A stretch of 64,000 nucleotides of DNA from Algoriphagus iocasae (GTDB taxonomy: Bacteria; Bacteroidota; Bacteroidia; Cytophagales; Cyclobacteriaceae): positions 1,072,660-1,136,659 of the forward strand of contig NZ_JACIJO010000003.1 of NCBI RefSeq assembly GCF_014206875.1. The letters are read 5' to 3'. A model generated the notes under the pieces. It did not search any database. It had not been told where the DNA came from and saw only the letters and a list, made by a program, of their open reading frames with translations. A program made the translations under genes and the position numbers. Of this stretch, positions 1 through 64,000 are shown one piece after another; position 1 is the first letter of the stretch; every line of letters starts with the position of its first letter.

Positions 1-1
1 T

Positions 2-2359
2 TATGATGTCAGCAGGTTACTGGATTATGATGAAATCAATACACTTGAAGTAAAAGTGAATAAGGTCTCAGAAAATCAATCTGTTAACAAGGCTGAAAGA
101 GAGGCTGATTTCTGGATTTTCGGAGGGATTTACAGACCGGTATTTTTAGAAGTTTTACCAAATATTCATTTTACCAGAATTGCCGTAGATCCAAAAGCAA
201 ATGGTGACTTTAAAGGACTTTTGACACTCAATAAAGTTCCTAAAGATGGGAAAGTGGAAATGGAATTACTTGAGTTGGAATCGGGGAAATTGCTTGATAA
301 GTTTCAACAAATTATTGATTCGGATTCTGTTTGGTTGACTCATCACTTTTCCAATATAAAGCCATGGAATCCTGAAAATCCAATTCGATACAAAGCCATT
401 TTCAGGATTATAGATGAAGATGGAATTCTTTTTGAGAAATCTGAAAAGATTGGATTCCGAACTGTTGATTTGCGTCCCAAAGATGGGGTGTATATCAATG
501 GCGTGAAAACCATATTTAAAGGGGTAAACAGGCATTCTTTTTATCCAACAACTGGAAGAGCATTGAGTTTTGAGAATCATTTGGAAGACATTCTTCTGAT
601 GAAAGAAATGAATATGAATGCCGTCAGAATGTCCCATTATCCCCCAGATGAAGAATTCTTGAATCTTGCCGATTCTTTAGGATTGTTTGTCTTGGATGAA
701 GTGACAGGATGGCAAGATGCTTATGATACCGAGATAGGCCCGAAATTGATAAAGGAAACAATTCTTAGAGATGCCAATCATCCATCAATTGTCTTTTGGG
801 ATCATGGCAATGAAGGTGGATGGAATTTTGAAAATGAGCCTGCTTTTAATCGATATGACATTCAGAAAAGGCCAGTAATCTATCCATGGTTGAAGCGAAA
901 TAATATGGATACGTTTCACTATCCCACCTATGATACTCGAGCCGATCGTTTGGATAAAGGAGATGATATTTTTATGCCAACTGAGTTATTGCATGGTTTG
1001 TATGATGGTGGTTTAGGTGCTGGATTAAATGATTTTTGGACTAAATACAGTAAAAATCCACTTTTCGCAGGAGGTTTTTTATGGGTATTTGCAGATGAAG
1101 CAGTCAAAAGAGTTGACCAGAATGGAAAGATGGGTTCAGATGGAAATCATGCTCCTGATGGGATTTTAGGGCCTTACAGAGAAAAAGAAGGTAGTTTCTA
1201 CACCATCCAATCTATTTGGTCTCCCATCCAGATAGAAATAACAGAAAACCTAAACGATTTCGATGGTTCTATAAAAGTTTCCAATGGCTATTTGTTTTCA
1301 GATTTAAGTAAAGCTCATCTGAAAATAGAGCTCATTCAGATTCAAAACTGGGAAGGGGAAAAGACCATTTCCTCGGAAAATATTCAGCTTGGTTCAATTC
1401 AACCCGGAGCAACTGAAGAAGTGAAATACCATGTTCCTATGAATTGGTCTGATGCGGATTATTTAAAAATAACTGCCATTGGGATTCATGGTGAAAAATT
1501 GACTAACTGGACATACCCACTTCGTAATCCAGCTGAAGCAAATAAGAAATATTTTAATTCGGGAGAAATAGAAATCTACCCGATCAAAGTAAGAGAATCT
1601 GTGAATGATCTTCAGATTGAAGTGGATGGGAGAATCTATTTTTTCGGTAAGAAATACGGGAATCTTGAAATGGTCAAAGTAAACCGAAAATTTATTTACC
1701 TAAACCAAAATCCTCAGATAGAAGGGCATGGAGAGCAGGAAGCAAAAGTTTCTTGGAAAAAAATAAAAGACGGTTCTATTCAGATCAAATCAGTTTATGA
1801 GAATTATCCAAAGGAACTAGTTTGGACTGTTTTACCTACTTCTGAATTGAAATTGGAGATTTCTCCTGCAGACTCCTCACAATTAGATCGGGAGCTGTTG
1901 GGGATTGGTTTCAACTATCCCGATTCATTGGTTAAATCTGCCAAGATGATTGCGGATGGACCTTATCGAGTATGGAAAAACAGAAGGAGAGGATCCAATT
2001 TTGGCTTTTGGGAAAAAGAATACAATGATACTCAGACTGGATATAGTTTTGAAAATTTAATTTATCCTGAGTTCAAAGGCTATTATTCAAATTTCCACGC
2101 TGTTCAGATCAGGACTACTGAAACCGAAATTGAGATTCGGACAGAAACACCTGTGTTATTCCTGAGTTTGTTTAAACCGAAATTCCCTGAAAATTCAACA
2201 ATAGGCGTGATGCCTAAGCAAACACAATCAGAATTAAGTTTTCTGTATGATATTCCTCCAATCGGGACTAAGTTTCATAAAGGAAATGAAATGATTTCGA
2301 ATCAAAATAATCCTGAAGTGAATTTAGAACCAATTGTGTTATGGTTTAGATTCCGTTGA
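2..2359 (+). CDS. Glycoside hydrolase family 2 protein (beta-galactosidase-like), 5' end missing
   Basis: The reading frame is open from the left edge, so the gene begins upstream; a GTG at 56 is in frame but would cut into the N-terminal sugar-binding domain. The first residues hold the GH2 jelly-roll signature (FWIFGGIYRPVFLEVLP), followed by the immunoglobulin-like domain and a TIM barrel. The acid/base Glu is probably in HGNEGGWN and the nucleophile in PTELLHGLYDGG; both differ from the classic LacZ motifs, so the substrate is uncertain. A beta-rich C-terminal half of about 400 residues follows. In Bacteroidota such enzymes are usually periplasmic and attack plant or algal polysaccharides. 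The last 21 bases overlap, tail to tail, the end of the next gene on the opposite strand. Family assignment is firm; specificity is not. Confidence 0.88.
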   Translation, partial: YDVSRLLDYDEINTLEVKVNKVSENQSVNKAEREADFWIFGGIYRPVFLEVLPNIHFTRIAVDPKANGDFKGLLTLNKVPKDGKVEMELLELESGKLLDKFQQIIDSDSVWLTHHFSNIKPWNPENPIRYKAIFRIIDEDGILFEKSEKIGFRTVDLRPKDGVYINGVKTIFKGVNRHSFYPTTGRALSFENHLEDILLMKEMNMNAVRMSHYPPDEEFLNLADSLGLFVLDEVTGWQDAYDTEIGPKLIKETILRDANHPSIVFWDHGNEGGWNFENEPAFNRYDIQKRPVIYPWLKRNNMDTFHYPTYDTRADRLDKGDDIFMPTELLHGLYDGGLGAGLNDFWTKYSKNPLFAGGFLWVFADEAVKRVDQNGKMGSDGNHAPDGILGPYREKEGSFYTIQSIWSPIQIEITENLNDFDGSIKVSNGYLFSDLSKAHLKIELIQIQNWEGEKTISSENIQLGSIQPGATEEVKYHVPMNWSDADYLKITAIGIHGEKLTNWTYPLRNPAEANKKYFNSGEIEIYPIKVRESVNDLQIEVDGRIYFFGKKYGNLEMVKVNRKFIYLNQNPQIEGHGEQEAKVSWKKIKDGSIQIKSVYENYPKELVWTVLPTSELKLEISPADSSQLDRELLGIGFNYPDSLVKSAKMIADGPYRVWKNRRRGSNFGFWEKEYNDTQTGYSFENLIYPEFKGYYSNFHAVQIRTTETEIEIRTETPVLFLSLFKPKFPENSTIGVMPKQTQSELSFLYDIPPIGTKFHKGNEMISNQNNPEVNLEPIVLWFRFR

Positions 2360-3319
2360 GACATTACTTTCAACGTTGGTATCAATGATCACTTCTTTTT
2401 TTTTAACGCGGGAAAAATGTTCGTAAGGTATGATTCCGTAGCCATAATTGATGGAAAACACTTTAGTGAATTCTGCCCCAAAGAAGAAAATCAAGCAGGA
2501 ATATGAGACCCAAAGTAGGATTAACACCAAGGAACCAGCAGCTCCATAGGTTGATCCTGGGTTAGTGGCTCCAAAATATAATCCAAGCAAGAATTTGCCT
2601 AGAACAAACAACAGCGCAGTAAGGAAAGCTCCAATCCATACCGTTCTCCATGTGATTTTGGCATCTGGTAAGTATTTGAAAATCAATCCAAATAAGAGAG
2701 TAATCACGGAAAGTGATAAAATCCAATCCAATCCAAAGGCTAAATAAAGAACAAAGTCTGGAAGTCTTTCGGCGATATACTCACTCAAAATGGAAATGGT
2801 GGCAGTCAGAATAAAACTCACCAAAAGTAAAAACCCAAGGACCAAAACAAATCCAAAGCTGATAATACGATCTTTGACCAGTTTATACCAACTGATCTGC
2901 TCTGTCATCTTTAATTCCCAGATTTCATTCAAGGATATTTTTAGATGATAAAAGACTCCAGTCGCACCAAAGATAAGCGTTGCCACACCGATGATGGTGG
3001 CTAAAGTTGACTTACCGCTAAACTCTGTGCTCATGATCATTTCCTCAATGATTTTGGCGGTATCCGCTCCCAAAATATTCTGAAATTGAGTTGTAAGTCG
3101 TCCTGCAACGATATCTGCTCCCCAGATTGATCCTACCGTATTGACAACAATTACAAGTAGGGCAGGAAGTGATAATACCGCATAATAAGCCACAACGGCG
3201 CTCAATCTCGCTGGATCAGAAGCATTCCATCGTTTAAAAGCCATAGCAATCAGTTTCGGCAAATGCGTAAACCTGAATTTGCTTGGCGCGATAAGATTTT
3301 CTTTGGATGAGTCCTCCAT
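2339..3319 (-). CDS. YihY/BrkB-family inner membrane protein
   Basis: 326 residues, the usual length for the YihY/UPF0761 family (once annotated as ribonuclease BN, which is wrong for this family). After a short cytosolic N-terminus come the conserved segment ARLSAVVAYYAVLSLPALLV and about six membrane helices, including the family's characteristic region GSTYGAAGSLVLILLWVSYS. The tail is charged and cytosolic. Role unknown: the family has been linked to lipid or glycolipid export and to serum resistance in Bordetella, without a proven substrate. It lies 7 bases downstream of the MscS-type gene on the same strand, so the two are probably co-transcribed, perhaps as an envelope-stress pair. Its 3' end overlaps the GH2 gene by 21 bases. 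Confidence 0.9.
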   Translation of the reverse strand: MEDSSKENLIAPSKFRFTHLPKLIAMAFKRWNASDPARLSAVVAYYAVLSLPALLVIVVNTVGSIWGADIVAGRLTTQFQNILGADTAKIIEEMIMSTEFSGKSTLATIIGVATLIFGATGVFYHLKISLNEIWELKMTEQISWYKLVKDRIISFGFVLVLGFLLLVSFILTATISILSEYIAERLPDFVLYLAFGLDWILSLSVITLLFGLIFKYLPDAKITWRTVWIGAFLTALLFVLGKFLLGLYFGATNPGSTYGAAGSLVLILLWVSYSCLIFFFGAEFTKVFSINYGYGIIPYEHFSRVKKKEVIIDTNVESNVSTESKP

Positions 3320-3326
3320 CGGATTA

Positions 3327-4265
3327 TTAATTAGTATCTAATTTCATTGCTGATAATTCTTTCAGCTCTTCCTTCATCGTCACACCACCTTTAATTCCGA
3401 AATCCAATGTTCTGATTGGGAATGGAATAGTGATTCCTTCTTTATCAAAGGCTTTTTTCAAAGCAATGATCGCTTCATTTCTTGCGGGTATGAAATTCAA
3501 TTCATTGTTTGTGAATTTGACCCAGACATTCAAAGTAAAGTTGATCGAGCTGTCCCCAAATCCAGTCCAGAAGATGCTGTTATCTTCAGATTTCAATCTG
3601 CTTGGAATATTTTCTACAGCCTCTAAAGCAATTTTTTGAACTGTTTCTAAATCTTCGCCATAGCTAACTCCACATTCTATCTGTATCCTTCTTCGACCTT
3701 CATCTGTATAGTTAATAAAGTATTCCTGAAAAAGCATCCTATTTGGGACATGGACAATTGGTCCATTATAGGTTCTGATTTTGGTAACTCTTAAGTTGAT
3801 ATCAATGACAGTTCCTTCGTGGCCATCTTTGGTTTGAATAATGTCCCCGATTTTGTAGGGTTGATTAAAAGTGATGAAAACACCTGACATGAAATTGGCT
3901 GCAGTGTCTTGGAAAGCAAAACCCAAAGCCAAACCGACAATCCCCAAACCTGCTAAAATGGATGAAACTGTTCTTGTTAATTCTAAGGCTGATAGGGAAA
4001 GCATAATCCCCAGCACAATCATCCCCATAAAAATGATCTGGCTTAAAAATCTACTGATCGTGGGATTGATTCGAATTTTATTGAGGTAACGGTTCGAGTA
4101 TTTTTTTAGATTCCGGGCTACAAAAATGCTGACGACCATGATAATAATCGCCAAAACCAAATTGGGTAAACTAGAAACTGCTGCTTCTCCCCATGATTCT
4201 AATTTTTCTGTAATTTTTTCTAAAACATTTTGGGTATCATACCCGAATATCTCTGCAATTCTCAT
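3327..4265 (-). CDS. MscS-family small-conductance mechanosensitive channel
   Basis: 312 residues. Three N-terminal membrane segments are visible; the third, pore-lining one contains the glycine/alanine-rich run GLGIVGLALGFAFQDTAANF, the hallmark of MscS channels. The beta domain follows (FNQPYKIGDIIQ, then GTVIDINLRVTKIRTYNGPIVHVPN), and then the alpha/beta C-terminal vestibule ending with PFPIRTLDFG. Members open on membrane tension and release solutes during hypo-osmotic shock. It is the first gene of a two-gene unit with the YihY-like gene. The start is the ATG at 4265; no clear Shine-Dalgarno is seen, as is normal in this phylum. The 268 bases upstream, up to 4533, hold no recognisable gene. 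Confidence 0.93.
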   Translation of the reverse strand: MRIAEIFGYDTQNVLEKITEKLESWGEAAVSSLPNLVLAIIIMVVSIFVARNLKKYSNRYLNKIRINPTISRFLSQIIFMGMIVLGIMLSLSALELTRTVSSILAGLGIVGLALGFAFQDTAANFMSGVFITFNQPYKIGDIIQTKDGHEGTVIDINLRVTKIRTYNGPIVHVPNRMLFQEYFINYTDEGRRRIQIECGVSYGEDLETVQKIALEAVENIPSRLKSEDNSIFWTGFGDSSINFTLNVWVKFTNNELNFIPARNEAIIALKKAFDKEGITIPFPIRTLDFGIKGGVTMKEELKELSAMKLDTN

Positions 4266-4533
4266 TTCTTATTTGTTTTGAAAACATAAAGGTGAAATGA
4301 TCATGCCACGGCTTTCGATAATTTAAAAAATCAGAATCCTTTACTGAGAAAAGTTTCTGATTTAATAATTGTCATAAAAATAGGCTCAGATTGGCTGGAA
4401 AAGGCGTTTTCTTGTTTACGTATTAAAAAGGGTATAATTCAGTAATTGCAATATTGGGAATGGTAATATGCCTTTTTCTTTAAGATTTGCCCAAAATGGG
4501 GAAATTATTTCATGAAGGATTTTTATTAGAAAA

Positions 4534-5130
4534 TCATTTAGAGGGGATTTTAAGACCTTTTAGAATTTCTTTTGAATTAACTCCCAATTGCCTTAGAAGC
4601 TTGTTCACGTCCTTTTGTTCAATGCTTGTTTGCCTGATTTCTTCCTTTTTGAAAATGATCACGTTTCCTTCCCAGGTATTGGGTGCAGATGGAATAAAAA
4701 TCACGACTTCACCGCTTTCTAATTCATCGACTTGAAAGCCTAAAACCCAGCCATCGATAGGAGCTAAAACCACAGGATAATTATTTTCTGAATTTAAACC
4801 TGCTGTGTTTTCGAGCGTATTTTTCATCAATTTATATCCAGGAAATAAGGATAGTAAATGTTCCTCTATCCAAAGAATCATTTTGCTACCCAAGCCTTTG
4901 CTCGCAATAAATCCAGCCAGGATGCAGATTAACAACAGGATGAAAATGGTAAATAGATAAGGAGTGTAGAAAATGGTGTTTTCCAAGGAAAGCTTTTCCC
5001 CGATAACAGTGGCTATAGGCTTGATTAGCAGAATAGCTTTTTCAAAAAATAGGATTAACAACACGAGAGGAAAAAGGAAAAAAATACCTCCTTTGATCAG
5101 TTGATTGAGAATATTAAAGGAATTTTTCAT
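4534..5130 (-). CDS. DUF502 family membrane protein
   Basis: 198 residues with two strong N-terminal hydrophobic segments (about residues 14-34 and 52-76), then a soluble domain with FPGYKLMKNTLENTAG and PVVLAPIDGWVLGFQVDE. The order and motifs match the DUF502 family, found in many bacteria and without an established function. It is followed by a charged C-terminus. Its start lies 69 bases beyond the hpd stop, and the hpd terminator sits between them, so it is probably a separate unit. Nothing in the sequence suggests a partner. Confidence 0.8.
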   Translation of the reverse strand: MKNSFNILNQLIKGGIFFLFPLVLLILFFEKAILLIKPIATVIGEKLSLENTIFYTPYLFTIFILLLICILAGFIASKGLGSKMILWIEEHLLSLFPGYKLMKNTLENTAGLNSENNYPVVLAPIDGWVLGFQVDELESGEVVIFIPSAPNTWEGNVIIFKKEEIRQTSIEQKDVNKLLRQLGVNSKEILKGLKIPSK

Positions 5131-5167
5131 GGCTTATGTTTTAAAAAATTTATGGGTTTTTTGGCAT

Positions 5168-5195
5168 AAAAAAAAGCCGGCTCATTGCCGGCTTC
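5168..5195 (-). terminator. Rho-independent terminator of hpd
   Basis: Eight-base stem AAGCCGGC (5174-5181) and GCCGGCTT (5187-5194) with loop TCATT. Read on the minus strand it is followed by a run of T (complement of 5168-5173). It starts 4 bases after the hpd stop codon. Confidence 0.9.
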
Positions 5196-5198
5196 GTC

Positions 5199-6293
5199 TT
5201 AGAGGTTTCCTCTCAATTCTTGTTCTCTTTCTATCGCTTCAAAAAGAGCTTTGAAATTTCCTTTTCCAAAGGATTTCGCTCCTTTTCTTTGAATAATCTC
5301 AAAGAATAAAGTTGGTCTATCCTGAATAGGTTTGGTGAAAATCTGAAGCAAATATCCTTCTTCGTCTCGATCTACAAGGATATTCAAATCCTTCAAAGGT
5401 TGAAGATCTTCATCGATTTTTCCGACACGATCCAAAAGATCATCGTAATAAGAATCAGGAACTTCCAGAAACTCAATTCCTCTTTTGCGTAATTCAGAAA
5501 CAGTATAGATGATATCGTCTGTGGCAATTGCCATGTGTTGAACGCCGGGACCATTGTAGAAATCAAGGTATTCTTCTATTTGTGACTTTTTCTTTCCTTC
5601 AGCAGGTTCATTGATAGGGAATTTGATATACCCATTTCCATTGGAAACCACCTTCGACATCAAAGCAGAATATTCTGTAGAAATGTCTTTGTCATCAAAT
5701 GTGATTAGCAATTTGAATCCCATGACATCTTCATAATATTTCACCCAGCGATTCATTTCACCGAGTTCTACATTTCCGACGCAGTGGTCAATGTATTTCA
5801 GTCCTATAGATTCTGATTGGTATGTGCTTTTTCTAGGAACATAGCCTGGAAGGAAAACTCCTTTATAATTTTTTCTTTCTACAAAAGTATGGATCGTGTC
5901 ACCGTACGTTTCGATTGAAGCGATCTTAACTTCTCCATTAGCATCTTTTACAACTTTTGGTTCAGATACTGAAACTGCGCCTCTCCTCGTCGTTTCGTCC
6001 CAGGATTTCTCAGCATCATCCACCCAAAGGGCAAGTACTTTTACTCCATCACCGTGTTTGGAAATATGCGCTGAAATTTCATTGTTCGGTTGTAAGGGGG
6101 AAGTTAAAACCAAGCGGATCTTATCCTGCTTTAAAACGTAGGAAGCTCTATCCTTAATTCCTGTTTCAGGACCTGCATATGCAATCAGTTCAAATCCAAA
6201 GGCATACTGGTAAAATAGTGCGGATTGTTTGGCATTGCCAACATACATTTCCACGTAGTCTGTCCCATTGATGGGAAGAAAATCTTCATTCAT
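5199..6293 (-). CDS. hpd: 4-hydroxyphenylpyruvate dioxygenase
   Basis: Converts 4-hydroxyphenylpyruvate to homogentisate in tyrosine catabolism; cytosolic, non-heme Fe(II). The 364-residue protein has the two vicinal-oxygen-chelate domains of the family. The iron ligands are visible: His170 (YIDHCVGN), His253 (GVQHMAI) and Glu332 (LFFEIIQRKG). The C-terminal helix that closes the active site (GKGNFKALFEAIE) is present. The ATG at 6293 was chosen; a TTG two codons upstream is also open but is a poorer start. No homogentisate dioxygenase or fumarylacetoacetase gene is adjacent here. The upstream region carries a palindrome that could be an operator. Length and residues are all normal for a functional enzyme. 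Confidence 0.96.
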   Translation of the reverse strand: MNEDFLPINGTDYVEMYVGNAKQSALFYQYAFGFELIAYAGPETGIKDRASYVLKQDKIRLVLTSPLQPNNEISAHISKHGDGVKVLALWVDDAEKSWDETTRRGAVSVSEPKVVKDANGEVKIASIETYGDTIHTFVERKNYKGVFLPGYVPRKSTYQSESIGLKYIDHCVGNVELGEMNRWVKYYEDVMGFKLLITFDDKDISTEYSALMSKVVSNGNGYIKFPINEPAEGKKKSQIEEYLDFYNGPGVQHMAIATDDIIYTVSELRKRGIEFLEVPDSYYDDLLDRVGKIDEDLQPLKDLNILVDRDEEGYLLQIFTKPIQDRPTLFFEIIQRKGAKSFGKGNFKALFEAIEREQELRGNL

Positions 6294-6321
6294 GGTCAAG
6301 TTAATTTTTGGGTTTAATCTT

Positions 6322-6358
6322 AGACCAAAGGTAAAAAAATAACCAAAGAATATTTGGT
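6322..6358 (-). promoter_or_regulatory. Possible hpd promoter and operator palindrome
   Basis: Upstream of hpd there is a perfect inverted repeat ACCAAA-GAATA-TTTGGT (6342-6358) and a second half-site-like ACCAAAGGT (6325-6331 region). On the minus strand 6333-6326 reads TACCTTTG, matching the TAnnTTTG -7 consensus of Bacteroidota about 33 bases before the ATG. A properly spaced -33 element is not obvious, so this is tentative. Confidence 0.3.
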
Positions 6359-6368
6359 CTTTCTTGGT

Positions 6369-7370
6369 TTATTCTTGAGGGTTTTTATTTGCCCAAAGAC
6401 TGATCCCGGCCATGATCAAGAAAGCCAAAGCCCAGGAACCCAAACTCGTAGAAAGTGCCAAAAGGAATAAAATGAAATAATAGAGTGGACCTAAAGTAAA
6501 ACCGATCAGGAACTTGATAGTAGAATCGAATACTTTGTCTTTGATCTTCGGACTTCTCCATAACCAAACCCAATACAATGGGAAGTGGAAGATTTTCATC
6601 AGTTTGTTTTTCAGACCAGAAAATTCTGGAATAGGGTTTTCAACTTTACCGGTTTCAAGAAAGACATTAACTGCTTCCTTGTTATTGATATCTACTCCAG
6701 CTTCCAAAAGTCTTTGTAAGTTCTCTTCATAACCTTCGTCAGGGATTTCCACTACCAATTGATGTAATGCTTTTTCTACTGCTTTTGTCAGTTTACCAGA
6801 TTGGGAATTTGGCATATTGACTTCTATGGGAGTTCCGAAAATCATATGAACTCGGCTTCCAGATCTTCTATGAGCGGAGTAATTGATGCCTACAGGTAAA
6901 ATCAATGGCTCTGAATCGGGATACTTTTCCTTTAATCCAAAGGCCATTCTTGTAAAGCCCTTACTAAGTTGTCTGAGATTTCTAACAAGACTATGGCTAC
7001 CTTCTGCGAAGATGATCACAGTCCCATTCTTCTTTAAAATCTCATAAGTTTTATCAAAAATCAATTGATTTTGCTGAATTGTCGAAAAGCCATCCCTAAC
7101 CCGATAAACAGGGAGCATCCGGATAAAATCAAGAAGTTTAGCTGCAATAGGGCTTTTAAAAACAGAAGCCCGGGTGAGAAAGAATGGGTTGAGTCTGGTA
7201 TGCGTTGCTAATAGCAAAGGATCAATAAGAGCATTTTGGTGGTTTGCTACCAGAATAACCGGTCTATTTTTCGGGATATTTTCTTTGCCATCAATTTTGA
7301 TTTTTTTGAAATAGAGATGAAGGCAGGCTTTTACCATGAGGCGCAGCCAATAGTTTACAAAGTCTTTCAT
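6369..7370 (-). CDS. Glycerophosphate/lysophosphatidate acyltransferase (PlsC-like)
   Basis: 333 residues. The acyltransferase signature is present: NHQNALID at residues 43-50 (His44 and Asp50, a H-x5-D spacing as in the fungal-type GPAT group rather than the commoner H-x4-D), then FAEGSHS for the glycerol-phosphate site and a proline-containing block LPVGINYS. Two C-terminal hydrophobic segments (about 285-325) anchor it in the membrane. It should transfer an acyl chain from acyl-CoA or acyl-ACP to a glycerol-phosphate acceptor in phospholipid synthesis. It overlaps the upstream transporter gene by 4 bases, so the two are translationally coupled. Exact acceptor (G3P, LPA or another lysolipid) cannot be told. 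Confidence 0.88.
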   Translation of the reverse strand: MKDFVNYWLRLMVKACLHLYFKKIKIDGKENIPKNRPVILVANHQNALIDPLLLATHTRLNPFFLTRASVFKSPIAAKLLDFIRMLPVYRVRDGFSTIQQNQLIFDKTYEILKKNGTVIIFAEGSHSLVRNLRQLSKGFTRMAFGLKEKYPDSEPLILPVGINYSAHRRSGSRVHMIFGTPIEVNMPNSQSGKLTKAVEKALHQLVVEIPDEGYEENLQRLLEAGVDINNKEAVNVFLETGKVENPIPEFSGLKNKLMKIFHFPLYWVWLWRSPKIKDKVFDSTIKFLIGFTLGPLYYFILFLLALSTSLGSWALAFLIMAGISLWANKNPQE

Positions 7371-8269
7371 TCTTTATTTTTCCATATCGAGGCGATAGCC
7401 ATTCCCGAAATCAAATGCCAAATACCCCAAAATGCTGTGATAATTGCCATTCCTCCAAGTCCATTAAAATAGGTAAAGATCAAAACCAATCCCAAACCTG
7501 AATTTTGTATTCCTGTTTCTATGGTTAAAGTCTTCACATCTGCCAAAGGCAACCCGAAAACTTTACCAGTGAGAAAACCTGATCCCAAAGCAATAAAATT
7601 GTGGGCTAAAACCCATAAAAATATCAAGGAAATGTAGGTTAAAAAGAGATCAAAATTTCCTGCAAAAGCCAAAATGATAAAGGCTGAAAAAATCACTAAA
7701 CTGATCGGCTTTAAAATCTTCGCTGCTTTTTCAGCAAATAGTGGGAGTTTTTGATGGGTTAATATTCCCAAAATCAAGGGAATGCCTAAAATCAAAGCAA
7801 CTGTGAAGAATGCATCTTTATAATCCAGTTGTATTTCCTGAAGCAAATTTGCAGTAGGAGCATAGAAACTCGCCCAAAGAGCAAAATTTAAAGGAGTGCT
7901 GATTATAGAAAGAATGCTTGAAAATCCCGTCAAGCTAACAGATAAGGCGGTATTTCCTTTTGCAAAATTACTGAGAAAATTAGAGACATTTCCTCCAGGA
8001 CAAGCGGCTACCAAAAACATTCCCAAGGCTACGCTTGGGGGTGGAGAAATAACCAGAACCAATACCCAGGTAAGAAATGGTAAGAGAATAAACTGAGAAA
8101 AAACTCCTAAAAAGAAGCTTTTTGGGTTTTTGGCCAGGTATTTAAAATCCTCAAAACGAAGGTCTAATGCCACCCCATACATGATCAATGCCAACGCCAA
8201 ATTCAGGAACAATAAATCTCCCGGAGAAAAGTTGAGCTGGATGGAATCAAGTTCTGTGATGGAGTTCAT
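7367..8269 (-). CDS. Bile acid:sodium symporter (BASS) family transporter
   Basis: 300 residues, hydrophobic throughout, with about nine or ten membrane segments. The family motifs are present: VAACPGGNVSNFLSNFAKGN near residue 95, with the sodium-site residues, and the later ETGIQNSGLGLVL. Bacterial members move bile acids, pantoate, pyruvate or other organic anions with Na+; the substrate here is unknown. The 4-base overlap with the acyltransferase gene places both in one operon. Start is the ATG at 8269. The 242 bases between it and the divergent gene at 8512 presumably contain both promoters, though no confident element was seen. Confidence 0.87.
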   Translation of the reverse strand: MNSITELDSIQLNFSPGDLLFLNLALALIMYGVALDLRFEDFKYLAKNPKSFFLGVFSQFILLPFLTWVLVLVISPPPSVALGMFLVAACPGGNVSNFLSNFAKGNTALSVSLTGFSSILSIISTPLNFALWASFYAPTANLLQEIQLDYKDAFFTVALILGIPLILGILTHQKLPLFAEKAAKILKPISLVIFSAFIILAFAGNFDLFLTYISLIFLWVLAHNFIALGSGFLTGKVFGLPLADVKTLTIETGIQNSGLGLVLIFTYFNGLGGMAIITAFWGIWHLISGMAIASIWKNKE

Positions 8270-8511
8270 CTAAAGCTAAAAGGAACCTTGGTTTCTTGGA
8301 TTGATGGCAAATAACCTTCAATAATAAGGAATTTGAAGAAGACAAATGTATCTAAACTCAATCCATGAAAATATTGATGGAAATATGCAATCGATTGCGT
8401 AGGTTGTAACATCTCTCATATAATACTTATTGCCCTTGAAAATCAGATTACTTAGATTAAACCATTCTTTTAATTTGAAATCAGTCAATTAATAACCCAA
8501 AAAATAATCCT

Positions 8512-9882
8512 ATGACCCAGCGAAGAGAATTTATCAAGAAAAGTGTTTTGGGTACTGCCGGAATAGCGATGGCAGGAATGAGTATGTCAGCAAAATCATA
8601 CGCATCTATTATCGGCTCCAATGAACGAATCAATATGGCTGTCATTGGGATCCGTGGACAAGGAAGTAACCATATCAATCAATGGTGTGCGCTTAAAGAC
8701 AATAGAAATGTTCGCCTCAAAACGCTTTGCGATGTAGATGAGCAATATTATCCCGAGAAATCAAAAATCGTGATTGAAAAGACAGGGGTTACGCCCTTGA
8801 CTGAATGGGATATGCGAAAGGTATTTGATGATCCGGAAATTGATGGGGTTTCTTTTGCTGTACCTAATCATTGGCATGCCCTGGGCACAATTTGGGCCTG
8901 CCAGGCTGGAAAACATGTGTATGTAGAAAAGCCTGCTAGCCATAATGTTTTTGAGGGGAGGAAGATGGTTGAAGCTGCCAGAAAGTATGATAGGAGAGTT
9001 CAAGTTGGTTTTCAAAATAGATCAATTGCCAATGTGATGGAAGCAATGAAGTTTCTTCATGAAGGAGGAATTGGTGATATATATCTTGCTAGAGGGTTAT
9101 GTTATAAGCCCCGTGATTCCTTCGGAAGAGTAGCAGATTCTACACCTCCTGCTTCACTTCATTACGATCAGTGGCTCGGACCTGCTCCATATCAACCATA
9201 TAATGAAAAGAAAGTCCATTATAACTGGCATTGGCACTGGCCAACAGGCAATGGAGATACAGGAAATCAAGGTCCTCACCAATTTGACGTCGCACGTTGG
9301 GGAATGAATAAAAACGAGCATCCAGTTTCAGTCTTTTCTTCTGGTGGGATCTATGGAATCACTCCGGAAGAATGCTCACAGGAAACCCCGAATACGCAAA
9401 CTTCGGTGTTTAAATATGCGGATGGAACAATCCTTGAATTTGAAACCCGAGGTAGGTATACCAATGGTGAATCTAGTTTGGATGTCAAAATTGGCAATGT
9501 TTTCTATGGAACAGAGGGTTATTTGGAATTGGATGGAGGTACTTGGAGAGCTTTCCGCCAAAAGGAAACTGAGCCCTTTGCAATGAGTCAAAAAGCAGAA
9601 GCTCCTGCTCCAAGCAATCAATTGATGGCTGCTCCTGGTGGTGCTGAGCATTATGCAAACTTCTTGGATGCTATCCGATCAGGTAGCAATGATACTTTGC
9701 ATTGTGATATAGAGGAAGGATTTAAATCCTCGGTTTTGCCATTGATAGCAAACGTTTCTTATTTGAAAGGAAAGCAACTTCATTTTGACGGAAAAACTGA
9801 AAAATTCAAAAATGACAAAGAAGCCGATAAGCTATTGACCCGAGATTACAGAGATAAGTTTGAAGTTCCTAATCAAGTCTAA
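8512..9882 (+). CDS. Tat-exported Gfo/Idh/MocA family oxidoreductase
   Basis: 456 residues. The N-terminus is a twin-arginine leader (RREFIKKSVLGTAGIAMAG). A Rossmann fold follows (MAVIGIRGQGSNH), and then the family's catalytic-lysine motif in VYVEKPASHN. The C-terminal alpha/beta domain contains WHWHWPTGNGDTGNQGPHQF, typical of the large periplasmic subgroup found in Bacteroidota and Planctomycetes. It should oxidise or reduce a sugar or cyclitol with a tightly bound NAD(P), in the periplasm. It leads a three-gene run: a sugar isomerase/epimerase 19 bases downstream and a DUF6807 protein after that. This arrangement fits a periplasmic keto-sugar pathway, but the substrate is inference. Confidence 0.92.
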   Translation: MTQRREFIKKSVLGTAGIAMAGMSMSAKSYASIIGSNERINMAVIGIRGQGSNHINQWCALKDNRNVRLKTLCDVDEQYYPEKSKIVIEKTGVTPLTEWDMRKVFDDPEIDGVSFAVPNHWHALGTIWACQAGKHVYVEKPASHNVFEGRKMVEAARKYDRRVQVGFQNRSIANVMEAMKFLHEGGIGDIYLARGLCYKPRDSFGRVADSTPPASLHYDQWLGPAPYQPYNEKKVHYNWHWHWPTGNGDTGNQGPHQFDVARWGMNKNEHPVSVFSSGGIYGITPEECSQETPNTQTSVFKYADGTILEFETRGRYTNGESSLDVKIGNVFYGTEGYLELDGGTWRAFRQKETEPFAMSQKAEAPAPSNQLMAAPGGAEHYANFLDAIRSGSNDTLHCDIEEGFKSSVLPLIANVSYLKGKQLHFDGKTEKFKNDKEADKLLTRDYRDKFEVPNQV

Positions 9883-9901
9883 TCCCTCATTTTTATAAAA
9901 T

Positions 9902-10798
9902 ATGTTTGAATCAAATTCTAGAAGAGATTTTATCAAGTCGAGTTTTGCTGCCAGTCTAGGTCTTGCAGCTGGAAGTTTACCGTTTCAGGCTTTTACTGCT
10001 GCCCCTGTTCAAGGGATGCAGTTTGGTTTGGTGACTTATTTATGGGGTAGGGATTGGGATTTACCGACCTTGATTTCTAATTGCGAAAAGACCGGAGTGC
10101 TAGGAGTAGAACTTCGAACTCAACATGCTCACGGTGTCGAGACATCTCTTAGTTCACAGCAAAGAATGGAAGTGAAAAAGCGCTTTGAGGATAGCCCGGT
10201 GACATGCCTTGGATATGGAAGTAATTTCGAATACCATAGTCCTGATCCGAAGGTTTTGGCAAAGAACATTCAAGAAACCAAAGAATATATCCAGCTCTGT
10301 AAAGATATCGGTGCATCAGGCATCAAAGTTAAACCTAACGATCTTCCTGCTGAAGTTCCAAAAGAGAAAACGATCGCACAAATCGCAAGGTCTTTTAATG
10401 AAATCGGAGATTATGCAGGTGATTTGGGGCAATTGGTTCGAGTGGAAGTTCATGGTCATTTGACTCAGGAATTGCCGAACATGAAAGCAATTTTTGATCA
10501 GGTGGAAAGTCCTCATGTGAAAATCTGCTGGAATTGTAATCAAGAGGATTTATTGCCTCAGGGTTTAGAAGCAAATTTTAACTCTGTCAAAAAATGGTTT
10601 GGTGACACTGTGCATGTTCGTGAGTTTAACGAGGAAGGTTATCCTTATCAAGAGCTGTTTAACTTGTTTGCAAAGATGAATTATCAAGGATGGATTTTGA
10701 TGGAAGCAAGAACTGAACCCGCTGATCGTGTTGCAGCTTTGCGAGAGCAATTGAACCTGTTTAACTCTTTGAAAGCAAATGCACTAGGGATTGTTTGA
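9902..10798 (+). CDS. Tat-exported sugar phosphate isomerase/epimerase family protein (TIM barrel)
   Basis: 298 residues. The leader SRRDFIKSSFAASLGLAAG carries the twin-arginine motif. The rest matches the xylose-isomerase-like AP-endonuclease-2 TIM barrel: LVTYLWGRDWDL at the first strand, LGVELRTQHAHGVE, then VEVHGHLTQ, ICWNCNQED and VREFNEEGYPY as metal-ligand strands, ending GWILMEARTEPADRV. Members isomerise or epimerise sugars, or act as eliminases on 3-keto-glycosides. Because it is exported and follows the oxidoreductase, it probably acts on the oxidised product rather than on a sugar phosphate. Function beyond fold is inferred. Confidence 0.87.
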   Translation: MFESNSRRDFIKSSFAASLGLAAGSLPFQAFTAAPVQGMQFGLVTYLWGRDWDLPTLISNCEKTGVLGVELRTQHAHGVETSLSSQQRMEVKKRFEDSPVTCLGYGSNFEYHSPDPKVLAKNIQETKEYIQLCKDIGASGIKVKPNDLPAEVPKEKTIAQIARSFNEIGDYAGDLGQLVRVEVHGHLTQELPNMKAIFDQVESPHVKICWNCNQEDLLPQGLEANFNSVKKWFGDTVHVREFNEEGYPYQELFNLFAKMNYQGWILMEARTEPADRVAALREQLNLFNSLKANALGIV

Positions 10799-10835
10799 TA
10801 AACTTTTGATGAACCTTTAATTAACCCGAAATACC

Positions 10836-11933
10836 ATGCGATTTACGCGATTTAAAACACTTTGTTTATTGGCTTCCATGGCCTGCATTGGAGCTGCCTG
10901 TAGCTCAGGAAATTCCCAGTCAAATGAAATGGAAGAAGAAATGATCGAGGCAAAACCAAAGTTAGAACTCATTCAAAATGAAGCGGCACAAAAAGTGGAT
11001 GTGCTGGTTGATGGAGAATTGTTTACATCATTTATCTATAGTGATACACTTTACAAACCGGTTTTGTACCCAATCAAAACCTCACAAGGAACAACGATCA
11101 CCAGAGGATGGCCTTTTGAACCAAGACCTGGAGAGCGATTTGATCATCCTCATCATGTTGGCTTATGGTTTAATTATGGAGATGTGAATGGTTTGGACTT
11201 TTGGAACAATTCATATGCGATTCCTGAAGCTGAAAAGTCAAAATTCGGCCGAATTATTTTGAAAAAAATCAATTCGATTTCTGTAAAAGATGATGTGGGA
11301 GAGCTGGCTGTAACCCAAGAATGGAAAAATCAGGCAGGAGAAACACTTCTGGAAGAAAATACAACCTTCATATTCAAGGCTACAGATTCTGATCGGATTA
11401 TTGAAAGGATCGCAACTTTGACAGCTAATGGTCAGAAAGTGACTTTCACTGATAATAAAGAAGGAATGCTTGCCTTAAGAGTTGCAAGAGAATTAGAACA
11501 TCCGTCAACCAAGCCTGAGTTATTTACGGATGCCTCAGGAAAAATTACAGATGTCCCGACGATGAATAATGAAGGAATTACAGGAATGTATACCAGTAGC
11601 AATGGGAAGAAAGGGGATGATGTTTGGGGTACCCGTGGGGATTGGGTGGATTTGGAAGGTAAAATCGGATCTGAAAATATCTCAGTAATAATTTATGATC
11701 ACCCAAAAAATGTAGGATATCCAACATATTGGCATGCTAGAGGTTATGGGCTTTTCGCTGCAAATCCATTAGGGCAGAAAGCAATGAGTCAAGGAAAAGA
11801 GGAACTGAATTACGAATTAGAAGATGGAGAATCTATGACGTTTAGATTTAAAGTCGAGATTGTTTCGGGTGAAACTCCTGATGTAAATGAAGTAGAAAAG
11901 CGATTTGAAAGCTGGAGTAAAGCTTCAAATTAA
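10836..11933 (+). CDS. DUF6807 (PmoA-like) family lipoprotein
   Basis: 365 residues. A lipoprotein signal ends at the Cys in IGAACSSGN. The body matches the family often labelled methane oxygenase PmoA (DUF6807): PFEPRPGERFDHPHHVGLWFNYGDVNGLDFW, and later YWHARGYGLFAANPLGQKAMS. Despite the label these are not methane monooxygenase subunits; they recur in Bacteroidota and Planctomycetes beside Gfo/Idh/MocA and sugar isomerase genes, and their reaction is unknown. Conserved His residues in HPHHVG suggest a metal or sugar site. It lies 37 bases after the isomerase gene and ends just before a UUCG-capped terminator, so it closes this operon. Confidence 0.83.
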   Translation: MRFTRFKTLCLLASMACIGAACSSGNSQSNEMEEEMIEAKPKLELIQNEAAQKVDVLVDGELFTSFIYSDTLYKPVLYPIKTSQGTTITRGWPFEPRPGERFDHPHHVGLWFNYGDVNGLDFWNNSYAIPEAEKSKFGRIILKKINSISVKDDVGELAVTQEWKNQAGETLLEENTTFIFKATDSDRIIERIATLTANGQKVTFTDNKEGMLALRVARELEHPSTKPELFTDASGKITDVPTMNNEGITGMYTSSNGKKGDDVWGTRGDWVDLEGKIGSENISVIIYDHPKNVGYPTYWHARGYGLFAANPLGQKAMSQGKEELNYELEDGESMTFRFKVEIVSGETPDVNEVEKRFESWSKASN

Positions 11934-11960
11934 GTCTTAAAAATCTCAATAAATTATTCA

Positions 11961-11989
11961 GCACTATCTTCGGGTAGTGCTTTTTTGTT
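11961..11989 (+). terminator. Terminator after the sugar-oxidation operon
   Basis: Stem GCACTATC / GGTAGTGC (with one T-G pair) closed by a TTCG tetraloop, followed by TTTTTTG. It starts 27 bases after the DUF6807 stop. Confidence 0.9.
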
Positions 11990-12204
11990 TTTAAAGAAAA
12001 ACAGTATTGTTAAGCTCTTCAATTGAGGCTGGCATGCCTTGTGAACTTTTAGAAGGTATAGTCATGATTTTGGCTGGAATCTATTGTTTAATACAGTAGA
12101 TCAGGGATTTATGAGATTTTATATGTAAAAAAAATCCTCACTCTGTGGGGGATCTAAACAATATTAACTCATGTCCCAATTCTTTGAACCCTTTAAAGGA
12201 TTGA

Positions 12205-12801
12205 ATGATGAGGCATTCTTTTTTGATAAGATTTTGTATTTTCTCTATGATACTGCTCGTATCAGTTTCCTGTCAGGATGTTTTAGATATTCTACCATTA
12301 GAAACTACTGATGAATTTATTTCAGCATCCATCAATGATCAGGTTTTTGAGGTGGAAGGAGGGAAAAGCATCCTGGACTCTGAGTTCGTGATTGCTGAAA
12401 TGGTTGAAGATCAAGACCATTTTTTATTGACCGTTTATGGTGTTCAGGTGGCTGATACAAAAGAAGTCACAGCCATGGGTTTTAAACTTGGAGGAAAGTC
12501 TTTGGACGAACTTGAAGTTGGAAAAGAATATTCAGAATGGGAGTTGATTGAAAATTCTGAAGTGAATTTTGAAGGGGTGATGGGAGCCGTAGAGAAAAGA
12601 ACCTCGCCTAACTCTGACGATCATATTTATAAAGCAAGTTCAAACCATACAGGCGAAATCTCCTTTATAATCAATGAGATAGATATAGAAAACAAAACGA
12701 TTTCAGGAGAATTTAATTACAAAGCAAAAGATAAAGACAGTGGGACTTTGCTAGAAGTAAGGAATGGCAAATTCGAGAAAATTGAATGGGTAATTCTTTA
12801 A
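12205..12801 (+). CDS. Hypothetical lipoprotein
   Basis: 198 residues. A hydrophobic signal (FLIRFCIFSMILLVSVS) is followed by Cys in the lipobox VSCQ. The mature part is acidic and beta-rich, beginning with a proline-containing linker. It contains a segment (ASINDQVFEVEGG) resembling the small beta-sandwich lipoproteins common in Cytophagales. No family is recognised. It sits alone between the terminator at 11.96 kb and another small lipoprotein gene 69 bases downstream, with which it may be co-transcribed. Confidence 0.7.
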   Translation: MMRHSFLIRFCIFSMILLVSVSCQDVLDILPLETTDEFISASINDQVFEVEGGKSILDSEFVIAEMVEDQDHFLLTVYGVQVADTKEVTAMGFKLGGKSLDELEVGKEYSEWELIENSEVNFEGVMGAVEKRTSPNSDDHIYKASSNHTGEISFIINEIDIENKTISGEFNYKAKDKDSGTLLEVRNGKFEKIEWVIL

Positions 12802-12870
12802 CGCATTCTACCTAAAACAATTGAAAAACACCTTTTACTAATACAAACCAATCCAAAACAAATTAAAACT

Positions 12871-13608
12871 ATGAACACGATGAAAATCAGAAACTTAATG
12901 ATGGCCATGGCTTCAGTAGCAATCGTTTCCTCTTGTACGGAGGAAAAAGAAGGTCCGGCTTTTCCAGAAAGTGAGGTAAAAGTATCTGCCACAATAGGCA
13001 TGAGTGAAGAAGATCCAAATGCAAGGGTGAATAATTTGGTCTATGGTAATTTTGAAGTGACTGACGTAAAACTATCTATTGATAATGTCAAGTTGATCTT
13101 AAGAGCCACCAATGAGGATACCAAAAAACCTACGATTGTTCAGATTAGGGATAAGAACCCTCAAATCTTGACATTGGTTGAAAACGGTGAAGTGATGGTC
13201 GCTCCAATCGGAACTGTCATGGCAGCAGATGGAGTTTATGGAAAATTAAACTTTGATTTTGTGCTTCCAGATGTTCCTGAAGACGATGAAATGTATGGAT
13301 CATCTGTGATCGCAAAAGCTAAATGGTTCGATATCCCTGCGGTTATCAATATGCAACTGGAAGACGAAATGGTTCTACAGTTTAACCAAGGTCTAGAAGT
13401 TGACGGTGCACAGGATTATTTATTGACCATGTACGTGGATAAAATTCTGGAAGGTATTTCTCCAACTTTGGTAGGTGATGGAAACGGTAACGGTACCATC
13501 GAAGTTGGTCCAAATAATGAAGATGGAAATAGCGAAGTGTATGAAGCCATCATTGCCAACATCCAAAATGCATTAGTGCTAAAGAATGGTAAGTTCAAGG
13601 ATAAATAA
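12871..13608 (+). CDS. Hypothetical lipoprotein, DUF4382-like
   Basis: 245 residues. A signal sequence ends in the lipobox VSSCTEE. The body (NFEVTDVKLSIDNVKLILRA, then APIGTVMAADGVYGKLNFDF and QLEDEMVLQFNQGLE) resembles the beta-sandwich DUF4382-type lipoproteins of Bacteroidota, but the match is judged by eye only. Near the C-terminus there is a Gly/Asn-rich stretch (GDGNGNGTIEVGPNNEDGN) that could be a linker or a Ca2+-binding loop. Strong bidirectional terminator downstream. Function unknown; surface or periplasmic. Confidence 0.7.
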   Translation: MNTMKIRNLMMAMASVAIVSSCTEEKEGPAFPESEVKVSATIGMSEEDPNARVNNLVYGNFEVTDVKLSIDNVKLILRATNEDTKKPTIVQIRDKNPQILTLVENGEVMVAPIGTVMAADGVYGKLNFDFVLPDVPEDDEMYGSSVIAKAKWFDIPAVINMQLEDEMVLQFNQGLEVDGAQDYLLTMYVDKILEGISPTLVGDGNGNGTIEVGPNNEDGNSEVYEAIIANIQNALVLKNGKFKDK

Positions 13609-13650
13609 TCCTTTAACTCGGAATTAAAAACCCAAATAGTTAATTTCTAT

Positions 13651-13697
13651 AAAGCATCGGTCTTCTGGAAAACTCCAGAAGATTGATGCTTTTTTTA
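13651..13697. terminator. Long terminator hairpin, possibly bidirectional
   Basis: AAAGCATC then TCTTCTGGA, loop AAAC, TCCAGAAGA then GATGCTTTTTTT. The two arms pair for about 17 bases with a small interruption, flanked by A and T runs. It separates the lipoprotein pair from the transglutaminase operon. Confidence 0.85.
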
Positions 13698-13870
13698 TTT
13701 GGACTCGGATTGTGACATAATAAATGCAATGCTACTTTTTATCTAATGATTAATTTCTGGCTAAATTTCACTTAGTGTCAATCTTATTTTAAATTACTGA
13801 AGTAAGAATCGCCCAAATAGCCCAGTTCCAGAGTTGGAATTCCTGTTTTTGACAAAAATTAATTTTTAAT

Positions 13871-16800
13871 ATGTCCATTAAAGTTGCTGTAAGGCATTTT
13901 ACCCGGTACGATTACGATCGTCATATTGCACTTGGTCCACAGGTCATCAGACTTAGGCCAGCACCGCATTCCAGAACATTTATCAAAGGGTATTCTTTGA
14001 ATGTGAAACCTGCTAATCATTTTATCAATTGGCAACAGGATCCATTCGGTAATTATCTGGCAAGAATTGTCTTTCCTGACAAAGTCAAATTCTTTGAGAT
14101 AGATGTAGAAGTGATTGCAGATATGGTGGTAATCAACCCCTTTGATTTTTTTGTCGAAGACTATGCAATGACTTTTCCTTTTGCCTATGAGGAAAGTTTA
14201 AATGCCCAGTTAGGCCCTTATCTCGAGCGTAAAGAAGCGGGTCCTCTATTGCTAGACCTCGTCAAAAAGGCCAAAAAACTGCTCACCAAAGACATGATAA
14301 CGGTGGATTATTTAGTCGCCATCAATCAATTGATCCATCAAGAGCTTAGCTATAATGTACGAATGGAGCCAGGAGTCCAGTCTTGTGAGGAAACATTGAC
14401 TTTGTGTTCTGGTTCCTGTAGGGATTTTGCTTGGTTGATGGTTTTGGTACTTCGGCATCTTGGTCTTGCTTCCCGTTTTGCTTCGGGCTATTTAGTGCAG
14501 TTAAAATCTGATGAAAAATCCTTAGATGGCCCTTCTGGACCTGAAGAAGACTTTACCGATTTACATGCTTGGACGGAAGTTTTTGTGCCTGGAGCGGGTT
14601 GGATTGGTTTGGATTCTACTTCTGGATTATTTGCTGGAGAAGGACATATTCCCTTGGCTTGTACCCCAAGTCCTCAAGATGCAGCCCCGATTTCTGGAAT
14701 GGCAGAACCTGCAGAGACAGAATTCCATTTTGCAAATGAAGTAACTAGAATTGAAGAAACCCCGAGGGTAACCAAACCCTACTCAGAAGAAGACTGGGAG
14801 AAAATTCTTCAAGTTGGAGATAAGGTGGATCAGGATCTTCAGGCAAATGATGTTCGCTTGACTATGGGAGGGGAGCCTACTTTTGTCTCCATTGACAATC
14901 AGGATGCTCCGGAATGGAATACTGCTGCAGATGGAGAGCATAAAAGGAAGCTTTCAAATATCCTGTTTCATAAATTGAAAGGAGAGTTTGGACATGGTGC
15001 ATTGATGCAATATGGGCAGGGAAAATGGTATCCCGGCGAGCCTTTACCTAGGTGGAAACTTGCCTGTTTCTGGCGAAAAGATGGTAAAGCGATTTGGCAT
15101 GATGATTCCTTGATGGCTGATTTATCAAAGGATTATAAACTGAATAGCAGGCATGCAAAGAGTTTTGTGAATAATCTTGTCAAGCAATTAAACGTTGACA
15201 AAAACAATATTTCACCTCTTTACGAAGATCCTTTTTATTTCATTTGGCAGGAGGGAAGAGTTCCTAAGAACATAAATCCGAAAAAATACAATCTCAAATC
15301 CTCACTAGAGCGGCAAAAGCTTGCTGAACTTTTGAATAAAGGCCTTGGAAAACCTGTTGCGTTCTCAATTCCTTTGGAATGGGAGTTTAATGAGCAGAGA
15401 TGGCAAAGTTGCAAATGGAAATTCCGTAGAGATGATATCTATCTTGTTCCCGGCAATTCCCCTGCAGGACTTAGGCTTCCTTTAGATTCCATCGAACATA
15501 CAGATCCAGAAAAAGAACCTGTTTTTCCCGAAAGAGACCTTTTTGCAAGTGAGGTGAAGTTGCCAAAATCTTCCAAAAGGCTGAAATCTAAAAAGTCACC
15601 AATCAATTCTAAGAGAATTTTCAAAACCACATTGGTGGCAGAGGTGAGAGAAGGAAAGCTATTTGTATTCTTTCCACCTACCACTCATTTAGAGCACTAT
15701 TTGGATTTGGTGAGTGCCGTAGAGCGGACAGCCAAAAAGTTAAAAATCCCGATTTTGATTGAAGGATATGATCCACCATCTGACTCTAGAATAGAAAAGA
15801 TGATGATTACTCCTGATCCAGGCGTCATAGAAGTAAATATTCAGCCTGCAAAAACCTGGAAAGAAGTAGTTCATAATTACGGGGTGCTTTATGAAAAAGC
15901 ACGTGAATCAAGACTGATTTCGGAGAAATTCAATGTAGATGGAAAACACACTGGAACAGGAGGGGGAAATCATATTACCCTAGGTGGAACAAGTCCAGAA
16001 AACAGTCCATTACTTCGTAGACCGGATGTTTTGCGGAGTTTTATTACCTATTGGCAGCATCACCCAGCATTGTCATATCTCTTTTCTACCCAATTTATTG
16101 GACCAACCTCTCAGGCTCCAAGGGTTGATGAAGGGCGAGACGATATGCTTTATGAACTGGAATTGGCTTTTCAGCAGGTTCCAAATGGAAAAGAAAATGA
16201 AATTCCTTTCTGGATGGTAGATCGTATTTTCAGGAACCTATTGGTGGATATTACGGGGAATACACACCGAGCAGAATTCTGTATAGATAAATTGTATTCA
16301 CCAGATTCTAGCAGCGGAAGATTGGGTATTCTGGAGTTCAGAGGATTTGATATGCCTCCTCATTATCGGATGAGCATGGTTCAGCTGTTGTTGATCCGCG
16401 CATTGATGAGTTGGTTTTGGAGAGAACCTTACTATCATAAGTTGGTACGATGGGGAACGTCTTTACATGATAAATTTCTGCTTCCACACTATTGTGAAAA
16501 AGATATGAAGGAGGTGATTTTGGATTTGAAAAAGGCAGGGTATGATTTCGATATTTCATGGTTTGCACCGTTTTTCAGTTTTAGATTTCCATTTATCGGA
16601 GAGTTGCAATCAGATGAAATTCATATTGACTTGAGGATGGCTATTGAACCTTGGCATGTATTGGGAGAAGAGATATCCAGCTCAGGAACAGCTAGGTATG
16701 TGGATTCTTCCTTAGAAAGACTTCAGGTGAAAATAAGTGGACTTACTGACTCGAGATATCAGCTGATGTGCAATGGTTTTAAGATTCCTTTAAAAAACAC

Positions 16801-17221
16801 AGGAGTTCAAGGGGAATATGTTGCGGGGATCCGATATCGCGCTTGGCAACCTTATTCTGCCCTTCACCCAACAATCGGAATTGACACTCCATTGGTGATT
16901 GATTTATTTGATACCTGGACCAAAAAGTCTGTGGCTGCTTGCCAATATCATGTAGTTCATCCAGGTGGCAGGAGTTATGATAACTTCCCCGTCAATAGCT
17001 ATGAAGCTGAAGCTAGAAGAATTTCTAGATTTTTCGACTTTGGACATACCATAAGCTCAGAGAATCCTGTTAATTTCACGGCTTCCGAAAGTCTAAATTC
17101 CGGAAGATATATTACAAAAATAGAGGGCCAAACTACCTATGAGGGAGAGATGGAAATCGTCAATCCTGAATTTCCTTACACGATGGATTTACGTCGATAT
17201 AAGAAGAGTGGATGGGTATAA
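13871..17221 (+). CDS. Transglutaminase-like protein with C-terminal DUF2126 domain
   Basis: 1116 residues. An N-terminal beta domain (1-100) precedes a transglutaminase-like core with its triad visible: Cys183 (GSCRDFAW), His232 (DLHAWTE) and Asp248 (GLDSTSG). From about residue 310 to the end lies DUF2126, starting at DVRLTMGGEPTFVS and containing GKHTGTGGGNHITLGG and RAEFCIDKLYSPDSSSGRLG, with the Glu and His residues expected for a carboxylate-amine ligase of the glutamine-synthetase-like fold. Literature on amidoligases (Iyer, Aravind and colleagues) links this architecture to circularly permuted ATP-grasp and alpha-E proteins and predicts peptide synthesis or tagging. No signal peptide, so it acts in the cytosol. 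First gene of a three-gene operon, 29 bases before the next. Confidence 0.92.
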   Translation: MSIKVAVRHFTRYDYDRHIALGPQVIRLRPAPHSRTFIKGYSLNVKPANHFINWQQDPFGNYLARIVFPDKVKFFEIDVEVIADMVVINPFDFFVEDYAMTFPFAYEESLNAQLGPYLERKEAGPLLLDLVKKAKKLLTKDMITVDYLVAINQLIHQELSYNVRMEPGVQSCEETLTLCSGSCRDFAWLMVLVLRHLGLASRFASGYLVQLKSDEKSLDGPSGPEEDFTDLHAWTEVFVPGAGWIGLDSTSGLFAGEGHIPLACTPSPQDAAPISGMAEPAETEFHFANEVTRIEETPRVTKPYSEEDWEKILQVGDKVDQDLQANDVRLTMGGEPTFVSIDNQDAPEWNTAADGEHKRKLSNILFHKLKGEFGHGALMQYGQGKWYPGEPLPRWKLACFWRKDGKAIWHDDSLMADLSKDYKLNSRHAKSFVNNLVKQLNVDKNNISPLYEDPFYFIWQEGRVPKNINPKKYNLKSSLERQKLAELLNKGLGKPVAFSIPLEWEFNEQRWQSCKWKFRRDDIYLVPGNSPAGLRLPLDSIEHTDPEKEPVFPERDLFASEVKLPKSSKRLKSKKSPINSKRIFKTTLVAEVREGKLFVFFPPTTHLEHYLDLVSAVERTAKKLKIPILIEGYDPPSDSRIEKMMITPDPGVIEVNIQPAKTWKEVVHNYGVLYEKARESRLISEKFNVDGKHTGTGGGNHITLGGTSPENSPLLRRPDVLRSFITYWQHHPALSYLFSTQFIGPTSQAPRVDEGRDDMLYELELAFQQVPNGKENEIPFWMVDRIFRNLLVDITGNTHRAEFCIDKLYSPDSSSGRLGILEFRGFDMPPHYRMSMVQLLLIRALMSWFWREPYYHKLVRWGTSLHDKFLLPHYCEKDMKEVILDLKKAGYDFDISWFAPFFSFRFPFIGELQSDEIHIDLRMAIEPWHVLGEEISSSGTARYVDSSLERLQVKISGLTDSRYQLMCNGFKIPLKNTGVQGEYVAGIRYRAWQPYSALHPTIGIDTPLVIDLFDTWTKKSVAACQYHVVHPGGRSYDNFPVNSYEAEARRISRFFDFGHTISSENPVNFTASESLNSGRYITKIEGQTTYEGEMEIVNPEFPYTMDLRRYKKSGWV

Positions 17222-17250
17222 TCAGCGTTTAATTAGTTCAAATTGGTCAA

Positions 17251-19788
17251 ATGATTGAGTCTTATCTTATTGAAAAAATGTTCAATAATGCGCCGTTTCT
17301 TGACGAAATGGCTACCGATCAAGGTAAAATACATAGCCATTGGGAAAGGATAGCTAGGTATTACGAACAAATTGGGTCTGAGAAAATGCGGCAATTCCAA
17401 GAGGAAGTCAGCCGCCAATTGCGTGAAAACGGAGTTACATATAATGTCTATGGGGATCCAGATGGGATGAACCGTCCTTGGATTTTGGATCCTGTGCCCA
17501 TGGTCTTCAATTCTGAAGAATGGGAAAGAATAGAAAAGGGACTTATACAAAGAACCCAGCTGCTCAACCTTATTTTAAAGGACTTGTACGGAGATCAAAA
17601 GTTGATCAAAGAAGGGCTATTGCCATTCGAGCTTATTTATAATCACAAAGGATTTCTTCGTCAAGCACATGATATTCAGCTGGAAGGTGAGCAGCAATTA
17701 ATTCAATATTCATCCGATTTGGCCCGTGGGCCGAATGGAATGATGTGGGTTTTGCATGATCGGACTGATGCACCATCTGGAGCTGGATATACTTTTGAAA
17801 ACAGAGCTGCTATGACTCGTGTTTTTCCTGAGTTAATCAGGGAAAATCATGTCCGAAAAATCACCTCTTATTATCAGACCTTTAAAAATACGCTTAGTAG
17901 CCTTACCAATAATAAAGAGAACCCAAGAGTGGTCTTGCTTTCTCCTGGACCTACTAATGAGACTTTCTTTGAGCATGCTTACATTTCCTCTTTTATGGGA
18001 TTTACGCTTGCCTTCGGAGAAGATTTGACGGTAAGTGGCGGGTATGTTTGGCTGAAAACCATCAAGGGTCTGGAAAAAGTAGATGTGATCATCCGAAGAG
18101 TGGATGATGTGTTTTGTGATCCTTTGGAGTTCAAAAATGACTCACATCTAGGTGTTGTGGGATTGATGGAAGCGGTTCGCCAGAAAAAGGTTTTGGTAAT
18201 CAATCCTCTTGGATGTCGGGTTTTGGAAAACCCAGGATTAATGGCTTTCCTTCCTAAGATTTCAAAAGTGTTTCTTGGTGAAGACCTTATTCTTCCTTCG
18301 GTGGCAACATGGTGGTGCGGTCAGGAAAAAGAGTTGAAATATGTTTTTGATCATATAGAAACTTTGGTGATCCGAAACATTTACCGTGGAACAAACCATA
18401 AATCTGTTTTCGGTGGAGATCTGACCGAGGAACAGTTACAGAATCTCAAAAAGCAAATACAAAGAAATCCCTACATGTTTGTAGGTCAGGAAATGGTGGA
18501 TTTCTCCACTTCGCCTTCTTGGATCAACAATAAACTAGAAGCAAGGAACGCTGTTTTTAGAAGTTATGTGGTCGCAGATTCTGAAAACAATACCTATAAT
18601 GTCATGCCTGGAGGCCTTTCTAGAAGTTCTCCGGAAAAAGGTGCATTTCTAGTTTCCAATCAAACTGGTGGAATCAGTAAAGACACTTGGGTTTTAGGCA
18701 AGCCAAAAGATGTAATTTCTAAGATTCCAAAAATTGTCAAATCTCAGCCATTAGTTAGAACAGTGCTGCCGAGTAGGACAGGGGAGCGACTCTTTTGGTT
18801 GGGGAGATATTTAGAAAGATCTGCTTATGCAGTTCGATTGATGAGGATGACGCTTCTTTCTTACAATGAAGCAGATGAAGACATTCATATTCATGAAACT
18901 CCTGTTTTAAGCACCTTGCTTAAGACTTTGACGTTGATGACGGGAACTCTTCCAGGATTTACAGAAAAAGCAATATTGAAAAATCCTGAATCCGAACTTT
19001 TGGATTTAGTTCATGATGTGGAGAAGCCTGGAAGTTTGGCTTTCTCTATTCAGTCCTTCCTTACCAATGCTTTCGCTGTTCGAGATCGTCTTAGTTTGGA
19101 TACTTGGCGAATTCTGGATAGCATTTCAGAGGAATTGATCAAGATGAGGCAGTCGGAAAATTCACTACTCAAAGCATACCATAATCTTGATAATATGGTG
19201 GTGAAATTGATGGCTTTTTACGGATTGAATATCGACAATATGACAAGAGAAACTACTTGGCATTTGTTGAACATCGGTCGATTTATTGAGTCAGCTGTAA
19301 ATAACTGCACCATTTTGAGAGGGATGCTATCCAAATCTTTTGATACAGAATCCAATAAGGAGCTGATGGAAGATACCCTACGATGCAATGAAAGCTTGGT
19401 GACTTATCGATATAGATATCGCTCTAATCTTGAGATGCAAGGCGTTTTAAGCCTTTTGATTCTTCATGAAGACAATCCAAGGTCTTTGATATTTCAACTT
19501 TTGGAAATTGACTCTCATCTGAAAGCCCTTCCAAACAAAGATGAACACGAGCAATTTGGCATTGAAAGAAAGAAGCTATTGGAAGCAATCACAAAAATCA
19601 GGCTGTGTGACGTGACTGAGATTTCGACCCTTGATCTAGAATCAAATGAATATTCTCAATTGATAATTCTTTTGGATAAGACAATTGAATTGCTGCATGA
19701 GACTTCTGATTTGATTTATCAGAAATACTTCAGCCATACTGGTTCAGCTTACAGCATGATTCAAACTTCTATAATTCCGGAAATATGA
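17251..19788 (+). CDS. Circularly permuted ATP-grasp protein fused to alpha-E domain
   Basis: 845 residues. Residues 1 to about 490 are the circularly permuted ATP-grasp domain (formerly DUF404/DUF407), with YNVYGDPDGMNRPWILDPVPMV near the start, QYSSDLARGPNGMMWVLHDRTDAPSG and GVVGLMEAVRQKKVLVINPLG. From about 515 (RTGERLFWLGRYLERSAYA) the helical alpha-E domain (DUF403) runs to the C-terminus. In many bacteria the two are separate genes; here they are one chain. The expected reaction is ATP-dependent ligation of a carboxylate to an amine, but the substrate is unknown. It ends with a 4-base overlap with the second transglutaminase gene, so the proteins are made together and probably form a complex. 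Confidence 0.93.
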   Translation: MIESYLIEKMFNNAPFLDEMATDQGKIHSHWERIARYYEQIGSEKMRQFQEEVSRQLRENGVTYNVYGDPDGMNRPWILDPVPMVFNSEEWERIEKGLIQRTQLLNLILKDLYGDQKLIKEGLLPFELIYNHKGFLRQAHDIQLEGEQQLIQYSSDLARGPNGMMWVLHDRTDAPSGAGYTFENRAAMTRVFPELIRENHVRKITSYYQTFKNTLSSLTNNKENPRVVLLSPGPTNETFFEHAYISSFMGFTLAFGEDLTVSGGYVWLKTIKGLEKVDVIIRRVDDVFCDPLEFKNDSHLGVVGLMEAVRQKKVLVINPLGCRVLENPGLMAFLPKISKVFLGEDLILPSVATWWCGQEKELKYVFDHIETLVIRNIYRGTNHKSVFGGDLTEEQLQNLKKQIQRNPYMFVGQEMVDFSTSPSWINNKLEARNAVFRSYVVADSENNTYNVMPGGLSRSSPEKGAFLVSNQTGGISKDTWVLGKPKDVISKIPKIVKSQPLVRTVLPSRTGERLFWLGRYLERSAYAVRLMRMTLLSYNEADEDIHIHETPVLSTLLKTLTLMTGTLPGFTEKAILKNPESELLDLVHDVEKPGSLAFSIQSFLTNAFAVRDRLSLDTWRILDSISEELIKMRQSENSLLKAYHNLDNMVVKLMAFYGLNIDNMTRETTWHLLNIGRFIESAVNNCTILRGMLSKSFDTESNKELMEDTLRCNESLVTYRYRYRSNLEMQGVLSLLILHEDNPRSLIFQLLEIDSHLKALPNKDEHEQFGIERKKLLEAITKIRLCDVTEISTLDLESNEYSQLIILLDKTIELLHETSDLIYQKYFSHTGSAYSMIQTSIIPEI

Positions 19789-20678
19789 ACTATCAGGTCA
19801 TCCATATCACCGATTATATTTATGAGTTTCCGGCAGCTTTATGTCACAACTTGATGTTTCAAATTCCACAAGATTCTGAGTTTCAGAAAGTGGATAAGTA
19901 CGTTTGTGAAATCAGCCCTAAACCTAGTTCAGAAGAAGAGAGAACGGATTTTTTTGGAAATAAATACCTTTATTTCTCTGTGGAGAGGTCCCATAAAAAA
20001 TTGACTGTCACTTCCCAAAGTGTTTTAAAGTTGAATTCTCCAGCTTGGATGAAAGTAGATCCAAAATCAACTATGGCTTGGGAAAAAGTAGTGGAATGGC
20101 TGCATACAACCAAAGCTCCAAATGAAGTAAGGCAATATTATTTGGAATCAGATCATGTGAAATTTATCGAAGGAATAAAGGAATATACCTTAAAGTCTTT
20201 CACTCCAAGTAGGCCAATTATGGAAGCCATGATCGATTTAAATGATCGAATTTTCAAAGATTTCGCGTTCACTCCTGGATTTACGGATATCAGTACACCA
20301 TTGGAAAAGGTATTTGAGCATAAAAAAGGAGTTTGTCAGGATTTTGCACATTTTTCTCTGGCTTGCCTTCGAGTGATTGGATTATCTGCCAGATATGTGA
20401 GTGGATATATTGAAACTATTCCTCCTCCAGGAAAACCAAAATTAATTGGATCGGATGCTTCACATGCTTGGATTGCAGTATTTATGCCAGAACAAGGATG
20501 GGTGGAATTTGATGCTACCAATAATCTTTTGGTAAACGACAAACACATCCGAGTGGCAGTAGGAAGGGATTTTGCAGATGTTACTCCGCTTAAGGGCATT
20601 GTTTATAGCGGTAGCAAACAAGAAATGAAGGTCAGCGTAGATGTGACAAATTTGGATCAGGATTATTTATTGAATTAG
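19785..20678 (+). CDS. Transglutaminase-like family protein
   Basis: 297 residues. N-terminal beta domain (1-110) followed by a transglutaminase-like core with a complete triad: Cys184 (GVCQDFAHF), His227 (SHAWIAVF) and Asp243 (EFDATNN). Members of this family can hydrolyse or transfer amide bonds. It has no signal peptide and shares a 4-base overlap with the ATP-grasp/alpha-E gene, so it is the second Cys-protease-fold enzyme of this operon, possibly removing or trimming what the ligases add. It is followed after 30 bases by the converging DUF3472 gene. Confidence 0.92.
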   Translation: MNYQVIHITDYIYEFPAALCHNLMFQIPQDSEFQKVDKYVCEISPKPSSEEERTDFFGNKYLYFSVERSHKKLTVTSQSVLKLNSPAWMKVDPKSTMAWEKVVEWLHTTKAPNEVRQYYLESDHVKFIEGIKEYTLKSFTPSRPIMEAMIDLNDRIFKDFAFTPGFTDISTPLEKVFEHKKGVCQDFAHFSLACLRVIGLSARYVSGYIETIPPPGKPKLIGSDASHAWIAVFMPEQGWVEFDATNNLLVNDKHIRVAVGRDFADVTPLKGIVYSGSKQEMKVSVDVTNLDQDYLLN

Positions 20679-20707
20679 ATTCTAATTTTAAACTTTCAGC
20701 AAAACTT

Positions 20708-22006
20708 TTAAGGTAATATCTGCCAATCAATCACAGGAGGATTTCCACTTGCATTTCTTTGATGCATGCTGTTGAGTTCAGTACACTGATCAAAGAATCC
20801 CCCGTTTTGAAGGAAAAATTTCCCATTGGCTTCACCACCAGCATAATCCAATCTATATTCTCTTTTGGCGATATCATCACCAGTGAATCTAGCTTCAGTA
20901 AGCTCAATCCATTGCCCATCTGTCGTCCTTGCCCATTGATTGGTGTAAAGAGCAGATCTTTGAATATTTCCTTTCTCAGGAATGAAATTCTCCAAAAATG
21001 AATGAGGTCTTTTGTACCAAGTATCTGTTTTAGGTCTTAAAAAGCTCGCAATTAATTTCCATTCCTGCTTTTCAGGATCCATAAAATAAGCTGTATAAAT
21101 GGTGTTTCCTTCTCCATCAGGCTCTACTGAGTTAAGAAATCGATAGGTCTTTCCAGCTTCCCAAGGGTATTGAAGATAGCTTTGCCCTCCAGATCCTTCA
21201 TTTCCAAATTCACCAGTATAGACATCTTCTCCTTTCTTCAACAATTTGATTTTTTCTTCATCTGGGATCTCACCAGGATTATCTGTTTTGAAAGGACTCC
21301 ATACAGAAAACAGTATTCTGCGCTCAGTTTCTGAATTTACCTGGATTCCAAAATAACCTTCTCCAAATCCATTTGCCATGAAATAAGAACCTATTGGATC
21401 TTGGCCAACCGGAACGGTGACTTCGTTATAAAACCATTTAAAGTTCTGGTTTTCTGGTAGGGTGTATGATAAATGAACAGATGGACCTCTTCGACCCCAA
21501 TAAAACCGATTATCGATATTGTCTCTGACAAAATTCAAATCCAATTCTCCATCATAGGATATTATTAGGTTTTTGATCTTCGCAAAATTACTTCCCTCTT
21601 TATCAATTCCTTTAAGTTTAATCTCATTGTAACCTTGTTTTAGTCTCATTTTTCCAATCAGGATTTTACCTGATTCACCGGGATTTAACTTTAATTGAAA
21701 GGATTCATTAAGACTTATTGAAATTTCTGAAACTCCCTGTTGTTCAATAAGATCTAAGCTGATCTCTACTTCTTTTGGTGCTGAGGATCTGAAATAAATG
21801 CTGAATTCAGTTTCACTTTCTGACCAATTGGAAATGCCTTCTTCATTTATTTTTTCTAGCTTATTTCCAAAACTCTGGTACGTATTTCCTCCAAGCGGAA
21901 TTTCTATGCTGTTTTGAAAAGACGAACTTGGATTTTCAGCTTTAACCGTACAAGAAAAAGAGGTGAGAATAAATAATGTTGAGAAAAGTATAAGGCTTTG
22001 TTTCAC
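20708..22006 (-). CDS. DUF3472 lipoprotein with N-terminal DUF5077 domain
   Basis: 432 residues. Signal ending in the lipobox FSCTVKA. Residues 30-160 look like the DUF5077 beta domain, often a carbohydrate-binding-like module, and 165-430 match DUF3472 (FYWGRRGPSVHLSYTLPE, GFGEGYFGIQVNSETERRILFSVWSPF, and the C-terminal FFLQNGGFFDQ). In Bacteroidota these proteins occur near polysaccharide genes; the activity is not established. It is convergent with the transglutaminase operon and divergent from the FG-GAP gene at 22139, with which it may share a 132-base control region. Confidence 0.85.
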   Translation of the reverse strand: MKQSLILFSTLFILTSFSCTVKAENPSSSFQNSIEIPLGGNTYQSFGNKLEKINEEGISNWSESETEFSIYFRSSAPKEVEISLDLIEQQGVSEISISLNESFQLKLNPGESGKILIGKMRLKQGYNEIKLKGIDKEGSNFAKIKNLIISYDGELDLNFVRDNIDNRFYWGRRGPSVHLSYTLPENQNFKWFYNEVTVPVGQDPIGSYFMANGFGEGYFGIQVNSETERRILFSVWSPFKTDNPGEIPDEEKIKLLKKGEDVYTGEFGNEGSGGQSYLQYPWEAGKTYRFLNSVEPDGEGNTIYTAYFMDPEKQEWKLIASFLRPKTDTWYKRPHSFLENFIPEKGNIQRSALYTNQWARTTDGQWIELTEARFTGDDIAKREYRLDYAGGEANGKFFLQNGGFFDQCTELNSMHQRNASGNPPVIDWQILP

Positions 22007-22138
22007 AGGAAATATAATTTTTGATTAAAGATAAATGCTTCTTTCCAACAAAGCAGGATAGATGAATCAGATTCAATTTGTAGACTTCCATAAAAATTAA
22101 GCATTTTAGCAAAGAGCTGGGAATTTTAATATGCAAGC

Positions 22139-24109
22139 ATGAAGAATAGGATTTGTTCAGTATTCACTTTTATCATTTTTTCTTTTCTCCTTTTTTCACT
22201 TTCCTCTTTTCAAGGAAAACAGGATTCAGAGCTCAAAAAGCAATTTGATATTGTAAAATATAATGATCCTGATGCTACATCTTTTTTAGGCGTTGGGCTC
22301 TGGGCTTGGCCAATTCCGATTGATTATGACAAGGATGGAGATATGGACCTTTTGGTTTCCTGTCCGGATAAACCATTTAATGGATTATACTTTTTTGAAA
22401 ATAAAGAAGGAGGTGATTTTCCTGTTTTTGAAGAGCCAGTAAAACTTGGGCCAGCAATTCCTCAGATTCAAGTTTCACATACAGAGGATGGCGTTTATGT
22501 AACTATTCCTGGTAAAGAATTGAAGGATTTTGAAGAATCCTTATTACAGAAACCTGTTGATATATTTCCTTCAGATGAATTGATCAAGAATATGGAAAAG
22601 AAGCCTCGGTTTAACCAATGGAAAATGGTGGATTTCGAGGGAGATGGAGATTTGGATGTGGTAGTTGGAATCGATGATTGGAATGATTACGGATGGGATA
22701 ATGCTTTTGATGATCAAGGAAATTGGACCAATGGGCCTTTACATGGCTATGTTTATTTGTTGGAGAACAAGGAAGGTAAATATGTGAATCAAGGTAAAAT
22801 TTTGGCCTCCAAAGAAGCTATAGATGTTTATGGCGCACCATCGCCCAATTTTGCAGATTTTGACAGAGACGGAGATCTTGATTTGATCTGTGGAGAATTT
22901 TTAGACAAGCTGACGTATTTCGAAAATATTGGAAGCAGATCTAATCCAAGCTATAAAAAAGGTGTCTTTCTGACCAATGCGGATGGTTTGGTAAAAATGG
23001 ATTTACAAATGATTATTCCTGTTTCTATCGATTGGGATCAGGATGGTAATACAGATTTGGTGGTTGGTGATGAAGATGGAAGGGTTGCTTTAATTCGAAA
23101 TTCAGGCAAGTTAAAAGAAGGAGTTCCGGTATTTGAATCGCCAGCATATTTTAGACAGAAGGCGGATAATCTTAAGTTTGGTGCTTTGGCTACTCCTGTT
23201 TCTGTGGATTGGGATCAAGATGGTGATGAAGATTTGATCACCGGAAATTCGGCAGGATATATCGCTTTTATCGAAAATGCAGGTGGAGGATCCGAACCTG
23301 TTTGGAAAGAGCCTAAATTATTGAAGTCAAATGGCAAGGTGTTGAGAATCCAAGCTGGTGAAAATGGATCTATCCAAGGTCCAGCTGAGGCAAAATGGGG
23401 GTATACCACCTTATCAGTTGCTGACTGGGATGGAGATGGAAATCAGGATATAATTTTTAATTCGATTTGGGGGAAAGTTCAATGGATTCGAAATACTGGA
23501 ACTACCTTGGAAGATCCTAAAACCATTGAAGTGGCTTGGGGGAATCAGTCAATTGTTTATCCAAATTGGAACTGGTGGAAACCAGAAGGTAATGAACTTG
23601 TCACTCAATGGAGAACCACTCCCTATGCCATCGATTGGAATAAAGACGGAATAATGGATTTGGTTATGCTGGATCATGAAGGGTATTTGAGTTTCTTCGA
23701 AGGATCAAAGAATCAATCTGGTACTCATGTAGTCATGCCAGGGAAAAGAATTTTTTATGGAAAAAGTGCTTCCGTTTATACAAATCGAAATATTGCTCAA
23801 AATGCTGAATCAGGTGAGTTGAGGTTGAACAATGCGGAAGCAGGAGGAAGTGGAAGGAGGAAAATCAGTTTTGTGGATTACGATTCTGATGGTGACTTGG
23901 ATTTGCTTGTCAATAGTGTTAACGTTTCTTTATTTGAAAATATAAGCCAAACCAAAGACAAAGTGATTTTTAAAGATAGGGGAACTGTTTCTGATACGAT
24001 TTTAGCTGGGCATACTACAAGTCCAACATTTGTGGATTGGAATAAAGATGGGATCTGGGAGATTTTAGTAGGAGCCGAGGATGGACATTTTTATCATTTG
24101 GAGAGGTAA
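22139..24109 (+). CDS. Secreted FG-GAP/VCBS repeat protein
   Basis: 656 residues with a Sec signal (residues 1-26). Nine calcium-binding DxDxDG-type repeats are visible: DYDKDGDMD, DFEGDGDLD, DFDRDGDLD, DWDQDGNTD, DWDQDGDED, DWDGDGNQD, DWNKDGIMD, DYDSDGDLD and DWNKDGIWE, spaced as in integrin-like beta-propellers. Such proteins bind carbohydrates or other proteins at the cell surface. There is no C-terminal sorting domain and the signal lacks a clear lipobox, so it may be periplasmic or released. Divergent from the DUF3472 gene. Confidence 0.88.
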   Translation: MKNRICSVFTFIIFSFLLFSLSSFQGKQDSELKKQFDIVKYNDPDATSFLGVGLWAWPIPIDYDKDGDMDLLVSCPDKPFNGLYFFENKEGGDFPVFEEPVKLGPAIPQIQVSHTEDGVYVTIPGKELKDFEESLLQKPVDIFPSDELIKNMEKKPRFNQWKMVDFEGDGDLDVVVGIDDWNDYGWDNAFDDQGNWTNGPLHGYVYLLENKEGKYVNQGKILASKEAIDVYGAPSPNFADFDRDGDLDLICGEFLDKLTYFENIGSRSNPSYKKGVFLTNADGLVKMDLQMIIPVSIDWDQDGNTDLVVGDEDGRVALIRNSGKLKEGVPVFESPAYFRQKADNLKFGALATPVSVDWDQDGDEDLITGNSAGYIAFIENAGGGSEPVWKEPKLLKSNGKVLRIQAGENGSIQGPAEAKWGYTTLSVADWDGDGNQDIIFNSIWGKVQWIRNTGTTLEDPKTIEVAWGNQSIVYPNWNWWKPEGNELVTQWRTTPYAIDWNKDGIMDLVMLDHEGYLSFFEGSKNQSGTHVVMPGKRIFYGKSASVYTNRNIAQNAESGELRLNNAEAGGSGRRKISFVDYDSDGDLDLLVNSVNVSLFENISQTKDKVIFKDRGTVSDTILAGHTTSPTFVDWNKDGIWEILVGAEDGHFYHLER

Positions 24110-24335
24110 AGACATGCCTGACGTATACCTATATTTTATTTGGTAATATTGTTCTGTTTGGAAAAATGATGGAATAATAATAATTTTTTCCAATTAAAAT
24201 TCTGTTTGGTGTAGGAGCTATAAATAATGAATTTGTCTTAAAAAATATTTTTAAAACTATTCTTAGGACTACCTTTTTTTTTCGTTTTTAATTGCGTTCT
24301 TCGCAGCAAATACGACCAGAAATTTTAAAGATTAG

Positions 24336-25502
24336 TTGAAAAAAAACGTCATTCCCACTGCTAATGTTAGATGGAATCTTTTATTGGCCAGCTTTTTATT
24401 TTTGATCCTTCTCTGTGAACAAGCTAATGCTCAAAGAATAGATCCTAAAAAAAATGATTACATAGTATTAGGTGATACAGCTCAGTCAGACGGATACATC
24501 CAAGACTTCCCAGTAGAAAACAACACCGTAATTTTCTACAAGAGAATGAAAAACCATGAATATCAAAAATATAGTGTGAAGGATGTGAGTGAGTTTTTTG
24601 TAAAAGACCGAACATTCTATAGAAGAAACATATCCTTTCATGGCAATGAAAAGCTTGTTTTCCTGCAAAAAATTCCTCACCCCAAAGAGGATCAAATTCA
24701 GCTTTGGAAACTTACTGAAGATAAAGATTACTACTTTTTGGAGACTGCAGGAAGTCTTAGTCTTCTTGAGAATGATTCTTATCAACAGGTGTTCAGGGAT
24801 CTATTGAACAATCCTATTTTGGATCCATTGATTGACATCACTTCTCTCGAGGAGTATAGTTTGATCTATTTGATGGAGACCTCTGAATCGATCGCAAAAC
24901 CTAGGACTTTTAATCGAACGATTACCTTCAGTGCTTATCTTGGTTATTCCTTTAACTCAAATCATTTCAAAATTGATAATTCCCTGCTAGCTCCCAAAGT
25001 TTCAGGAGGAGGACCTACTTTCGGGTTCAATTTGGAGTTTTTTGTCAATAAATCGAGAAATCTGTCAATAAACCTAAGTCCAAGCTTATCACTATTTGAC
25101 AATCAGGAATTATTGAATACTAACAAAGTAGGTAATCGACTGGAAACCGATTATTTTTTGGAGTATACCGCCTTAAACTTCCCGATTTTGGGAAGGTATT
25201 ACTTAGATATCCAACCAAATAAATGGAGGGCTTACGGAGAATTTGGTTATAACTACGGGCTTTTTAATTATAAAAAGCTGGGTTTTTTCCAGGCTCATGT
25301 TGAAGGCAGTGCAGTGACTACAACTGTTGGGGAATTCGAATTAGAAAAGCAGTATTACGGATTAATCGGAGGATTTGGAATCGAAAAGTATTTGAAGGAT
25401 GCGAAATCCTTTAGTCTGGGATTTAGAAGTACTAGTCTTCAGTCAACTAATCGATCAGAAAAGTTCGTGACCATGTTGGGTTTTATTGGCTATAAATTTT
25501 AA
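24336..25502 (+). CDS. Predicted outer-membrane beta-barrel protein
   Basis: 388 residues from a TTG start; there is no in-frame ATG before the signal sequence (about 1-32, ending CEQANAQ), so the unusual start seems real. The N-terminal part (to about 190) is soluble and charged. The second half shows alternating amphipathic strands (ITFSAYLGYSFNS, GGPTFGFNLEFFV, NLSINLSPSLSLF, YYGLIGGFGIEKYL) ending with an aromatic residue (FIGYKF), the typical C-terminus of barrels inserted by BamA. It is 4 bases upstream of the IPT/kelch-like lipoprotein gene, so the two probably work together at the surface. No more specific family is recognised. Confidence 0.75.
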   Translation: MKKNVIPTANVRWNLLLASFLFLILLCEQANAQRIDPKKNDYIVLGDTAQSDGYIQDFPVENNTVIFYKRMKNHEYQKYSVKDVSEFFVKDRTFYRRNISFHGNEKLVFLQKIPHPKEDQIQLWKLTEDKDYYFLETAGSLSLLENDSYQQVFRDLLNNPILDPLIDITSLEEYSLIYLMETSESIAKPRTFNRTITFSAYLGYSFNSNHFKIDNSLLAPKVSGGGPTFGFNLEFFVNKSRNLSINLSPSLSLFDNQELLNTNKVGNRLETDYFLEYTALNFPILGRYYLDIQPNKWRAYGEFGYNYGLFNYKKLGFFQAHVEGSAVTTTVGEFELEKQYYGLIGGFGIEKYLKDAKSFSLGFRSTSLQSTNRSEKFVTMLGFIGYKF

Positions 25503-25506
25503 TAAA

Positions 25507-27300
25507 ATGAGAAAGAGCATTTATAGTATTGCAACAGCAGTAGTATTTTTTCTTATTGGATGCCAGCATGAAGAAACAGTTTCTCCTAGAAATTACCCCT
25601 TTATTCAGAGTATTGATGTCAATTCGATCGATGAAACCGGGGCAATAGTTGAGTTCGAAGTTTTGAAGGAAGGGAAAATTGCAATTGAAAGTTATGGAGT
25701 GGAATTTTTGGAGGAAAGTGTATTCCAACAATATAATCTCCCTAAAGAATATTTAGTAATAGAAACACAAGGTGCACCTGGGCAAGAATTGATTTCCTAT
25801 AAACTTAAATATGATCTAAAGCCTAAAGTTGAATATTTGGTAAAACCATTCGTTCGTTCGGGAAACACAACTATTTATGGTGAATCGATCCAATTTTATA
25901 GCAAAGGGGTAAATGCACCAATAATTTCAGATGTTTCAATTAATGAGATTTCTGGTTCAACCCAGTTTAAAATAACAGGAGATTATTTCAGTTCAGTCAA
26001 AGACCAGAACCTGATAGAAATCCCATTCATTGAGGAGTATTTTAACATTGAAATTATTTCTAGCACTCATCAGGAGTTGACTGTAGAATTGACTAGAAAT
26101 AGCAGGCCGATGACAACCCTTGGGGACGCTTATGATCTCAAGTTAACCGTGATGGGGAAATCGGTGACCTTGCCTGAACATTTTACATTTGGGTATCCAA
26201 AAATTGAAACTATCAATACACTTGCTGCACATGTCGGACAAGAAATCTTGATAACCATTGACAGGGAATACGAAGGGAATCTCATACTCTCTATAAATGA
26301 TTATCCTACAGGGAATTACCAACTCATTGAATTGGAAAAAATAAATCCTACAACATATAAAGGAACTGTATCAAATTATTTGGCCGGATCATTTGACCTG
26401 AAACTAGTTGGCAATGATTTTATCTATGTGTATCCACAAAAGTTTGAAATAAAAGAAAGCTGGAAGTTCATTACAGATAGTTTCCAGCATGTTAGTTGGC
26501 CTAGCTATCAAATGATACCTGCCGGAAACAAATTGGTATTTTGGAGAAATGACCTTTCTACCAATTATTACTATGATCCATTGAGTAATGGCATAACAGA
26601 ATTACCGGCTTTTCCTGGAGCAAAAGAAGAAAGGAATGGAGTCTATCTATTGGGTACTTCTAAATCAGAGCTTTTCGTAGGTTTTGGTTATAAAATCCTT
26701 GAAAGTTCTGTTCAGCCCTATCTGGATCTGTGGAAATTGGACTTGAACACCCTGCAGTGGAAAAGAATGGATGATTTACCACTTGGACATAGTTTTTTGC
26801 ATCGGTTTTTTGAATACCAAAATAATATAATCGCAGTCTCTAATTTGGAAAAGAAATACCTCCAGCTTGATCCAATCTCTGGTTTTTGGAAGAAATTAAG
26901 TTTTGATGTTCCTGAATTTGTAAAAAGCAATATTCGGATGTGGGCACAGCAAGACTATATCTACTATTTCCAAGAAAGAACTTCCTATCTGGTATTGTGG
27001 AGATTTAGGTTAGGGGAACAGCCAGAACTATTTGGTGAATTTCCAACTTTGAATTCTAGAGAATTAATCGGATTAAAAATTATTGGAAATGAATTTTACC
27101 TGAGCAACCATTCCGATAATTATAGCATTGATTTGCTCACCAAAAAAGTGAGTCGTTATCAAACAATTTTCTTTAATAATAATGACTTTCCAATTGAAAA
27201 AATGTGGGGATTAATACCAGGAAAACCCTATACTTTCCCTTTGAGTAGCAGATTTGATTCTTACGATTTTAGAATGTATCAACTCAATTTAGAAAATTAA
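25507..27300 (+). CDS. Lipoprotein with IPT/TIG-like and kelch-like repeats
   Basis: 597 residues from the ATG at 25507; an in-frame TTG at 25486 lies inside the previous gene and is unlikely. Lipobox in LIGCQHEE. A fibronectin-III-like domain (about 25-130) is followed by an IPT/TIG-like domain (APIISDVSINEISGSTQFKITGDYF). From about 310 to the end comes a series of beta-propeller blades of kelch character (WPSYQMIPAGNKLVFWRN, then YYYDPLSNGITELPAF, LWKLDLNTLQWKRMDDLP). This architecture is frequent in Cytophagales surface lipoproteins. It presumably binds a ligand outside the cell, perhaps docking on the barrel protein encoded just before. Confidence 0.78.
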   Translation: MRKSIYSIATAVVFFLIGCQHEETVSPRNYPFIQSIDVNSIDETGAIVEFEVLKEGKIAIESYGVEFLEESVFQQYNLPKEYLVIETQGAPGQELISYKLKYDLKPKVEYLVKPFVRSGNTTIYGESIQFYSKGVNAPIISDVSINEISGSTQFKITGDYFSSVKDQNLIEIPFIEEYFNIEIISSTHQELTVELTRNSRPMTTLGDAYDLKLTVMGKSVTLPEHFTFGYPKIETINTLAAHVGQEILITIDREYEGNLILSINDYPTGNYQLIELEKINPTTYKGTVSNYLAGSFDLKLVGNDFIYVYPQKFEIKESWKFITDSFQHVSWPSYQMIPAGNKLVFWRNDLSTNYYYDPLSNGITELPAFPGAKEERNGVYLLGTSKSELFVGFGYKILESSVQPYLDLWKLDLNTLQWKRMDDLPLGHSFLHRFFEYQNNIIAVSNLEKKYLQLDPISGFWKKLSFDVPEFVKSNIRMWAQQDYIYYFQERTSYLVLWRFRLGEQPELFGEFPTLNSRELIGLKIIGNEFYLSNHSDNYSIDLLTKKVSRYQTIFFNNNDFPIEKMWGLIPGKPYTFPLSSRFDSYDFRMYQLNLEN

Positions 27301-27350
27301 AATCTCTGATCGTTATCTCAATATAGCAATTCAAAAACGGATTAGTTTAA

Positions 27351-27393
27351 AAAAATGTAAAGGACAGTGAAAAATCAGTCCTTTACATTTTAA
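27351..27393. terminator. Terminator hairpin after the barrel/lipoprotein pair
   Basis: AAATGTAAAGGAC and GTCCTTTACATTT form a 13-base perfect stem around a 12-base loop, with A and T runs on both sides. It lies about 50 bases after the lipoprotein stop. The rest of the gap up to 27593 shows no gene. Confidence 0.85.
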
Positions 27394-27593
27394 AAATTTC
27401 TTAGGACCAAAGCCTGTTTTTTTAACTTCCTTCTTCAAATCTCCAGAAACCACTCATCAAAATTCAAATCTTAAGCCCTCTTTTGGATGGTTTCTTCTTT
27501 CTCTTCAAGAAGTATTACCTTATTTTAGACAGTTGAGTTTTGGATTTCTTTTGAAGTAATGCTCTTTTTATAAACCACTTTCTCATGTTATCT

Positions 27594-29252
27594 ATGAAAA
27601 AAATTTACCCTTTAGCGGTATTTTTTATCGCTTTAGCTCTCTTTTTCTCTTGTAAAACAAATGAGTCTGGGTTTAGCAAAAAGGATATTAAAAGTTCTCA
27701 AAAACTGATAGGATTGGAATTTGAGAAGCCTGCTATAGAAACCATGTATGATTATTTGGGAAGAAATAAAGCCGGGTATGATAGCTTGAGATCTTACGAA
27801 ACCCCAAATGAGGTTTTTCCCGCCATGATGTTTGATCCACATCCAATGGGATTTATAGCTTCTTCAGAGAAATCAGATCTGGTATTCGAAATTCCGGATA
27901 ATGTATCGGTTCCTGAAAACTTCGAAGAAATCGCATTTTTCACCATTCCCCAATTAGCCTCTTTGATCCAAAATAAGAAAGTTACTTCAGAAGAACTCAC
28001 TCGATTATTTATTGACAGAATCAAGCGATTTGATGGAGAATTGGAGTCTGTAATCACCTTGACTGAAGAATTAGCTTTGGCACAAGCAAAAAAAGCAGAT
28101 CAGGAAATTGCTGCAGGGAATTATAAAGGCATCCTTCATGGTATTCCTTACGGTGTGAAAGATCTGATGGCAGTGGAAGGCTATCCGACAACTTGGGGAG
28201 CCGAACCCTATAAAGATCAAATGATAAATTATACTGCTACGGTCGTAAAGAAATTGGAAGAACAAGGAGCAGTTTTAATTGCAAAATTGGTTTCTGGTTC
28301 CCTTGCTAGAGGGGATGTTTGGTTTGGTGGGAAGACCAAAAACCCTTGGGATCTTACACAGGGAGCAACTGGTTCATCTGCAGGTTCAGGTTCAGCCACT
28401 TCTGCGGGATTAGTACCTTTTGCTTTGGGAACGGAAACTCTAGGTTCGATTACTTCTCCATCTACCCGCAACGGAGTGACAGGATTACGACCAACATACG
28501 GTCGAGTAAGTCGCCAAGGTGTGATGAGTTTAAGCTGGTCTATGGATAAAATCGGACCTTTGGCAAGGAATGCAGAAGATTGTGAAATCGTTTTTGCAGC
28601 TATTTATGGCAAAGACCAACAGGATCCAAGTACTAATGATGTTCCTTTCAATCAGGTTTTTAAGTTGCCAAAGGAATTGAAAATTGCCTACCTCAAAAAG
28701 GATTTGGATAAAGACACCACTATCACTGGTGATAATTTGAGGGCCTCATTAGAAGTGTTTAAAGAAATCGGGATTCAGGCTGATTCGGTCGAACTTCCAG
28801 AAGGCTTTCCTTATTCGGCCTTTGATATCATCTTAAGAGCTGAGGCTGGAGCATTTTTCGATGAACTTGTACGCTCTGGTGAAGTAGATTTAATGGTAGA
28901 GCAGGATGGAGGTTCAAGAGCTAATTCTCTTAGACAATCCCGTTTTATTCCGGCGGTTGAATATCTTCAAGCCAATCGACAGAGAAGAATGTTAATAGAG
29001 GAAATGAATGTACTTATGAAAGAGTATGATGTCATTATTGCCCCAAGTTATCGGAGCAGGCAACTATTAATCACCAATCTGACCGGACATCCAGTAGTTT
29101 CAGTTCCAAATGGATTTGATAAAAAGGGGAGGCCAACAAGCTTTACGCTGATTGGTAATTTATACGATGAAGGAAGTATTCTTGCTTTGGCAAAAGCCTA
29201 TCAAAATATGACAGACTTTGATGAAAAGCATCCTCCGAAGTTTATGGAGTGA
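27594..29252 (+). CDS. Amidase signature family lipoprotein
   Basis: 552 residues from the ATG at 27594 (an ATG three codons upstream is also possible). Signal with lipobox FFSCKTN (Cys20). The amidase-signature Ser-cisSer-Lys triad is visible: Lys189 in GIPYGVKDL, the cis-Ser in GATGSSAGSGSAT (about 261-262) and the nucleophile Ser285 in GTETLGSITSPS. An N-terminal extension of about 110 residues precedes the amidase domain. These exported members resemble Asp-tRNA(Asn)/Glu-tRNA(Gln) amidotransferase GatA in fold but hydrolyse small amides; the substrate is unknown. It converges on the sulfite dehydrogenase genes, with 12 bases between stops. Confidence 0.9.
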   Translation: MKKIYPLAVFFIALALFFSCKTNESGFSKKDIKSSQKLIGLEFEKPAIETMYDYLGRNKAGYDSLRSYETPNEVFPAMMFDPHPMGFIASSEKSDLVFEIPDNVSVPENFEEIAFFTIPQLASLIQNKKVTSEELTRLFIDRIKRFDGELESVITLTEELALAQAKKADQEIAAGNYKGILHGIPYGVKDLMAVEGYPTTWGAEPYKDQMINYTATVVKKLEEQGAVLIAKLVSGSLARGDVWFGGKTKNPWDLTQGATGSSAGSGSATSAGLVPFALGTETLGSITSPSTRNGVTGLRPTYGRVSRQGVMSLSWSMDKIGPLARNAEDCEIVFAAIYGKDQQDPSTNDVPFNQVFKLPKELKIAYLKKDLDKDTTITGDNLRASLEVFKEIGIQADSVELPEGFPYSAFDIILRAEAGAFFDELVRSGEVDLMVEQDGGSRANSLRQSRFIPAVEYLQANRQRRMLIEEMNVLMKEYDVIIAPSYRSRQLLITNLTGHPVVSVPNGFDKKGRPTSFTLIGNLYDEGSILALAKAYQNMTDFDEKHPPKFME

Positions 29253-29264
29253 GAAGCTTTTGAT

Positions 29265-29744
29265 TTAATCCAATTCATACCATTCAATATCTTTCAAAGG
29301 AGCTCTTCTTCCTACATAAGCTTCTGGTGCATAATGTTCTGCCAAATAATCTAAAATCACATCTTCACTTTCTCCTAGAGGCCATAAACCTTGGGTTTCC
29401 TGCATCCATTCTATTTTAGCTTTCCAACCTTCCCTTGTGAATCTATTTTGAATAATTAAAGCGCTGGAATGGCAGTTGGTACAATTCCCTTTCACAATCT
29501 CAAAACCATTTCCTAATACCAATTGAGTTTCAGGATCCAGATCTTTTCCTTCTTGACTGATCGCAAGGGAATCTAATTCTGTTAACTCAGCCGCTTCCTT
29601 TCCTGAATCCTTACTGGAATCAGAATCGCTTTGTATCCAAGTGATCAAAAACAAACCTAAACTCAAAACCAGAATCAAAGCAATAAATGCCAAAATCCGG
29701 TTTTTCAACTGCATGTATTTCGATTGATTTTTCTCGTCTTGCAT
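29265..29744 (-). CDS. Monoheme c-type cytochrome, sulfite dehydrogenase subunit (SorB-like)
   Basis: 159 residues. One transmembrane anchor (about 16-36), an acidic linker, then a single heme-binding CTNCH (Cys88, Cys91, His92). The probable axial Met lies in EWMQETQGLWPL. The size and site are typical of the cytochrome that takes electrons from SorA-type sulfite dehydrogenases. It starts 6 bases after the molybdoenzyme gene, supporting a two-subunit enzyme at the periplasmic face. The call as SorB depends on this neighbour. Confidence 0.85.
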   Translation of the reverse strand: MQDEKNQSKYMQLKNRILAFIALILVLSLGLFLITWIQSDSDSSKDSGKEAAELTELDSLAISQEGKDLDPETQLVLGNGFEIVKGNCTNCHSSALIIQNRFTREGWKAKIEWMQETQGLWPLGESEDVILDYLAEHYAPEAYVGRRAPLKDIEWYELD

Positions 29745-29750
29745 AATGGG

Positions 29751-31013
29751 TTAACTTACTTTGACGGCAATTCTATGACAAGCATTGTTGAGATAACCTT
29801 TTGGATTCCAGCCTGGTATTACCATGGGTTGAGAATTTCCTTCACTATCTGTTGCTTTGGCCCAAACCTCATAATAGCCTTCCTGTGGGAAACTCAGTTC
29901 CACATTCCATTCCTGCCAAGCCAATCGGTTTTTTGGCTTTTTCAATTGGCATTTAATCCAAGTTGCTCCAAAGTCAATGGATACCTCCATGCCTGAAACT
30001 TCCAATTCTCCTGCCCATGCTTTTCCTCTCACAGCCAATTTTCTTGATTTATCAAACATGGCTCCAGTCTTAGGGAAAGTAATCAAGGATTTAACTGGCA
30101 TGGATTCGATGATTTTCATATCCTCATCCGGAACTTTGGTGCCAGGAGCCACTGGATATTTGGGAACACGATAGGCATCGCCCATCATTTTAGCTCCATT
30201 ATGGACTTTATTTCGTACTACTATCGTATGAACCCATTTACCGGAAACCGAAGCCGGCCATCCTCCTGCCACCAACCTTAATGGATATCCATGTGCCAAG
30301 GGAATATCTTCTCCATTTAATGCCCATGCAAGTAAAGTCTCATCCTGCATGGCTTTAGACATAGGAGCGCCACGTGAAATAACTACTTCATCGGCTTTGC
30401 CATTGAGATGCTTGTCTGCTCCATAATATCCTATATAAACGGCATCTGATTTAATCCCAACAGCCTGAAGAACGTCCCGAAGTCGAACACCGGTCCATTC
30501 AGAACAAGCCACAGCTCCTTCTTCCCATTGATTTCCAGAAGCTGGTGGGTAAAAGCCTGCTCTTCCATTGCCTCCGCATTCCAAGACCAATTGATACGTG
30601 TATGGCTTAAAATTCTTTTTCAATTCATCTAAAGTAAAGGTCTTTTCCTCGACGACTGATTCACCGGAAATTTTTAAAGTCCAGGTATCTGCATTTACAT
30701 TCTCCGGAATCAATCCATTGTTTCGGATAAAAATATTCTTAGCAGGAGTGACGGCATCATCCAATAAATGAGGTCTGGCTTCCACATTCCACGGTTTTTC
30801 ATTCCGAATGATCATTTCTGGATTCTTTCCATCCATAGGATTGCTTTGAAGACTAATCGCCACAGGGATGTAGTCTTTTGGCATGGAAGCAGCATAAACA
30901 ATATCTGCTCCCAACACTGCTGAAAAAGTACCTAAAAGGCTCTTTTTAATGAATTTTCTTCGATCAGCGCCAGATAAATTGGAAAGGGTTAATTTGGGAT
31001 TTCGGGAAGCCAT
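29751..31013 (-). CDS. Tat-exported molybdopterin sulfite oxidase/dehydrogenase (SorA-like)
   Basis: 420 residues from the ATG at 31013; a TTG four codons upstream is open but less likely. The twin-arginine leader DRRKFIKKSLLGTF is at residues 17-30. The Moco-binding domain includes QLVLECGGNGR with Cys146 as the Mo ligand, and HGYPLRLVAGGWPASVSGKWVH. A C-terminal Mo-co dimerisation domain (from about 310; VRGKAWAGELEVSGMEVS) follows. It oxidises sulfite to sulfate in the periplasm and passes electrons to the downstream cytochrome. In marine or algal-polymer degraders this detoxifies sulfite from sulfonates and amino acids; that role is inference. Confidence 0.92.
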   Translation of the reverse strand: MASRNPKLTLSNLSGADRRKFIKKSLLGTFSAVLGADIVYAASMPKDYIPVAISLQSNPMDGKNPEMIIRNEKPWNVEARPHLLDDAVTPAKNIFIRNNGLIPENVNADTWTLKISGESVVEEKTFTLDELKKNFKPYTYQLVLECGGNGRAGFYPPASGNQWEEGAVACSEWTGVRLRDVLQAVGIKSDAVYIGYYGADKHLNGKADEVVISRGAPMSKAMQDETLLAWALNGEDIPLAHGYPLRLVAGGWPASVSGKWVHTIVVRNKVHNGAKMMGDAYRVPKYPVAPGTKVPDEDMKIIESMPVKSLITFPKTGAMFDKSRKLAVRGKAWAGELEVSGMEVSIDFGATWIKCQLKKPKNRLAWQEWNVELSFPQEGYYEVWAKATDSEGNSQPMVIPGWNPKGYLNNACHRIAVKVS

Positions 31014-31090
31014 AAGGATTAACAAAAATGTTCAATAAATATATGGAAGTTCATAAAAGTACAAAGGATGTCAGAAGTCTAAAAACTTGA

Positions 31091-31242
31091 TATGTATATC
31101 CGCTTTTTTTACCAGTAGCCCAAAAAAAGGTTTTAGGTATATTTCAACCTGCTGTGGACAGTGGACTGTCGTCGATGGACGAGATTGTCCGCGACTTTCT
31201 AAACTCAATCTTTAATTACTGGCTCCATTGCGGATAATCATG
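31091..31242 (+). repeat. Dispersed intergenic repeat, copy 1
   Basis: First of four related copies in the window. Shared blocks: CCGCTTT...ACCAGTAGCCCAAA, TATATTTCAACCTGCTGTGG, ACAGTGGACTGTCGTCGATG, CGCGACTTTCTAAACT and ACTGGCTCCATTGCGGATAA. The right part holds an inverted pair, GATTGTCCGC (31183-31192) and GCGGATAATC (31230-31239). It lies between two divergent gene starts (sulfite dehydrogenase and aldo/keto reductase), occupying half of the 333-base gap. The rest of the gap shows nothing recognisable. Confidence 0.85.
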
Positions 31243-31346
31243 AAACTTGAATCAAAATTCCAAAATCTATTATCTCCCGAAACTGTTTTTGAAACATCAT
31301 TGTTGAAAAAACAAGATTCATTTTTAACCTAAAAACAAAACCATCG

Positions 31347-32366
31347 ATGAAGTACAATTATGTTGGGAATACAGGTCTTTTAGTATCGGAACTATGCTTT
31401 GGAACCATGACTTTTGGAGGTCAAGATGCAGGAATGTGGGATAATATCGGGAAACTCCAACAAAAAGAAGTAAACGAAATGCTTACTGCTGTGGTGGATT
31501 CGGGAATCAATTTTATAGATACAGCAAATGTTTATTCCTATGGCCAATCCGAGCAACTCTTAGGTCAGGCTTTAAAAGACCTATCCATCAAAAGAGATGA
31601 GATCATCATTGCCACCAAAGTTCTGGCAAGGATGAATGATAAACCGAATAGTACAGGTCTTTCCAGATACCACATTTTCAATTCGGTTGAAGCAAGCCTT
31701 CAAAGATTACAATTGGATTACATAGATATTCTGTACGTCCATGGCGTGGATCCAGCTACCTCTTTGGAAGAAATAGTACGCTCGCTCAATGATATCGTCG
31801 AATCTGGAAAAGTACGATACATTTCTATTTGCAACTGGCCAGCATGGATGGTTGCCAAAGCACAGACAATTGCTGAGTATAGAGGATATCATAAATTCAT
31901 CGGCTTACAATATTATTATGCTGCAGTGAGCAGGGATATTGAACATGAATTAGTGCCCATGGCAAAGAATCATGATTTGGCGATTTTCCCTTGGAGTCCT
32001 TTAGCAGGAGGTTTTTTGACGGGGAAATTTACCAGAGAAGAAGCAGACGAAGGTTCCCGAAGAGCTAATTTTGATTTTCCTCCTATTGATAAAGAAAAGG
32101 CTTATGATCTGGTTGATGTTATGGGTGAAATAGCAAAAGTGCATGACGCAAGTATCGCTCAAGTTGCACTAGCCTGGGTTAGGCAGCAGCCTGGAATTAC
32201 CAGTACTATCATTGGGGCGAAAACTCTGGATCAGTTAAAGGCGAACATTGAATCAACTAACTTGAATCTGACTCAGGGTGATTTATCCAAGATTGATGCG
32301 ATAAGTCCACTTCCTAAGCAATATCCAGGTTGGATGGTAGAAAGACAATCTAATTATAGAAAGTAG
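31347..32366 (+). CDS. Aldo/keto reductase
   Basis: 339 residues, normal length for the family. The catalytic tetrad is visible: Asp58 and Tyr63 (FIDTANVYSYGQSE), Lys91 (IIIATKVLARM) and His132 (ILYVHGVDP). The NADPH-binding end of the barrel is at STIIGAKTLDQLKANIE. It resembles the YajO/YccK-like subgroup of bacterial AKRs that reduce sugar or lipid aldehydes in the cytosol; the substrate is unknown. The gene stands alone, with its own terminator about 20 bases after the stop. Confidence 0.93.
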   Translation: MKYNYVGNTGLLVSELCFGTMTFGGQDAGMWDNIGKLQQKEVNEMLTAVVDSGINFIDTANVYSYGQSEQLLGQALKDLSIKRDEIIIATKVLARMNDKPNSTGLSRYHIFNSVEASLQRLQLDYIDILYVHGVDPATSLEEIVRSLNDIVESGKVRYISICNWPAWMVAKAQTIAEYRGYHKFIGLQYYYAAVSRDIEHELVPMAKNHDLAIFPWSPLAGGFLTGKFTREEADEGSRRANFDFPPIDKEKAYDLVDVMGEIAKVHDASIAQVALAWVRQQPGITSTIIGAKTLDQLKANIESTNLNLTQGDLSKIDAISPLPKQYPGWMVERQSNYRK

Positions 32367-32383
32367 AATTTTCACTCAGTTAT

Positions 32384-32418
32384 AAAAGGGAACTTCAGGG
32401 TATTGGAGTTCCCTTTTT
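32384..32418. terminator. Bidirectional terminator
   Basis: AAAAGGGAACT (32384-32394) pairs with AGTTCCCTTTTT (32407-32418), loop TCAGGGTATTGG. It serves the convergent aldo/keto reductase and ThuA genes. Confidence 0.9.
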
Positions 32419-33179
32419 TAATTCTCTGATGCCCAAAATATTGCATTGGCAAACATTTTCTTAAACTCTTCCACATCTAATAATTTGGCATCGTGGCCAA
32501 ATAAGAAATAGACATTTCGGGCTTTTTTACTTTTGTTTTCCCAAATCACCGGATGATCACCCATTTTTATATCCGAATCAGGTCTATAGCTATTCTCATC
32601 TACATTGGCCAGAACATGAACGTTCTCTCTGGGATTTTTATCGAATACATACCATTCGTCGTCAGGAAGTTCAAAGGATTCAGGAATTCCTTTAAAAACA
32701 GGATGTGATGTTTCCTCTAAATGAACTGTCCCAGTGGCTTTCTCAGCAATATAATTTTTGAATCTAATCCCACCCATAAAATCTGAAAACCATGGCCACA
32801 TGGGATAACCGTCAAATTCACCCAATAAAGTAGCATGATGAAACCCGATCCAGCCACCCTGACCTTCATCTATATACTTTTCAAATGCCTTTTCACCTAC
32901 TTTGCTCCAGGTATAAGGAGGGTAATTCAATTGAATAATCAGATCAAAATCTTTCAGATCAAGGCTATCTAAGTCCTTGGCATGATTCAATACCAAATAG
33001 TCCATTTTGTTTTCCTCTGAAAACTTTTCCAGCCAATCTAAAGCAACAAGTACAAACCCTTCATGCTGATCTCCTCTTTCAGTTAAAACCAATGCTTTTA
33101 TTGGCTTTGACTGAGCATGTGATTTCAAACAAAAAATCATAAAGAAGCTTACTAGATATATTAAAGATTTGTTTATCAT
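32418..33179 (-). CDS. ThuA domain protein (trehalose utilisation-like), secreted
   Basis: 253 residues with a Sec signal ending around CLKSHAQS (residue 23). The ThuA fold is shown by VLNHAKDLDSLDLKDFDLIIQLNYPP, the core GGWIGFHHATLLG and a C-terminal block with GHDAKLLDVEEFKKMFANAIFWAS. ThuA-like proteins have a glutamine-amidotransferase-like fold and occur with keto-sugar oxidoreductases in Bacteroidota and Planctomycetes. The reaction is not established; in rhizobia ThuA acts with ThuB on trehalose-derived 3-keto sugars. The stop abuts the bidirectional terminator. Confidence 0.86.
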   Translation of the reverse strand: MINKSLIYLVSFFMIFCLKSHAQSKPIKALVLTERGDQHEGFVLVALDWLEKFSEENKMDYLVLNHAKDLDSLDLKDFDLIIQLNYPPYTWSKVGEKAFEKYIDEGQGGWIGFHHATLLGEFDGYPMWPWFSDFMGGIRFKNYIAEKATGTVHLEETSHPVFKGIPESFELPDDEWYVFDKNPRENVHVLANVDENSYRPDSDIKMGDHPVIWENKSKKARNVYFLFGHDAKLLDVEEFKKMFANAIFWASEN

Positions 33180-33280
33180 AGGTTTAGAAGTCTGAGTTTT
33201 ATCATGTTTTAAAAATGCGATATTCTGAACTATTTCCTCTAAGGAATATTAAATTTAAACAGTGGTCAAACTTAAGAATT

Positions 33281-34981
33281 ATGAAAAAGACTTTTATTTC
33301 AATCTTTATTTCAGTTTTGTTTTTTAGCTGTAATACCAAGCCTGCTGATTCAGAAAATTCTGCCACAGTTTATTTTGGAGGGGATATTTTGACCATGGTT
33401 GGAGATGAACCTAGCTACGTTGAGGCACTTGTAATCAAAGATGGTTTGATTAAATTTGCTGGAACAGCAGCCGAAGCCATGAAAATTGCAGGTTCCGGTC
33501 ATCAGATGATTGATCTTGCAGGCAAAACTTTATTGCCTGGTTTTATAGATGGTCATGCCCATTTTGCCAATTTTTCATCTCAAGCAATTGGAGCAATTTT
33601 GCTTCCCTCGCCTGATGCTTCCGTAGACAAAATGGAAGATTTAATTGCCACATTAAAGGATTGGAATACTCCTGAAAATAGAGCCTTGACAGGATGGATT
33701 TTTGGAACTGGCTTTGACGATTCTGTATTGGAGGAAAAACGCTTTCCTACCAAACATGATTTGGATCAAGTGAGCACAGAATTTCCAATCATTATCATAC
33801 ATATTTCAGGACATTTTGCTGTGGTCAATTCTTTGGGCTTAGAAAAATTAGGGATTACAGCAGATACCCCTAATCCTGAAGGTGGAATTATAAGAAGGGA
33901 GCCAAATTCCATGGAGCCAAATGGCGTCTTAGAGGAATTGGCAGCAATCCCTCAGATGCTTAAGGCTATGAGTCCAAAGACCGAAGAAGCAAATCAGAAA
34001 TTTTTTGATGCTGGACAGGAAATGGCACTTTCTTATGGATACACGACAGCGCAGGAGGGAAGAGCCATGCAAAATCATGAGATGTTAGCTCAAATGGCAG
34101 AAAAGGGCAAATTGAAATTGGATGTGGTGAGTTACATCGATTACCTTTTTGTGGATGATTATATGCCTACCAAATGGAATAGCAAAACCTATTTTAATCA
34201 TTACAGAATCGGTGGGATGAAAGTAACACTGGACGGATCTCCCCAAGGTAGAACAGCTTGGAGAACCATCCCTTATTTGATTCCTCCTGATGGTGCTTCC
34301 AAAGATTATGCAGGTTATCCTGCTATCCCAAGTGATTCTGATTTAACAGAAATCTATAGAAAAGCCCTAGTTAACAATTGGCAAACCCTGACCCATACCA
34401 ATGGTGATGCGGCAGTGGATCAGATGATCAGCACGCTAAAACCTTTATTTGAGGAATATGGAAATGAAGACCGCAGGTTTGTAATGATCCATGGTCAATA
34501 TATCCGTTTTGACCAATTGGATGAGTTGGCAAAAATGAAAATTATAGCTTCTCTGTTTCCTCTTCATACGTTCTATTGGGGAGATTGGCACAAGCAAATC
34601 ATTGGGGATTCTCTTGGAAACACAATCAGTCCTACACGCACAGCACTAAATAAAGGTTTGAAGATTACTATTCATTCAGATGCACCTGTTGCGCTTCCCA
34701 ATTTGATGCGGGTCGTCTGGACTGCTGCAAGTAGAGTTTCCAGATCCGGTCAAATCCTTGCTGAGGAGGAAAGATTGACTCCCTACGAAGCCTTACAGGC
34801 AATCACATCTTGGAGTGCTTACCAGCATTTCGAGGAAAATACCAAAGGAACTCTTGAGAAAGGAAAATTGGCAGACTTGGTGATTTTGGATCAAAACCCT
34901 TTGAAGGTAGATGTTGATAAAATAAAGGACATTGTAGTACAGGAAACTATCAAGGAAGGAGTATCTGTATTTAAAAAATAG
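33281..34981 (+). CDS. Amidohydrolase family lipoprotein (YtcJ-like, amidohydrolase_3)
   Basis: 566 residues from the ATG at 33281, chosen because a proper lipoprotein signal (KKTFISIFISVLFFSCN) starts there; an upstream in-frame ATG at 33215 would put 22 hydrophilic residues in front. The metal-binding GFIDGHAHF lies near residue 87, followed by HISGHFAVVNSLGL, the YtcJ-type HTNGDAAVDQ and, in the C-terminal part, ITIHSDAPVALP. The composite beta-sandwich closes with GTLEKGKLADLVILDQNPL. These are periplasmic metal-dependent hydrolases of amide or ester substrates of unknown identity. Confidence 0.9.
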   Translation: MKKTFISIFISVLFFSCNTKPADSENSATVYFGGDILTMVGDEPSYVEALVIKDGLIKFAGTAAEAMKIAGSGHQMIDLAGKTLLPGFIDGHAHFANFSSQAIGAILLPSPDASVDKMEDLIATLKDWNTPENRALTGWIFGTGFDDSVLEEKRFPTKHDLDQVSTEFPIIIIHISGHFAVVNSLGLEKLGITADTPNPEGGIIRREPNSMEPNGVLEELAAIPQMLKAMSPKTEEANQKFFDAGQEMALSYGYTTAQEGRAMQNHEMLAQMAEKGKLKLDVVSYIDYLFVDDYMPTKWNSKTYFNHYRIGGMKVTLDGSPQGRTAWRTIPYLIPPDGASKDYAGYPAIPSDSDLTEIYRKALVNNWQTLTHTNGDAAVDQMISTLKPLFEEYGNEDRRFVMIHGQYIRFDQLDELAKMKIIASLFPLHTFYWGDWHKQIIGDSLGNTISPTRTALNKGLKITIHSDAPVALPNLMRVVWTAASRVSRSGQILAEEERLTPYEALQAITSWSAYQHFEENTKGTLEKGKLADLVILDQNPLKVDVDKIKDIVVQETIKEGVSVFKK

Positions 34982-35215
34982 GAGCAGGATTTAAAATAAT
35001 TTTGGTATCAAAATCAATAAAAATCCTGTCAAAGCCACTTTGAAAGAAGTGCAATATGCATGGTAAAAGTAATTTCCGAAAGACAATTTGAGTATCCATT
35101 TTGGACTTGTTCGATGTCTTTTCGAATTACTTAGTGTTAGTAGTATTAACTGTTGGTTATCAGTTGATTCGTGTGGCCTATGTCAATCCAGTTTCAATTC
35201 TAATAGCAAATTGTT

Positions 35216-35252
35216 AAAAAAAGCGACTCGATTATAGAGTCGCTTTTTTAAT
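35216..35252. terminator. Bidirectional terminator
   Basis: AAAAAAAGCGACTC and GAGTCGCTTTTTTA with loop GATTATA: a 12-base stem flanked by A and T runs, between convergent genes. The 291-base gap 34982-35272 contains nothing else recognised. Confidence 0.92.
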
Positions 35253-35272
35253 AATTCAATACTTAAAAGAGC

Positions 35273-35617
35273 TTAAATTGATGAGTGAAGAATATACTTT
35301 TTAGCTGGTAATGGTGCTATTGCTACTTTCAATTCTTCAGAAAGATTTCCATAGATATCCCCAGTAAAATCAGAGATAGCTGTTAATTGCCCAAGTAACT
35401 CGCCTACATTTCCCATATGCGCCAATACAGCATCAGAGTTTGAATATGTTTCTAGAACTTGACAAACTGTTCCTTCAGAATTTAAATACCATTCATACCT
35501 TTCAGCACCAGTCTCATTCGCTTTGACTTTTTCTATACATTTGGGAATTAAGGATTTGAATTCTTCTTCCTTTCCTGGGTGTATTTCGAATTTTGCAATG
35601 AGGTGTATTTTTTTCAT
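35273..35617 (-). CDS. Antibiotic biosynthesis monooxygenase (ABM) domain protein
   Basis: 114 residues, a single ferredoxin-like ABM domain: HLIAKFEIHPGKEEEFKSLI, then CIEKVKANETGAERYEWYLN and VCQVLETYSNSDAVLAHM. Members are small dimeric, cofactor-free oxygenases or quinol monooxygenases. No partner gene identifies the substrate. Cytosolic, no signal. It ends at the bidirectional terminator. Confidence 0.82.
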   Translation of the reverse strand: MKKIHLIAKFEIHPGKEEEFKSLIPKCIEKVKANETGAERYEWYLNSEGTVCQVLETYSNSDAVLAHMGNVGELLGQLTAISDFTGDIYGNLSEELKVAIAPLPAKKYILHSSI

Positions 35618-35733
35618 GGATTTTTTGTTTAGTAGATTGATTCGGGACTATAACAGTTAGTGAAAGAGGTGTTTATTAATTCGTAATCTTCCAATTTTAT
35701 CCTTATTCGATATTCTGCTATCTATTAATTTCT

Positions 35734-36180
35734 TTAATCTGAAACTAGGCTGGATTTAGAGATTAACCATTTACCACTAACCTTCTTTAAGGTATTGGTA
35801 TATTTTCCAGAAACATCAACTGCTTGTCCACCTGCAATTCCCTTAAGTTGGTAGGTTCCAAGCATGGTGATTGAACCATCAGGATTTTGCTCATAGCTAG
35901 AATTCTGAATTGAAACCATCAATTGTGAATCTGTAAAATCTGCCTCTATTCCTGCGGCAATTTCTTTTTTACCCTTAAAAGTTCTACCATCAGAAAAGAT
36001 TCTTTCTGCATCCATGGTGTAGAATGCAACTAATGATGCCACATCTCGATCATTGTAAGCTTTTTCGTAATTCTTAGCGATTGTTGCTAGTTCCGCACTG
36101 AGGTCCTGTGCATAAAGAGGGACTGAGATCAAAGTGCAGATAATGAGGCAAAACAATCCAATTGAAATTGACTTTTTCAT
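35734..36180 (-). CDS. Secreted SnoaL/DUF4440-like (NTF2-fold) protein
   Basis: 148 residues with a Sec signal cleaved near LYAQD (residue 25). The rest fits one NTF2-like domain of the DUF4440 or SgcJ/EcaC type: AKNYEKAYNDRDVASLVAFY, FKGKKEIAAGIEADF and ISGKYTNTLKKVSGKWLISK-like end. Such domains are used for small-molecule binding or catalysis; no catalytic residue can be assigned. Stand-alone gene. Confidence 0.8.
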   Translation of the reverse strand: MKKSISIGLFCLIICTLISVPLYAQDLSAELATIAKNYEKAYNDRDVASLVAFYTMDAERIFSDGRTFKGKKEIAAGIEADFTDSQLMVSIQNSSYEQNPDGSITMLGTYQLKGIAGGQAVDVSGKYTNTLKKVSGKWLISKSSLVSD

Positions 36181-36416
36181 AAAAATGGAATTAAAAATGG
36201 TGCCTACTCTAGACAGTTTTCGGCTACTCTGTTATAATCCAAGCGTAATTGTATCCGGAAAGCCCAAAAATTTAAAATTCACTGAAGTGTCGAAAAAGTT
36301 GCACTAAAGAAATGGCTTTCTTGTCTTAGGAAATTACAACAAATAGTTGAATTATACAATTGACTACCTCGTTTATCCTACTTTAAAAAATCATGAATCA
36401 GCTGAAATTTGAAAAA

Positions 36417-37295
36417 TCATTCCATAATATGGATTGTGAATTCTTTAGTTTCTGAGGCATTAGCAGGAAGCATTCTGATTCCTTCTTTATCCACAAGTTT
36501 TCCTGAATGATTTACAGAATCCGCAATTCCTAGCCAAGGTTCCAAACACACATAAGGAGCTCCGGGCTTTGCCCAAATACCCAAATAATCAAAATCTTCA
36601 AAATCCACCCTAATAAATGGGCCTCTTTCTGCATGAACCAAAGACACAGATCTGGATTTTAAATGTTTAAAAATCAATGCATCCCCATCAAAAATATGAT
36701 CATTCAATTGAATTTCTTTTGAATGGTCAAGAAGTAAATCTCCCTCGCCCCCAATCAAACCTTCTTCGGCAATAAACCAAGTATGGTCAGTTTCTTCCTT
36801 TGGAAAAACCACAGAATAGTCCTCCAACTTCTCATTTGAGGACATGGGTAAATTAAAGGCTGGATGTCCTCCCAATGAATAATACATGGATTCATCGCCT
36901 CGATTTGTGATTTGATGGGAGACTATAAGTGCCTTCCCAGAAATCTCATAAGTCAACTCAAAGCTAAATTCAAAAGGGTAGACAGCCTTAGTTTCCGGAG
37001 AGCTTTTCACCAAAAAAACCAATCGATCAGATTCTTGCTTTATCAGTTTACCAAGCATGGAATTCCTGATAAAACCATGTTTTGGAAGTGCATAATCTTT
37101 CCCATTAAAACTAGTCTTACCATCTTTCAATGCACCTATAATCGGAAATAATACTGGAGCCTGACCTGTCCAAAATTGTGGATCTCCTTGCCATAAATAT
37201 TCTCTTCCAGTTGCTTTGGATCGGATAGAACAAAGCTCCATTCCTTTCAAATTCACTTGAACAACCAAGCTTTCCGACTCGATGGTAAAAATCAT
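36417..37295 (-). CDS. Aldose 1-epimerase (galactose mutarotase) family protein, LacX-like
   Basis: 292 residues. Matches the LacX subgroup of aldose 1-epimerases: EYLWQGDPQFWTGQAPVLFPIIGAL near the N-terminus, ALPKHGFIRNS, SLGGHPAFNLPMS with the conserved His, and APYVCLEPWLGIADSVNHSG at the end. These proteins interconvert sugar anomers or bind sugar phosphates; the substrate is unknown. Cytosolic, no signal. No sugar transporter is adjacent. Confidence 0.9.
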   Translation of the reverse strand: MIFTIESESLVVQVNLKGMELCSIRSKATGREYLWQGDPQFWTGQAPVLFPIIGALKDGKTSFNGKDYALPKHGFIRNSMLGKLIKQESDRLVFLVKSSPETKAVYPFEFSFELTYEISGKALIVSHQITNRGDESMYYSLGGHPAFNLPMSSNEKLEDYSVVFPKEETDHTWFIAEEGLIGGEGDLLLDHSKEIQLNDHIFDGDALIFKHLKSRSVSLVHAERGPFIRVDFEDFDYLGIWAKPGAPYVCLEPWLGIADSVNHSGKLVDKEGIRMLPANASETKEFTIHIME

Positions 37296-37491
37296 AATTG
37301 GGGATTAAATTCAATTCGCAAGATAATGATCAGACTTAGTAAAAGGGAGGAGAGAGGCTTGAAAATTCAGGGGAAATTGAGCTTGAGAACGAAATCGTCG
37401 AATGGACATAAAACAGATTTTGATTTTAAACTCCTTAATAAAATCGTAACTTCTAGTTGAAAATCAGTTCAATAACCCAAAATAAAGACGA

Positions 37492-37764
37492 ATGGATAAG
37501 CGAGAAAAACTGGATATGATGGATAAAATTCTTCGGGAATTTGAAGATTTAAGAAACAGTCAAACCTCTGTTTTAAAGAAGATTTCCAAAATAGAAGTTG
37601 ACAATATCAACTTGGGAGTGAAGGTTTTAGAGGAGAAGCTACCTGATATATTTTTAGCTGTAGACACCAATCTCAATCTGGTCACTTCGCTTGAAGAGCA
37701 GTTTCAGGAATACCGGGATAAATTCTATTCGGACAATAATCTAGGAGCTGTAGAAGAGGGTTAA
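37492..37764 (+). CDS. Small hypothetical protein, helical
   Basis: 90 residues, charged and rich in Leu, Glu and Lys with heptad-like spacing (MMDKILREFEDLRN, then LKKISKIEVDNINLGVKVLEEKL), so probably a small coiled coil. It has a good ATG and no overlap with another gene, but no family is recognised. It lies just before the duplicated antiporter fragment. Confidence 0.5.
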   Translation: MDKREKLDMMDKILREFEDLRNSQTSVLKKISKIEVDNINLGVKVLEEKLPDIFLAVDTNLNLVTSLEEQFQEYRDKFYSDNNLGAVEEG

Positions 37765-37826
37765 ATGTAATTCTTTTACAAAAGTTAGGTGATTGAAATT
37801 GCTTTGTTACGAATGAAAATGGCTTA

Positions 37827-38255
37827 TTCCAAATGATGATTTGCTCTCTAGTCTTCTTCTTCAACCAAAGAGCAAAACAAACCTCCTGAAAATCAATTTT
37901 AATTACTTTTCTTTTCTGCTTCCTTAATCCCATCACTATCCCAGGTATGGTCATTTACAGAAAACTTGCGCATCAATTCTCCTGAAAGTAAGGATTTCTG
38001 CATCTCAATTTGCTGCCTGTTCTTGGAAATATATTCATCCTGATTGTTCTTATAATTGATAAGAACTTTCAGCGCAGCCTCGTCATAATCATGAAATTGT
38101 TTTGCCATTCAGTGAACCGTATGTGCTCTGAAACCCAATTTCTTTAAAACACCTTCTCCTATTTTGATAGAAGTATCCAAGTGTTCCCTGTAGATGTTTG
38201 TAACTCCTTTTTCCATCAGTTCAAATGCATCATACCTGTTTTTTTTTTTTTTTTT
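37827..38255 (-). pseudogene. Duplicated 3' fragment of the KefB-like antiporter gene
   Basis: This stretch repeats, with scattered substitutions, the last roughly 110 codons of the antiporter gene plus about 70 bases downstream of it (41272-41692), in the same orientation. The homology breaks at CATACCTG, where the copy runs into 17 consecutive T (38239-38255). The copy has a nonsense change: in the context AHTVHRM the Arg codon AGA has become TGA. What remains open (37899-38108) would give only a 69-residue tail fragment. It has no start region and is not expected to be functional. Together with the intact gene it forms direct repeats around 38.3-41.25 kb. Confidence 0.9.
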
Positions 38256-38282
38256 GTGGATATTGTATTCAAAAACAACACG

Positions 38283-40298
38283 TTATATGTTTTTTAATAA
38301 ATCTTTTAGTGAAATGGGTTTACCTAATAGTTCTCCTCGTTTCCAAGAAATCGTAACATCATTATTTGCAGTTAATTCATTCAAATCGAGGTAAAAATTC
38401 TTTTTATTAACTTCAATTTCTTTTAGTAACTGATTTTTCTCAAAAACTACAATTTTATCCGATTTGAAGGGCGATGCTTTCCCTTTTAAATAATTGGTGG
38501 TTTTTCTTTCTATCTCTGGTTTTGGTAGAGAAAGTTTGACATTTACCTGTGTTCTGCTATTTCTTATTTCAATGAAATTTCTATTTCTACTTTCAAATCC
38601 TAATTCTATGGCATTTTCAACCTCTACAAAATACCAGCCTGGCTTCACTCCAAATGAATAATTTCCAAATTCATCGGTAGTTGATTTGTCTTCAACTTCA
38701 TCTTGTTCATTCCGCACCACTACTGTGGCATCTTTAACTGCATGATTTAAACCAGATTGGTAATCTTTAAAAGTGACTTGTCCACTTATTTTAGCCCAAT
38801 CCTCACTCTTCTCTACACTTGCATGGATGAGGCACACATGTCCATTTGCAGAAATCTCTTCCAAAGAAATTTCTCTAAAAAGTTCATCCTCCATCCATTG
38901 AAAAGAAATATTCCTTGGTAAAGCTACCTTGATTAATGCTTGTCCATTAACAAATGACTTGGTATGGCAGGGAATACTAAATTTCCCATCCTCAGCAGTG
39001 ACTGTTTCATAAATCACTCCAAGTTCAGAATTGATAAAACTGATTTTTGCACCGGAAACCAACCTGCCCAACTCTTCTATCCATACTACCCCTTGAATAG
39101 CAGGTAATGAAGTAGGGTAAAATATGTAGGTATCATGATCAGTTTCTAGCAAAGGTTCTTGTAAATACACCGTAGTGGTAAATGAGCTATATAGAGAAGA
39201 TGAGGGGGTAAGTTTTAAAGTTGCTATTTGACCACATAATTTTCCACGGAATTGAATTTCATTACTTGAGTCCTGGGGAACTCCCACCAAGGTATTACCA
39301 TACTGATCAAAGAGCAGCGCTCCACAAAGCAAGCTTTCCTCGTTTTCATCGAGGGTAGCGCACTTATAGTTTTGCTCTTTTTTTTGTAGAAGACCAGGAG
39401 TAGGATTAGGGACAAAACTGACTTCGGTTTCCTTTTTAGTGCCTTTACAATACACTGTAAGTGGTGGATAGACCTTTTCTTTATCTGGATATAACTGGTC
39501 ATATCGATAAAAATAATCACCCCAAGGGGCTTTTATTTGATGATTGTGATAAATATGTTTGATAGGTTCTATGTAGAATATTTTTTCATCTGAGTGGTTA
39601 TCACCGTTGTGTTTTTTCCTGTAGTCTAATATTTGTAAATCTGTTTGCCCTGCCCTTAATGAAGTCGTCAATGCATGGGCTTCTCTTGGGAAACTTCGTT
39701 GCCATTCGATTTGGACAACGATTCTCGCATCACTTTCACTGTGGTTGGTGGCATACATCAAAGTACGGGAATAATCCCCATGATTAACACTTGGAGTAAG
39801 TAAGTTGGTTGTAAATGAAATGGGTTTTTTTACCTCTAATCCTATCGTTCCGGAAACTCCAGATTTGGTTATGACGGTATCGCCATTAGGTAACCATGAT
39901 AAATCCTCTTCCCCTGTTGCCGTGACTTTGATGTAATAGTATTTAGTGCCATGACTGATGAAACGGCCATTCATTCGAAATGAAATATGCTCCTTGGGCG
40001 ATTGGGCCTGGATTTGGGGAAAGGTTTTGATTACTCCTTTCCCTTCCTCTATGATTTCTATGACAATCCTTCCCTCATTCCCAGAAACTTCTCCGTAGGA
40101 AACATCGAATTCACCGGTAATCACAAATGTATCTCCTACGTAAAATGTTCCTCTGCTGGCCAAGGAGATGCTAATACTTCCAATGGTAACAAGTTCATCA
40201 GGTAAAGTTCCGATAGCAGTAGCGGTACTGGCTACGGTTCCTCCTAGGGCGATCAAATCTGCTGCAGATAACCCTGCAACTATTGCTGGTGCTGGCAT
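38283..40298 (-). CDS. Large hypothetical protein with carboxypeptidase-regulatory-like beta domains
   Basis: 671 residues. The N-terminus (PAPAIVAGLSAADLIALGG...) is hydrophobic and small-residue rich but lacks a basic n-region, so it is not a normal Sec or lipoprotein signal. Several beta-sandwich segments follow. The C-terminal third has two CarboxypepD_reg-like modules: AIQGVVWIEELGRLVSGAKIS with GKFSIPCHTKSFVNGQA, and ISGQVTFKDYQSGLNHAVKDATVVV with DEFGNYSFGVKPGWYFVEVE. Scattered Cys residues (residues about 290-360) could bind metal or form disulfides. No family covers the whole chain. It lies between the direct repeats formed by the antiporter 3' ends. Confidence 0.7.
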   Translation of the reverse strand: MPAPAIVAGLSAADLIALGGTVASTATAIGTLPDELVTIGSISISLASRGTFYVGDTFVITGEFDVSYGEVSGNEGRIVIEIIEEGKGVIKTFPQIQAQSPKEHISFRMNGRFISHGTKYYYIKVTATGEEDLSWLPNGDTVITKSGVSGTIGLEVKKPISFTTNLLTPSVNHGDYSRTLMYATNHSESDARIVVQIEWQRSFPREAHALTTSLRAGQTDLQILDYRKKHNGDNHSDEKIFYIEPIKHIYHNHQIKAPWGDYFYRYDQLYPDKEKVYPPLTVYCKGTKKETEVSFVPNPTPGLLQKKEQNYKCATLDENEESLLCGALLFDQYGNTLVGVPQDSSNEIQFRGKLCGQIATLKLTPSSSLYSSFTTTVYLQEPLLETDHDTYIFYPTSLPAIQGVVWIEELGRLVSGAKISFINSELGVIYETVTAEDGKFSIPCHTKSFVNGQALIKVALPRNISFQWMEDELFREISLEEISANGHVCLIHASVEKSEDWAKISGQVTFKDYQSGLNHAVKDATVVVRNEQDEVEDKSTTDEFGNYSFGVKPGWYFVEVENAIELGFESRNRNFIEIRNSRTQVNVKLSLPKPEIERKTTNYLKGKASPFKSDKIVVFEKNQLLKEIEVNKKNFYLDLNELTANNDVTISWKRGELLGKPISLKDLLKNI

Positions 40299-40478
40299 GA
40301 CGTTAAAGAATTAGTTTACAATAAGTTATGAAATTATTGGGATAGATTAAAATACGTGAAGGTCTAAAAAGGGTAGGAGGTAGTTTTGTAATTAGTACTT
40401 GAAAGAAGTGGGATATATTCTTTTATATTCCCTTTCTTTACTTTTTCTTGATTTTAATCTTTCAATGGAGAATAAAAC

Positions 40479-41252
40479 ATGAAACCTTCTTTAATCTTGT
40501 ACCTTCTTTTATTCGTCGGGATAACTTCTTCTTGGCTAATTATACAGCAGGATGATTTTAATTTATTGAAACAACCCAAAACAGGATTAGGAAGGGAAGG
40601 TGCTGCTGAATTTTTCTTTTGGGAATTTCAAGATCAAGCAAGTGTATGGTCAAACGCACCCAAAGGCTTGACTGCTGTTCAATCCTTTCAAGATTCTTTG
40701 GAAAAACTCTTGGGAGTAGTTCAATTCCAACGAGTGGTGAAAAAAGAGCAGACTCAAAGAAATCCTAAAGATAGCATGGTTTATGTGAAAAATGGAGATC
40801 ATTACAATGCCATGTTGGTTCATACAGGAGCCGTTGGAAAAGTAAGACCTATGAATTCATTAGAAGCCCAAATCCTGAATTATCAATTGGAGAAATATCC
40901 ACTCTTGACCCGTCCAACCGAGTTCCATGCATTCATAGCTTATCACCAGGAACGGAAAGCCTATCGTGTCTATTTCGGTTCCAGTGATCAACCTTGGCCA
41001 CCCAAACCAGTTTTACTGATTCACCAATTAGAGGAAGATATCAAAAATGGCTGGAAGCTGAGGTATCATTTGCATAATCACTACGAACCTCCTGGGAATA
41101 ATTACCTGGGAATTTTAGCACCGAGCATGGCAGATGCTCAATATTATAAAATGCTTGCAGATAACTACCAAATAGAGCAAACACTGATCACGAATGGCAT
41201 ACATACAGTGGAGATTAAAGCAGCAGATTTTGGCAGATTTGAGTCACATTAA
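40479..41252 (+). CDS. Hypothetical exported protein with a JAMM/JAB-like motif
   Basis: 257 residues with an N-terminal signal or anchor (SLILYLLLFVGITSSWLII). No family is recognised with certainty. The C-terminal half contains YHLHNHYEPPGNNY followed by LGILAPSMADAQYYKML: the order His-x-His ... Ser-x-x-Asp is that of JAMM/JAB metallopeptidases, but the gap between HNH and Ser is 14 residues instead of about 7. An upstream Glu (RPTEFHAFIAY) could be the catalytic acid. If real, it would be a divergent zinc isopeptidase or peptidase acting outside the cytosol. It diverges from the 671-residue gene and converges on the antiporter. Confidence 0.65.
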   Translation: MKPSLILYLLLFVGITSSWLIIQQDDFNLLKQPKTGLGREGAAEFFFWEFQDQASVWSNAPKGLTAVQSFQDSLEKLLGVVQFQRVVKKEQTQRNPKDSMVYVKNGDHYNAMLVHTGAVGKVRPMNSLEAQILNYQLEKYPLLTRPTEFHAFIAYHQERKAYRVYFGSSDQPWPPKPVLLIHQLEEDIKNGWKLRYHLHNHYEPPGNNYLGILAPSMADAQYYKMLADNYQIEQTLITNGIHTVEIKAADFGRFESH

Positions 41253-41346
41253 GGGGTGAATTCAAACTAAATTCCAATTGATGATATGCACTCTAGTCTT
41301 CTTTCTCTTCAAACAAAGGACATAACAAACCTCCTGAAAATCAATT

Positions 41347-43236
41347 TTATTTACTTTTCTTTTCTGCTTCCTTAATCCCATCACTGTCCCAGGTATGGTC
41401 ATTTACAGAAAACTTGCGCATCAATTCTCCTGAAAGTAAGGATTCCTGCATTTCAATTTGTTGCCTGTTCTTGGAAATGTATTCATCCTGATTGTTTTTA
41501 TAATTGATAAGAACTTTCAGCGCAGCCTCATCATAATCATGAAATTGTTTTGCCATTCTATGAACCGTGTGTGCTCTGAAACCCAATTTCTTTAAAACAT
41601 CTTCTCCCATTTTGATAGAAGTATCTAAGTGTTCCCTGTAGATATTTGTAACACCTTTTTCCATCAGTTCAAATGCATCATACCTGTTTTTTGCCCGGAT
41701 CATGACTTCCAGATGAGGAAATTCCTGCTTGCAAAGTTCCACGAGCTTCAAACTGTATTCTGTATTATCAATCGCTGAGATCAAAATGCTTGCTTCTTCT
41801 GCTCCGGCTGATTGTAAAAGTTCTGCTCTTGTGCCATCTCCGAAATATACTTTGAAGCCCATCTTTCTTAGATATTCTATTCTTTCAGGATCAGAATCCA
41901 AAATAGTTGCTTCCACACCACTTGCCCTGAGAAACCTTCCCAGAGTAGATCCAAAATGACCAAAACCAATAAGAATCACTTTATTTTTCTCCTGGAAAGT
42001 ATCCATTTTCTGTTCTTTGGTTTCTGGATTTTTGGACATCATAGGGATGATGAATTTATCAAATACCAACATTAAAACAGGGCTTATGGTCATACTGAGA
42101 GCTGTTACAGCCATTAATGTATCTGTGAGAGATTGCTCGAAAATCCCAAGTTGCTGCGCAAAAGCATAAGTAACAAAAGAGAATTCTCCCACTTGGGACA
42201 AACCAATTGCAAACTTCAGGTTCGTCGTAAGATGCAACTTTTTGACCTTCCCCAAAACCAGCAAAACCAATGTTTTCAGAAGGATAATACCTAAAGTCAA
42301 AGTAAAAACTGTGCTTGCTTCCTTGTAAATAAGAGAGAAGTTGATCGTGGATCCAACGGCCATAAAGAAAAGCCCCAATAGTAAACCTTTGAATGGTTCC
42401 AAATCAGATTCTAGGGCATGGCGATAAGGAGAGTTGGCCAAAATGACTCCTGCCAAAAATGCTCCAAGGGCGGGACTTAAACCTACCAATTCCATCAAAT
42501 AAGAAATACCCACCACAATCAATAGTGCTGAGGCTGTGAATAATTCTCTTAATCGGGTCTTGGCAACAAAATTCAACAAAGGTCCAAAACCATATCTACC
42601 TAAAAGCACCACGATCCCTATAGCAGCAAAAATTGATAAGGTCTGAGCCCAACCGGGAAGACTTTCAATCAATCCATGCATATCATCTGTATGGGCCGTT
42701 GTTAAATCAGGGCTTGCAACTACTAATAGTGGGAGAATGGCCAAAATAGGAATCACAGCAATGTCTTGCATTAGCAAAACCCCAAAGGACATTTTTCCCA
42801 ATTTGGAGTTCATTTCATTCCTTTCCTTGAGGGATTGGAGAACAATGGCAGTGGATGAAAGAGCCATGGATAGAGCAATGGCCAATGAAATCTGCCATGG
42901 AATGGGAATCAAAATTCCTACACAGAAAACCAAAAGCGCTGTGACAAGAACCTGTGAAAGACCGATTCGAATAATTAAATCCCTGATTTTCCAGAGGTTT
43001 TTAGGTTCTAATTCCAAGCCGATCAAGAACAGCATCATCACCACACCAAATTCCGTTGCATGCATGATATCCTGACCTTGACCTTCGTTGGTGATAAAAC
43101 CCAAGAGGTAAGGACCAATCAGGATTCCTGCCAGCAGATATCCCAGAACCGATCCCATCCCCAACCTTTTTGCCAAAGGCACGCAGATGATCGCTGCAAT
43201 AATGTAAATGACAGCATTTGCTAAAAATCCATTCAT
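41347..43236 (-). CDS. CPA2-family monovalent cation:proton antiporter, KefB-like
   Basis: 629 residues. An N-terminal membrane domain of about 12-13 helices (AVIYIIAAIICVPLAKRLGM onward, with GYLLAGILIGPYLLGF and ALGAFLAGVILANSPYRHALE) is followed by a cytosolic TrkA-N/RCK domain from about residue 420 (VILIGFGHFGSTLGRFLRASG). Such proteins export K+ or exchange it for protons, often gated by glutathione adducts or nucleotides. The gene overlaps the KefF-like gene upstream by 4 bases, which supports a Kef system. Its last third is duplicated as the pseudogene at 37.8-38.3 kb. Confidence 0.93.
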   Translation of the reverse strand: MNGFLANAVIYIIAAIICVPLAKRLGMGSVLGYLLAGILIGPYLLGFITNEGQGQDIMHATEFGVVMMLFLIGLELEPKNLWKIRDLIIRIGLSQVLVTALLVFCVGILIPIPWQISLAIALSMALSSTAIVLQSLKERNEMNSKLGKMSFGVLLMQDIAVIPILAILPLLVVASPDLTTAHTDDMHGLIESLPGWAQTLSIFAAIGIVVLLGRYGFGPLLNFVAKTRLRELFTASALLIVVGISYLMELVGLSPALGAFLAGVILANSPYRHALESDLEPFKGLLLGLFFMAVGSTINFSLIYKEASTVFTLTLGIILLKTLVLLVLGKVKKLHLTTNLKFAIGLSQVGEFSFVTYAFAQQLGIFEQSLTDTLMAVTALSMTISPVLMLVFDKFIIPMMSKNPETKEQKMDTFQEKNKVILIGFGHFGSTLGRFLRASGVEATILDSDPERIEYLRKMGFKVYFGDGTRAELLQSAGAEEASILISAIDNTEYSLKLVELCKQEFPHLEVMIRAKNRYDAFELMEKGVTNIYREHLDTSIKMGEDVLKKLGFRAHTVHRMAKQFHDYDEAALKVLINYKNNQDEYISKNRQQIEMQESLLSGELMRKFSVNDHTWDSDGIKEAEKKSK

Positions 43237-43808
43237 TTCAGTAGGGGATTGGTTCTGATTGGTCTGTCAATTTGTTCTGAATCCCGAAGTTCCAGTACGA
43301 ATTCCCGATAGGCTTTTGCCTGATCTTCCAATTCCGAATCCGTGATTTTAAAGGTCCCGGATACATGAAAAGGAGCGAGGTAATTCATTAGGCAAAGCTT
43401 TCCGGTTTGCTCAAATGGAAGAAGGAAATCGACTATGGGATGTTGATTTCGGCCTTCTTTGGAATAGGCTAAATCTGAGCCACCCGATGTTATGGCATTC
43501 AAAAGATATTTTCCTTTTAGATACACACCACCTGGTCCATAAGCCCATCCAAATTCCAAAACCAAATCAATCCACTGTTTTAACAATGGAGGACAGGAAT
43601 ACCAATAAATAGGATGATGCCAAATGACCACATCTGCTTGAATCAGTGCTTCTTGTTCCTGCTGAATGGATATATTGAAGTCTGGATATAGCTCATATAA
43701 ATCGCGGATTTCCACATTTTCCAACTCACTGATCGAGCGGATCATAGCCTGATTTACTTCAGAATGTTCATACTTTGGATGGGCAAAAAGAACAAGAATT
43801 TTTCGCAT
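43233..43808 (-). CDS. NAD(P)H-dependent flavodoxin-like oxidoreductase, KefF-like
   Basis: 191 residues. Flavodoxin-like fold of the NQO1/KefF group: KILVLFAHPKYEHSEVNQAM at the N-terminus, ADVVIWHHPIYWYSCPPLLKQWIDLV around the flavin and the GWAYGPGG motif. In E. coli KefF is a quinone reductase that also activates KefC. The 4-base overlap with the antiporter gene supports the same ancillary role here. Cytosolic. It follows the ferredoxin-CDGSH gene after 15 bases, so the three form one operon. Confidence 0.92.
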   Translation of the reverse strand: MRKILVLFAHPKYEHSEVNQAMIRSISELENVEIRDLYELYPDFNISIQQEQEALIQADVVIWHHPIYWYSCPPLLKQWIDLVLEFGWAYGPGGVYLKGKYLLNAITSGGSDLAYSKEGRNQHPIVDFLLPFEQTGKLCLMNYLAPFHVSGTFKITDSELEDQAKAYREFVLELRDSEQIDRPIRTNPLLK

Positions 43809-43823
43809 TGTAATTGGAATATG

Positions 43824-44255
43824 TTACCCCTTAAAATCTATTTTTTTGTGGGTTCCATCGCAAAAAGGCTTGTTTTGGCTTCCACCACAACGACAAAAGG
43901 CAGTGATTTTCTTATCAGAAATATGCTCTCCTTCGCTGGTCTGAATATGAAGTTTCCCATGAACCAACAGAGGTCCATTTTGAGTTACTTCGACTTTTTG
44001 CACTTCAGAAGTTTCCTGAGATTTTTCTTTTTCTTTATCCAGATAATAATAACTCAAAGCCCCACTTGGACAGGTGTCAATTTGCTTGGCAATGGTTTCT
44101 GAATCTGCACTATCTGCCTTGATCCAAGGTCTTCTATTAAAATCAAAAACTGCTGGCAGTCCAGTCACACATTTTTTGGAATGGATGCATTTATGAGGCT
44201 CCCATACGACGGTAAGCTCGCCATTGGAATATTCCTTCTTGATAGGTTCGGTCAT
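43824..44255 (-). CDS. Fused divergent 4Fe-4S mono-cluster and CDGSH iron-sulfur protein
   Basis: 143 residues. Residues 1-75 are a Fer4_19-type divergent mono-cluster domain (HKCIHSKKCV and DTCPSGALSYYY). The C-terminal domain has the complete CDGSH motif CRCGGSQNKPFCDGTH, which binds a redox-active 2Fe-2S cluster through three Cys and one His. It is the first gene before the KefF-like and KefB-like genes, which suggests that a redox signal is tied to K+/H+ exchange. That link is inference; the domains are clear. Cytosolic. Confidence 0.9.
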   Translation of the reverse strand: MTEPIKKEYSNGELTVVWEPHKCIHSKKCVTGLPAVFDFNRRPWIKADSADSETIAKQIDTCPSGALSYYYLDKEKEKSQETSEVQKVEVTQNGPLLVHGKLHIQTSEGEHISDKKITAFCRCGGSQNKPFCDGTHKKIDFKG

Positions 44256-44389
44256 CTGTACTTCGGTTTGAAACTTTAAAAGTACAAGTTAAGTAAGAAT
44301 GGGAATTATTAAGGAAAAATGGATGGAGGCTATATGACGCTATTGCGTAAAATTATCTCAATAGAGCATTTTAGGTGAATTTTTTTAAA

Positions 44390-44541
44390 TATGTACAACC
44401 ACTTTCTTACCAGTCCTCAAATAAAAAAGTGTTTTAATTATCTTTCAAAGTGCTGTAGACAGTGGACTGCCGTCGGTGGACCCTTATCCGAGACTTTCTA
44501 AACTCATTTTTTTACTATTGGCTCCATTACGGATAATCATG
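44390..44541 (+). repeat. Dispersed intergenic repeat, copy 2
   Basis: Shares with copy 1 CTTACCAGTCC, GTGCTGTAGACAGTGGACTG, CCGTCGGTGGA, GAGACTTTCTAAACTCA and TTGGCTCCATTACGGATAATCATG, in the same orientation. The inverted pair is TTATCCG and CGGATAATC. It fills much of the 368-base gap between the ferredoxin-CDGSH gene start and the next lipoprotein gene; nothing else is recognised there. Confidence 0.82.
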
Positions 44542-44623
44542 TTTAAAAACCTTATTTATGAGAAAAAAATCTGAACCTTAGTCAATAATTAATAGTAACA
44601 GAATTACAATATCAATTTCCATA

Positions 44624-45211
44624 TTATTCGTTATTCCTAGGGACGAAAAATTCCCCTTCTGTAATGGTCACCTGACCTATTAGTGTATTTGTTCCTCCGC
44701 TGCTGTCATAAACTTTTCCTGTCCCAGAAAAAACACCCTTTAATCCATTGGAATCAATCTGATCAAATCTTATTCTAACCTCATCCCATAAAGCAAGTCC
44801 CAGTATATTATTAGTAGCTAGGTAGGCCGTTCCATTTTCATCCATATAGCTGAAAAGTAAAGTATGAAGAATGGTTCCATCAGAAATAGGCACATTGGAA
44901 TAATTCACTCCTGCGATCAAATCTTCTGTATGATCCAGTCTAAATATTACCTGATTTTGTAGGGGTTGAAAGATGTTTTCTGCACCGGATAGTTGGATGA
45001 TATGAAGCTGATTGACATCATCATAGTATTTTCCTCCTGTCAGATTTATTTGAGTCTGAGGTTGGTATTGATAATCCACTTGATTTCCATCCACCTTAAA
45101 CCGAAAATAATAAATACTCTGATCCATAGGATTTTCATCATCGCTGGAGCAGGCTGTTCCTAAAAATAGGATTGCTGCAAACACTAAAAGGATTTTGATT
45201 GATTTTTTCAT
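44624..45211 (-). CDS. Hypothetical lipoprotein
   Basis: 195 residues. Lipobox in LGTACSSDDE, followed by an acidic linker. The body is beta-rich (YYFRFKVDGNQVDYQYQPQ, then GVNYSNVPISDGTILHTLLFSY) and ends with ITEGEFFVPRNNE; this resembles the small DUF6252-like lipoproteins of Bacteroidota, though the family call is weak. It overlaps the PspC gene by 4 bases and so is in one operon with it. Confidence 0.7.
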   Translation of the reverse strand: MKKSIKILLVFAAILFLGTACSSDDENPMDQSIYYFRFKVDGNQVDYQYQPQTQINLTGGKYYDDVNQLHIIQLSGAENIFQPLQNQVIFRLDHTEDLIAGVNYSNVPISDGTILHTLLFSYMDENGTAYLATNNILGLALWDEVRIRFDQIDSNGLKGVFSGTGKVYDSSGGTNTLIGQVTITEGEFFVPRNNE

Positions 45212-45675
45212 GATGGCTTCTTGCTTTTATTTTTATCTAAATAATAACCCATAAATGCCCCTAGGCAACCGAAAATGATCATGGACAATAGGATATTTCC
45301 AAAGATGCTCCAGCCATTTCCTACGAGTTGATCATATTGTTCAAGAATCGTCGGGATATTCAAAAAGTACCCGAAAACGCCGGTTCCACCTCTCCAGTTT
45401 TTTATCATTTCTGGTTGGAAGTAATAGCTTAGGGGAATTCCAAGGATCAATCCTGAAAGGGAAAAAGAAACTGTTTTACCCTTTTTTAAGACCAATGTGA
45501 AATAAAGAAACAGGTACATCAGAATACCAATTGGGATAAAAACCAAGGTGATAATCAATATTCCAATTCTTATAAGAAAAGTGGGGATATTAGCTTTATA
45601 TGATAGTGTTGAAGCTACTCCCAGCAATAGTTTATCAGGCTTCGAAAAGTAAGTTTTAATTTTTTGTGCATCCAT
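45208..45675 (-). CDS. PspC domain membrane protein
   Basis: 155 residues. The N-terminal PspC domain is visible (LLLGVASTLSYKANIPTFLIRIGILIITLVF), with at least three further hydrophobic segments. PspC proteins take part in the envelope phage-shock response; many Bacteroidota members are stand-alone. It is the first gene before the lipoprotein with a 4-base overlap, and diverges from the histidine kinase gene at 45819. Both promoters must lie in the 143-base gap. Confidence 0.85.
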   Translation of the reverse strand: MDAQKIKTYFSKPDKLLLGVASTLSYKANIPTFLIRIGILIITLVFIPIGILMYLFLYFTLVLKKGKTVSFSLSGLILGIPLSYYFQPEMIKNWRGGTGVFGYFLNIPTILEQYDQLVGNGWSIFGNILLSMIIFGCLGAFMGYYLDKNKSKKPS

Positions 45676-45818
45676 TTTTTCGGCTTTCTAATAAAATTAG
45701 AGTAGGGAAAGCCAGGTGGAAAGGGAGAATGATTTAATGGGTGAACCGAGTAATTTATTGTAGTGTTTGATTTATTTTTTGATCTAAAACCTTAATTTAA
45801 TGGATCTTTTTTCCAGCC

Positions 45819-47606
45819 ATGATCAACTGTTTAATCCTGAATTTTGCCTTTTATTTTTTTGGATTGATTCTCCAAGGAATACCTTCTGATAGTGATTCTT
45901 TAAAGCTAAAGAAAGATCATCTTGATTTGGCTGATACTTTGATTCTTGACAAAAGGAATGATTTTATCAAACAAAGCCTCTTTACAAACTCTTCAGATAG
46001 CACTTTGCTGGAAATGGCTTTGGAAACATTGGCATTTTCAGAATATCTAGGCTATCAAAAAGGAGCTTTAATGGCCAATGAACGCCTGGGCTTGATCTAC
46101 CAATATAGATTTTCCAATCCCTATATCGCTTTGGATTATTACTTGCAAGCTCTTTCCATTTCGGAATCCAATCCTGCAGTTAGAGAATTTAAATGGGGCA
46201 TTCAGGGAAATATCGGCACGATCTATTACGAGCAGGAAGAATATGAAAAAGGCCTGGAAATATTTAAAGAAGTAGCTTCAAATAGTAGGAAATTAGAATT
46301 GACCGCTATTCTGAATATTGGAAATATCTATGGCTCTCTTCAGAAAAATGATTCAGCCATATTCTATTTCGAAAAGGCACTTGAATATGAACAGATCAAA
46401 AGCAATCCGGTCCAACTGGCAAACCTTTATAGTAATCTTTCCTTGATTTATGTTCAGTCCAATCAATTGGAAAATGCTCTGGAAACAGCTGAGAGAAGTT
46501 TGGCCTTGGTAGATTCACTTGAAATTGATTTTGTCAAACCCACAGCCTATGCCAATTCAGCGATGGCTTTTCTTGAAAATGGCGATCTAAATAAGGCGGA
46601 ACAGATGGCACTTATGTCTTTGGAATATAGCCAGAAACAAGAAAATCTATTCATACAGAAGTCAGCCTGGGGAACTTTGGCAGACATCTATGAAGCAAGA
46701 GGAAAGTATAAAGAAAGTCTGGATGCATATAAAAATTTTGCTACGCTTAAAGATAGTTTGACGAATCAAAACAGAAGGGTGGAAGTCAGCAGAAAGCAGA
46801 TGGCTTTTGATTTTGAAAAAGAAAGAGCTCAGGCAAGGGTTGACATTGAAAGACAAAAGTTGGTGAGAAATTTCACTTTGGGTTTAGCAATTTTGATCGG
46901 GTTAATACTTTTGATCGGAGGATATTTGTATAAAAGAAGAAGAGATTCTTTAGCGAAAATCAAGGATGCAGAATTCAAGACTTTGGTTTCTGAAACTGAG
47001 TTAAAGGCTCTCCGATCCCAAATGAACCCTCATTTTATCTTCAATTCCTTAAATTCTATAGGAGATTATATCCTGAAAAATGATAGCGACTCTGCTCAGG
47101 ATTACCTTTCTAAGTTTGGGAAACTAATACGTATCGTATTAGAAAACTCCGGACAGGAGGAAATTACACTCAGGGAAGATGTGGAGTTCTTGGAATTGTA
47201 TTTACAAATTGAATCCAAAAGGCAACCCCATAGATTTTCCTATTCCATCCGTTTTGCTGAAAATATAGATCTAGATGCTATTTTGGTTCCTCCCATGCTA
47301 CTTCAGCCATTTATTGAAAATGCTATTTGGCACGCTTTTCCAGAAAATGGGGAAAGGGGAAGAATTGAAATCAGCTTTGAAGTAAAAGGCGAAAATCTAC
47401 TTTGTATTGTGGAAGATAATGGAATAGGAAGAGCGAAATCCAGCAATTCAATTGGTAAAAAATCGATGGGAGTGGCGATTACGGAAAACAGAATAAAAAT
47501 CCTGAATGAAAAATCTGGAACACAAGGAAGCCTTCAGATTATTGATAAAACCTTGGATTCGGGCACTAAGGTAGAAATTATGCTTCCCTTACATTTGGCC
47601 TATTGA
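45819..47606 (+). CDS. TPR-containing sensor histidine kinase, LytS/His_kinase type
   Basis: 595 residues. A signal or anchor at the N-terminus precedes about six or seven tetratricopeptide repeats (about 70-310; IGTIYYEQEEYEKGLEIFKE is one). A coiled-coil and a transmembrane segment (about 350-368) follow. The kinase is of the HisKA-less family: QMNPHFIFNSLNSIGDYIL with the phospho-His, LQPFIENAIWHAF (N box), and IVEDNGIGRAKS (G box). The TPR part is periplasmic and probably senses a protein or peptide. Partner of the LytTR regulator that starts 2 bases later. Confidence 0.93.
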   Translation: MINCLILNFAFYFFGLILQGIPSDSDSLKLKKDHLDLADTLILDKRNDFIKQSLFTNSSDSTLLEMALETLAFSEYLGYQKGALMANERLGLIYQYRFSNPYIALDYYLQALSISESNPAVREFKWGIQGNIGTIYYEQEEYEKGLEIFKEVASNSRKLELTAILNIGNIYGSLQKNDSAIFYFEKALEYEQIKSNPVQLANLYSNLSLIYVQSNQLENALETAERSLALVDSLEIDFVKPTAYANSAMAFLENGDLNKAEQMALMSLEYSQKQENLFIQKSAWGTLADIYEARGKYKESLDAYKNFATLKDSLTNQNRRVEVSRKQMAFDFEKERAQARVDIERQKLVRNFTLGLAILIGLILLIGGYLYKRRRDSLAKIKDAEFKTLVSETELKALRSQMNPHFIFNSLNSIGDYILKNDSDSAQDYLSKFGKLIRIVLENSGQEEITLREDVEFLELYLQIESKRQPHRFSYSIRFAENIDLDAILVPPMLLQPFIENAIWHAFPENGERGRIEISFEVKGENLLCIVEDNGIGRAKSSNSIGKKSMGVAITENRIKILNEKSGTQGSLQIIDKTLDSGTKVEIMLPLHLAY

Positions 47607-47608
47607 AG

Positions 47609-48358
47609 ATGGATATAACTATTGCAATTGTAGAAGACGAACAGCATTGTACAGACAGGATTTTGGCTTTTTTAAAGCCTTATTCTGAGAAAATAAATAC
47701 AATTTGTTTTTCCTCGGTGGACGATGCAAAAGATGGCTTGGAGCAAATACACCCGGATATAGTTTTTTTGGATGTCATGATTGGAGGGAAAACAGGATTT
47801 GATCTTTTGTCCCAATTATCATTTTCTGATTTTTGCCTGATTTTCACCACTTCTTACGAACAATATGCTTTGGATGCATTTCGGTTTTCTGCTATAGATT
47901 ATTTATTGAAACCAATTGATAGAGAGGATTTTGAAAAAGCTATTGAGAAAGCATTTGATCAGATCGGGCAGCGACAGTTGAAAGAAAGGATAGATGTATT
48001 GCTAAGTCACCTTTCACAAACTCCAACTACCAAAAAAATCAGTTTGCCTTCTAAGGATGGCTTTATTTTTTTAGCCATAGAGGATATTTTGAGATGCGAG
48101 GCAGATATAAATTACACCCATATTTTTACACTGGACGGGAAAAAACATACAGTTTCTAAGACCCTCAAATACTTTGAGGGACTATTGTCGGATTTTGGAT
48201 TTTTCAGAATCCATAATTCCCATTTAATCAATTTGAAGTGTGTGAATGGATATTCGAAAAGTGGCTATGTCACTCTGATAAATAATTTGGTTCTCGAAAT
48301 TTCTGTGCGAAGGAAAGAGGCTTTTTCCAAAGCAATTGGTGGCTTTTTGCAAAGTTGA
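47609..48358 (+). CDS. LytTR-family response regulator
   Basis: 249 residues. Receiver domain with the acidic pocket (VEDEQ), the phospho-acceptor Asp55 in IVFLDVMIGG, and the conserved Lys in LLKPIDRED. A LytTR DNA-binding domain from about residue 145 contains LRCEADINYTHIF and FFRIHNSHLINLKCVNGYSK. The ATG at 47609 was chosen over the TTG two codons upstream. It starts 2 bases after the kinase stop, so the pair is translationally linked. Targets are unknown. Confidence 0.94.
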   Translation: MDITIAIVEDEQHCTDRILAFLKPYSEKINTICFSSVDDAKDGLEQIHPDIVFLDVMIGGKTGFDLLSQLSFSDFCLIFTTSYEQYALDAFRFSAIDYLLKPIDREDFEKAIEKAFDQIGQRQLKERIDVLLSHLSQTPTTKKISLPSKDGFIFLAIEDILRCEADINYTHIFTLDGKKHTVSKTLKYFEGLLSDFGFFRIHNSHLINLKCVNGYSKSGYVTLINNLVLEISVRRKEAFSKAIGGFLQS

Positions 48359-48396
48359 TTTATGTTACAACCACTGCTTTGTTTATTATTAAATAA

Positions 48397-48512
48397 TATG
48401 AATGTCCGCTTTCTTACCGGTAGCCAAAGGAAAAATGGTTTGAAGTATATTTCAACGTGCTGTGGACAATGGACTGTCGTCGGTGGATGATTATCCGCGA
48501 CTTTCTAAACTA
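48397..48512 (+). repeat. Dispersed intergenic repeat, copy 3 (right end missing)
   Basis: Shares CCGCTTTCTTACCGGTAGCC, TATATTTCAACGTGCTGTGG, ACAATGGACTGTCGTCGGTG and TTATCCGCGACTTTCTAAAC with the other copies. The distal GGCTCCATTGCGGATAATC block is absent. It lies between two convergent genes. Confidence 0.82.
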
Positions 48513-48546
48513 ATTTCTAAAAGAAATTGAAAGATTCTATTAAGAA

Positions 48547-49203
48547 TCATAACTCTCCAATCCTCCTCAGCTTTTCATTTGCAGCTAGGCCATTTGGATT
48601 ACAGCCAAGCTTTCCTTCAGGAACTTCCATATCCAGTTTTTCATAAAATTCTACCCAAAAGGAGTCGGTTTCACCTGTTTCTGGATTTTTAAAAGTCATT
48701 GGTTCAAGGTTAAAAATGCTGGCAGGTCGAAATGCTCTTTCCACAAAATCCGAGCAATAGAGCGTAGAGTCATTCAATACATAACTCCAGTTATATGGCT
48801 TTCCAAGCATGTTTTTGGCCAAATTGATTGCGGTAGGAATGGAAGATTGTGCCTCTTCTGAGAGTCGATAAAGGACCATTTCTTTGTCTTTCGCCTTGGT
48901 CCTTGCCACCAAACTATCCAAAGGTTCACGGACAGATCCATTTTCAGTGCTGGCATGCAGGATATATACTTCAGAACCTGAAACTTCCAATATTCCAACA
49001 TGATCAAAAGATATCTCCGCATCCCGTTGGGTTACTCGGTTAATCGCGCCAGAAAGTTGATCTGGCTTGGCACCTACAAACAAAAGATCACCATTCTGAA
49101 TTTCTAATTGATGATAAAGAACCTTTTCCTGTGCATTTGCAGGTAAGCAAAAAATAGAAATTAGACCAAGGAAAGTAAGGAGGGAAAATAACTGCTTTTT
49201 CAT
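48547..49203 (-). CDS. YiiX/YebB-like permuted papain-like (NlpC/P60-type) cysteine hydrolase, secreted
   Basis: 218 residues from the ATG at 49203, which gives a clean Sec signal ending CLPANAQ; an ATG 12 codons upstream is possible. Residue His68 (SFDHVGI) comes before Cys150 (TLYCSDFVERAF), the circularly permuted order of YaeF/YiiX enzymes, with GKPYNWSYVLND before the Cys. Members cleave amide bonds in lipids or peptidoglycan; the substrate is unknown. Periplasmic. Confidence 0.88.
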   Translation of the reverse strand: MKKQLFSLLTFLGLISIFCLPANAQEKVLYHQLEIQNGDLLFVGAKPDQLSGAINRVTQRDAEISFDHVGILEVSGSEVYILHASTENGSVREPLDSLVARTKAKDKEMVLYRLSEEAQSSIPTAINLAKNMLGKPYNWSYVLNDSTLYCSDFVERAFRPASIFNLEPMTFKNPETGETDSFWVEFYEKLDMEVPEGKLGCNPNGLAANEKLRRIGEL

Positions 49204-49333
49204 CAATAGGGGATTTTTGGCAAAGATAGCCCTGATCATTTATTTATAGATATTCTAAAGCAATACTTCCAAATGGAAATAAAACATTCATGAATAAGGA
49301 CTTCAAAAACAGGTATGAAAGAAACTTATCTTC

Positions 49334-49367
49334 AGAACGCAATCTGTGAGAATCTGCGTTCTTTTTC
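49334..49367 (+). terminator. Hairpin with T tract, function unclear
   Basis: AGAACGCA (49334-49341) and TGCGTTCT (49355-49362), followed by TTTTC. No plus-strand gene ends just before it. It sits in the 439-base gene-free region 49204-49642, which also has an imperfect repeat of AATCTGTG/AATCTGCG words, a second hairpin (AAGCCTT / AAGGCTTT, about 49410-49443) and the heptamer run described separately. Confidence 0.45.
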
Positions 49368-49560
49368 TGTGTCAATCTGCGGGATATCACTGGACTTTCA
49401 GAAATAAAAAAGCCTTCAAAACCAATTTATTAAAAGGCTTTGGAGGCTTTTGTGAATGGTGCCGAGTAAGACAATTATTTTATTTTATGTACATCCGTTA
49501 TCCTACAAATAAATTGGCAAAAGCAATTTAGAATATGTTAAAAATAAATTTGAGGTTGCT

Positions 49561-49588
49561 TCTGTCTTCTGTCTTCCGTCTTCCGTCT
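49561..49588 (+). repeat. Four heptamer tandem repeat
   Basis: TCTGTCT, TCTGTCT, TCCGTCT, TCCGTCT directly in tandem. A short microsatellite in a gene-free region with no sign of a coding role. Confidence 0.8.
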
Positions 49589-49642
49589 CGATAAGCAAAG
49601 AATTTAAGGATACTGTTCTCATTGAGGATAACCATATTTCAC

Positions 49643-51478
49643 TTAGTCCATATTTTTCTTCTCTACTTTCCAGCCTTCCCATTTCGAAAGTCCAGGTGGG
49701 TTGGTAGAGAAAAGCTTACCAGCTTCCTCATCGCCTTTCAGTTGCCACAGATACCAATTGAGTGCAACACGGGCAAATTCTCCTCCATGTGGCTTTCCAT
49801 AAGTGCCCCCATGACCTACGTCCAAATTGCCCACAAAAACAGGAATATGATTGATGCGATTGAAATCATCCATTCCGTTTCCATAGGCGATGTCGGATTC
49901 TCCACCCAGCAAGTAAAGGGTAGGGACTTTGATGTTTTGTAATTGATCTTTGGTAACCTGAGGCATGCCCGGCATTCCACCGCCAGGATTACCCAAAACT
50001 CCACTGTTAAATACACCTACTGTGGTGATTCTAGGATCTCCGGCTACTTCAAGTGTCTGAAGGCCTCCGCAAGACATCCCGCTCACCGCAATATTATCTG
50101 TGTCGATCTTTTGATAATAAGGGCTTTTTGGATCATTATTCTGCGCAATGGCCCAGTCAATTGCATCCAAAAGTTTTTGCGACTTGGAGCGAACATCAGT
50201 CTGCTTTGGCATGGTGCCAATTGCTACCACCAAGAAGCCGTGCGAAGCAATTTCATTCAGGAAGTTGACATGCTCCCATGGGGAGTCGAAACAAGCCCCA
50301 TTTCCCCATGCAATCACAGGAAGCTTATTTTCTCCTCCAAAAGAATCAATGTTTTGAGGTCTGAAGATTGTATGAGCAGGTAGGCTGATCTCTGAGGTCA
50401 TTACTGCTGGATATTCACCGGTTCCACCGTCTTCAATGATTTCGCTAACAGTGCTTTTCTGAAAAGCCAGATTTTCTGAAAAGAAAGGCAATGCTTTGGT
50501 TTCAATTCGCTCAGCGATGCGGTTCAAATGATCCCCTTCGTAGCTTTCATACATGTGCTGAATCTGATAGGATTCTAAAACTTCATGCAGTTTTTTGGTT
50601 GCTGCGCTAATGCCTCTGTCCTCAGTTCCAGCATCCATTCCAATGGCTTTAAGCCTCTTCAGGTTTGGTATATATTGATCAATCGTAGTGAGCGTTCGAT
50701 TTGCAATAATTTTATTGATAATATCTTCTCTTGGTGAACCATCCTTTGCTGGTAAGTCGAGGTAAAAAGGAGGGTTATTAGGATTAGGAGCAAATGCTGC
50801 TGAAGTGGCTAATGCAGCAATTTCAAAAAACGAAGTTTCACTAATCTGATCTGGGGTTAATTTCTCCAATTTAGAAATCAACTCAGGATCGGTGCTAGCA
50901 CCACCGTCCATACAGCATGGACTCAAAGCATAAATCGCTGAATAAACATCTGGATATTTCATTCCCAATCGAAGCGTTCCGTAACCACCCATAGAGTGTC
51001 CGGCTAGTCCTCTGCTGGCTTTATTGGGTAGCGTTCGGTAGTTGGCGTCAATGTAACTGACCAACTCTTTGGTAACGAAAGTTTCCCAGTCTCCAACAGT
51101 CGCCGAACTCGCATACATACTTCCTTTAAACTTGTTGAAAGCGTTGGGCATCACTACAATCATCTCTTTGGAGGCTCCGGCCGCCAGAGATTGTTCTATG
51201 ACATTCTGAAGATTGATCCAATGATCTTCCCATCCAAACCATTGGGAATCGGTGTCGGTAAATCCATGGAGCATGTAGAGCACTGGGAAATGCTTTTCGG
51301 GATTTGTTAGGTAAGAAGGAGGTAGGTAAACAGTCACATCACGATCAGCAGGATCTCCGATCAGATTGCCTTCTAGTGCGCGGCTATGTACTTTGACCCG
51401 CTCTTTGGTTCCTTTTTGTGCTTGGGCCAAAGTCAATCCAAAGCATAGGAGTAAGGTAAGTAGAAAAGTTTTTTTCAT
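49643..51478 (-). CDS. Secreted tandem alpha/beta-hydrolase (putative esterase plus second hydrolase domain)
   Basis: 611 residues with a Sec signal (1-20). The first domain (about 25-335) is a putative esterase of the esterase D/antigen 85 type: [20 protein letters not shown] (Ser162) and EGDHLN (His317). The second (about 350-600) is another alpha/beta-hydrolase of the chlorophyllase or polyester-hydrolase type, with [21 protein letters not shown] (Ser469), a GGESDIAYG segment for the Asp and a late VGHGGTYG for the His. Both nucleophile elbows are intact, so both halves may be active. Such proteins may remove acetyl or feruloyl groups from polysaccharides. The fusion is uncommon. Confidence 0.88.
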
Positions 51479-51534
51479 AGGTTAATGGGTTTAGGTCTTT
51501 CGTAAAAATAGAGTAATTGGGGAAGTTGTCAAAT

Positions 51535-51960
51535 TTCATAGCCTCCATTTAAGTTAGAGGGTATTGATTAAAAAATTCCAATCCAGATTAATGTAGAGAC
51601 TAAATCAAGGGATTTTGAAATTATCCAATTTCCTAAAGTTAAATAAACACAATCCCATCAATGGGAATGGTGCTTCAGCCCATTCCGATATAGGATCTAT
51701 TATAATAAAAGGGCTTCAGCCCATTCCTTCAATTGATCATGGCTAAAGCCGAATTGATTTTTGATAATCCTAGCCTCCATCTAAAGTTGGAGGCAATTGA
51801 TGGGATTCCGATTTAAAAATTTGGAAGGAGAAATTAATAGTTACCCGATTTCAGTGATTAATAAAATCACCAATTTGTTTGATTGAATTCTTCCATCAAT
51901 AGGAATGGTGCTTCAGCCCATTCCCTTAAAAGAATATTTATTCAGGGCTTTAGCATCGAT
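51535..51960 (+). repeat. REP-like hairpin block, left part
   Basis: Holds the oldest-looking copies of the array's three palindromes. GGGAATGG...CCATTCC at 51663-51686 and 51902-51924 (motif A). GGGCTTCAGCCC at 51711-51722 (motif B). GCCTCCA...TGGAGGC at 51773-51794 (motif C, with a decayed one near 51541). Together with the motifs it repeats the spacers AATTTGGAAG... and CCCGATTTC..., found again in the main block. No gene is recognised in 51479-51978 other than this. Confidence 0.85.
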
Positions 51961-51978
51961 GCAAGGAAAACAGTCTAA

Positions 51979-52293
51979 TTAAAACTGATCTGGTTTGGTT
52001 TCTGGGTGTTGAGCCCAATACTGCACGATAGAAGGCATATATTCATCGCTTTCAATGGTGCCTTGCAAATCTGCTTTTTGGCCTTGGTACAAGTAAACTT
52101 TATTGTCCTCTACTTTTTCTACTGTAAGTGCTTCATGATCCAAAATGCTTTTTACTTTCTCCCAATCTTTAGGGTCAGTAATGAACGTTTCGAAGCGGAT
52201 ATAAAACTCTTCCCCGATTGGAGGAATAGGATAGTCACTTGGGATTTCGGCGCTTATTCTGGGTTCTGTTGGAATGATGATCTTGAGGCTCAT
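51979..52293 (-). CDS. Small hypothetical protein embedded in the REP array
   Basis: 104 residues, acidic, no signal. It starts SLKIIIPTEPRISAEIPSDY and has a compact alpha/beta look (EEFYIRFETFITDPKDWEKV). No family recognised. It is the only coding gene between the two blocks of the hairpin array and its sequence contains none of the array's palindromes, so the array has grown on both sides of it. Confidence 0.6.
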   Translation of the reverse strand: MSLKIIIPTEPRISAEIPSDYPIPPIGEEFYIRFETFITDPKDWEKVKSILDHEALTVEKVEDNKVYLYQGQKADLQGTIESDEYMPSIVQYWAQHPETKPDQF

Positions 52294-52417
52294 GACGTTT
52301 TTTTATTAAAGCTAAACAGTATGGAGGAAAATTTAAATCATAAAAGGTAGCTCCACTTTGTATAGCATTGCTTATTAAAATTTATTTGATGAACTACGTC
52401 CAAAAATCAATCCGAAT

Positions 52418-54200
52418 AATCTGGCTAAAGCCGAATTTGATTTTTTGATAATCCTAGCCTCCATCTAAAGCTGGAGGCTATTGATTGGATTCCGATTTAA
52501 AAATTTGGAAGTAGAAATAAATAATACCCGATTTCTGTAATTAATAAAATCACCGTTTCGTTGATTGAATTCCCTCATCAATAGGAATGGCTCTTTAGGC
52601 CATTCCGATATTTGGGTCTATTATATAAATGGGCTTCAGCCCATTCCCGTTTTATTGATTTTGGCTAAAGCCGGAATGGGACATTTGTTTAATATAGCCT
52701 CCATCTATTCCGATAGATATCGGAACTGGAGGCTATTGATGAGATTTTGTTTCAATTATTTGGAAGTAGAAATAAATAATACCCGATTTCTGTAATTAAT
52801 AAAATCACCGTTTCGTTGATTGAATTCCCTCATCAATAGGAATGGCGCTTTAGGCCATTCCGATATTTAGGTCTATGGTATTAAATGGGCTTCAGCCCAA
52901 TTCCATTCAATTTTTCATGGCTAAAGCCTGAATGGGTCAATTGTTTAATATAGCCTCCATCTAAAGCTGGAGGCTATTGATAAAATTCCAGTCCATATTA
53001 ATGTGGAGACATAATCAGGGAATTTTGTAATTATCCGTCCAATTTCTAAAAATGCATAATTACAATCCTTACAATAGGTTTTAAACCCGTTATTGATTTG
53101 ATAAACCCATTCCCATCAATAGGAATGGCTCTTTAGGCTATTCCGATATTTGGGTCTATTATATAAATGGGCTTCAGCCCAATTTCCTTCAATAGATCAT
53201 GGCTAAAGCCAGAATGGGACATTTGTTTAATATCGCCTCCATCTAAAGCTGGAGGCTATTGATAAAATTGAAGTCGATATTAATGTGGAGACATAATCAA
53301 GGAATTTTGTAATTATCCGTCCAATTTCTAAAAATGCATAATTTCAATCCTTACAATAGGTTTTAAACCCGTTATTGATTTGATAAACCCAATCCCATCA
53401 ATAGGAATGGCGCTTTAGGCCATTCCGATATTTAGGTCTATGGTATTAAATGGGCTTCAGCCTAATTCCATTCAATTGATTATGGCTAAAGCCGAAATAG
53501 GTCAATTGGTTAATTTAGCCTCCATCTATTCCGATAGATATCGGAACTGGAGGCTATTGATAAAATTGAAGTCCATATTAATGTGGAGACATAATCAGGG
53601 AATTTTGTAATTATCCATCCAATTTCTAAAAATGCATAATTACAATCCTTACAATAGGTTTTAAACCCGTTATTGATTTGATAAACCCATTCCCATCAAT
53701 AGGAATGGCGCTTTAGGCCATTCCTACTTTTGATAAAATTGAAGTCCATATTAATGTGGAGACATAATCAAGAAATTTTGTAATTATTCGTCCAATTTTT
53801 TAAAAATGCATAAATACAATCCTTACAATAGGTTTTAAACCCGTTATTGATTTGATAAACCCAATCCCATCAATAGGAATGGCTCTTTAGGCCATTCCGA
53901 TATTTAGGCCTGGTATTAAATGGGCTTCAGCCCAATTCCATTCAATTGATTATGGCTAAAGCCGAAATAGGTCAATTGTTTAATTTAGCCTCCATCTATT
54001 CCGATAGATATCGGAACTGGAGGCTATTGATGAGATTCAAGTCAAGATTAATGTGGAGACTTTAAATTAGGTTTTAAACCCATTATTGAATTGATTAACA
54101 AAATCCCATCAATAGGAATGGCACTTTAGGCCATTCCTATTAAAAATTGTTTATTTAATCCGGGCTTTAGCCCAATCCTTTCCCTTTAAATTCGGGAAAT
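52418..54200 (+). repeat. REP-like hairpin array, main block (tandem units of about 255-298 bp)
   Basis: Motif A (GGAATGGC / GGCCATTCC) recurs at 52584, 52839, 53122, 53404, 53702, 53876 and 54115. Motif B (GGGCTTCAGCCC) is at 52631, 52887, 53169, 53452, 53922 and, as GGGCTTTAGCCC, 54162. Motif C (TAGCCTCCA...TGGAGGCTA) is at 52455, 52694, 52950, 53235, 53516 and 53986. Long spacers are repeated too (CATATTAATGTGGAGACATA; GGTTTTAAACCCGTTATTGA). Unit period is about 255-298 bases. One unit (53725-53875) has lost motifs B and C. No coding sense was found; short open frames in this block are by-products. It ends 33 bases before the HUH transposase gene. Confidence 0.92.
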
Positions 54201-54233
54201 CTATTAAATTAGATATACAATTAAATATTTTTT

Positions 54234-54662
54234 ATGTCCTACAATAAAGTCTATATCCATTTTGTATGGAGTACAAAAAACCGCTTTCCTTTTTTAGATT
54301 CTAAAGATTTAAGATTAAAAGTATGGGACCATATTAAAGAAAACTCTAAATCTAAAGGGATCTTTGTGGACCATGTTAGTGGTTTTTCGGACCATTGCCA
54401 TTGCTTAGTTTCACTTGGGGTAAATCAGACAATTCAAAAAGTTATACAGCTGATCAAAGGTGAATCTTCATTCTGGATCAATAAAAATCAATTGACTTCA
54501 GAGAAATTTGAATGGCAGGACGAATATTTTTCAGTTTCGGTATCAGAATCGATTCTTCAGAATGTTAGAACATATATTAAAAATCAGGAAAAGCATCACA
54601 TGAAGAAGTCATTTCAAGAGGAATATGAAGAATTTATAGCTAAATATAAATTTGGGGTTTAG
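54234..54662 (+). CDS. REP-associated tyrosine transposase (RAYT), IS200/Y1 family
   Basis: 142 residues, a single HUH domain with no accessory protein. The HUH motif is His54-Cys-His56 (SDHCHCLVSL) and the catalytic Tyr is Tyr114 (VRTYIKNQEKHH). YIHFVWSTKNRFPF at the N-terminus is typical of Bacteroidota RAYT/IS200-like proteins. The gene lies next to a hairpin array, without obvious IS ends of its own, which is the RAYT arrangement rather than a free IS200. It should nick and join single-stranded DNA at hairpin-linked sites. Sequence intact, so it may be active. Confidence 0.93.
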   Translation: MSYNKVYIHFVWSTKNRFPFLDSKDLRLKVWDHIKENSKSKGIFVDHVSGFSDHCHCLVSLGVNQTIQKVIQLIKGESSFWINKNQLTSEKFEWQDEYFSVSVSESILQNVRTYIKNQEKHHMKKSFQEEYEEFIAKYKFGV

Positions 54663-54732
54663 CTGTAATACTAGCTTGAAAATGAAAAGGTTATTCCAAA
54701 AAATTATCCAATCTTTTTTATTTCTATCCTTC

Positions 54733-55008
54733 CTACTTCAAATGCTTTGGAACATTACCGTCGACTTTTTTCCACTGTTTGGTGAAATATTTCCGCACAA
54801 TGATTTTTGCGGTGACTCCAACTGCCGCAGTAAATGCGGTATATAAGATTACATTTCCTAAAGTCGCCTCTGCAGATTCGGGATTTTTCGGAGCTTCTTT
54901 GCCCGTGATCGCCTCATAACGGTTGTCTACGGCTGCTTTTGCAAGCGCTGCAACACCAAGAGAAAGAAGTGCGGATAGAATTTGAAATTTGTTTTTTGAA
55001 AGCTTCAT
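54733..55008 (-). CDS. Small DUF4235-like membrane protein
   Basis: 91 residues. Two hydrophobic segments (FQILSALLSLGVAALAKAA and LGNVILYTAFTAAVGVTAKI) flank the DUF4235-like EAITGKEAPKNPES loop. A basic C-terminus follows. Function unknown; short inner-membrane protein. It stands alone. Confidence 0.7.
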   Translation of the reverse strand: MKLSKNKFQILSALLSLGVAALAKAAVDNRYEAITGKEAPKNPESAEATLGNVILYTAFTAAVGVTAKIIVRKYFTKQWKKVDGNVPKHLK

Positions 55009-55183
55009 GTCGTCTTTCTTTATTTAAAAACAAACATGATGCTTAATGACAATCTCATAAGCCATTTCTTTTGCTTATGGGAAAAAGCCAACTACCATAA
55101 TTTAATTTTGAAATGACAAACTATTGGTGGACTAATAGCGTAAAGAACTAAAAAAAAAGGTAACGCTAATTAAAATCTTCTCT

Positions 55184-55999
55184 ATGAAACAATTCCCTTT
55201 TTATCTGGTAATTTCTTTTTTAATAGTAACAATCCAATTTGGGTGTCAACCAGATGAAGATTTAATTCCATGGGAGGAAAATTCATTATGCGATTCAAAT
55301 TCCTTTCAGGAAAATGATTTATTACAAACTGTTCCAAAAACCGAACTTTACGGACAATTTTCTTTAATATTTTTTGATCAAAACCCACTGGAGTTTACCT
55401 CTGCAAAGCCTACTGGATCAACATTTGAATTTTGGGAAAACAAGGATGCTTATCAAATAGGGTCTGGAGGTAGTGGTAATTGTGGTGAAGGCTACGAATA
55501 TATTACAAGTCCTTATATGTCTATTGGCCTGTTATTATCGGAATTTGATAACTCTAGTGAAAATCCACATCAGTACAAAAGGTTCTTAAATATTCAAGTC
55601 CCATTTCCTTGCGATTCATTTAGCACTCAAGAAAAATTTTATGACTTATTAAAGGAAGAATCCTATGATTTTGGAAATTCATGGGAGGATTTTAGTGATT
55701 TTATTATTGAATATAAGGTCGAAGGCAAGTCATATAGTTCTTTAGGTGTGGATAATTCTATTTTTAGTATCTCAGTTTCAGACCTGAAAAACAAAAAACC
55801 AATTTTCAATACCGAACCAAATGGAAATAATGGAAACCCTGCGTCTGTGGAAGCTACTTTTAAGTTTTGTGCCTTATTAAAATCAGAAGACGGGAAGTAT
55901 TTATTAATTCAAAATGCTCAAATACGAGGCAGGTATTTTAGAATGGCACCCTGGGGCTATTATTGGGAAGACTGGGGAAAAGGATGGGACCAAAATTGA
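55184..55999 (+). CDS. Hypothetical lipoprotein
   Basis: 271 residues. Signal with the lipobox IQFGCQPDED. The mature part contains a few Cys, acidic loops and a striking C-terminal aromatic stretch (GYYWEDWGKGWDQN). No family is recognised and no motif points to enzyme activity. Likely anchored in the outer membrane. Stand-alone gene. Confidence 0.68.
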   Translation: MKQFPFYLVISFLIVTIQFGCQPDEDLIPWEENSLCDSNSFQENDLLQTVPKTELYGQFSLIFFDQNPLEFTSAKPTGSTFEFWENKDAYQIGSGGSGNCGEGYEYITSPYMSIGLLLSEFDNSSENPHQYKRFLNIQVPFPCDSFSTQEKFYDLLKEESYDFGNSWEDFSDFIIEYKVEGKSYSSLGVDNSIFSISVSDLKNKKPIFNTEPNGNNGNPASVEATFKFCALLKSEDGKYLLIQNAQIRGRYFRMAPWGYYWEDWGKGWDQN

Positions 56000-56134
56000 A
56001 ATATAGTATTTAAGAATTGAGGTTTCTATTATTTTTCTTAAAAAAACATGATGCAGAATCCTCAATTCCACTATTATAAATGGAATCCAATAGTTTCCTT
56101 TCTCCTAAAATGGAAATTTGTCATCAATCCATTT

Positions 56135-57292
56135 CTATTTCGTGATTCTCCTAGGAATAGCCGCTGGAAGCCTACTCAGCATTTCATTGTTCAGCAACTG
56201 AGTGACTTGAGAGAATGAACTGATATTGATGGTATTGTTATTTTGACGGCCTACCAATACAACCTCATCACCAACCTGCACATCTGGGATATTTGAGACA
56301 TCCACCATAAAAAGATTCATATTGATCAGGCCGACAATTTGTACCTTTTTTCCTTTTATCAGCACATGACCAGAATTGGATTGGGCTCGGGGATAGCCAT
56401 TACTATAACCAAGGGGCATCACCGCCACTTTCATATCCTGTGAAGCCTGATAGGAGGTACCATAGCCTATAAACTCACCGGCTTCCACATCCCTCACGTC
56501 CATTACATCCGTTTTCCAGGTAAAAATCCTCTTCAGAGCACTATCCGATTGCTTCCCTGTTTTTTGTAAATGTGCATAGTAAATATCAGGACTAGGCCAA
56601 AAACCATATTGCGCCACACCAATTCTCACCATATCATACACAGTGTCTTTATAGGCCAAAGCAGCTGCGGAACATGCAATATGACGGATTTCCGGCTCGA
56701 TATTCTTTTGCTTGCATTGCTTCAGGAAGTTTTTGTAGCGCTCATGCTGCTTATCAATTTTAAATTGATTCGAAAAGTTCTCCGCTCCGCCAAAATGAGT
56801 ACATAGACCTTTAAAGGCTATTTCTTTTGAATGCTTCTTAAGAAAACTTAGCGTAGCAGGAAATTCACTTTTGGTCATTCCAGTTCTATTTGCTCCGGTT
56901 TCCACTTCAATGTGCACTTTGGCTTGCTTTCCTAGCCTCTGAGCGGACTCCAATACTAAGGGTAGTCTTTCGTAATTGAAGACATAAAACTCAATTCCAT
57001 TTTCTACAGCCCAGTCAATATCCTCATCATAAAGAATACCCATGATCATAGCATCACTGCTCTCAGATTTTGCTTCTAAAACTTCCTCTGCCTCAAATGC
57101 CGATGCAGTGGCAAAATGACTTACTCCGGCTTTTTCAGCCATCTTCACAAATTCACGAATTCCATGGCCATAGGCATTTGCCTTGACCACGGAAGATATT
57201 TTTACGCCTTCACCGACCTTCTTTTTGATGAAGTTGATATTATTTGTCAATGAGGATTGACTGAGTTCTATTCTTGATGAATGTCTTACCAT
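56135..57292 (-). CDS. alr: Alanine racemase-like PLP enzyme (divergent)
   Basis: 385 residues from the ATG at 57292; earlier in-frame codons are poor starts. Fold type III: Lys37 binds PLP (VVKANAYGHG), Tyr277 is the second base (FIGYGTSY) and Arg136 is in TGANRTG. The usual CMDQ segment reads INMNLFMVDV, so the Asp after Met is Asn. This is unusual for housekeeping alanine racemases, though a broader-specificity enzyme cannot be excluded. It overlaps the upstream 662-residue gene by 7 bases and closes the ATP-grasp operon. D-amino-acid supply for a peptide made by that operon is a plausible role. Confidence 0.88.
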   Translation of the reverse strand: MVRHSSRIELSQSSLTNNINFIKKKVGEGVKISSVVKANAYGHGIREFVKMAEKAGVSHFATASAFEAEEVLEAKSESSDAMIMGILYDEDIDWAVENGIEFYVFNYERLPLVLESAQRLGKQAKVHIEVETGANRTGMTKSEFPATLSFLKKHSKEIAFKGLCTHFGGAENFSNQFKIDKQHERYKNFLKQCKQKNIEPEIRHIACSAAALAYKDTVYDMVRIGVAQYGFWPSPDIYYAHLQKTGKQSDSALKRIFTWKTDVMDVRDVEAGEFIGYGTSYQASQDMKVAVMPLGYSNGYPRAQSNSGHVLIKGKKVQIVGLINMNLFMVDVSNIPDVQVGDEVVLVGRQNNNTINISSFSQVTQLLNNEMLSRLPAAIPRRITK

Positions 57293-59274
57293 AATTTCGT
57301 TTGTTGATTCCAGGTATAGGATTTCCCCCAACTTTCTCTTCCAAGTTTTTCCACCCGCTCCAGTTCTTCTGTTGGGACCTGATTTAATCTGTCTTTTACA
57401 TCCAATGTGCTGTAATGGAAGGCATAAACCCTTGCGGCAAACTGATAGAATGGAAGGGAAGATTCTCCTTTCTTTTCTCCTTTACCATGAACAGAAGGGA
57501 TGATATTCTGTCCCCAGTCCTGTCTGCCCTCATTGTTGGGATTGAGGAAGTAGGCGCGGATTTCTCCCTTGGGACTTTTCTCCACTCGTAGGAGGGAAAC
57601 GGCATGAAAACCAATCATATCCCCTTTGTTACTGGTAATGAAAATACCCACAGGGTTGGGGTAAACCATCTGCTTATTATTGTTGTAATCCGGGTGAAAA
57701 GCAGCATAAAATATCCGCACATATCCTGGGAAGTCCATGATGGAATTACTCATGTAATCATAACAGGAGGCAAAACCCACTTGGATCCATTGTCCATACA
57801 TGGCCGGATTAACCCATTTATGTGGATCTTCCAATCTTCCTGCGGAAAGCCGCATCATCTCATTGTAGATTTTGTCCAGATGTGGAACCAATACAATGGA
57901 CACCACATCCAGATTATAATCCAACTGATCCAGCAGGCCTTTGATCAGATTGTTGGAAACCAGATTCTGGTTTTCGAAGCGCATGATCAGATTGTTTTGG
58001 GTGGCTACGGTGATAATCATATCGATCAGCTTGGCCGGGGAATGCTGACTCCACATGCTAATGCCCCGGGCAGATTGACAGGTAGGGTTATTCCCTTGAC
58101 CCACACCCAAAGGCTGTCCCAAAACCTTGATCGTTCCTCCAATCAGATACTGTAATGCCGTGACCTCTTCATCCCGATTGACCAGAGATTTCAAAATCCT
58201 CTTTTCCACCTGGGGATTGATCTTTATCCTGCGAAGGTTTTCTAACCCCACCCGAACAGCCCTTCGGGAAAATAGGTTTTTGCGGAGCATTCGGGCTAGG
58301 CCATAAATACACTGGCAGTTATCCCAACTCACTGTTTCTAAAATCAGGGAAGAAATCATCTCATGGTATTTGTCCCATTCGGCTGTTCCCCGATCATTTA
58401 AATCCAGGCAAATCGGAACCAAATCACCATGGGCTTTCACAAGATGCTTTAGAAAAACAGCTTGATACCCACTTACCAAACCTGTGGCATTCATGCAGCT
58501 TCCCATTTCCTCTGCTTCTTTTGCCAAAGTTTCCTCATCCGCATTTTCCAGAAAAGTCTGGTAGGAATCCTTTCCTTGATGAGCTTTTGAGCCTTCGGAA
58601 GGAGCATACAAGGCATCGATATAAATCCGCATTTCCTGATCCAGCTTGAGATCCCCGGAAGTATCAAATCTCCTGTTGACCAAACTGATAAGTTCCCGGG
58701 CTTTTGAGGTGCGGATGGGGCGCTGTTCACAAATCAGGCGAATTTCTTCCACTAGCTTTTCATAAACTCCGCGCAAATCCATTTCGGACATGATAAAGCC
58801 AAAGAGATTGAATGCCTTCTTTAATTCCCGTTCGGGCATTTTCACACGCGTCTCCTCAGTAGGTTCACGTAGCGCAAACTCAAGATTATGCACGATTACC
58901 TCCTCCAAGAAACGCTGTGCATCCTCCGCAGAGACGGTTTGATGTACATCCTCTCCTTTGGCATAGCGAAGCATTCGTAGCTCCGATAATGCCTCAAAAC
59001 TGGAGGATGGATGCCCATATTTAAGCGTTCCCTTGACTAAATAGGGAACAAGCTTGTCAGGATCATTCCAGGATGTTCCTTTAAAAAACTCAGCCTGATC
59101 GAGGGTGACGCTTTTGCTATATAAAAAAGCAAGACCAGATCTGGTCAAGCTTAGTATATCGATATGACTGGCTAATTTTGTTGCCTTTTCCTTTTTGGTC
59201 AGCGGTCCCGAGTCGATAAACTCCTGGAGACTTTGTTCAAAATTAGTAAATACCTTATCGGTGGTTAATTGCAT
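57286..59274 (-). CDS. Uncharacterised protein with papain-like Gln/Cys/His/Asn constellation
   Basis: 662 residues, no signal peptide. The first 380 are mainly helical with no recognised family. From 385 the sequence reads GQPLGVGQGNNPTCQSARGISMW: Gln393 precedes Cys399 by six residues, exactly as Gln19 and Cys25 in papain. His557 (GFHAVSLLRVE) and Asn578 (YFLNPNNEG) then follow in the papain order Gln-Cys-His-Asn. It is therefore probably a papain-fold amide hydrolase or transferase. It is flanked at 15 bases by the ATP-grasp gene and overlaps the racemase by 7 bases, so the three form one tight operon. No known family was recognised by eye. Confidence 0.8.
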   Translation of the reverse strand: MQLTTDKVFTNFEQSLQEFIDSGPLTKKEKATKLASHIDILSLTRSGLAFLYSKSVTLDQAEFFKGTSWNDPDKLVPYLVKGTLKYGHPSSSFEALSELRMLRYAKGEDVHQTVSAEDAQRFLEEVIVHNLEFALREPTEETRVKMPERELKKAFNLFGFIMSEMDLRGVYEKLVEEIRLICEQRPIRTSKARELISLVNRRFDTSGDLKLDQEMRIYIDALYAPSEGSKAHQGKDSYQTFLENADEETLAKEAEEMGSCMNATGLVSGYQAVFLKHLVKAHGDLVPICLDLNDRGTAEWDKYHEMISSLILETVSWDNCQCIYGLARMLRKNLFSRRAVRVGLENLRRIKINPQVEKRILKSLVNRDEEVTALQYLIGGTIKVLGQPLGVGQGNNPTCQSARGISMWSQHSPAKLIDMIITVATQNNLIMRFENQNLVSNNLIKGLLDQLDYNLDVVSIVLVPHLDKIYNEMMRLSAGRLEDPHKWVNPAMYGQWIQVGFASCYDYMSNSIMDFPGYVRIFYAAFHPDYNNNKQMVYPNPVGIFITSNKGDMIGFHAVSLLRVEKSPKGEIRAYFLNPNNEGRQDWGQNIIPSVHGKGEKKGESSLPFYQFAARVYAFHYSTLDVKDRLNQVPTEELERVEKLGRESWGKSYTWNQQTKLW

Positions 59275-59289
59275 GTATTGATTGAAAAT

Positions 59290-60513
59290 TTACACGTAAA
59301 ACTCTTCTTCCTCGTAATGCTTCAGCAACTCGGTCATGCGATCTGGATCTTCACCTTTGAAGTTGATTGTACCAAAATGATTTCCAAATCCATCCCTGTC
59401 TGCACTGAGCTTTTGTCCTTCATAAGGTGCGATAAGGGTATGCTCTACAAAGTAAGGCTCGTCATTCAAAGACTCAGGGATTTCAAGTTTTGAGAATTGG
59501 CGCTTACGAGGATAGATCATCACATTGCCATGGTAGTTTTTAGGTTTGAAGTCTTTCGCAGGAAAGATCTCATCCAATTCCTCTTCCGTAATATTCGGAT
59601 CATGGCAAATCACAAAGGCTGCCAATGCATCAAATTCATAGGATTTGGAGCAAAGTTCTAAAATATGCCCTCCTGGAATCCTGCATGCTGTTTCTCCAAA
59701 GTTAAGTTCGTCCTTATCGGTCAGGAACCATTCTGGGTGAACCATCCCGTATTCTATTCCGAAGATATCCACCATCTTTTGTACTTCCTTGTGGATCAGA
59801 TCGCGTTTGCTTTCCAGGTATTTTCCTTCGGGAATGAAATTGGAATAACCCAGCTTGACGTATTCGGTGATATTCAGGAATCTGATTTTTCCTTTATTGA
59901 TAAATGCCTCGCAGGAAAACTCACGGCCGGGTAGGTGACTTTCGGCCAAACACGGGAAATCACTGTCTTCACATTTTTCATCGATATCACTCATGGAGCG
60001 CAGCAATCTATGCCCCACAGTTCCCGCTGAAGCAAAAGGTTTGATATGTACCCAGCTATCTTCTTCTCCATCGAGCTGAAGATTTGCCTGATTGAGTCGT
60101 TTCATAAAGGCTTTGACACCCTCTTTATTATAAACTTCCTCAAAGAGTCCTACTCGGAGACCACCAATCAGCGCTTTTCGCTTCATCATGGCTTTGTTTC
60201 GGAATAAGAAAGCCCTGTTGAGCACTCGTGGATCGCCTCGGTAAATTGAGTTTAAGGCACCAGCCCATTCGACAGTTTCCTCGTAAAGCGGCACAGCCAC
60301 ATCCACATCAAAAGCCTTCAACTTTTCATATAAGTCGATGGAATTGGAAGTATCAGACCATTCGTCTAAAGGGTAGGAAACAAAAGGGATATTATTTTCA
60401 GCAGCATAAGTTTCAAAATCCGAAAAGGAAACTACTACAAAAGGACGTCCGGTCTTCTGCATGCTTTCGATGACAGGAAGACTCCAGCCTATTAATGCAA
60501 AACATTTTGCCAT
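59290..60513 (-). CDS. ATP-grasp ligase
   Basis: 407 residues. N-terminal Rossmann-like pre-ATP-grasp domain (KCFALIGWSLPVIESMQKTGRPFVVVS) and the ATP-grasp domain from about 120, with the ATP-binding Lys in WVHIKPFASAGTVGHRLL, a CLAESHLPGREFSCEAFI loop, and the Mg-binding GETACRIPGG (about 275). The last 100 residues form a C-terminal domain. It resembles the PurK/carnosine-synthase-like carboxylate-amine ligases that join amino acids. It is the first gene before the papain-like protein and the racemase. Substrate unknown. Confidence 0.92.
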   Translation of the reverse strand: MAKCFALIGWSLPVIESMQKTGRPFVVVSFSDFETYAAENNIPFVSYPLDEWSDTSNSIDLYEKLKAFDVDVAVPLYEETVEWAGALNSIYRGDPRVLNRAFLFRNKAMMKRKALIGGLRVGLFEEVYNKEGVKAFMKRLNQANLQLDGEEDSWVHIKPFASAGTVGHRLLRSMSDIDEKCEDSDFPCLAESHLPGREFSCEAFINKGKIRFLNITEYVKLGYSNFIPEGKYLESKRDLIHKEVQKMVDIFGIEYGMVHPEWFLTDKDELNFGETACRIPGGHILELCSKSYEFDALAAFVICHDPNITEEELDEIFPAKDFKPKNYHGNVMIYPRKRQFSKLEIPESLNDEPYFVEHTLIAPYEGQKLSADRDGFGNHFGTINFKGEDPDRMTELLKHYEEEEFYV

Positions 60514-60763
60514 GGTATTTTAAGGTTTAGGGTTAAAAATTGATTGAAAATCAGATGCTCTGGTCCACACAGGATGTGTGAGGAGAAAGGACAGAATTGT
60601 CAAAAAGACCAGAGTACCTTATTATACAAGGGCTGTACACCGAAGATCGTTCCATCTTTTTTCAATCCCCTTGCTGAGTACAGCAGGTTCTTAGAATAGT
60701 GGAATTAAAGGAGTGGCCAATCACTAAATGCGGTCAATGATTTATTAAAAAGCTTTTTTATTC

Positions 60764-60906
60764 TACATAACCGCTTTCATAACAATACCCAAAGGAAAAA
60801 AGGGTTGAAGTTTTTTTGAGCGTGCTGTGGACTATGGACTGTCGTCGATGGACGATTATCACCTATATACACATTCTGCAATTACTGGCTCCATTGCGGA
60901 CAATAA
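60764..60906 (+). repeat. Dispersed intergenic repeat, copy 4
   Basis: Shares ACCGCTTTCATAACAATACC, AAAGGAAAAAAGGGTTGAAG, GTGCTGTGGACTATGGACTG, TCGTCGATGGACGATTATC and TACTGGCTCCATTGCGGAC. It lies in the 417-base gap between the ATP-grasp gene start and the end of the S41 peptidase gene; the rest of this gap shows nothing recognised. Confidence 0.82.
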
Positions 60907-60930
60907 TATTATCTTTTTAAGAAATAAGAA

Positions 60931-62277
60931 TTAATGTTTTTCTTGGCTTATTAAGAAATCAAGAGCTTTTTCTAATACAGGATCTCTATCTTCTAAATAG
61001 TCATTAAGGGTTTTTTGAACAAAAATATCAGGTTGGATTCCAACTCCCACAAACTCTCTTCCATCTGGATATGTGTCTTTTTTTGTACAAACCCTAGCAA
61101 GGCCTCCTTGGGGTAAATTAAAACTTAGCGGCTTACCGGTACTCCCATAGCTGGGTTCACCAATTTTGGTCATATGCTTTTGCTTATCAGCGTAAATCAG
61201 AAAATCTTCCGCAGCAGAAGCAGTCCCATGGCCGATTAAAATTGCTGTAGGAACTATAATTCTTTTATTCTTGAGTAGCCTTTTATCTCCTGGTCCCAAT
61301 GTGTCTGGAGAATATGGCAGATCATAAAAATAGGTATCATTACCTCTTGCTTTAAAAGTCGCTACATGCTGTCTGGTCTGAGATTTAGAACCAAAAAAAA
61401 CAGTGTCTTCCGTTAGGTAATGTAAGATGACCTTTCCAATAATGGTATTTCCTCCTCCGTTATTTCGTAAATCTAAGATCAGGGATTCTGCTTGCTGTAA
61501 TTCTTTGTTTTTTTTACGAAACATCTCAGCAATTTCCCAATCCGAAAAGGAGTTCAGAGAGATATAGGCAGTGTTGTTGGGATACCACTTAAACTCAAAA
61601 AGTTCTTTCTTTTCTATGACGGGAAACATTTCCCTATCTTCGGATTTTGCTATCGTGATATTCAATGTTTTTTCATCACCATTGGGCTGCAATAATTTTA
61701 AATCATAGGTGGTGCCCAGATAACCTTCAAGCAACTTTTTTATGCCCCAGTCTTCTAAAGTGTAAGATGTGGAAGCGGAAATATATGGGAGAACATTTTC
61801 GTTTAAGTAATCTCTAGTGGGAATACCGTTTACTTCAATAATCTCGGATCCAATTGGAATTTCTTCTTTTTTACTTTCATTGATATGAGTTATTATGGCC
61901 TTCCCACCAATATTATTAATAATGAAGCGGTATTTCCCATAGTTGTTATTAAGTACTTTTTCCTGAATGTATTTTGGAAAGTAAACATTGGTATGTCCAT
62001 CTTTCAGGGTTGCACAAAACTTCTGAAGCAATCGATAATACTCGAAATCATTGGAAGTTTCCTGAACCTTGGAGGTAAGTTCCTTGAATAGCTCATCCCA
62101 CTTAAGTTGATCCACTTTGTAGAGGTAGACAGAATTATAGTTTACTTCCTGCCAAAATTTAGAGAGGCCATAGATTTTATCTTCCTGGGTCAAATTATTC
62201 GGTATCTGGCCAAACGCTAAGCAGGAGGAAAAAAAGAAGCTAAAAAGACAAAGGAGTTTAAAGTTTTTGAATGTCAT
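60931..62277 (-). CDS. S41-family peptidase (C-terminal processing peptidase-like), secreted
   Basis: 448 residues from the ATG at 62277, which gives a proper Sec signal (LLCLFSFFFSSCLAFG); an ATG 19 codons upstream adds only hydrophilic residues. An N-terminal helical region and a PDZ-like segment (about 120-170; GSEIIEVNGIPTRDY) are followed by the tail-specific protease core: SLILDLRNNGGGNTIIGKVI, then GHGTASAAEDFLIYADK with the nucleophile Ser and GEPSYGSTGKPLSFNLPQGG. It probably degrades peptides in the periplasm. Stand-alone. Confidence 0.92.
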   Translation of the reverse strand: MTFKNFKLLCLFSFFFSSCLAFGQIPNNLTQEDKIYGLSKFWQEVNYNSVYLYKVDQLKWDELFKELTSKVQETSNDFEYYRLLQKFCATLKDGHTNVYFPKYIQEKVLNNNYGKYRFIINNIGGKAIITHINESKKEEIPIGSEIIEVNGIPTRDYLNENVLPYISASTSYTLEDWGIKKLLEGYLGTTYDLKLLQPNGDEKTLNITIAKSEDREMFPVIEKKELFEFKWYPNNTAYISLNSFSDWEIAEMFRKKNKELQQAESLILDLRNNGGGNTIIGKVILHYLTEDTVFFGSKSQTRQHVATFKARGNDTYFYDLPYSPDTLGPGDKRLLKNKRIIVPTAILIGHGTASAAEDFLIYADKQKHMTKIGEPSYGSTGKPLSFNLPQGGLARVCTKKDTYPDGREFVGVGIQPDIFVQKTLNDYLEDRDPVLEKALDFLISQEKH

Positions 62278-62526
62278 AATTTTTAAACTAAAAGAACTTG
62301 CAATAAATGCATTTCTATGGAAAATAATTGGCAAGTTGGCTGGAAATAATACTTTGAAACTCCACTTTTGGCGCTGGATCTAATTTTAATCAATGAAGTG
62401 ATTTTTCTAAAGTTCAGCTAAGAAGACATGGAACTTGAGATGACTTTAATGCCATTAGCGGAAATTATCAAAATAGAATGAGGATCCAGAATGTAAAATA
62501 TTGAGATCAGAAATAGGATAAAAAAT

Positions 62527-62551
62527 AAGGGTCACTCTTTTGAGGACCCTT
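62527..62551 (-). terminator. Terminator after the DUF4625-like lipoprotein gene
   Basis: AAGGGTC and GACCCTT with an inner CTC-TTTT-GAG stem; read on the minus strand it is followed by an AT-rich T tract. It starts 11 bases after the stop of the lipoprotein gene. Confidence 0.85.
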
Positions 62552-62561
62552 AAAAATTTAA

Positions 62562-63488
62562 TTAGTTGATTTCTATAGGTATGGACCTCATTGAAGCATT
62601 TCCAGCCTCATCTTCAGCCCATATAATCATGACAAAATTAGATTTTCCCTCTGGAAAATCCATTGGATCAATTTCCAATAACTCATTAAAAGTAAGCTCG
62701 GATACTGAAGGAAGTTCGCTTCCCGATTTATCCAATCTTAAAGACTGACCCCACATCCTTTCATCGTAGACTATTTGATCTGTTTCTCCTTTATAGTCAC
62801 CCAAGACATCTTGATCAGCCAGCTTAATCCAAACAAACTTCAAGGGAGTTGACAGTTCGTCATCTGTCTTCATGATTCCACCTTCTAGTGAAAGTGCCTC
62901 ATTGGTTTCTAAAGTTATAACGTCAGGGAGTCCATGAGGTCTATGAATTAAAGGAGCATAAGTTCTTTCAACAAAGACAATGGTTTGATAATTAGATCCA
63001 AATTCATGATTGGTTATGTTACCATGAATGTCTTGCGCATCGATGCTCAACTCATAGGGGCCTGCGAGAATTGGAAGGGAAGCAACAGAATAGGTTCCTT
63101 TCCATTCTATGGTAAAAGGGTCAAAGTTTATTTCATCTTTTCCAGGTTGGAAGTTGTATTTTGGACTATCATAATCTTTATTGATAATCTCAGTATGGTT
63201 TAATAACTCAAATTTATTGGCGAAATCACCTTCTGCATTATTGGGCAAATCTCCTTTAACTCCCAGAATTATTTCTGAGATTCCTTCAGGGTCACTTATA
63301 TTTAAATAATACCGAAAAGATGACCAATCCCATGGAATAACTTGGCCAGGGTAAGGTTCAATTTCTGAAGAATATTCTAATTTAGAAATTGTCGGAATGG
63401 TATTGTCAATAGGCTGTGGTGGGTCTTCACTGCAGGATGCAAAACCTATAGAAGCAATTAATAGGGTAAAAAGAGAATGTTTATTCAT
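62562..63488 (-). CDS. Hypothetical lipoprotein, DUF4625-like beta domains
   Basis: 308 residues from the ATG at 63488, which starts a normal signal (lipobox FASCSED); an earlier in-frame ATG 11 codons upstream is less likely. The mature protein repeats a pattern of the DUF4625 type: NTIPTISKLEYSSEI..., ISDPEGISEIILGVKG, and AGPYELSIDAQDIHGNITNHEF. The later DDELSTPLKFVWIKLAD begins a second, less similar beta domain. Such lipoproteins occur in Bacteroidota surfaces; no activity is known. Confidence 0.72.
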   Translation of the reverse strand: MNKHSLFTLLIASIGFASCSEDPPQPIDNTIPTISKLEYSSEIEPYPGQVIPWDWSSFRYYLNISDPEGISEIILGVKGDLPNNAEGDFANKFELLNHTEIINKDYDSPKYNFQPGKDEINFDPFTIEWKGTYSVASLPILAGPYELSIDAQDIHGNITNHEFGSNYQTIVFVERTYAPLIHRPHGLPDVITLETNEALSLEGGIMKTDDELSTPLKFVWIKLADQDVLGDYKGETDQIVYDERMWGQSLRLDKSGSELPSVSELTFNELLEIDPMDFPEGKSNFVMIIWAEDEAGNASMRSIPIEIN

Positions 63489-63881
63489 TTGATTGAAAGA
63501 AAAAGAGTAGAACTTCACCATAATTAAATAATAAGTTCGTATTTAAAAATAAAAAGTTCGGGTTTCTAGTTATTATTTTTTAAAGGTTGATAACCTTTCT
63601 TTCAATTAACTCCTTCGATTTAAATCTCTTCATAGAAGTTTCTCTTGCAGTTTTTAAAATACGGATAACTCGCTTCATAAATAGTGAGTTCTAACAATCT
63701 CATGTTTTAATTCTTTTGATTTCATTTATTTTTTTAGTCGTCACATGTGAATAAATCTCAGAAAAAGACGTTCTGAAACTTAAAAATTCCTAAATAAATT
63801 AAAAACGTAATTGATGTTTGGGACAACCCACTATATTCAAATTATTATTTCGAAAATATTTTTAGTTTAAAAAAATCAGCC
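63489..63881. other. Gene-free region, nothing recognised
   Basis: 393 AT-rich bases between two divergent gene starts. It must contain at least one promoter but no convincing TTTG / TAnnTTTG pair, palindrome or small gene was seen. Confidence 0.6.
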
Positions 63882-64000
63882 ATGAGAAAGTTATTGACAT
63901 GTTTCATTTTTCTTGTTTTATCTTCCCATAGCCAACTATTAATGGCACAAAATAAATTCAATCTAGAATTTTATGGCGGGCCTCAGAGAAGCTATAATCA
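63882..64000 (+). CDS. Secreted protein, 3' end beyond the window
   Basis: Only the first 39 codons are present: an ATG followed by a Sec signal (RKLLTCFIFLVLSSHSQLLMAQ) and NKFNLEFYGGPQRSYN, a start reminiscent of outer-membrane beta-barrel proteins. The family cannot be decided from this. Confidence 0.6.
   Translation, partial: MRKLLTCFIFLVLSSHSQLLMAQNKFNLEFYGGPQRSYN

Follow-up and report, generated by a model that had tools for sequence, protein, structure and literature searches.

Three neighbouring genes on the reverse strand of the window, i.e. the whole 64,000-nucleotide stretch of Algoriphagus iocasae DNA analysed here, form a genuine gene unit, which is found in other bacteria too; its core is a tight pair consisting of an ATP-grasp ligase gene and a gene for a papain-like protein of unnamed family (hereafter the middle gene and the middle protein). 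Because ligase and middle gene keep the same order in other phyla, the arrangement is not due to chance, and the third gene, a racemase, is a Bacteroidota/Balneolota addition to this ligase and papain-like core. The ligase gene (59290..60513, minus strand) encodes 407 residues of the L-amino-acid-ligase type, as assigned from its reading frame and from profile and model matches; the middle gene (57286..59274, minus strand) encodes 662 residues; and the PLP racemase gene (56135..57292, minus strand) encodes 385 residues from an ATG, with the alanine-racemase fold and a place in an operon-specific clade. The ligase stop and the middle-gene start are 15 bases apart (59275..59289, minus strand), while the racemase start lies over the middle-gene stop in the 7-base overlap ATGGTAA (57286..57292, minus strand), which suggests translational coupling of the racemase with the middle gene. 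A 7-base overlap was likewise found at locus L005, and an alternative racemase frame of 398 residues begins at a TTG inside the middle gene. Reading frames and a sequence check bore out the three-gene layout of the original prediction with its coordinates, gap and overlap, and its statement that signal peptides are missing agrees with the three N-termini, at which no hydrophobic leader was visible by eye.

Genome searches, whose counts include the window's own genome or the centre genome, found the middle gene in 5 of 58 relatives, in 4 of 395 genomes of the phylum and in 3 of 194 of the order, and, around a Planomicrobium genome, in 32 of 200 genomes of its order and 1 of 199 of its phylum, so its distribution is patchy. 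A scan of named genomes yielded at least 565 stretches matching the middle protein, which correspond to fewer middle genes since two stretches may share one gene, and the best 80 loci were kept. Record titles place these in Bacteroidota, Balneolota, Rhodothermota, Gemmatimonadota and Bacillota, with an Oligoflexia MAG and one Halomonas replicon as further hosts; they were grouped into 57 Bacteroidota/Balneolota-type loci (including one Rhodothermaceae), 14 Bacillota, 7 Gemmatimonadota and 2 others. Grouping followed the record title, except that L014, L021 and L074, entitled Rickettsiales, Bacterium and Chryseobacterium, respectively, were placed by sequence similarity and neighbouring genes. 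Since only the best-scoring named loci were kept, every count drawn from them leans towards near relatives. A plasmid-borne element was rejected, with a single plasmid record, the 1.8-Mb Halomonas replicon. A defence or phage role was likewise set aside: neither ligase nor middle protein matched PADLOC or PHROGs, the racemase had one chance-level PADLOC match (E 0.013), and the middle protein was absent from the viral contigs and phage records searched. Many host names suggest marine, saline or soda-lake sources, and the product might then be an osmolyte, a small, stable peptide that builds up under salt; we consider this quite unlikely. Host names alone do not prove a link to salinity, and in the 200 genomes of the Planomicrobium order ectoine synthase, present in 1 of the 32 that carry the middle gene and 9 of the 168 that lack it, is not associated with the gene. 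By the same counts, an ectoine link as such was rejected.

The ligase gene was located upstream of the middle gene, on the same strand and within 1.5 kb, in all 74 named loci among the best 80 whose upstream DNA reached 1300 bases or more. The pairing also holds at the genome level: in the 200 genomes of one Bacillota order, the same draw being used for middle gene, ligase, GNAT and ectoine synthase, a ligase orthologue (E ≤ 1e-40) was present in 30 of the 32 genomes with the middle gene and in none of the 168 without it (Fisher 1.2e-33, uncorrected for the kinship that such counts reflect). The two exceptions are a truncated locus with a small ligase remnant (G665) and a genome with a 43-residue match (G765). 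One genome (G918) carries ligase and middle gene on different contigs and has kept both; at two loci (L127 and L133) no ligase adjoins the middle gene, though their genomes encode one at another place; and a further genome (G817) holds a second, unlinked ligase with no middle gene beside it. In some Bacillota the middle gene stands twice in tandem, and the second copy keeps Gln, Cys, His and Asn (see below) in all three cases aligned. The neighbourhood survey found ligase and middle gene together; with the genes together in other genomes and the middle protein outside the searched libraries, neither outcome that was to speak against the original prediction, namely a rare association or a known, unrelated family, came true.

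The middle protein, which had been described as unrecognised, indeed matched no family in NCBIfam, PHROGs or PADLOC, and none in Pfam at E ≤ 1. Against PDB sequences it gave one chance-level match and its profile none, while 62 relatives gave scattered Pfam matches to 45 families, among the 25 listed of which there was no peptidase family. A structural model built from the 62 aligned sequences (mean pLDDT 89.5, pTM 0.83) consists of an all-helical N-terminal region by DSSP (residues 1–386; 58117..59274, minus strand) and a C-terminal papain-like domain of mixed secondary structure (residues 387–662; 57289..58116, minus strand). Gln393 and Cys399 lie in a motif reading QGxNPTC in most rows (58078..58098, minus strand, codons checked), and together with His557 (57604..57606, minus strand) and Asn578 (57541..57543, minus strand) they are invariant in 62/62 aligned relatives (alignment A6), as are Arg403, Asp483, His485, Asn489, Arg573, Asn580 and Glu600. 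Four loci of the first alignment list (L052, L058, L067 and L068) were left out of alignments A4 and A6, which also omit other named loci that were near copies, cut by contig ends or not chosen; the matched span of L066 holds two stops and was aligned by its stop-free reading frame alone. In the model, Gln precedes Cys by six residues, Cys399 opens a helix, His557 sits within a strand and Asn578 follows the next strand, and the Gln-Cys-His-Asn order, present in every relative aligned, is that of papain. The papain-type constellation of the original prediction therefore stands, and structure prediction of the protein, which it had proposed, returned a papain-like C-terminal layout. Foldseek gave no match at E ≤ 0.001 against PDB or against viral models; m-calpain (3df0, probability 0.93, E 0.13) and the staphopains (1cv8, 0.54; 8oig, 0.41) matched weakly, and the remaining rows listed were mostly long helical proteins of low probability. 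Residue order and layout thus make a good case for the predicted papain-like assignment, to which the fold search lends weak support.

A papain layout with Gln-Cys-His-Asn is the constellation of ordinary hydrolases, and the protein could accordingly be placed in scavenging or clearance, hydrolysing an imported or by-product peptide or amide that ligase and racemase would then recycle or re-make. This is an unlikely reading: the most conserved member is a ligase that spends ATP (98% identity to its copy at L002, versus 89% for the middle protein), which fits synthesis better, and no recurrent transporter gene was seen by eye beside the pair in the loci inspected.

For the ligase, Pfam gave only a weak ATP-grasp_4 match below the cut-off, and its profile matched RizA (4wd3) at E 1.8e-10 with the E..E-x-A-x-R stretch aligned. 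The ligase model (pLDDT 91.3) returned RizA, BL00235 and YwfE/BacD at Foldseek ranks 1, 2 and 4–7, the best E being 4.9e-24 for RizA, with a phosphoribosylglycinamide synthetase entry at rank 3. E261, E274, A276 and R278 are invariant in the 52 rows of alignment A7 and align to RizA; we take E261, E274 and R278 to be the acidic residues for metal and ATP and the Arg of the motif. Profile and predicted fold agree, therefore, with the ATP-grasp amino-acid ligase originally proposed, of L-amino-acid-ligase type. RizA, BL00235 and BacD/YwfE share the ATP-grasp fold of the modelled ligase, and the first two also its Glu...Glu-x-Ala/Gly-x-Arg stretch in the profile alignments, whereas identity in the structural comparison is only 13–20% and the window ligase, unlike them, stands in an operon with a papain-like protein.

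A protein tag is written by tubulin tyrosine ligase and erased by vasohibin, and the ligase and the papain-like enzyme, so tightly paired, might work likewise: the ATP-grasp enzyme would attach an amino acid to the end or a side chain of a protein, the papain-like enzyme would remove it, and the target would be bound by the large helical N-terminal region of the middle protein. The probability of this arrangement we put as low as that of scavenging, as the ligases nearest by sequence and fold use free amino acids, no candidate target protein was found beside the pair in the loci inspected, and a racemase would not be expected. Enzymes resembling the ligase make dipeptides from free amino acids, according to an excerpt of PMC6920838.

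The racemase carries both Ala_racemase domains of Pfam (9.6e-48 and 2.2e-38), and the equivalents of Lys39, Arg136, His166, Arg219 and Tyr265 are kept in 59/59 operon racemases, i.e. the window copy and 58 from other loci, which were compared with 17 comparators. At position 129 the operon copies have Glu (59/59; Glu129 of the window, 56906..56908, minus strand) in place of carbamylated Lys129. The comparators show Lys in seven, Glu in seven, and Asp, His and Asn in one each, so that position 129 separates the operon racemases poorly. Excerpts of PMC3146814 give this position of alanine racemase as a carbamylated Lys129, or as Asn with chloride, and state that negative charge near it matters; Glu129 could supply a permanent negative charge. 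The operon copies also have Asn (Asn326 in the window) in 59/59 at the place of Asp313, which we assume to be numbered as in alanine racemase and which was placed by alignment. As Asn occurs there in 7/17 comparators too, neither this change nor Glu129 is unique to operon racemases. Tyr354, by contrast, is present in 16/17 comparators, the sister group included, and in 0/59 operon copies, which carry Asn (55), Gln (3) or Ala (1), the window having Asn369 (56186..56188, minus strand). This residue is described in part of PMC3245724 as an entryway gate of alanine racemase that helps control substrate choice. Loss of the gate suggests, as far as residues can tell, a substrate other than, or beyond, alanine, and makes D-Ala in particular doubtful. 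Despite the loss of Tyr354, the racemase scores above the NCBIfam alr cut-off (TIGR00492, 287.4 bits versus 168).

Phylogeny agrees with the residues: in a tree of 75 racemases, 58 operon copies formed one side of a branch with support of 100/95, although a long-branch warning from the tree program leaves the deeper forks unsure. The adjoining group comprises six sequences of 41–44% identity, another gene of the window's genome among them. Own clade and missing Tyr354 together uphold the divergent racemase that had been claimed, and a plain housekeeping alanine racemase was rejected as unlikely by residues and tree, in spite of the alr score. With alr as the best NCBIfam match (287 bits), the gene could still be an unrelated passenger that only supplies D-Ala for the cell wall. 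We consider this improbable, more so than any other alternative weighed here, since the operon copies form their own clade lacking Tyr354, the window copy overlaps the middle gene, and a further alanine-racemase domain is encoded in the window's genome by an 848-residue reading frame, by length and domain match probably a MurF-Alr fusion. Compared with alanine racemase and the serine racemase VanT, the window racemase has the fold and catalytic residues in common, and differs by Glu129, by Asn326 and Asn369 at the places of Asp313 and Tyr354, and by its own clade.

The third partner depends on the lineage. Among the best 80 loci, counting those with at least 1300 bases of downstream DNA, a racemase follows the middle gene in 54/54 Bacteroidota/Balneolota-type loci and in 0/21 others. 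Since the racemase is confined to Bacteroidota/Balneolota-type loci, the self-contained three-gene pathway for D-residues proposed originally would not be general. Of the best 80 loci, 13 are Bacillota ones with enough upstream DNA, and in 10 of these a divergently transcribed GNAT gene precedes the ligase, in Planococcus relatives, Domibacillus, Bacillus and Paenibacillus. Related GNAT genes (E ≤ 1e-30) occur in 104 of the 200 genomes of the Bacillota order, and the linked type, delimited by a cut of 191.7 bits picked after viewing the list, in 21 of the 32 that carry the middle gene versus 1 of the 168 that do not. A GNAT search of 25 genomes matched five, all Bacillota, and the window's own genome had no match. 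Tailoring is not universal, as the racemase is missing from 21 of 75 loci among the best 80 and the linked-type GNAT from 11 of 32 genomes.

We infer the reactions, substrates, product and physiological role of the operon from these data, and give chances just short of even to a cytosolic pathway for a small peptide: the ligase would join, the papain-like enzyme transfer or trim, and the racemase or GNAT enzyme tailor. In such a pathway the ATP-grasp enzyme would turn one amino acid or short peptide into its activated acyl phosphate and couple it to an amine; Cys399 of the papain-like enzyme would form an acyl-enzyme on the ligase product; and the acyl part might then be passed to another amine (transpeptidation), or the product trimmed. 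In Bacteroidota/Balneolota a dedicated, gate-widened racemase would supply a D-amino acid, in place of D-Ala or in addition to it, and a GNAT enzyme would acetylate in many Bacillota, instead of the racemase step. The sequence of the middle protein fits either transfer or hydrolysis, and we would favour transfer, because the constant partner is an ATP-spending synthetic gene and because papain-fold transferases are known, for example phytochelatin synthase and BtrH (in an excerpt of PMC10318531). A bolder and rather doubtful version holds that the middle protein is a papain-fold transpeptidase with a helical substrate-binding half, acting on the ATP-grasp product as phytochelatin synthase acts on glutathione, and that the peptide is protected in a lineage-specific way, by a D-residue in Bacteroidota/Balneolota and by an N-acetyl cap in Bacillota. 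No firmer is the corollary that this would be a so far undescribed pathway of Bacteroidota, Balneolota, Gemmatimonadota, Bacillota and at least one Halomonas.

Predicted peptide-synthesis operons in which ATP-grasp ligases go together with papain-like or acyltransferase enzymes are a kind already described, in PMC2922099; no description of the middle family and this operon arrangement was found in the open-licence literature searched. Phytochelatin synthase (C83) and BtrH (PF14399) are papain-fold Cys enzymes that transfer acyl groups, and are discussed alongside papain and calpain, in excerpts of PMC10318531; the middle protein differs from both in having no Pfam match at E ≤ 1, an extra all-helical half and other partner genes. 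The same excerpts describe DUF3335 (PF11814) as papain-like, often fused to GNAT domains and possibly acting as peptide ligases, and cite Iyer et al. 2009 on amidoligases for GNAT-fused papain-like proteins. PF11814 was not matched by the middle protein, whose GNAT partner is a separate gene and, within the genomes searched, confined to Bacillota. Calpain and the staphopains (C2, C47) are its best papain-like structural neighbours, and E-values of 0.13–0.77 are no evidence of family membership. The middle family is large (at least 565 matching stretches), spread across phyla and yet unnamed in the searched libraries, and its strict pairing with an amino-acid ligase poses a defined two-protein biochemical question; if the protein forms peptide bonds, a papain-fold route of ligation would be added, with a metabolite that is probably unknown.

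The three-gene unit appears, from DNA comparison, to have changed places within the genus Algoriphagus. When 16 kb of the window was compared with four named Algoriphagus loci, DNA similarity (77–81%) was confined to 56134–60711, i.e. the three genes and about 190 bases upstream. The GC content of the operon is 43.3% versus 37.5% in the rest of the window, and the operon was also richer in GC than its flanks in 7 of the 8 other loci measured, so that GC says little about transfer. The upstream stretch (60514..60711, minus strand), a putative leader or promoter conserved in the alignment, had no Rfam match, and an RNA leader of a known family was therefore rejected. Its RNAalifold consensus from seven related sequences had little covariation (−0.44). 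The stretch goes with the operon, its DNA similarity to the four Algoriphagus loci ending at 60698–60711.

Alignment of the Algoriphagus loci revealed that a stretch upstream of the operon (60514-60711) is conserved among them and carries two short inverted repeats; covariation within it was small and an Rfam search of it returned no match, and it could possibly hold operator sites or a leader RNA. An S41 peptidase gene (60931-62334) adjoins one for a protein with a DUF4625 match near the cut-off (62562-63521), and an IS200-like transposase gene (54234-54662) lies about 1.5 kb from the operon end.

The core pair was found unlinked at two loci, L127 and L133, where no ligase adjoins the gene of the 662-residue papain-like protein, and the ligase is encoded at another place in the same genome. 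A decayed locus (L157 7052-8413, from the Bacillota genome G665) retains a truncated papain-like gene and a small ligase remnant. Some Bacillota carry a shorter second gene of the papain-like type 3′ of the first, as observed at loci L073, L074, L088, L123-L126, L128, L129 and L135. The records of L014, titled Rickettsiales, and L074, titled Chryseobacterium, are probably misbinned or mislabelled, since both titles conflict with the sequence and the gene neighbours.

A sister group of the operon racemases comprises L139, L141, L143, L145, L147 and L154, one of which is encoded by the window's own genome. On a Persicobacter plasmid, a sister-group racemase is surrounded by frames resembling, by eye, a symporter, an acetyltransferase, an M20-type amidohydrolase and a second PLP-barrel protein.
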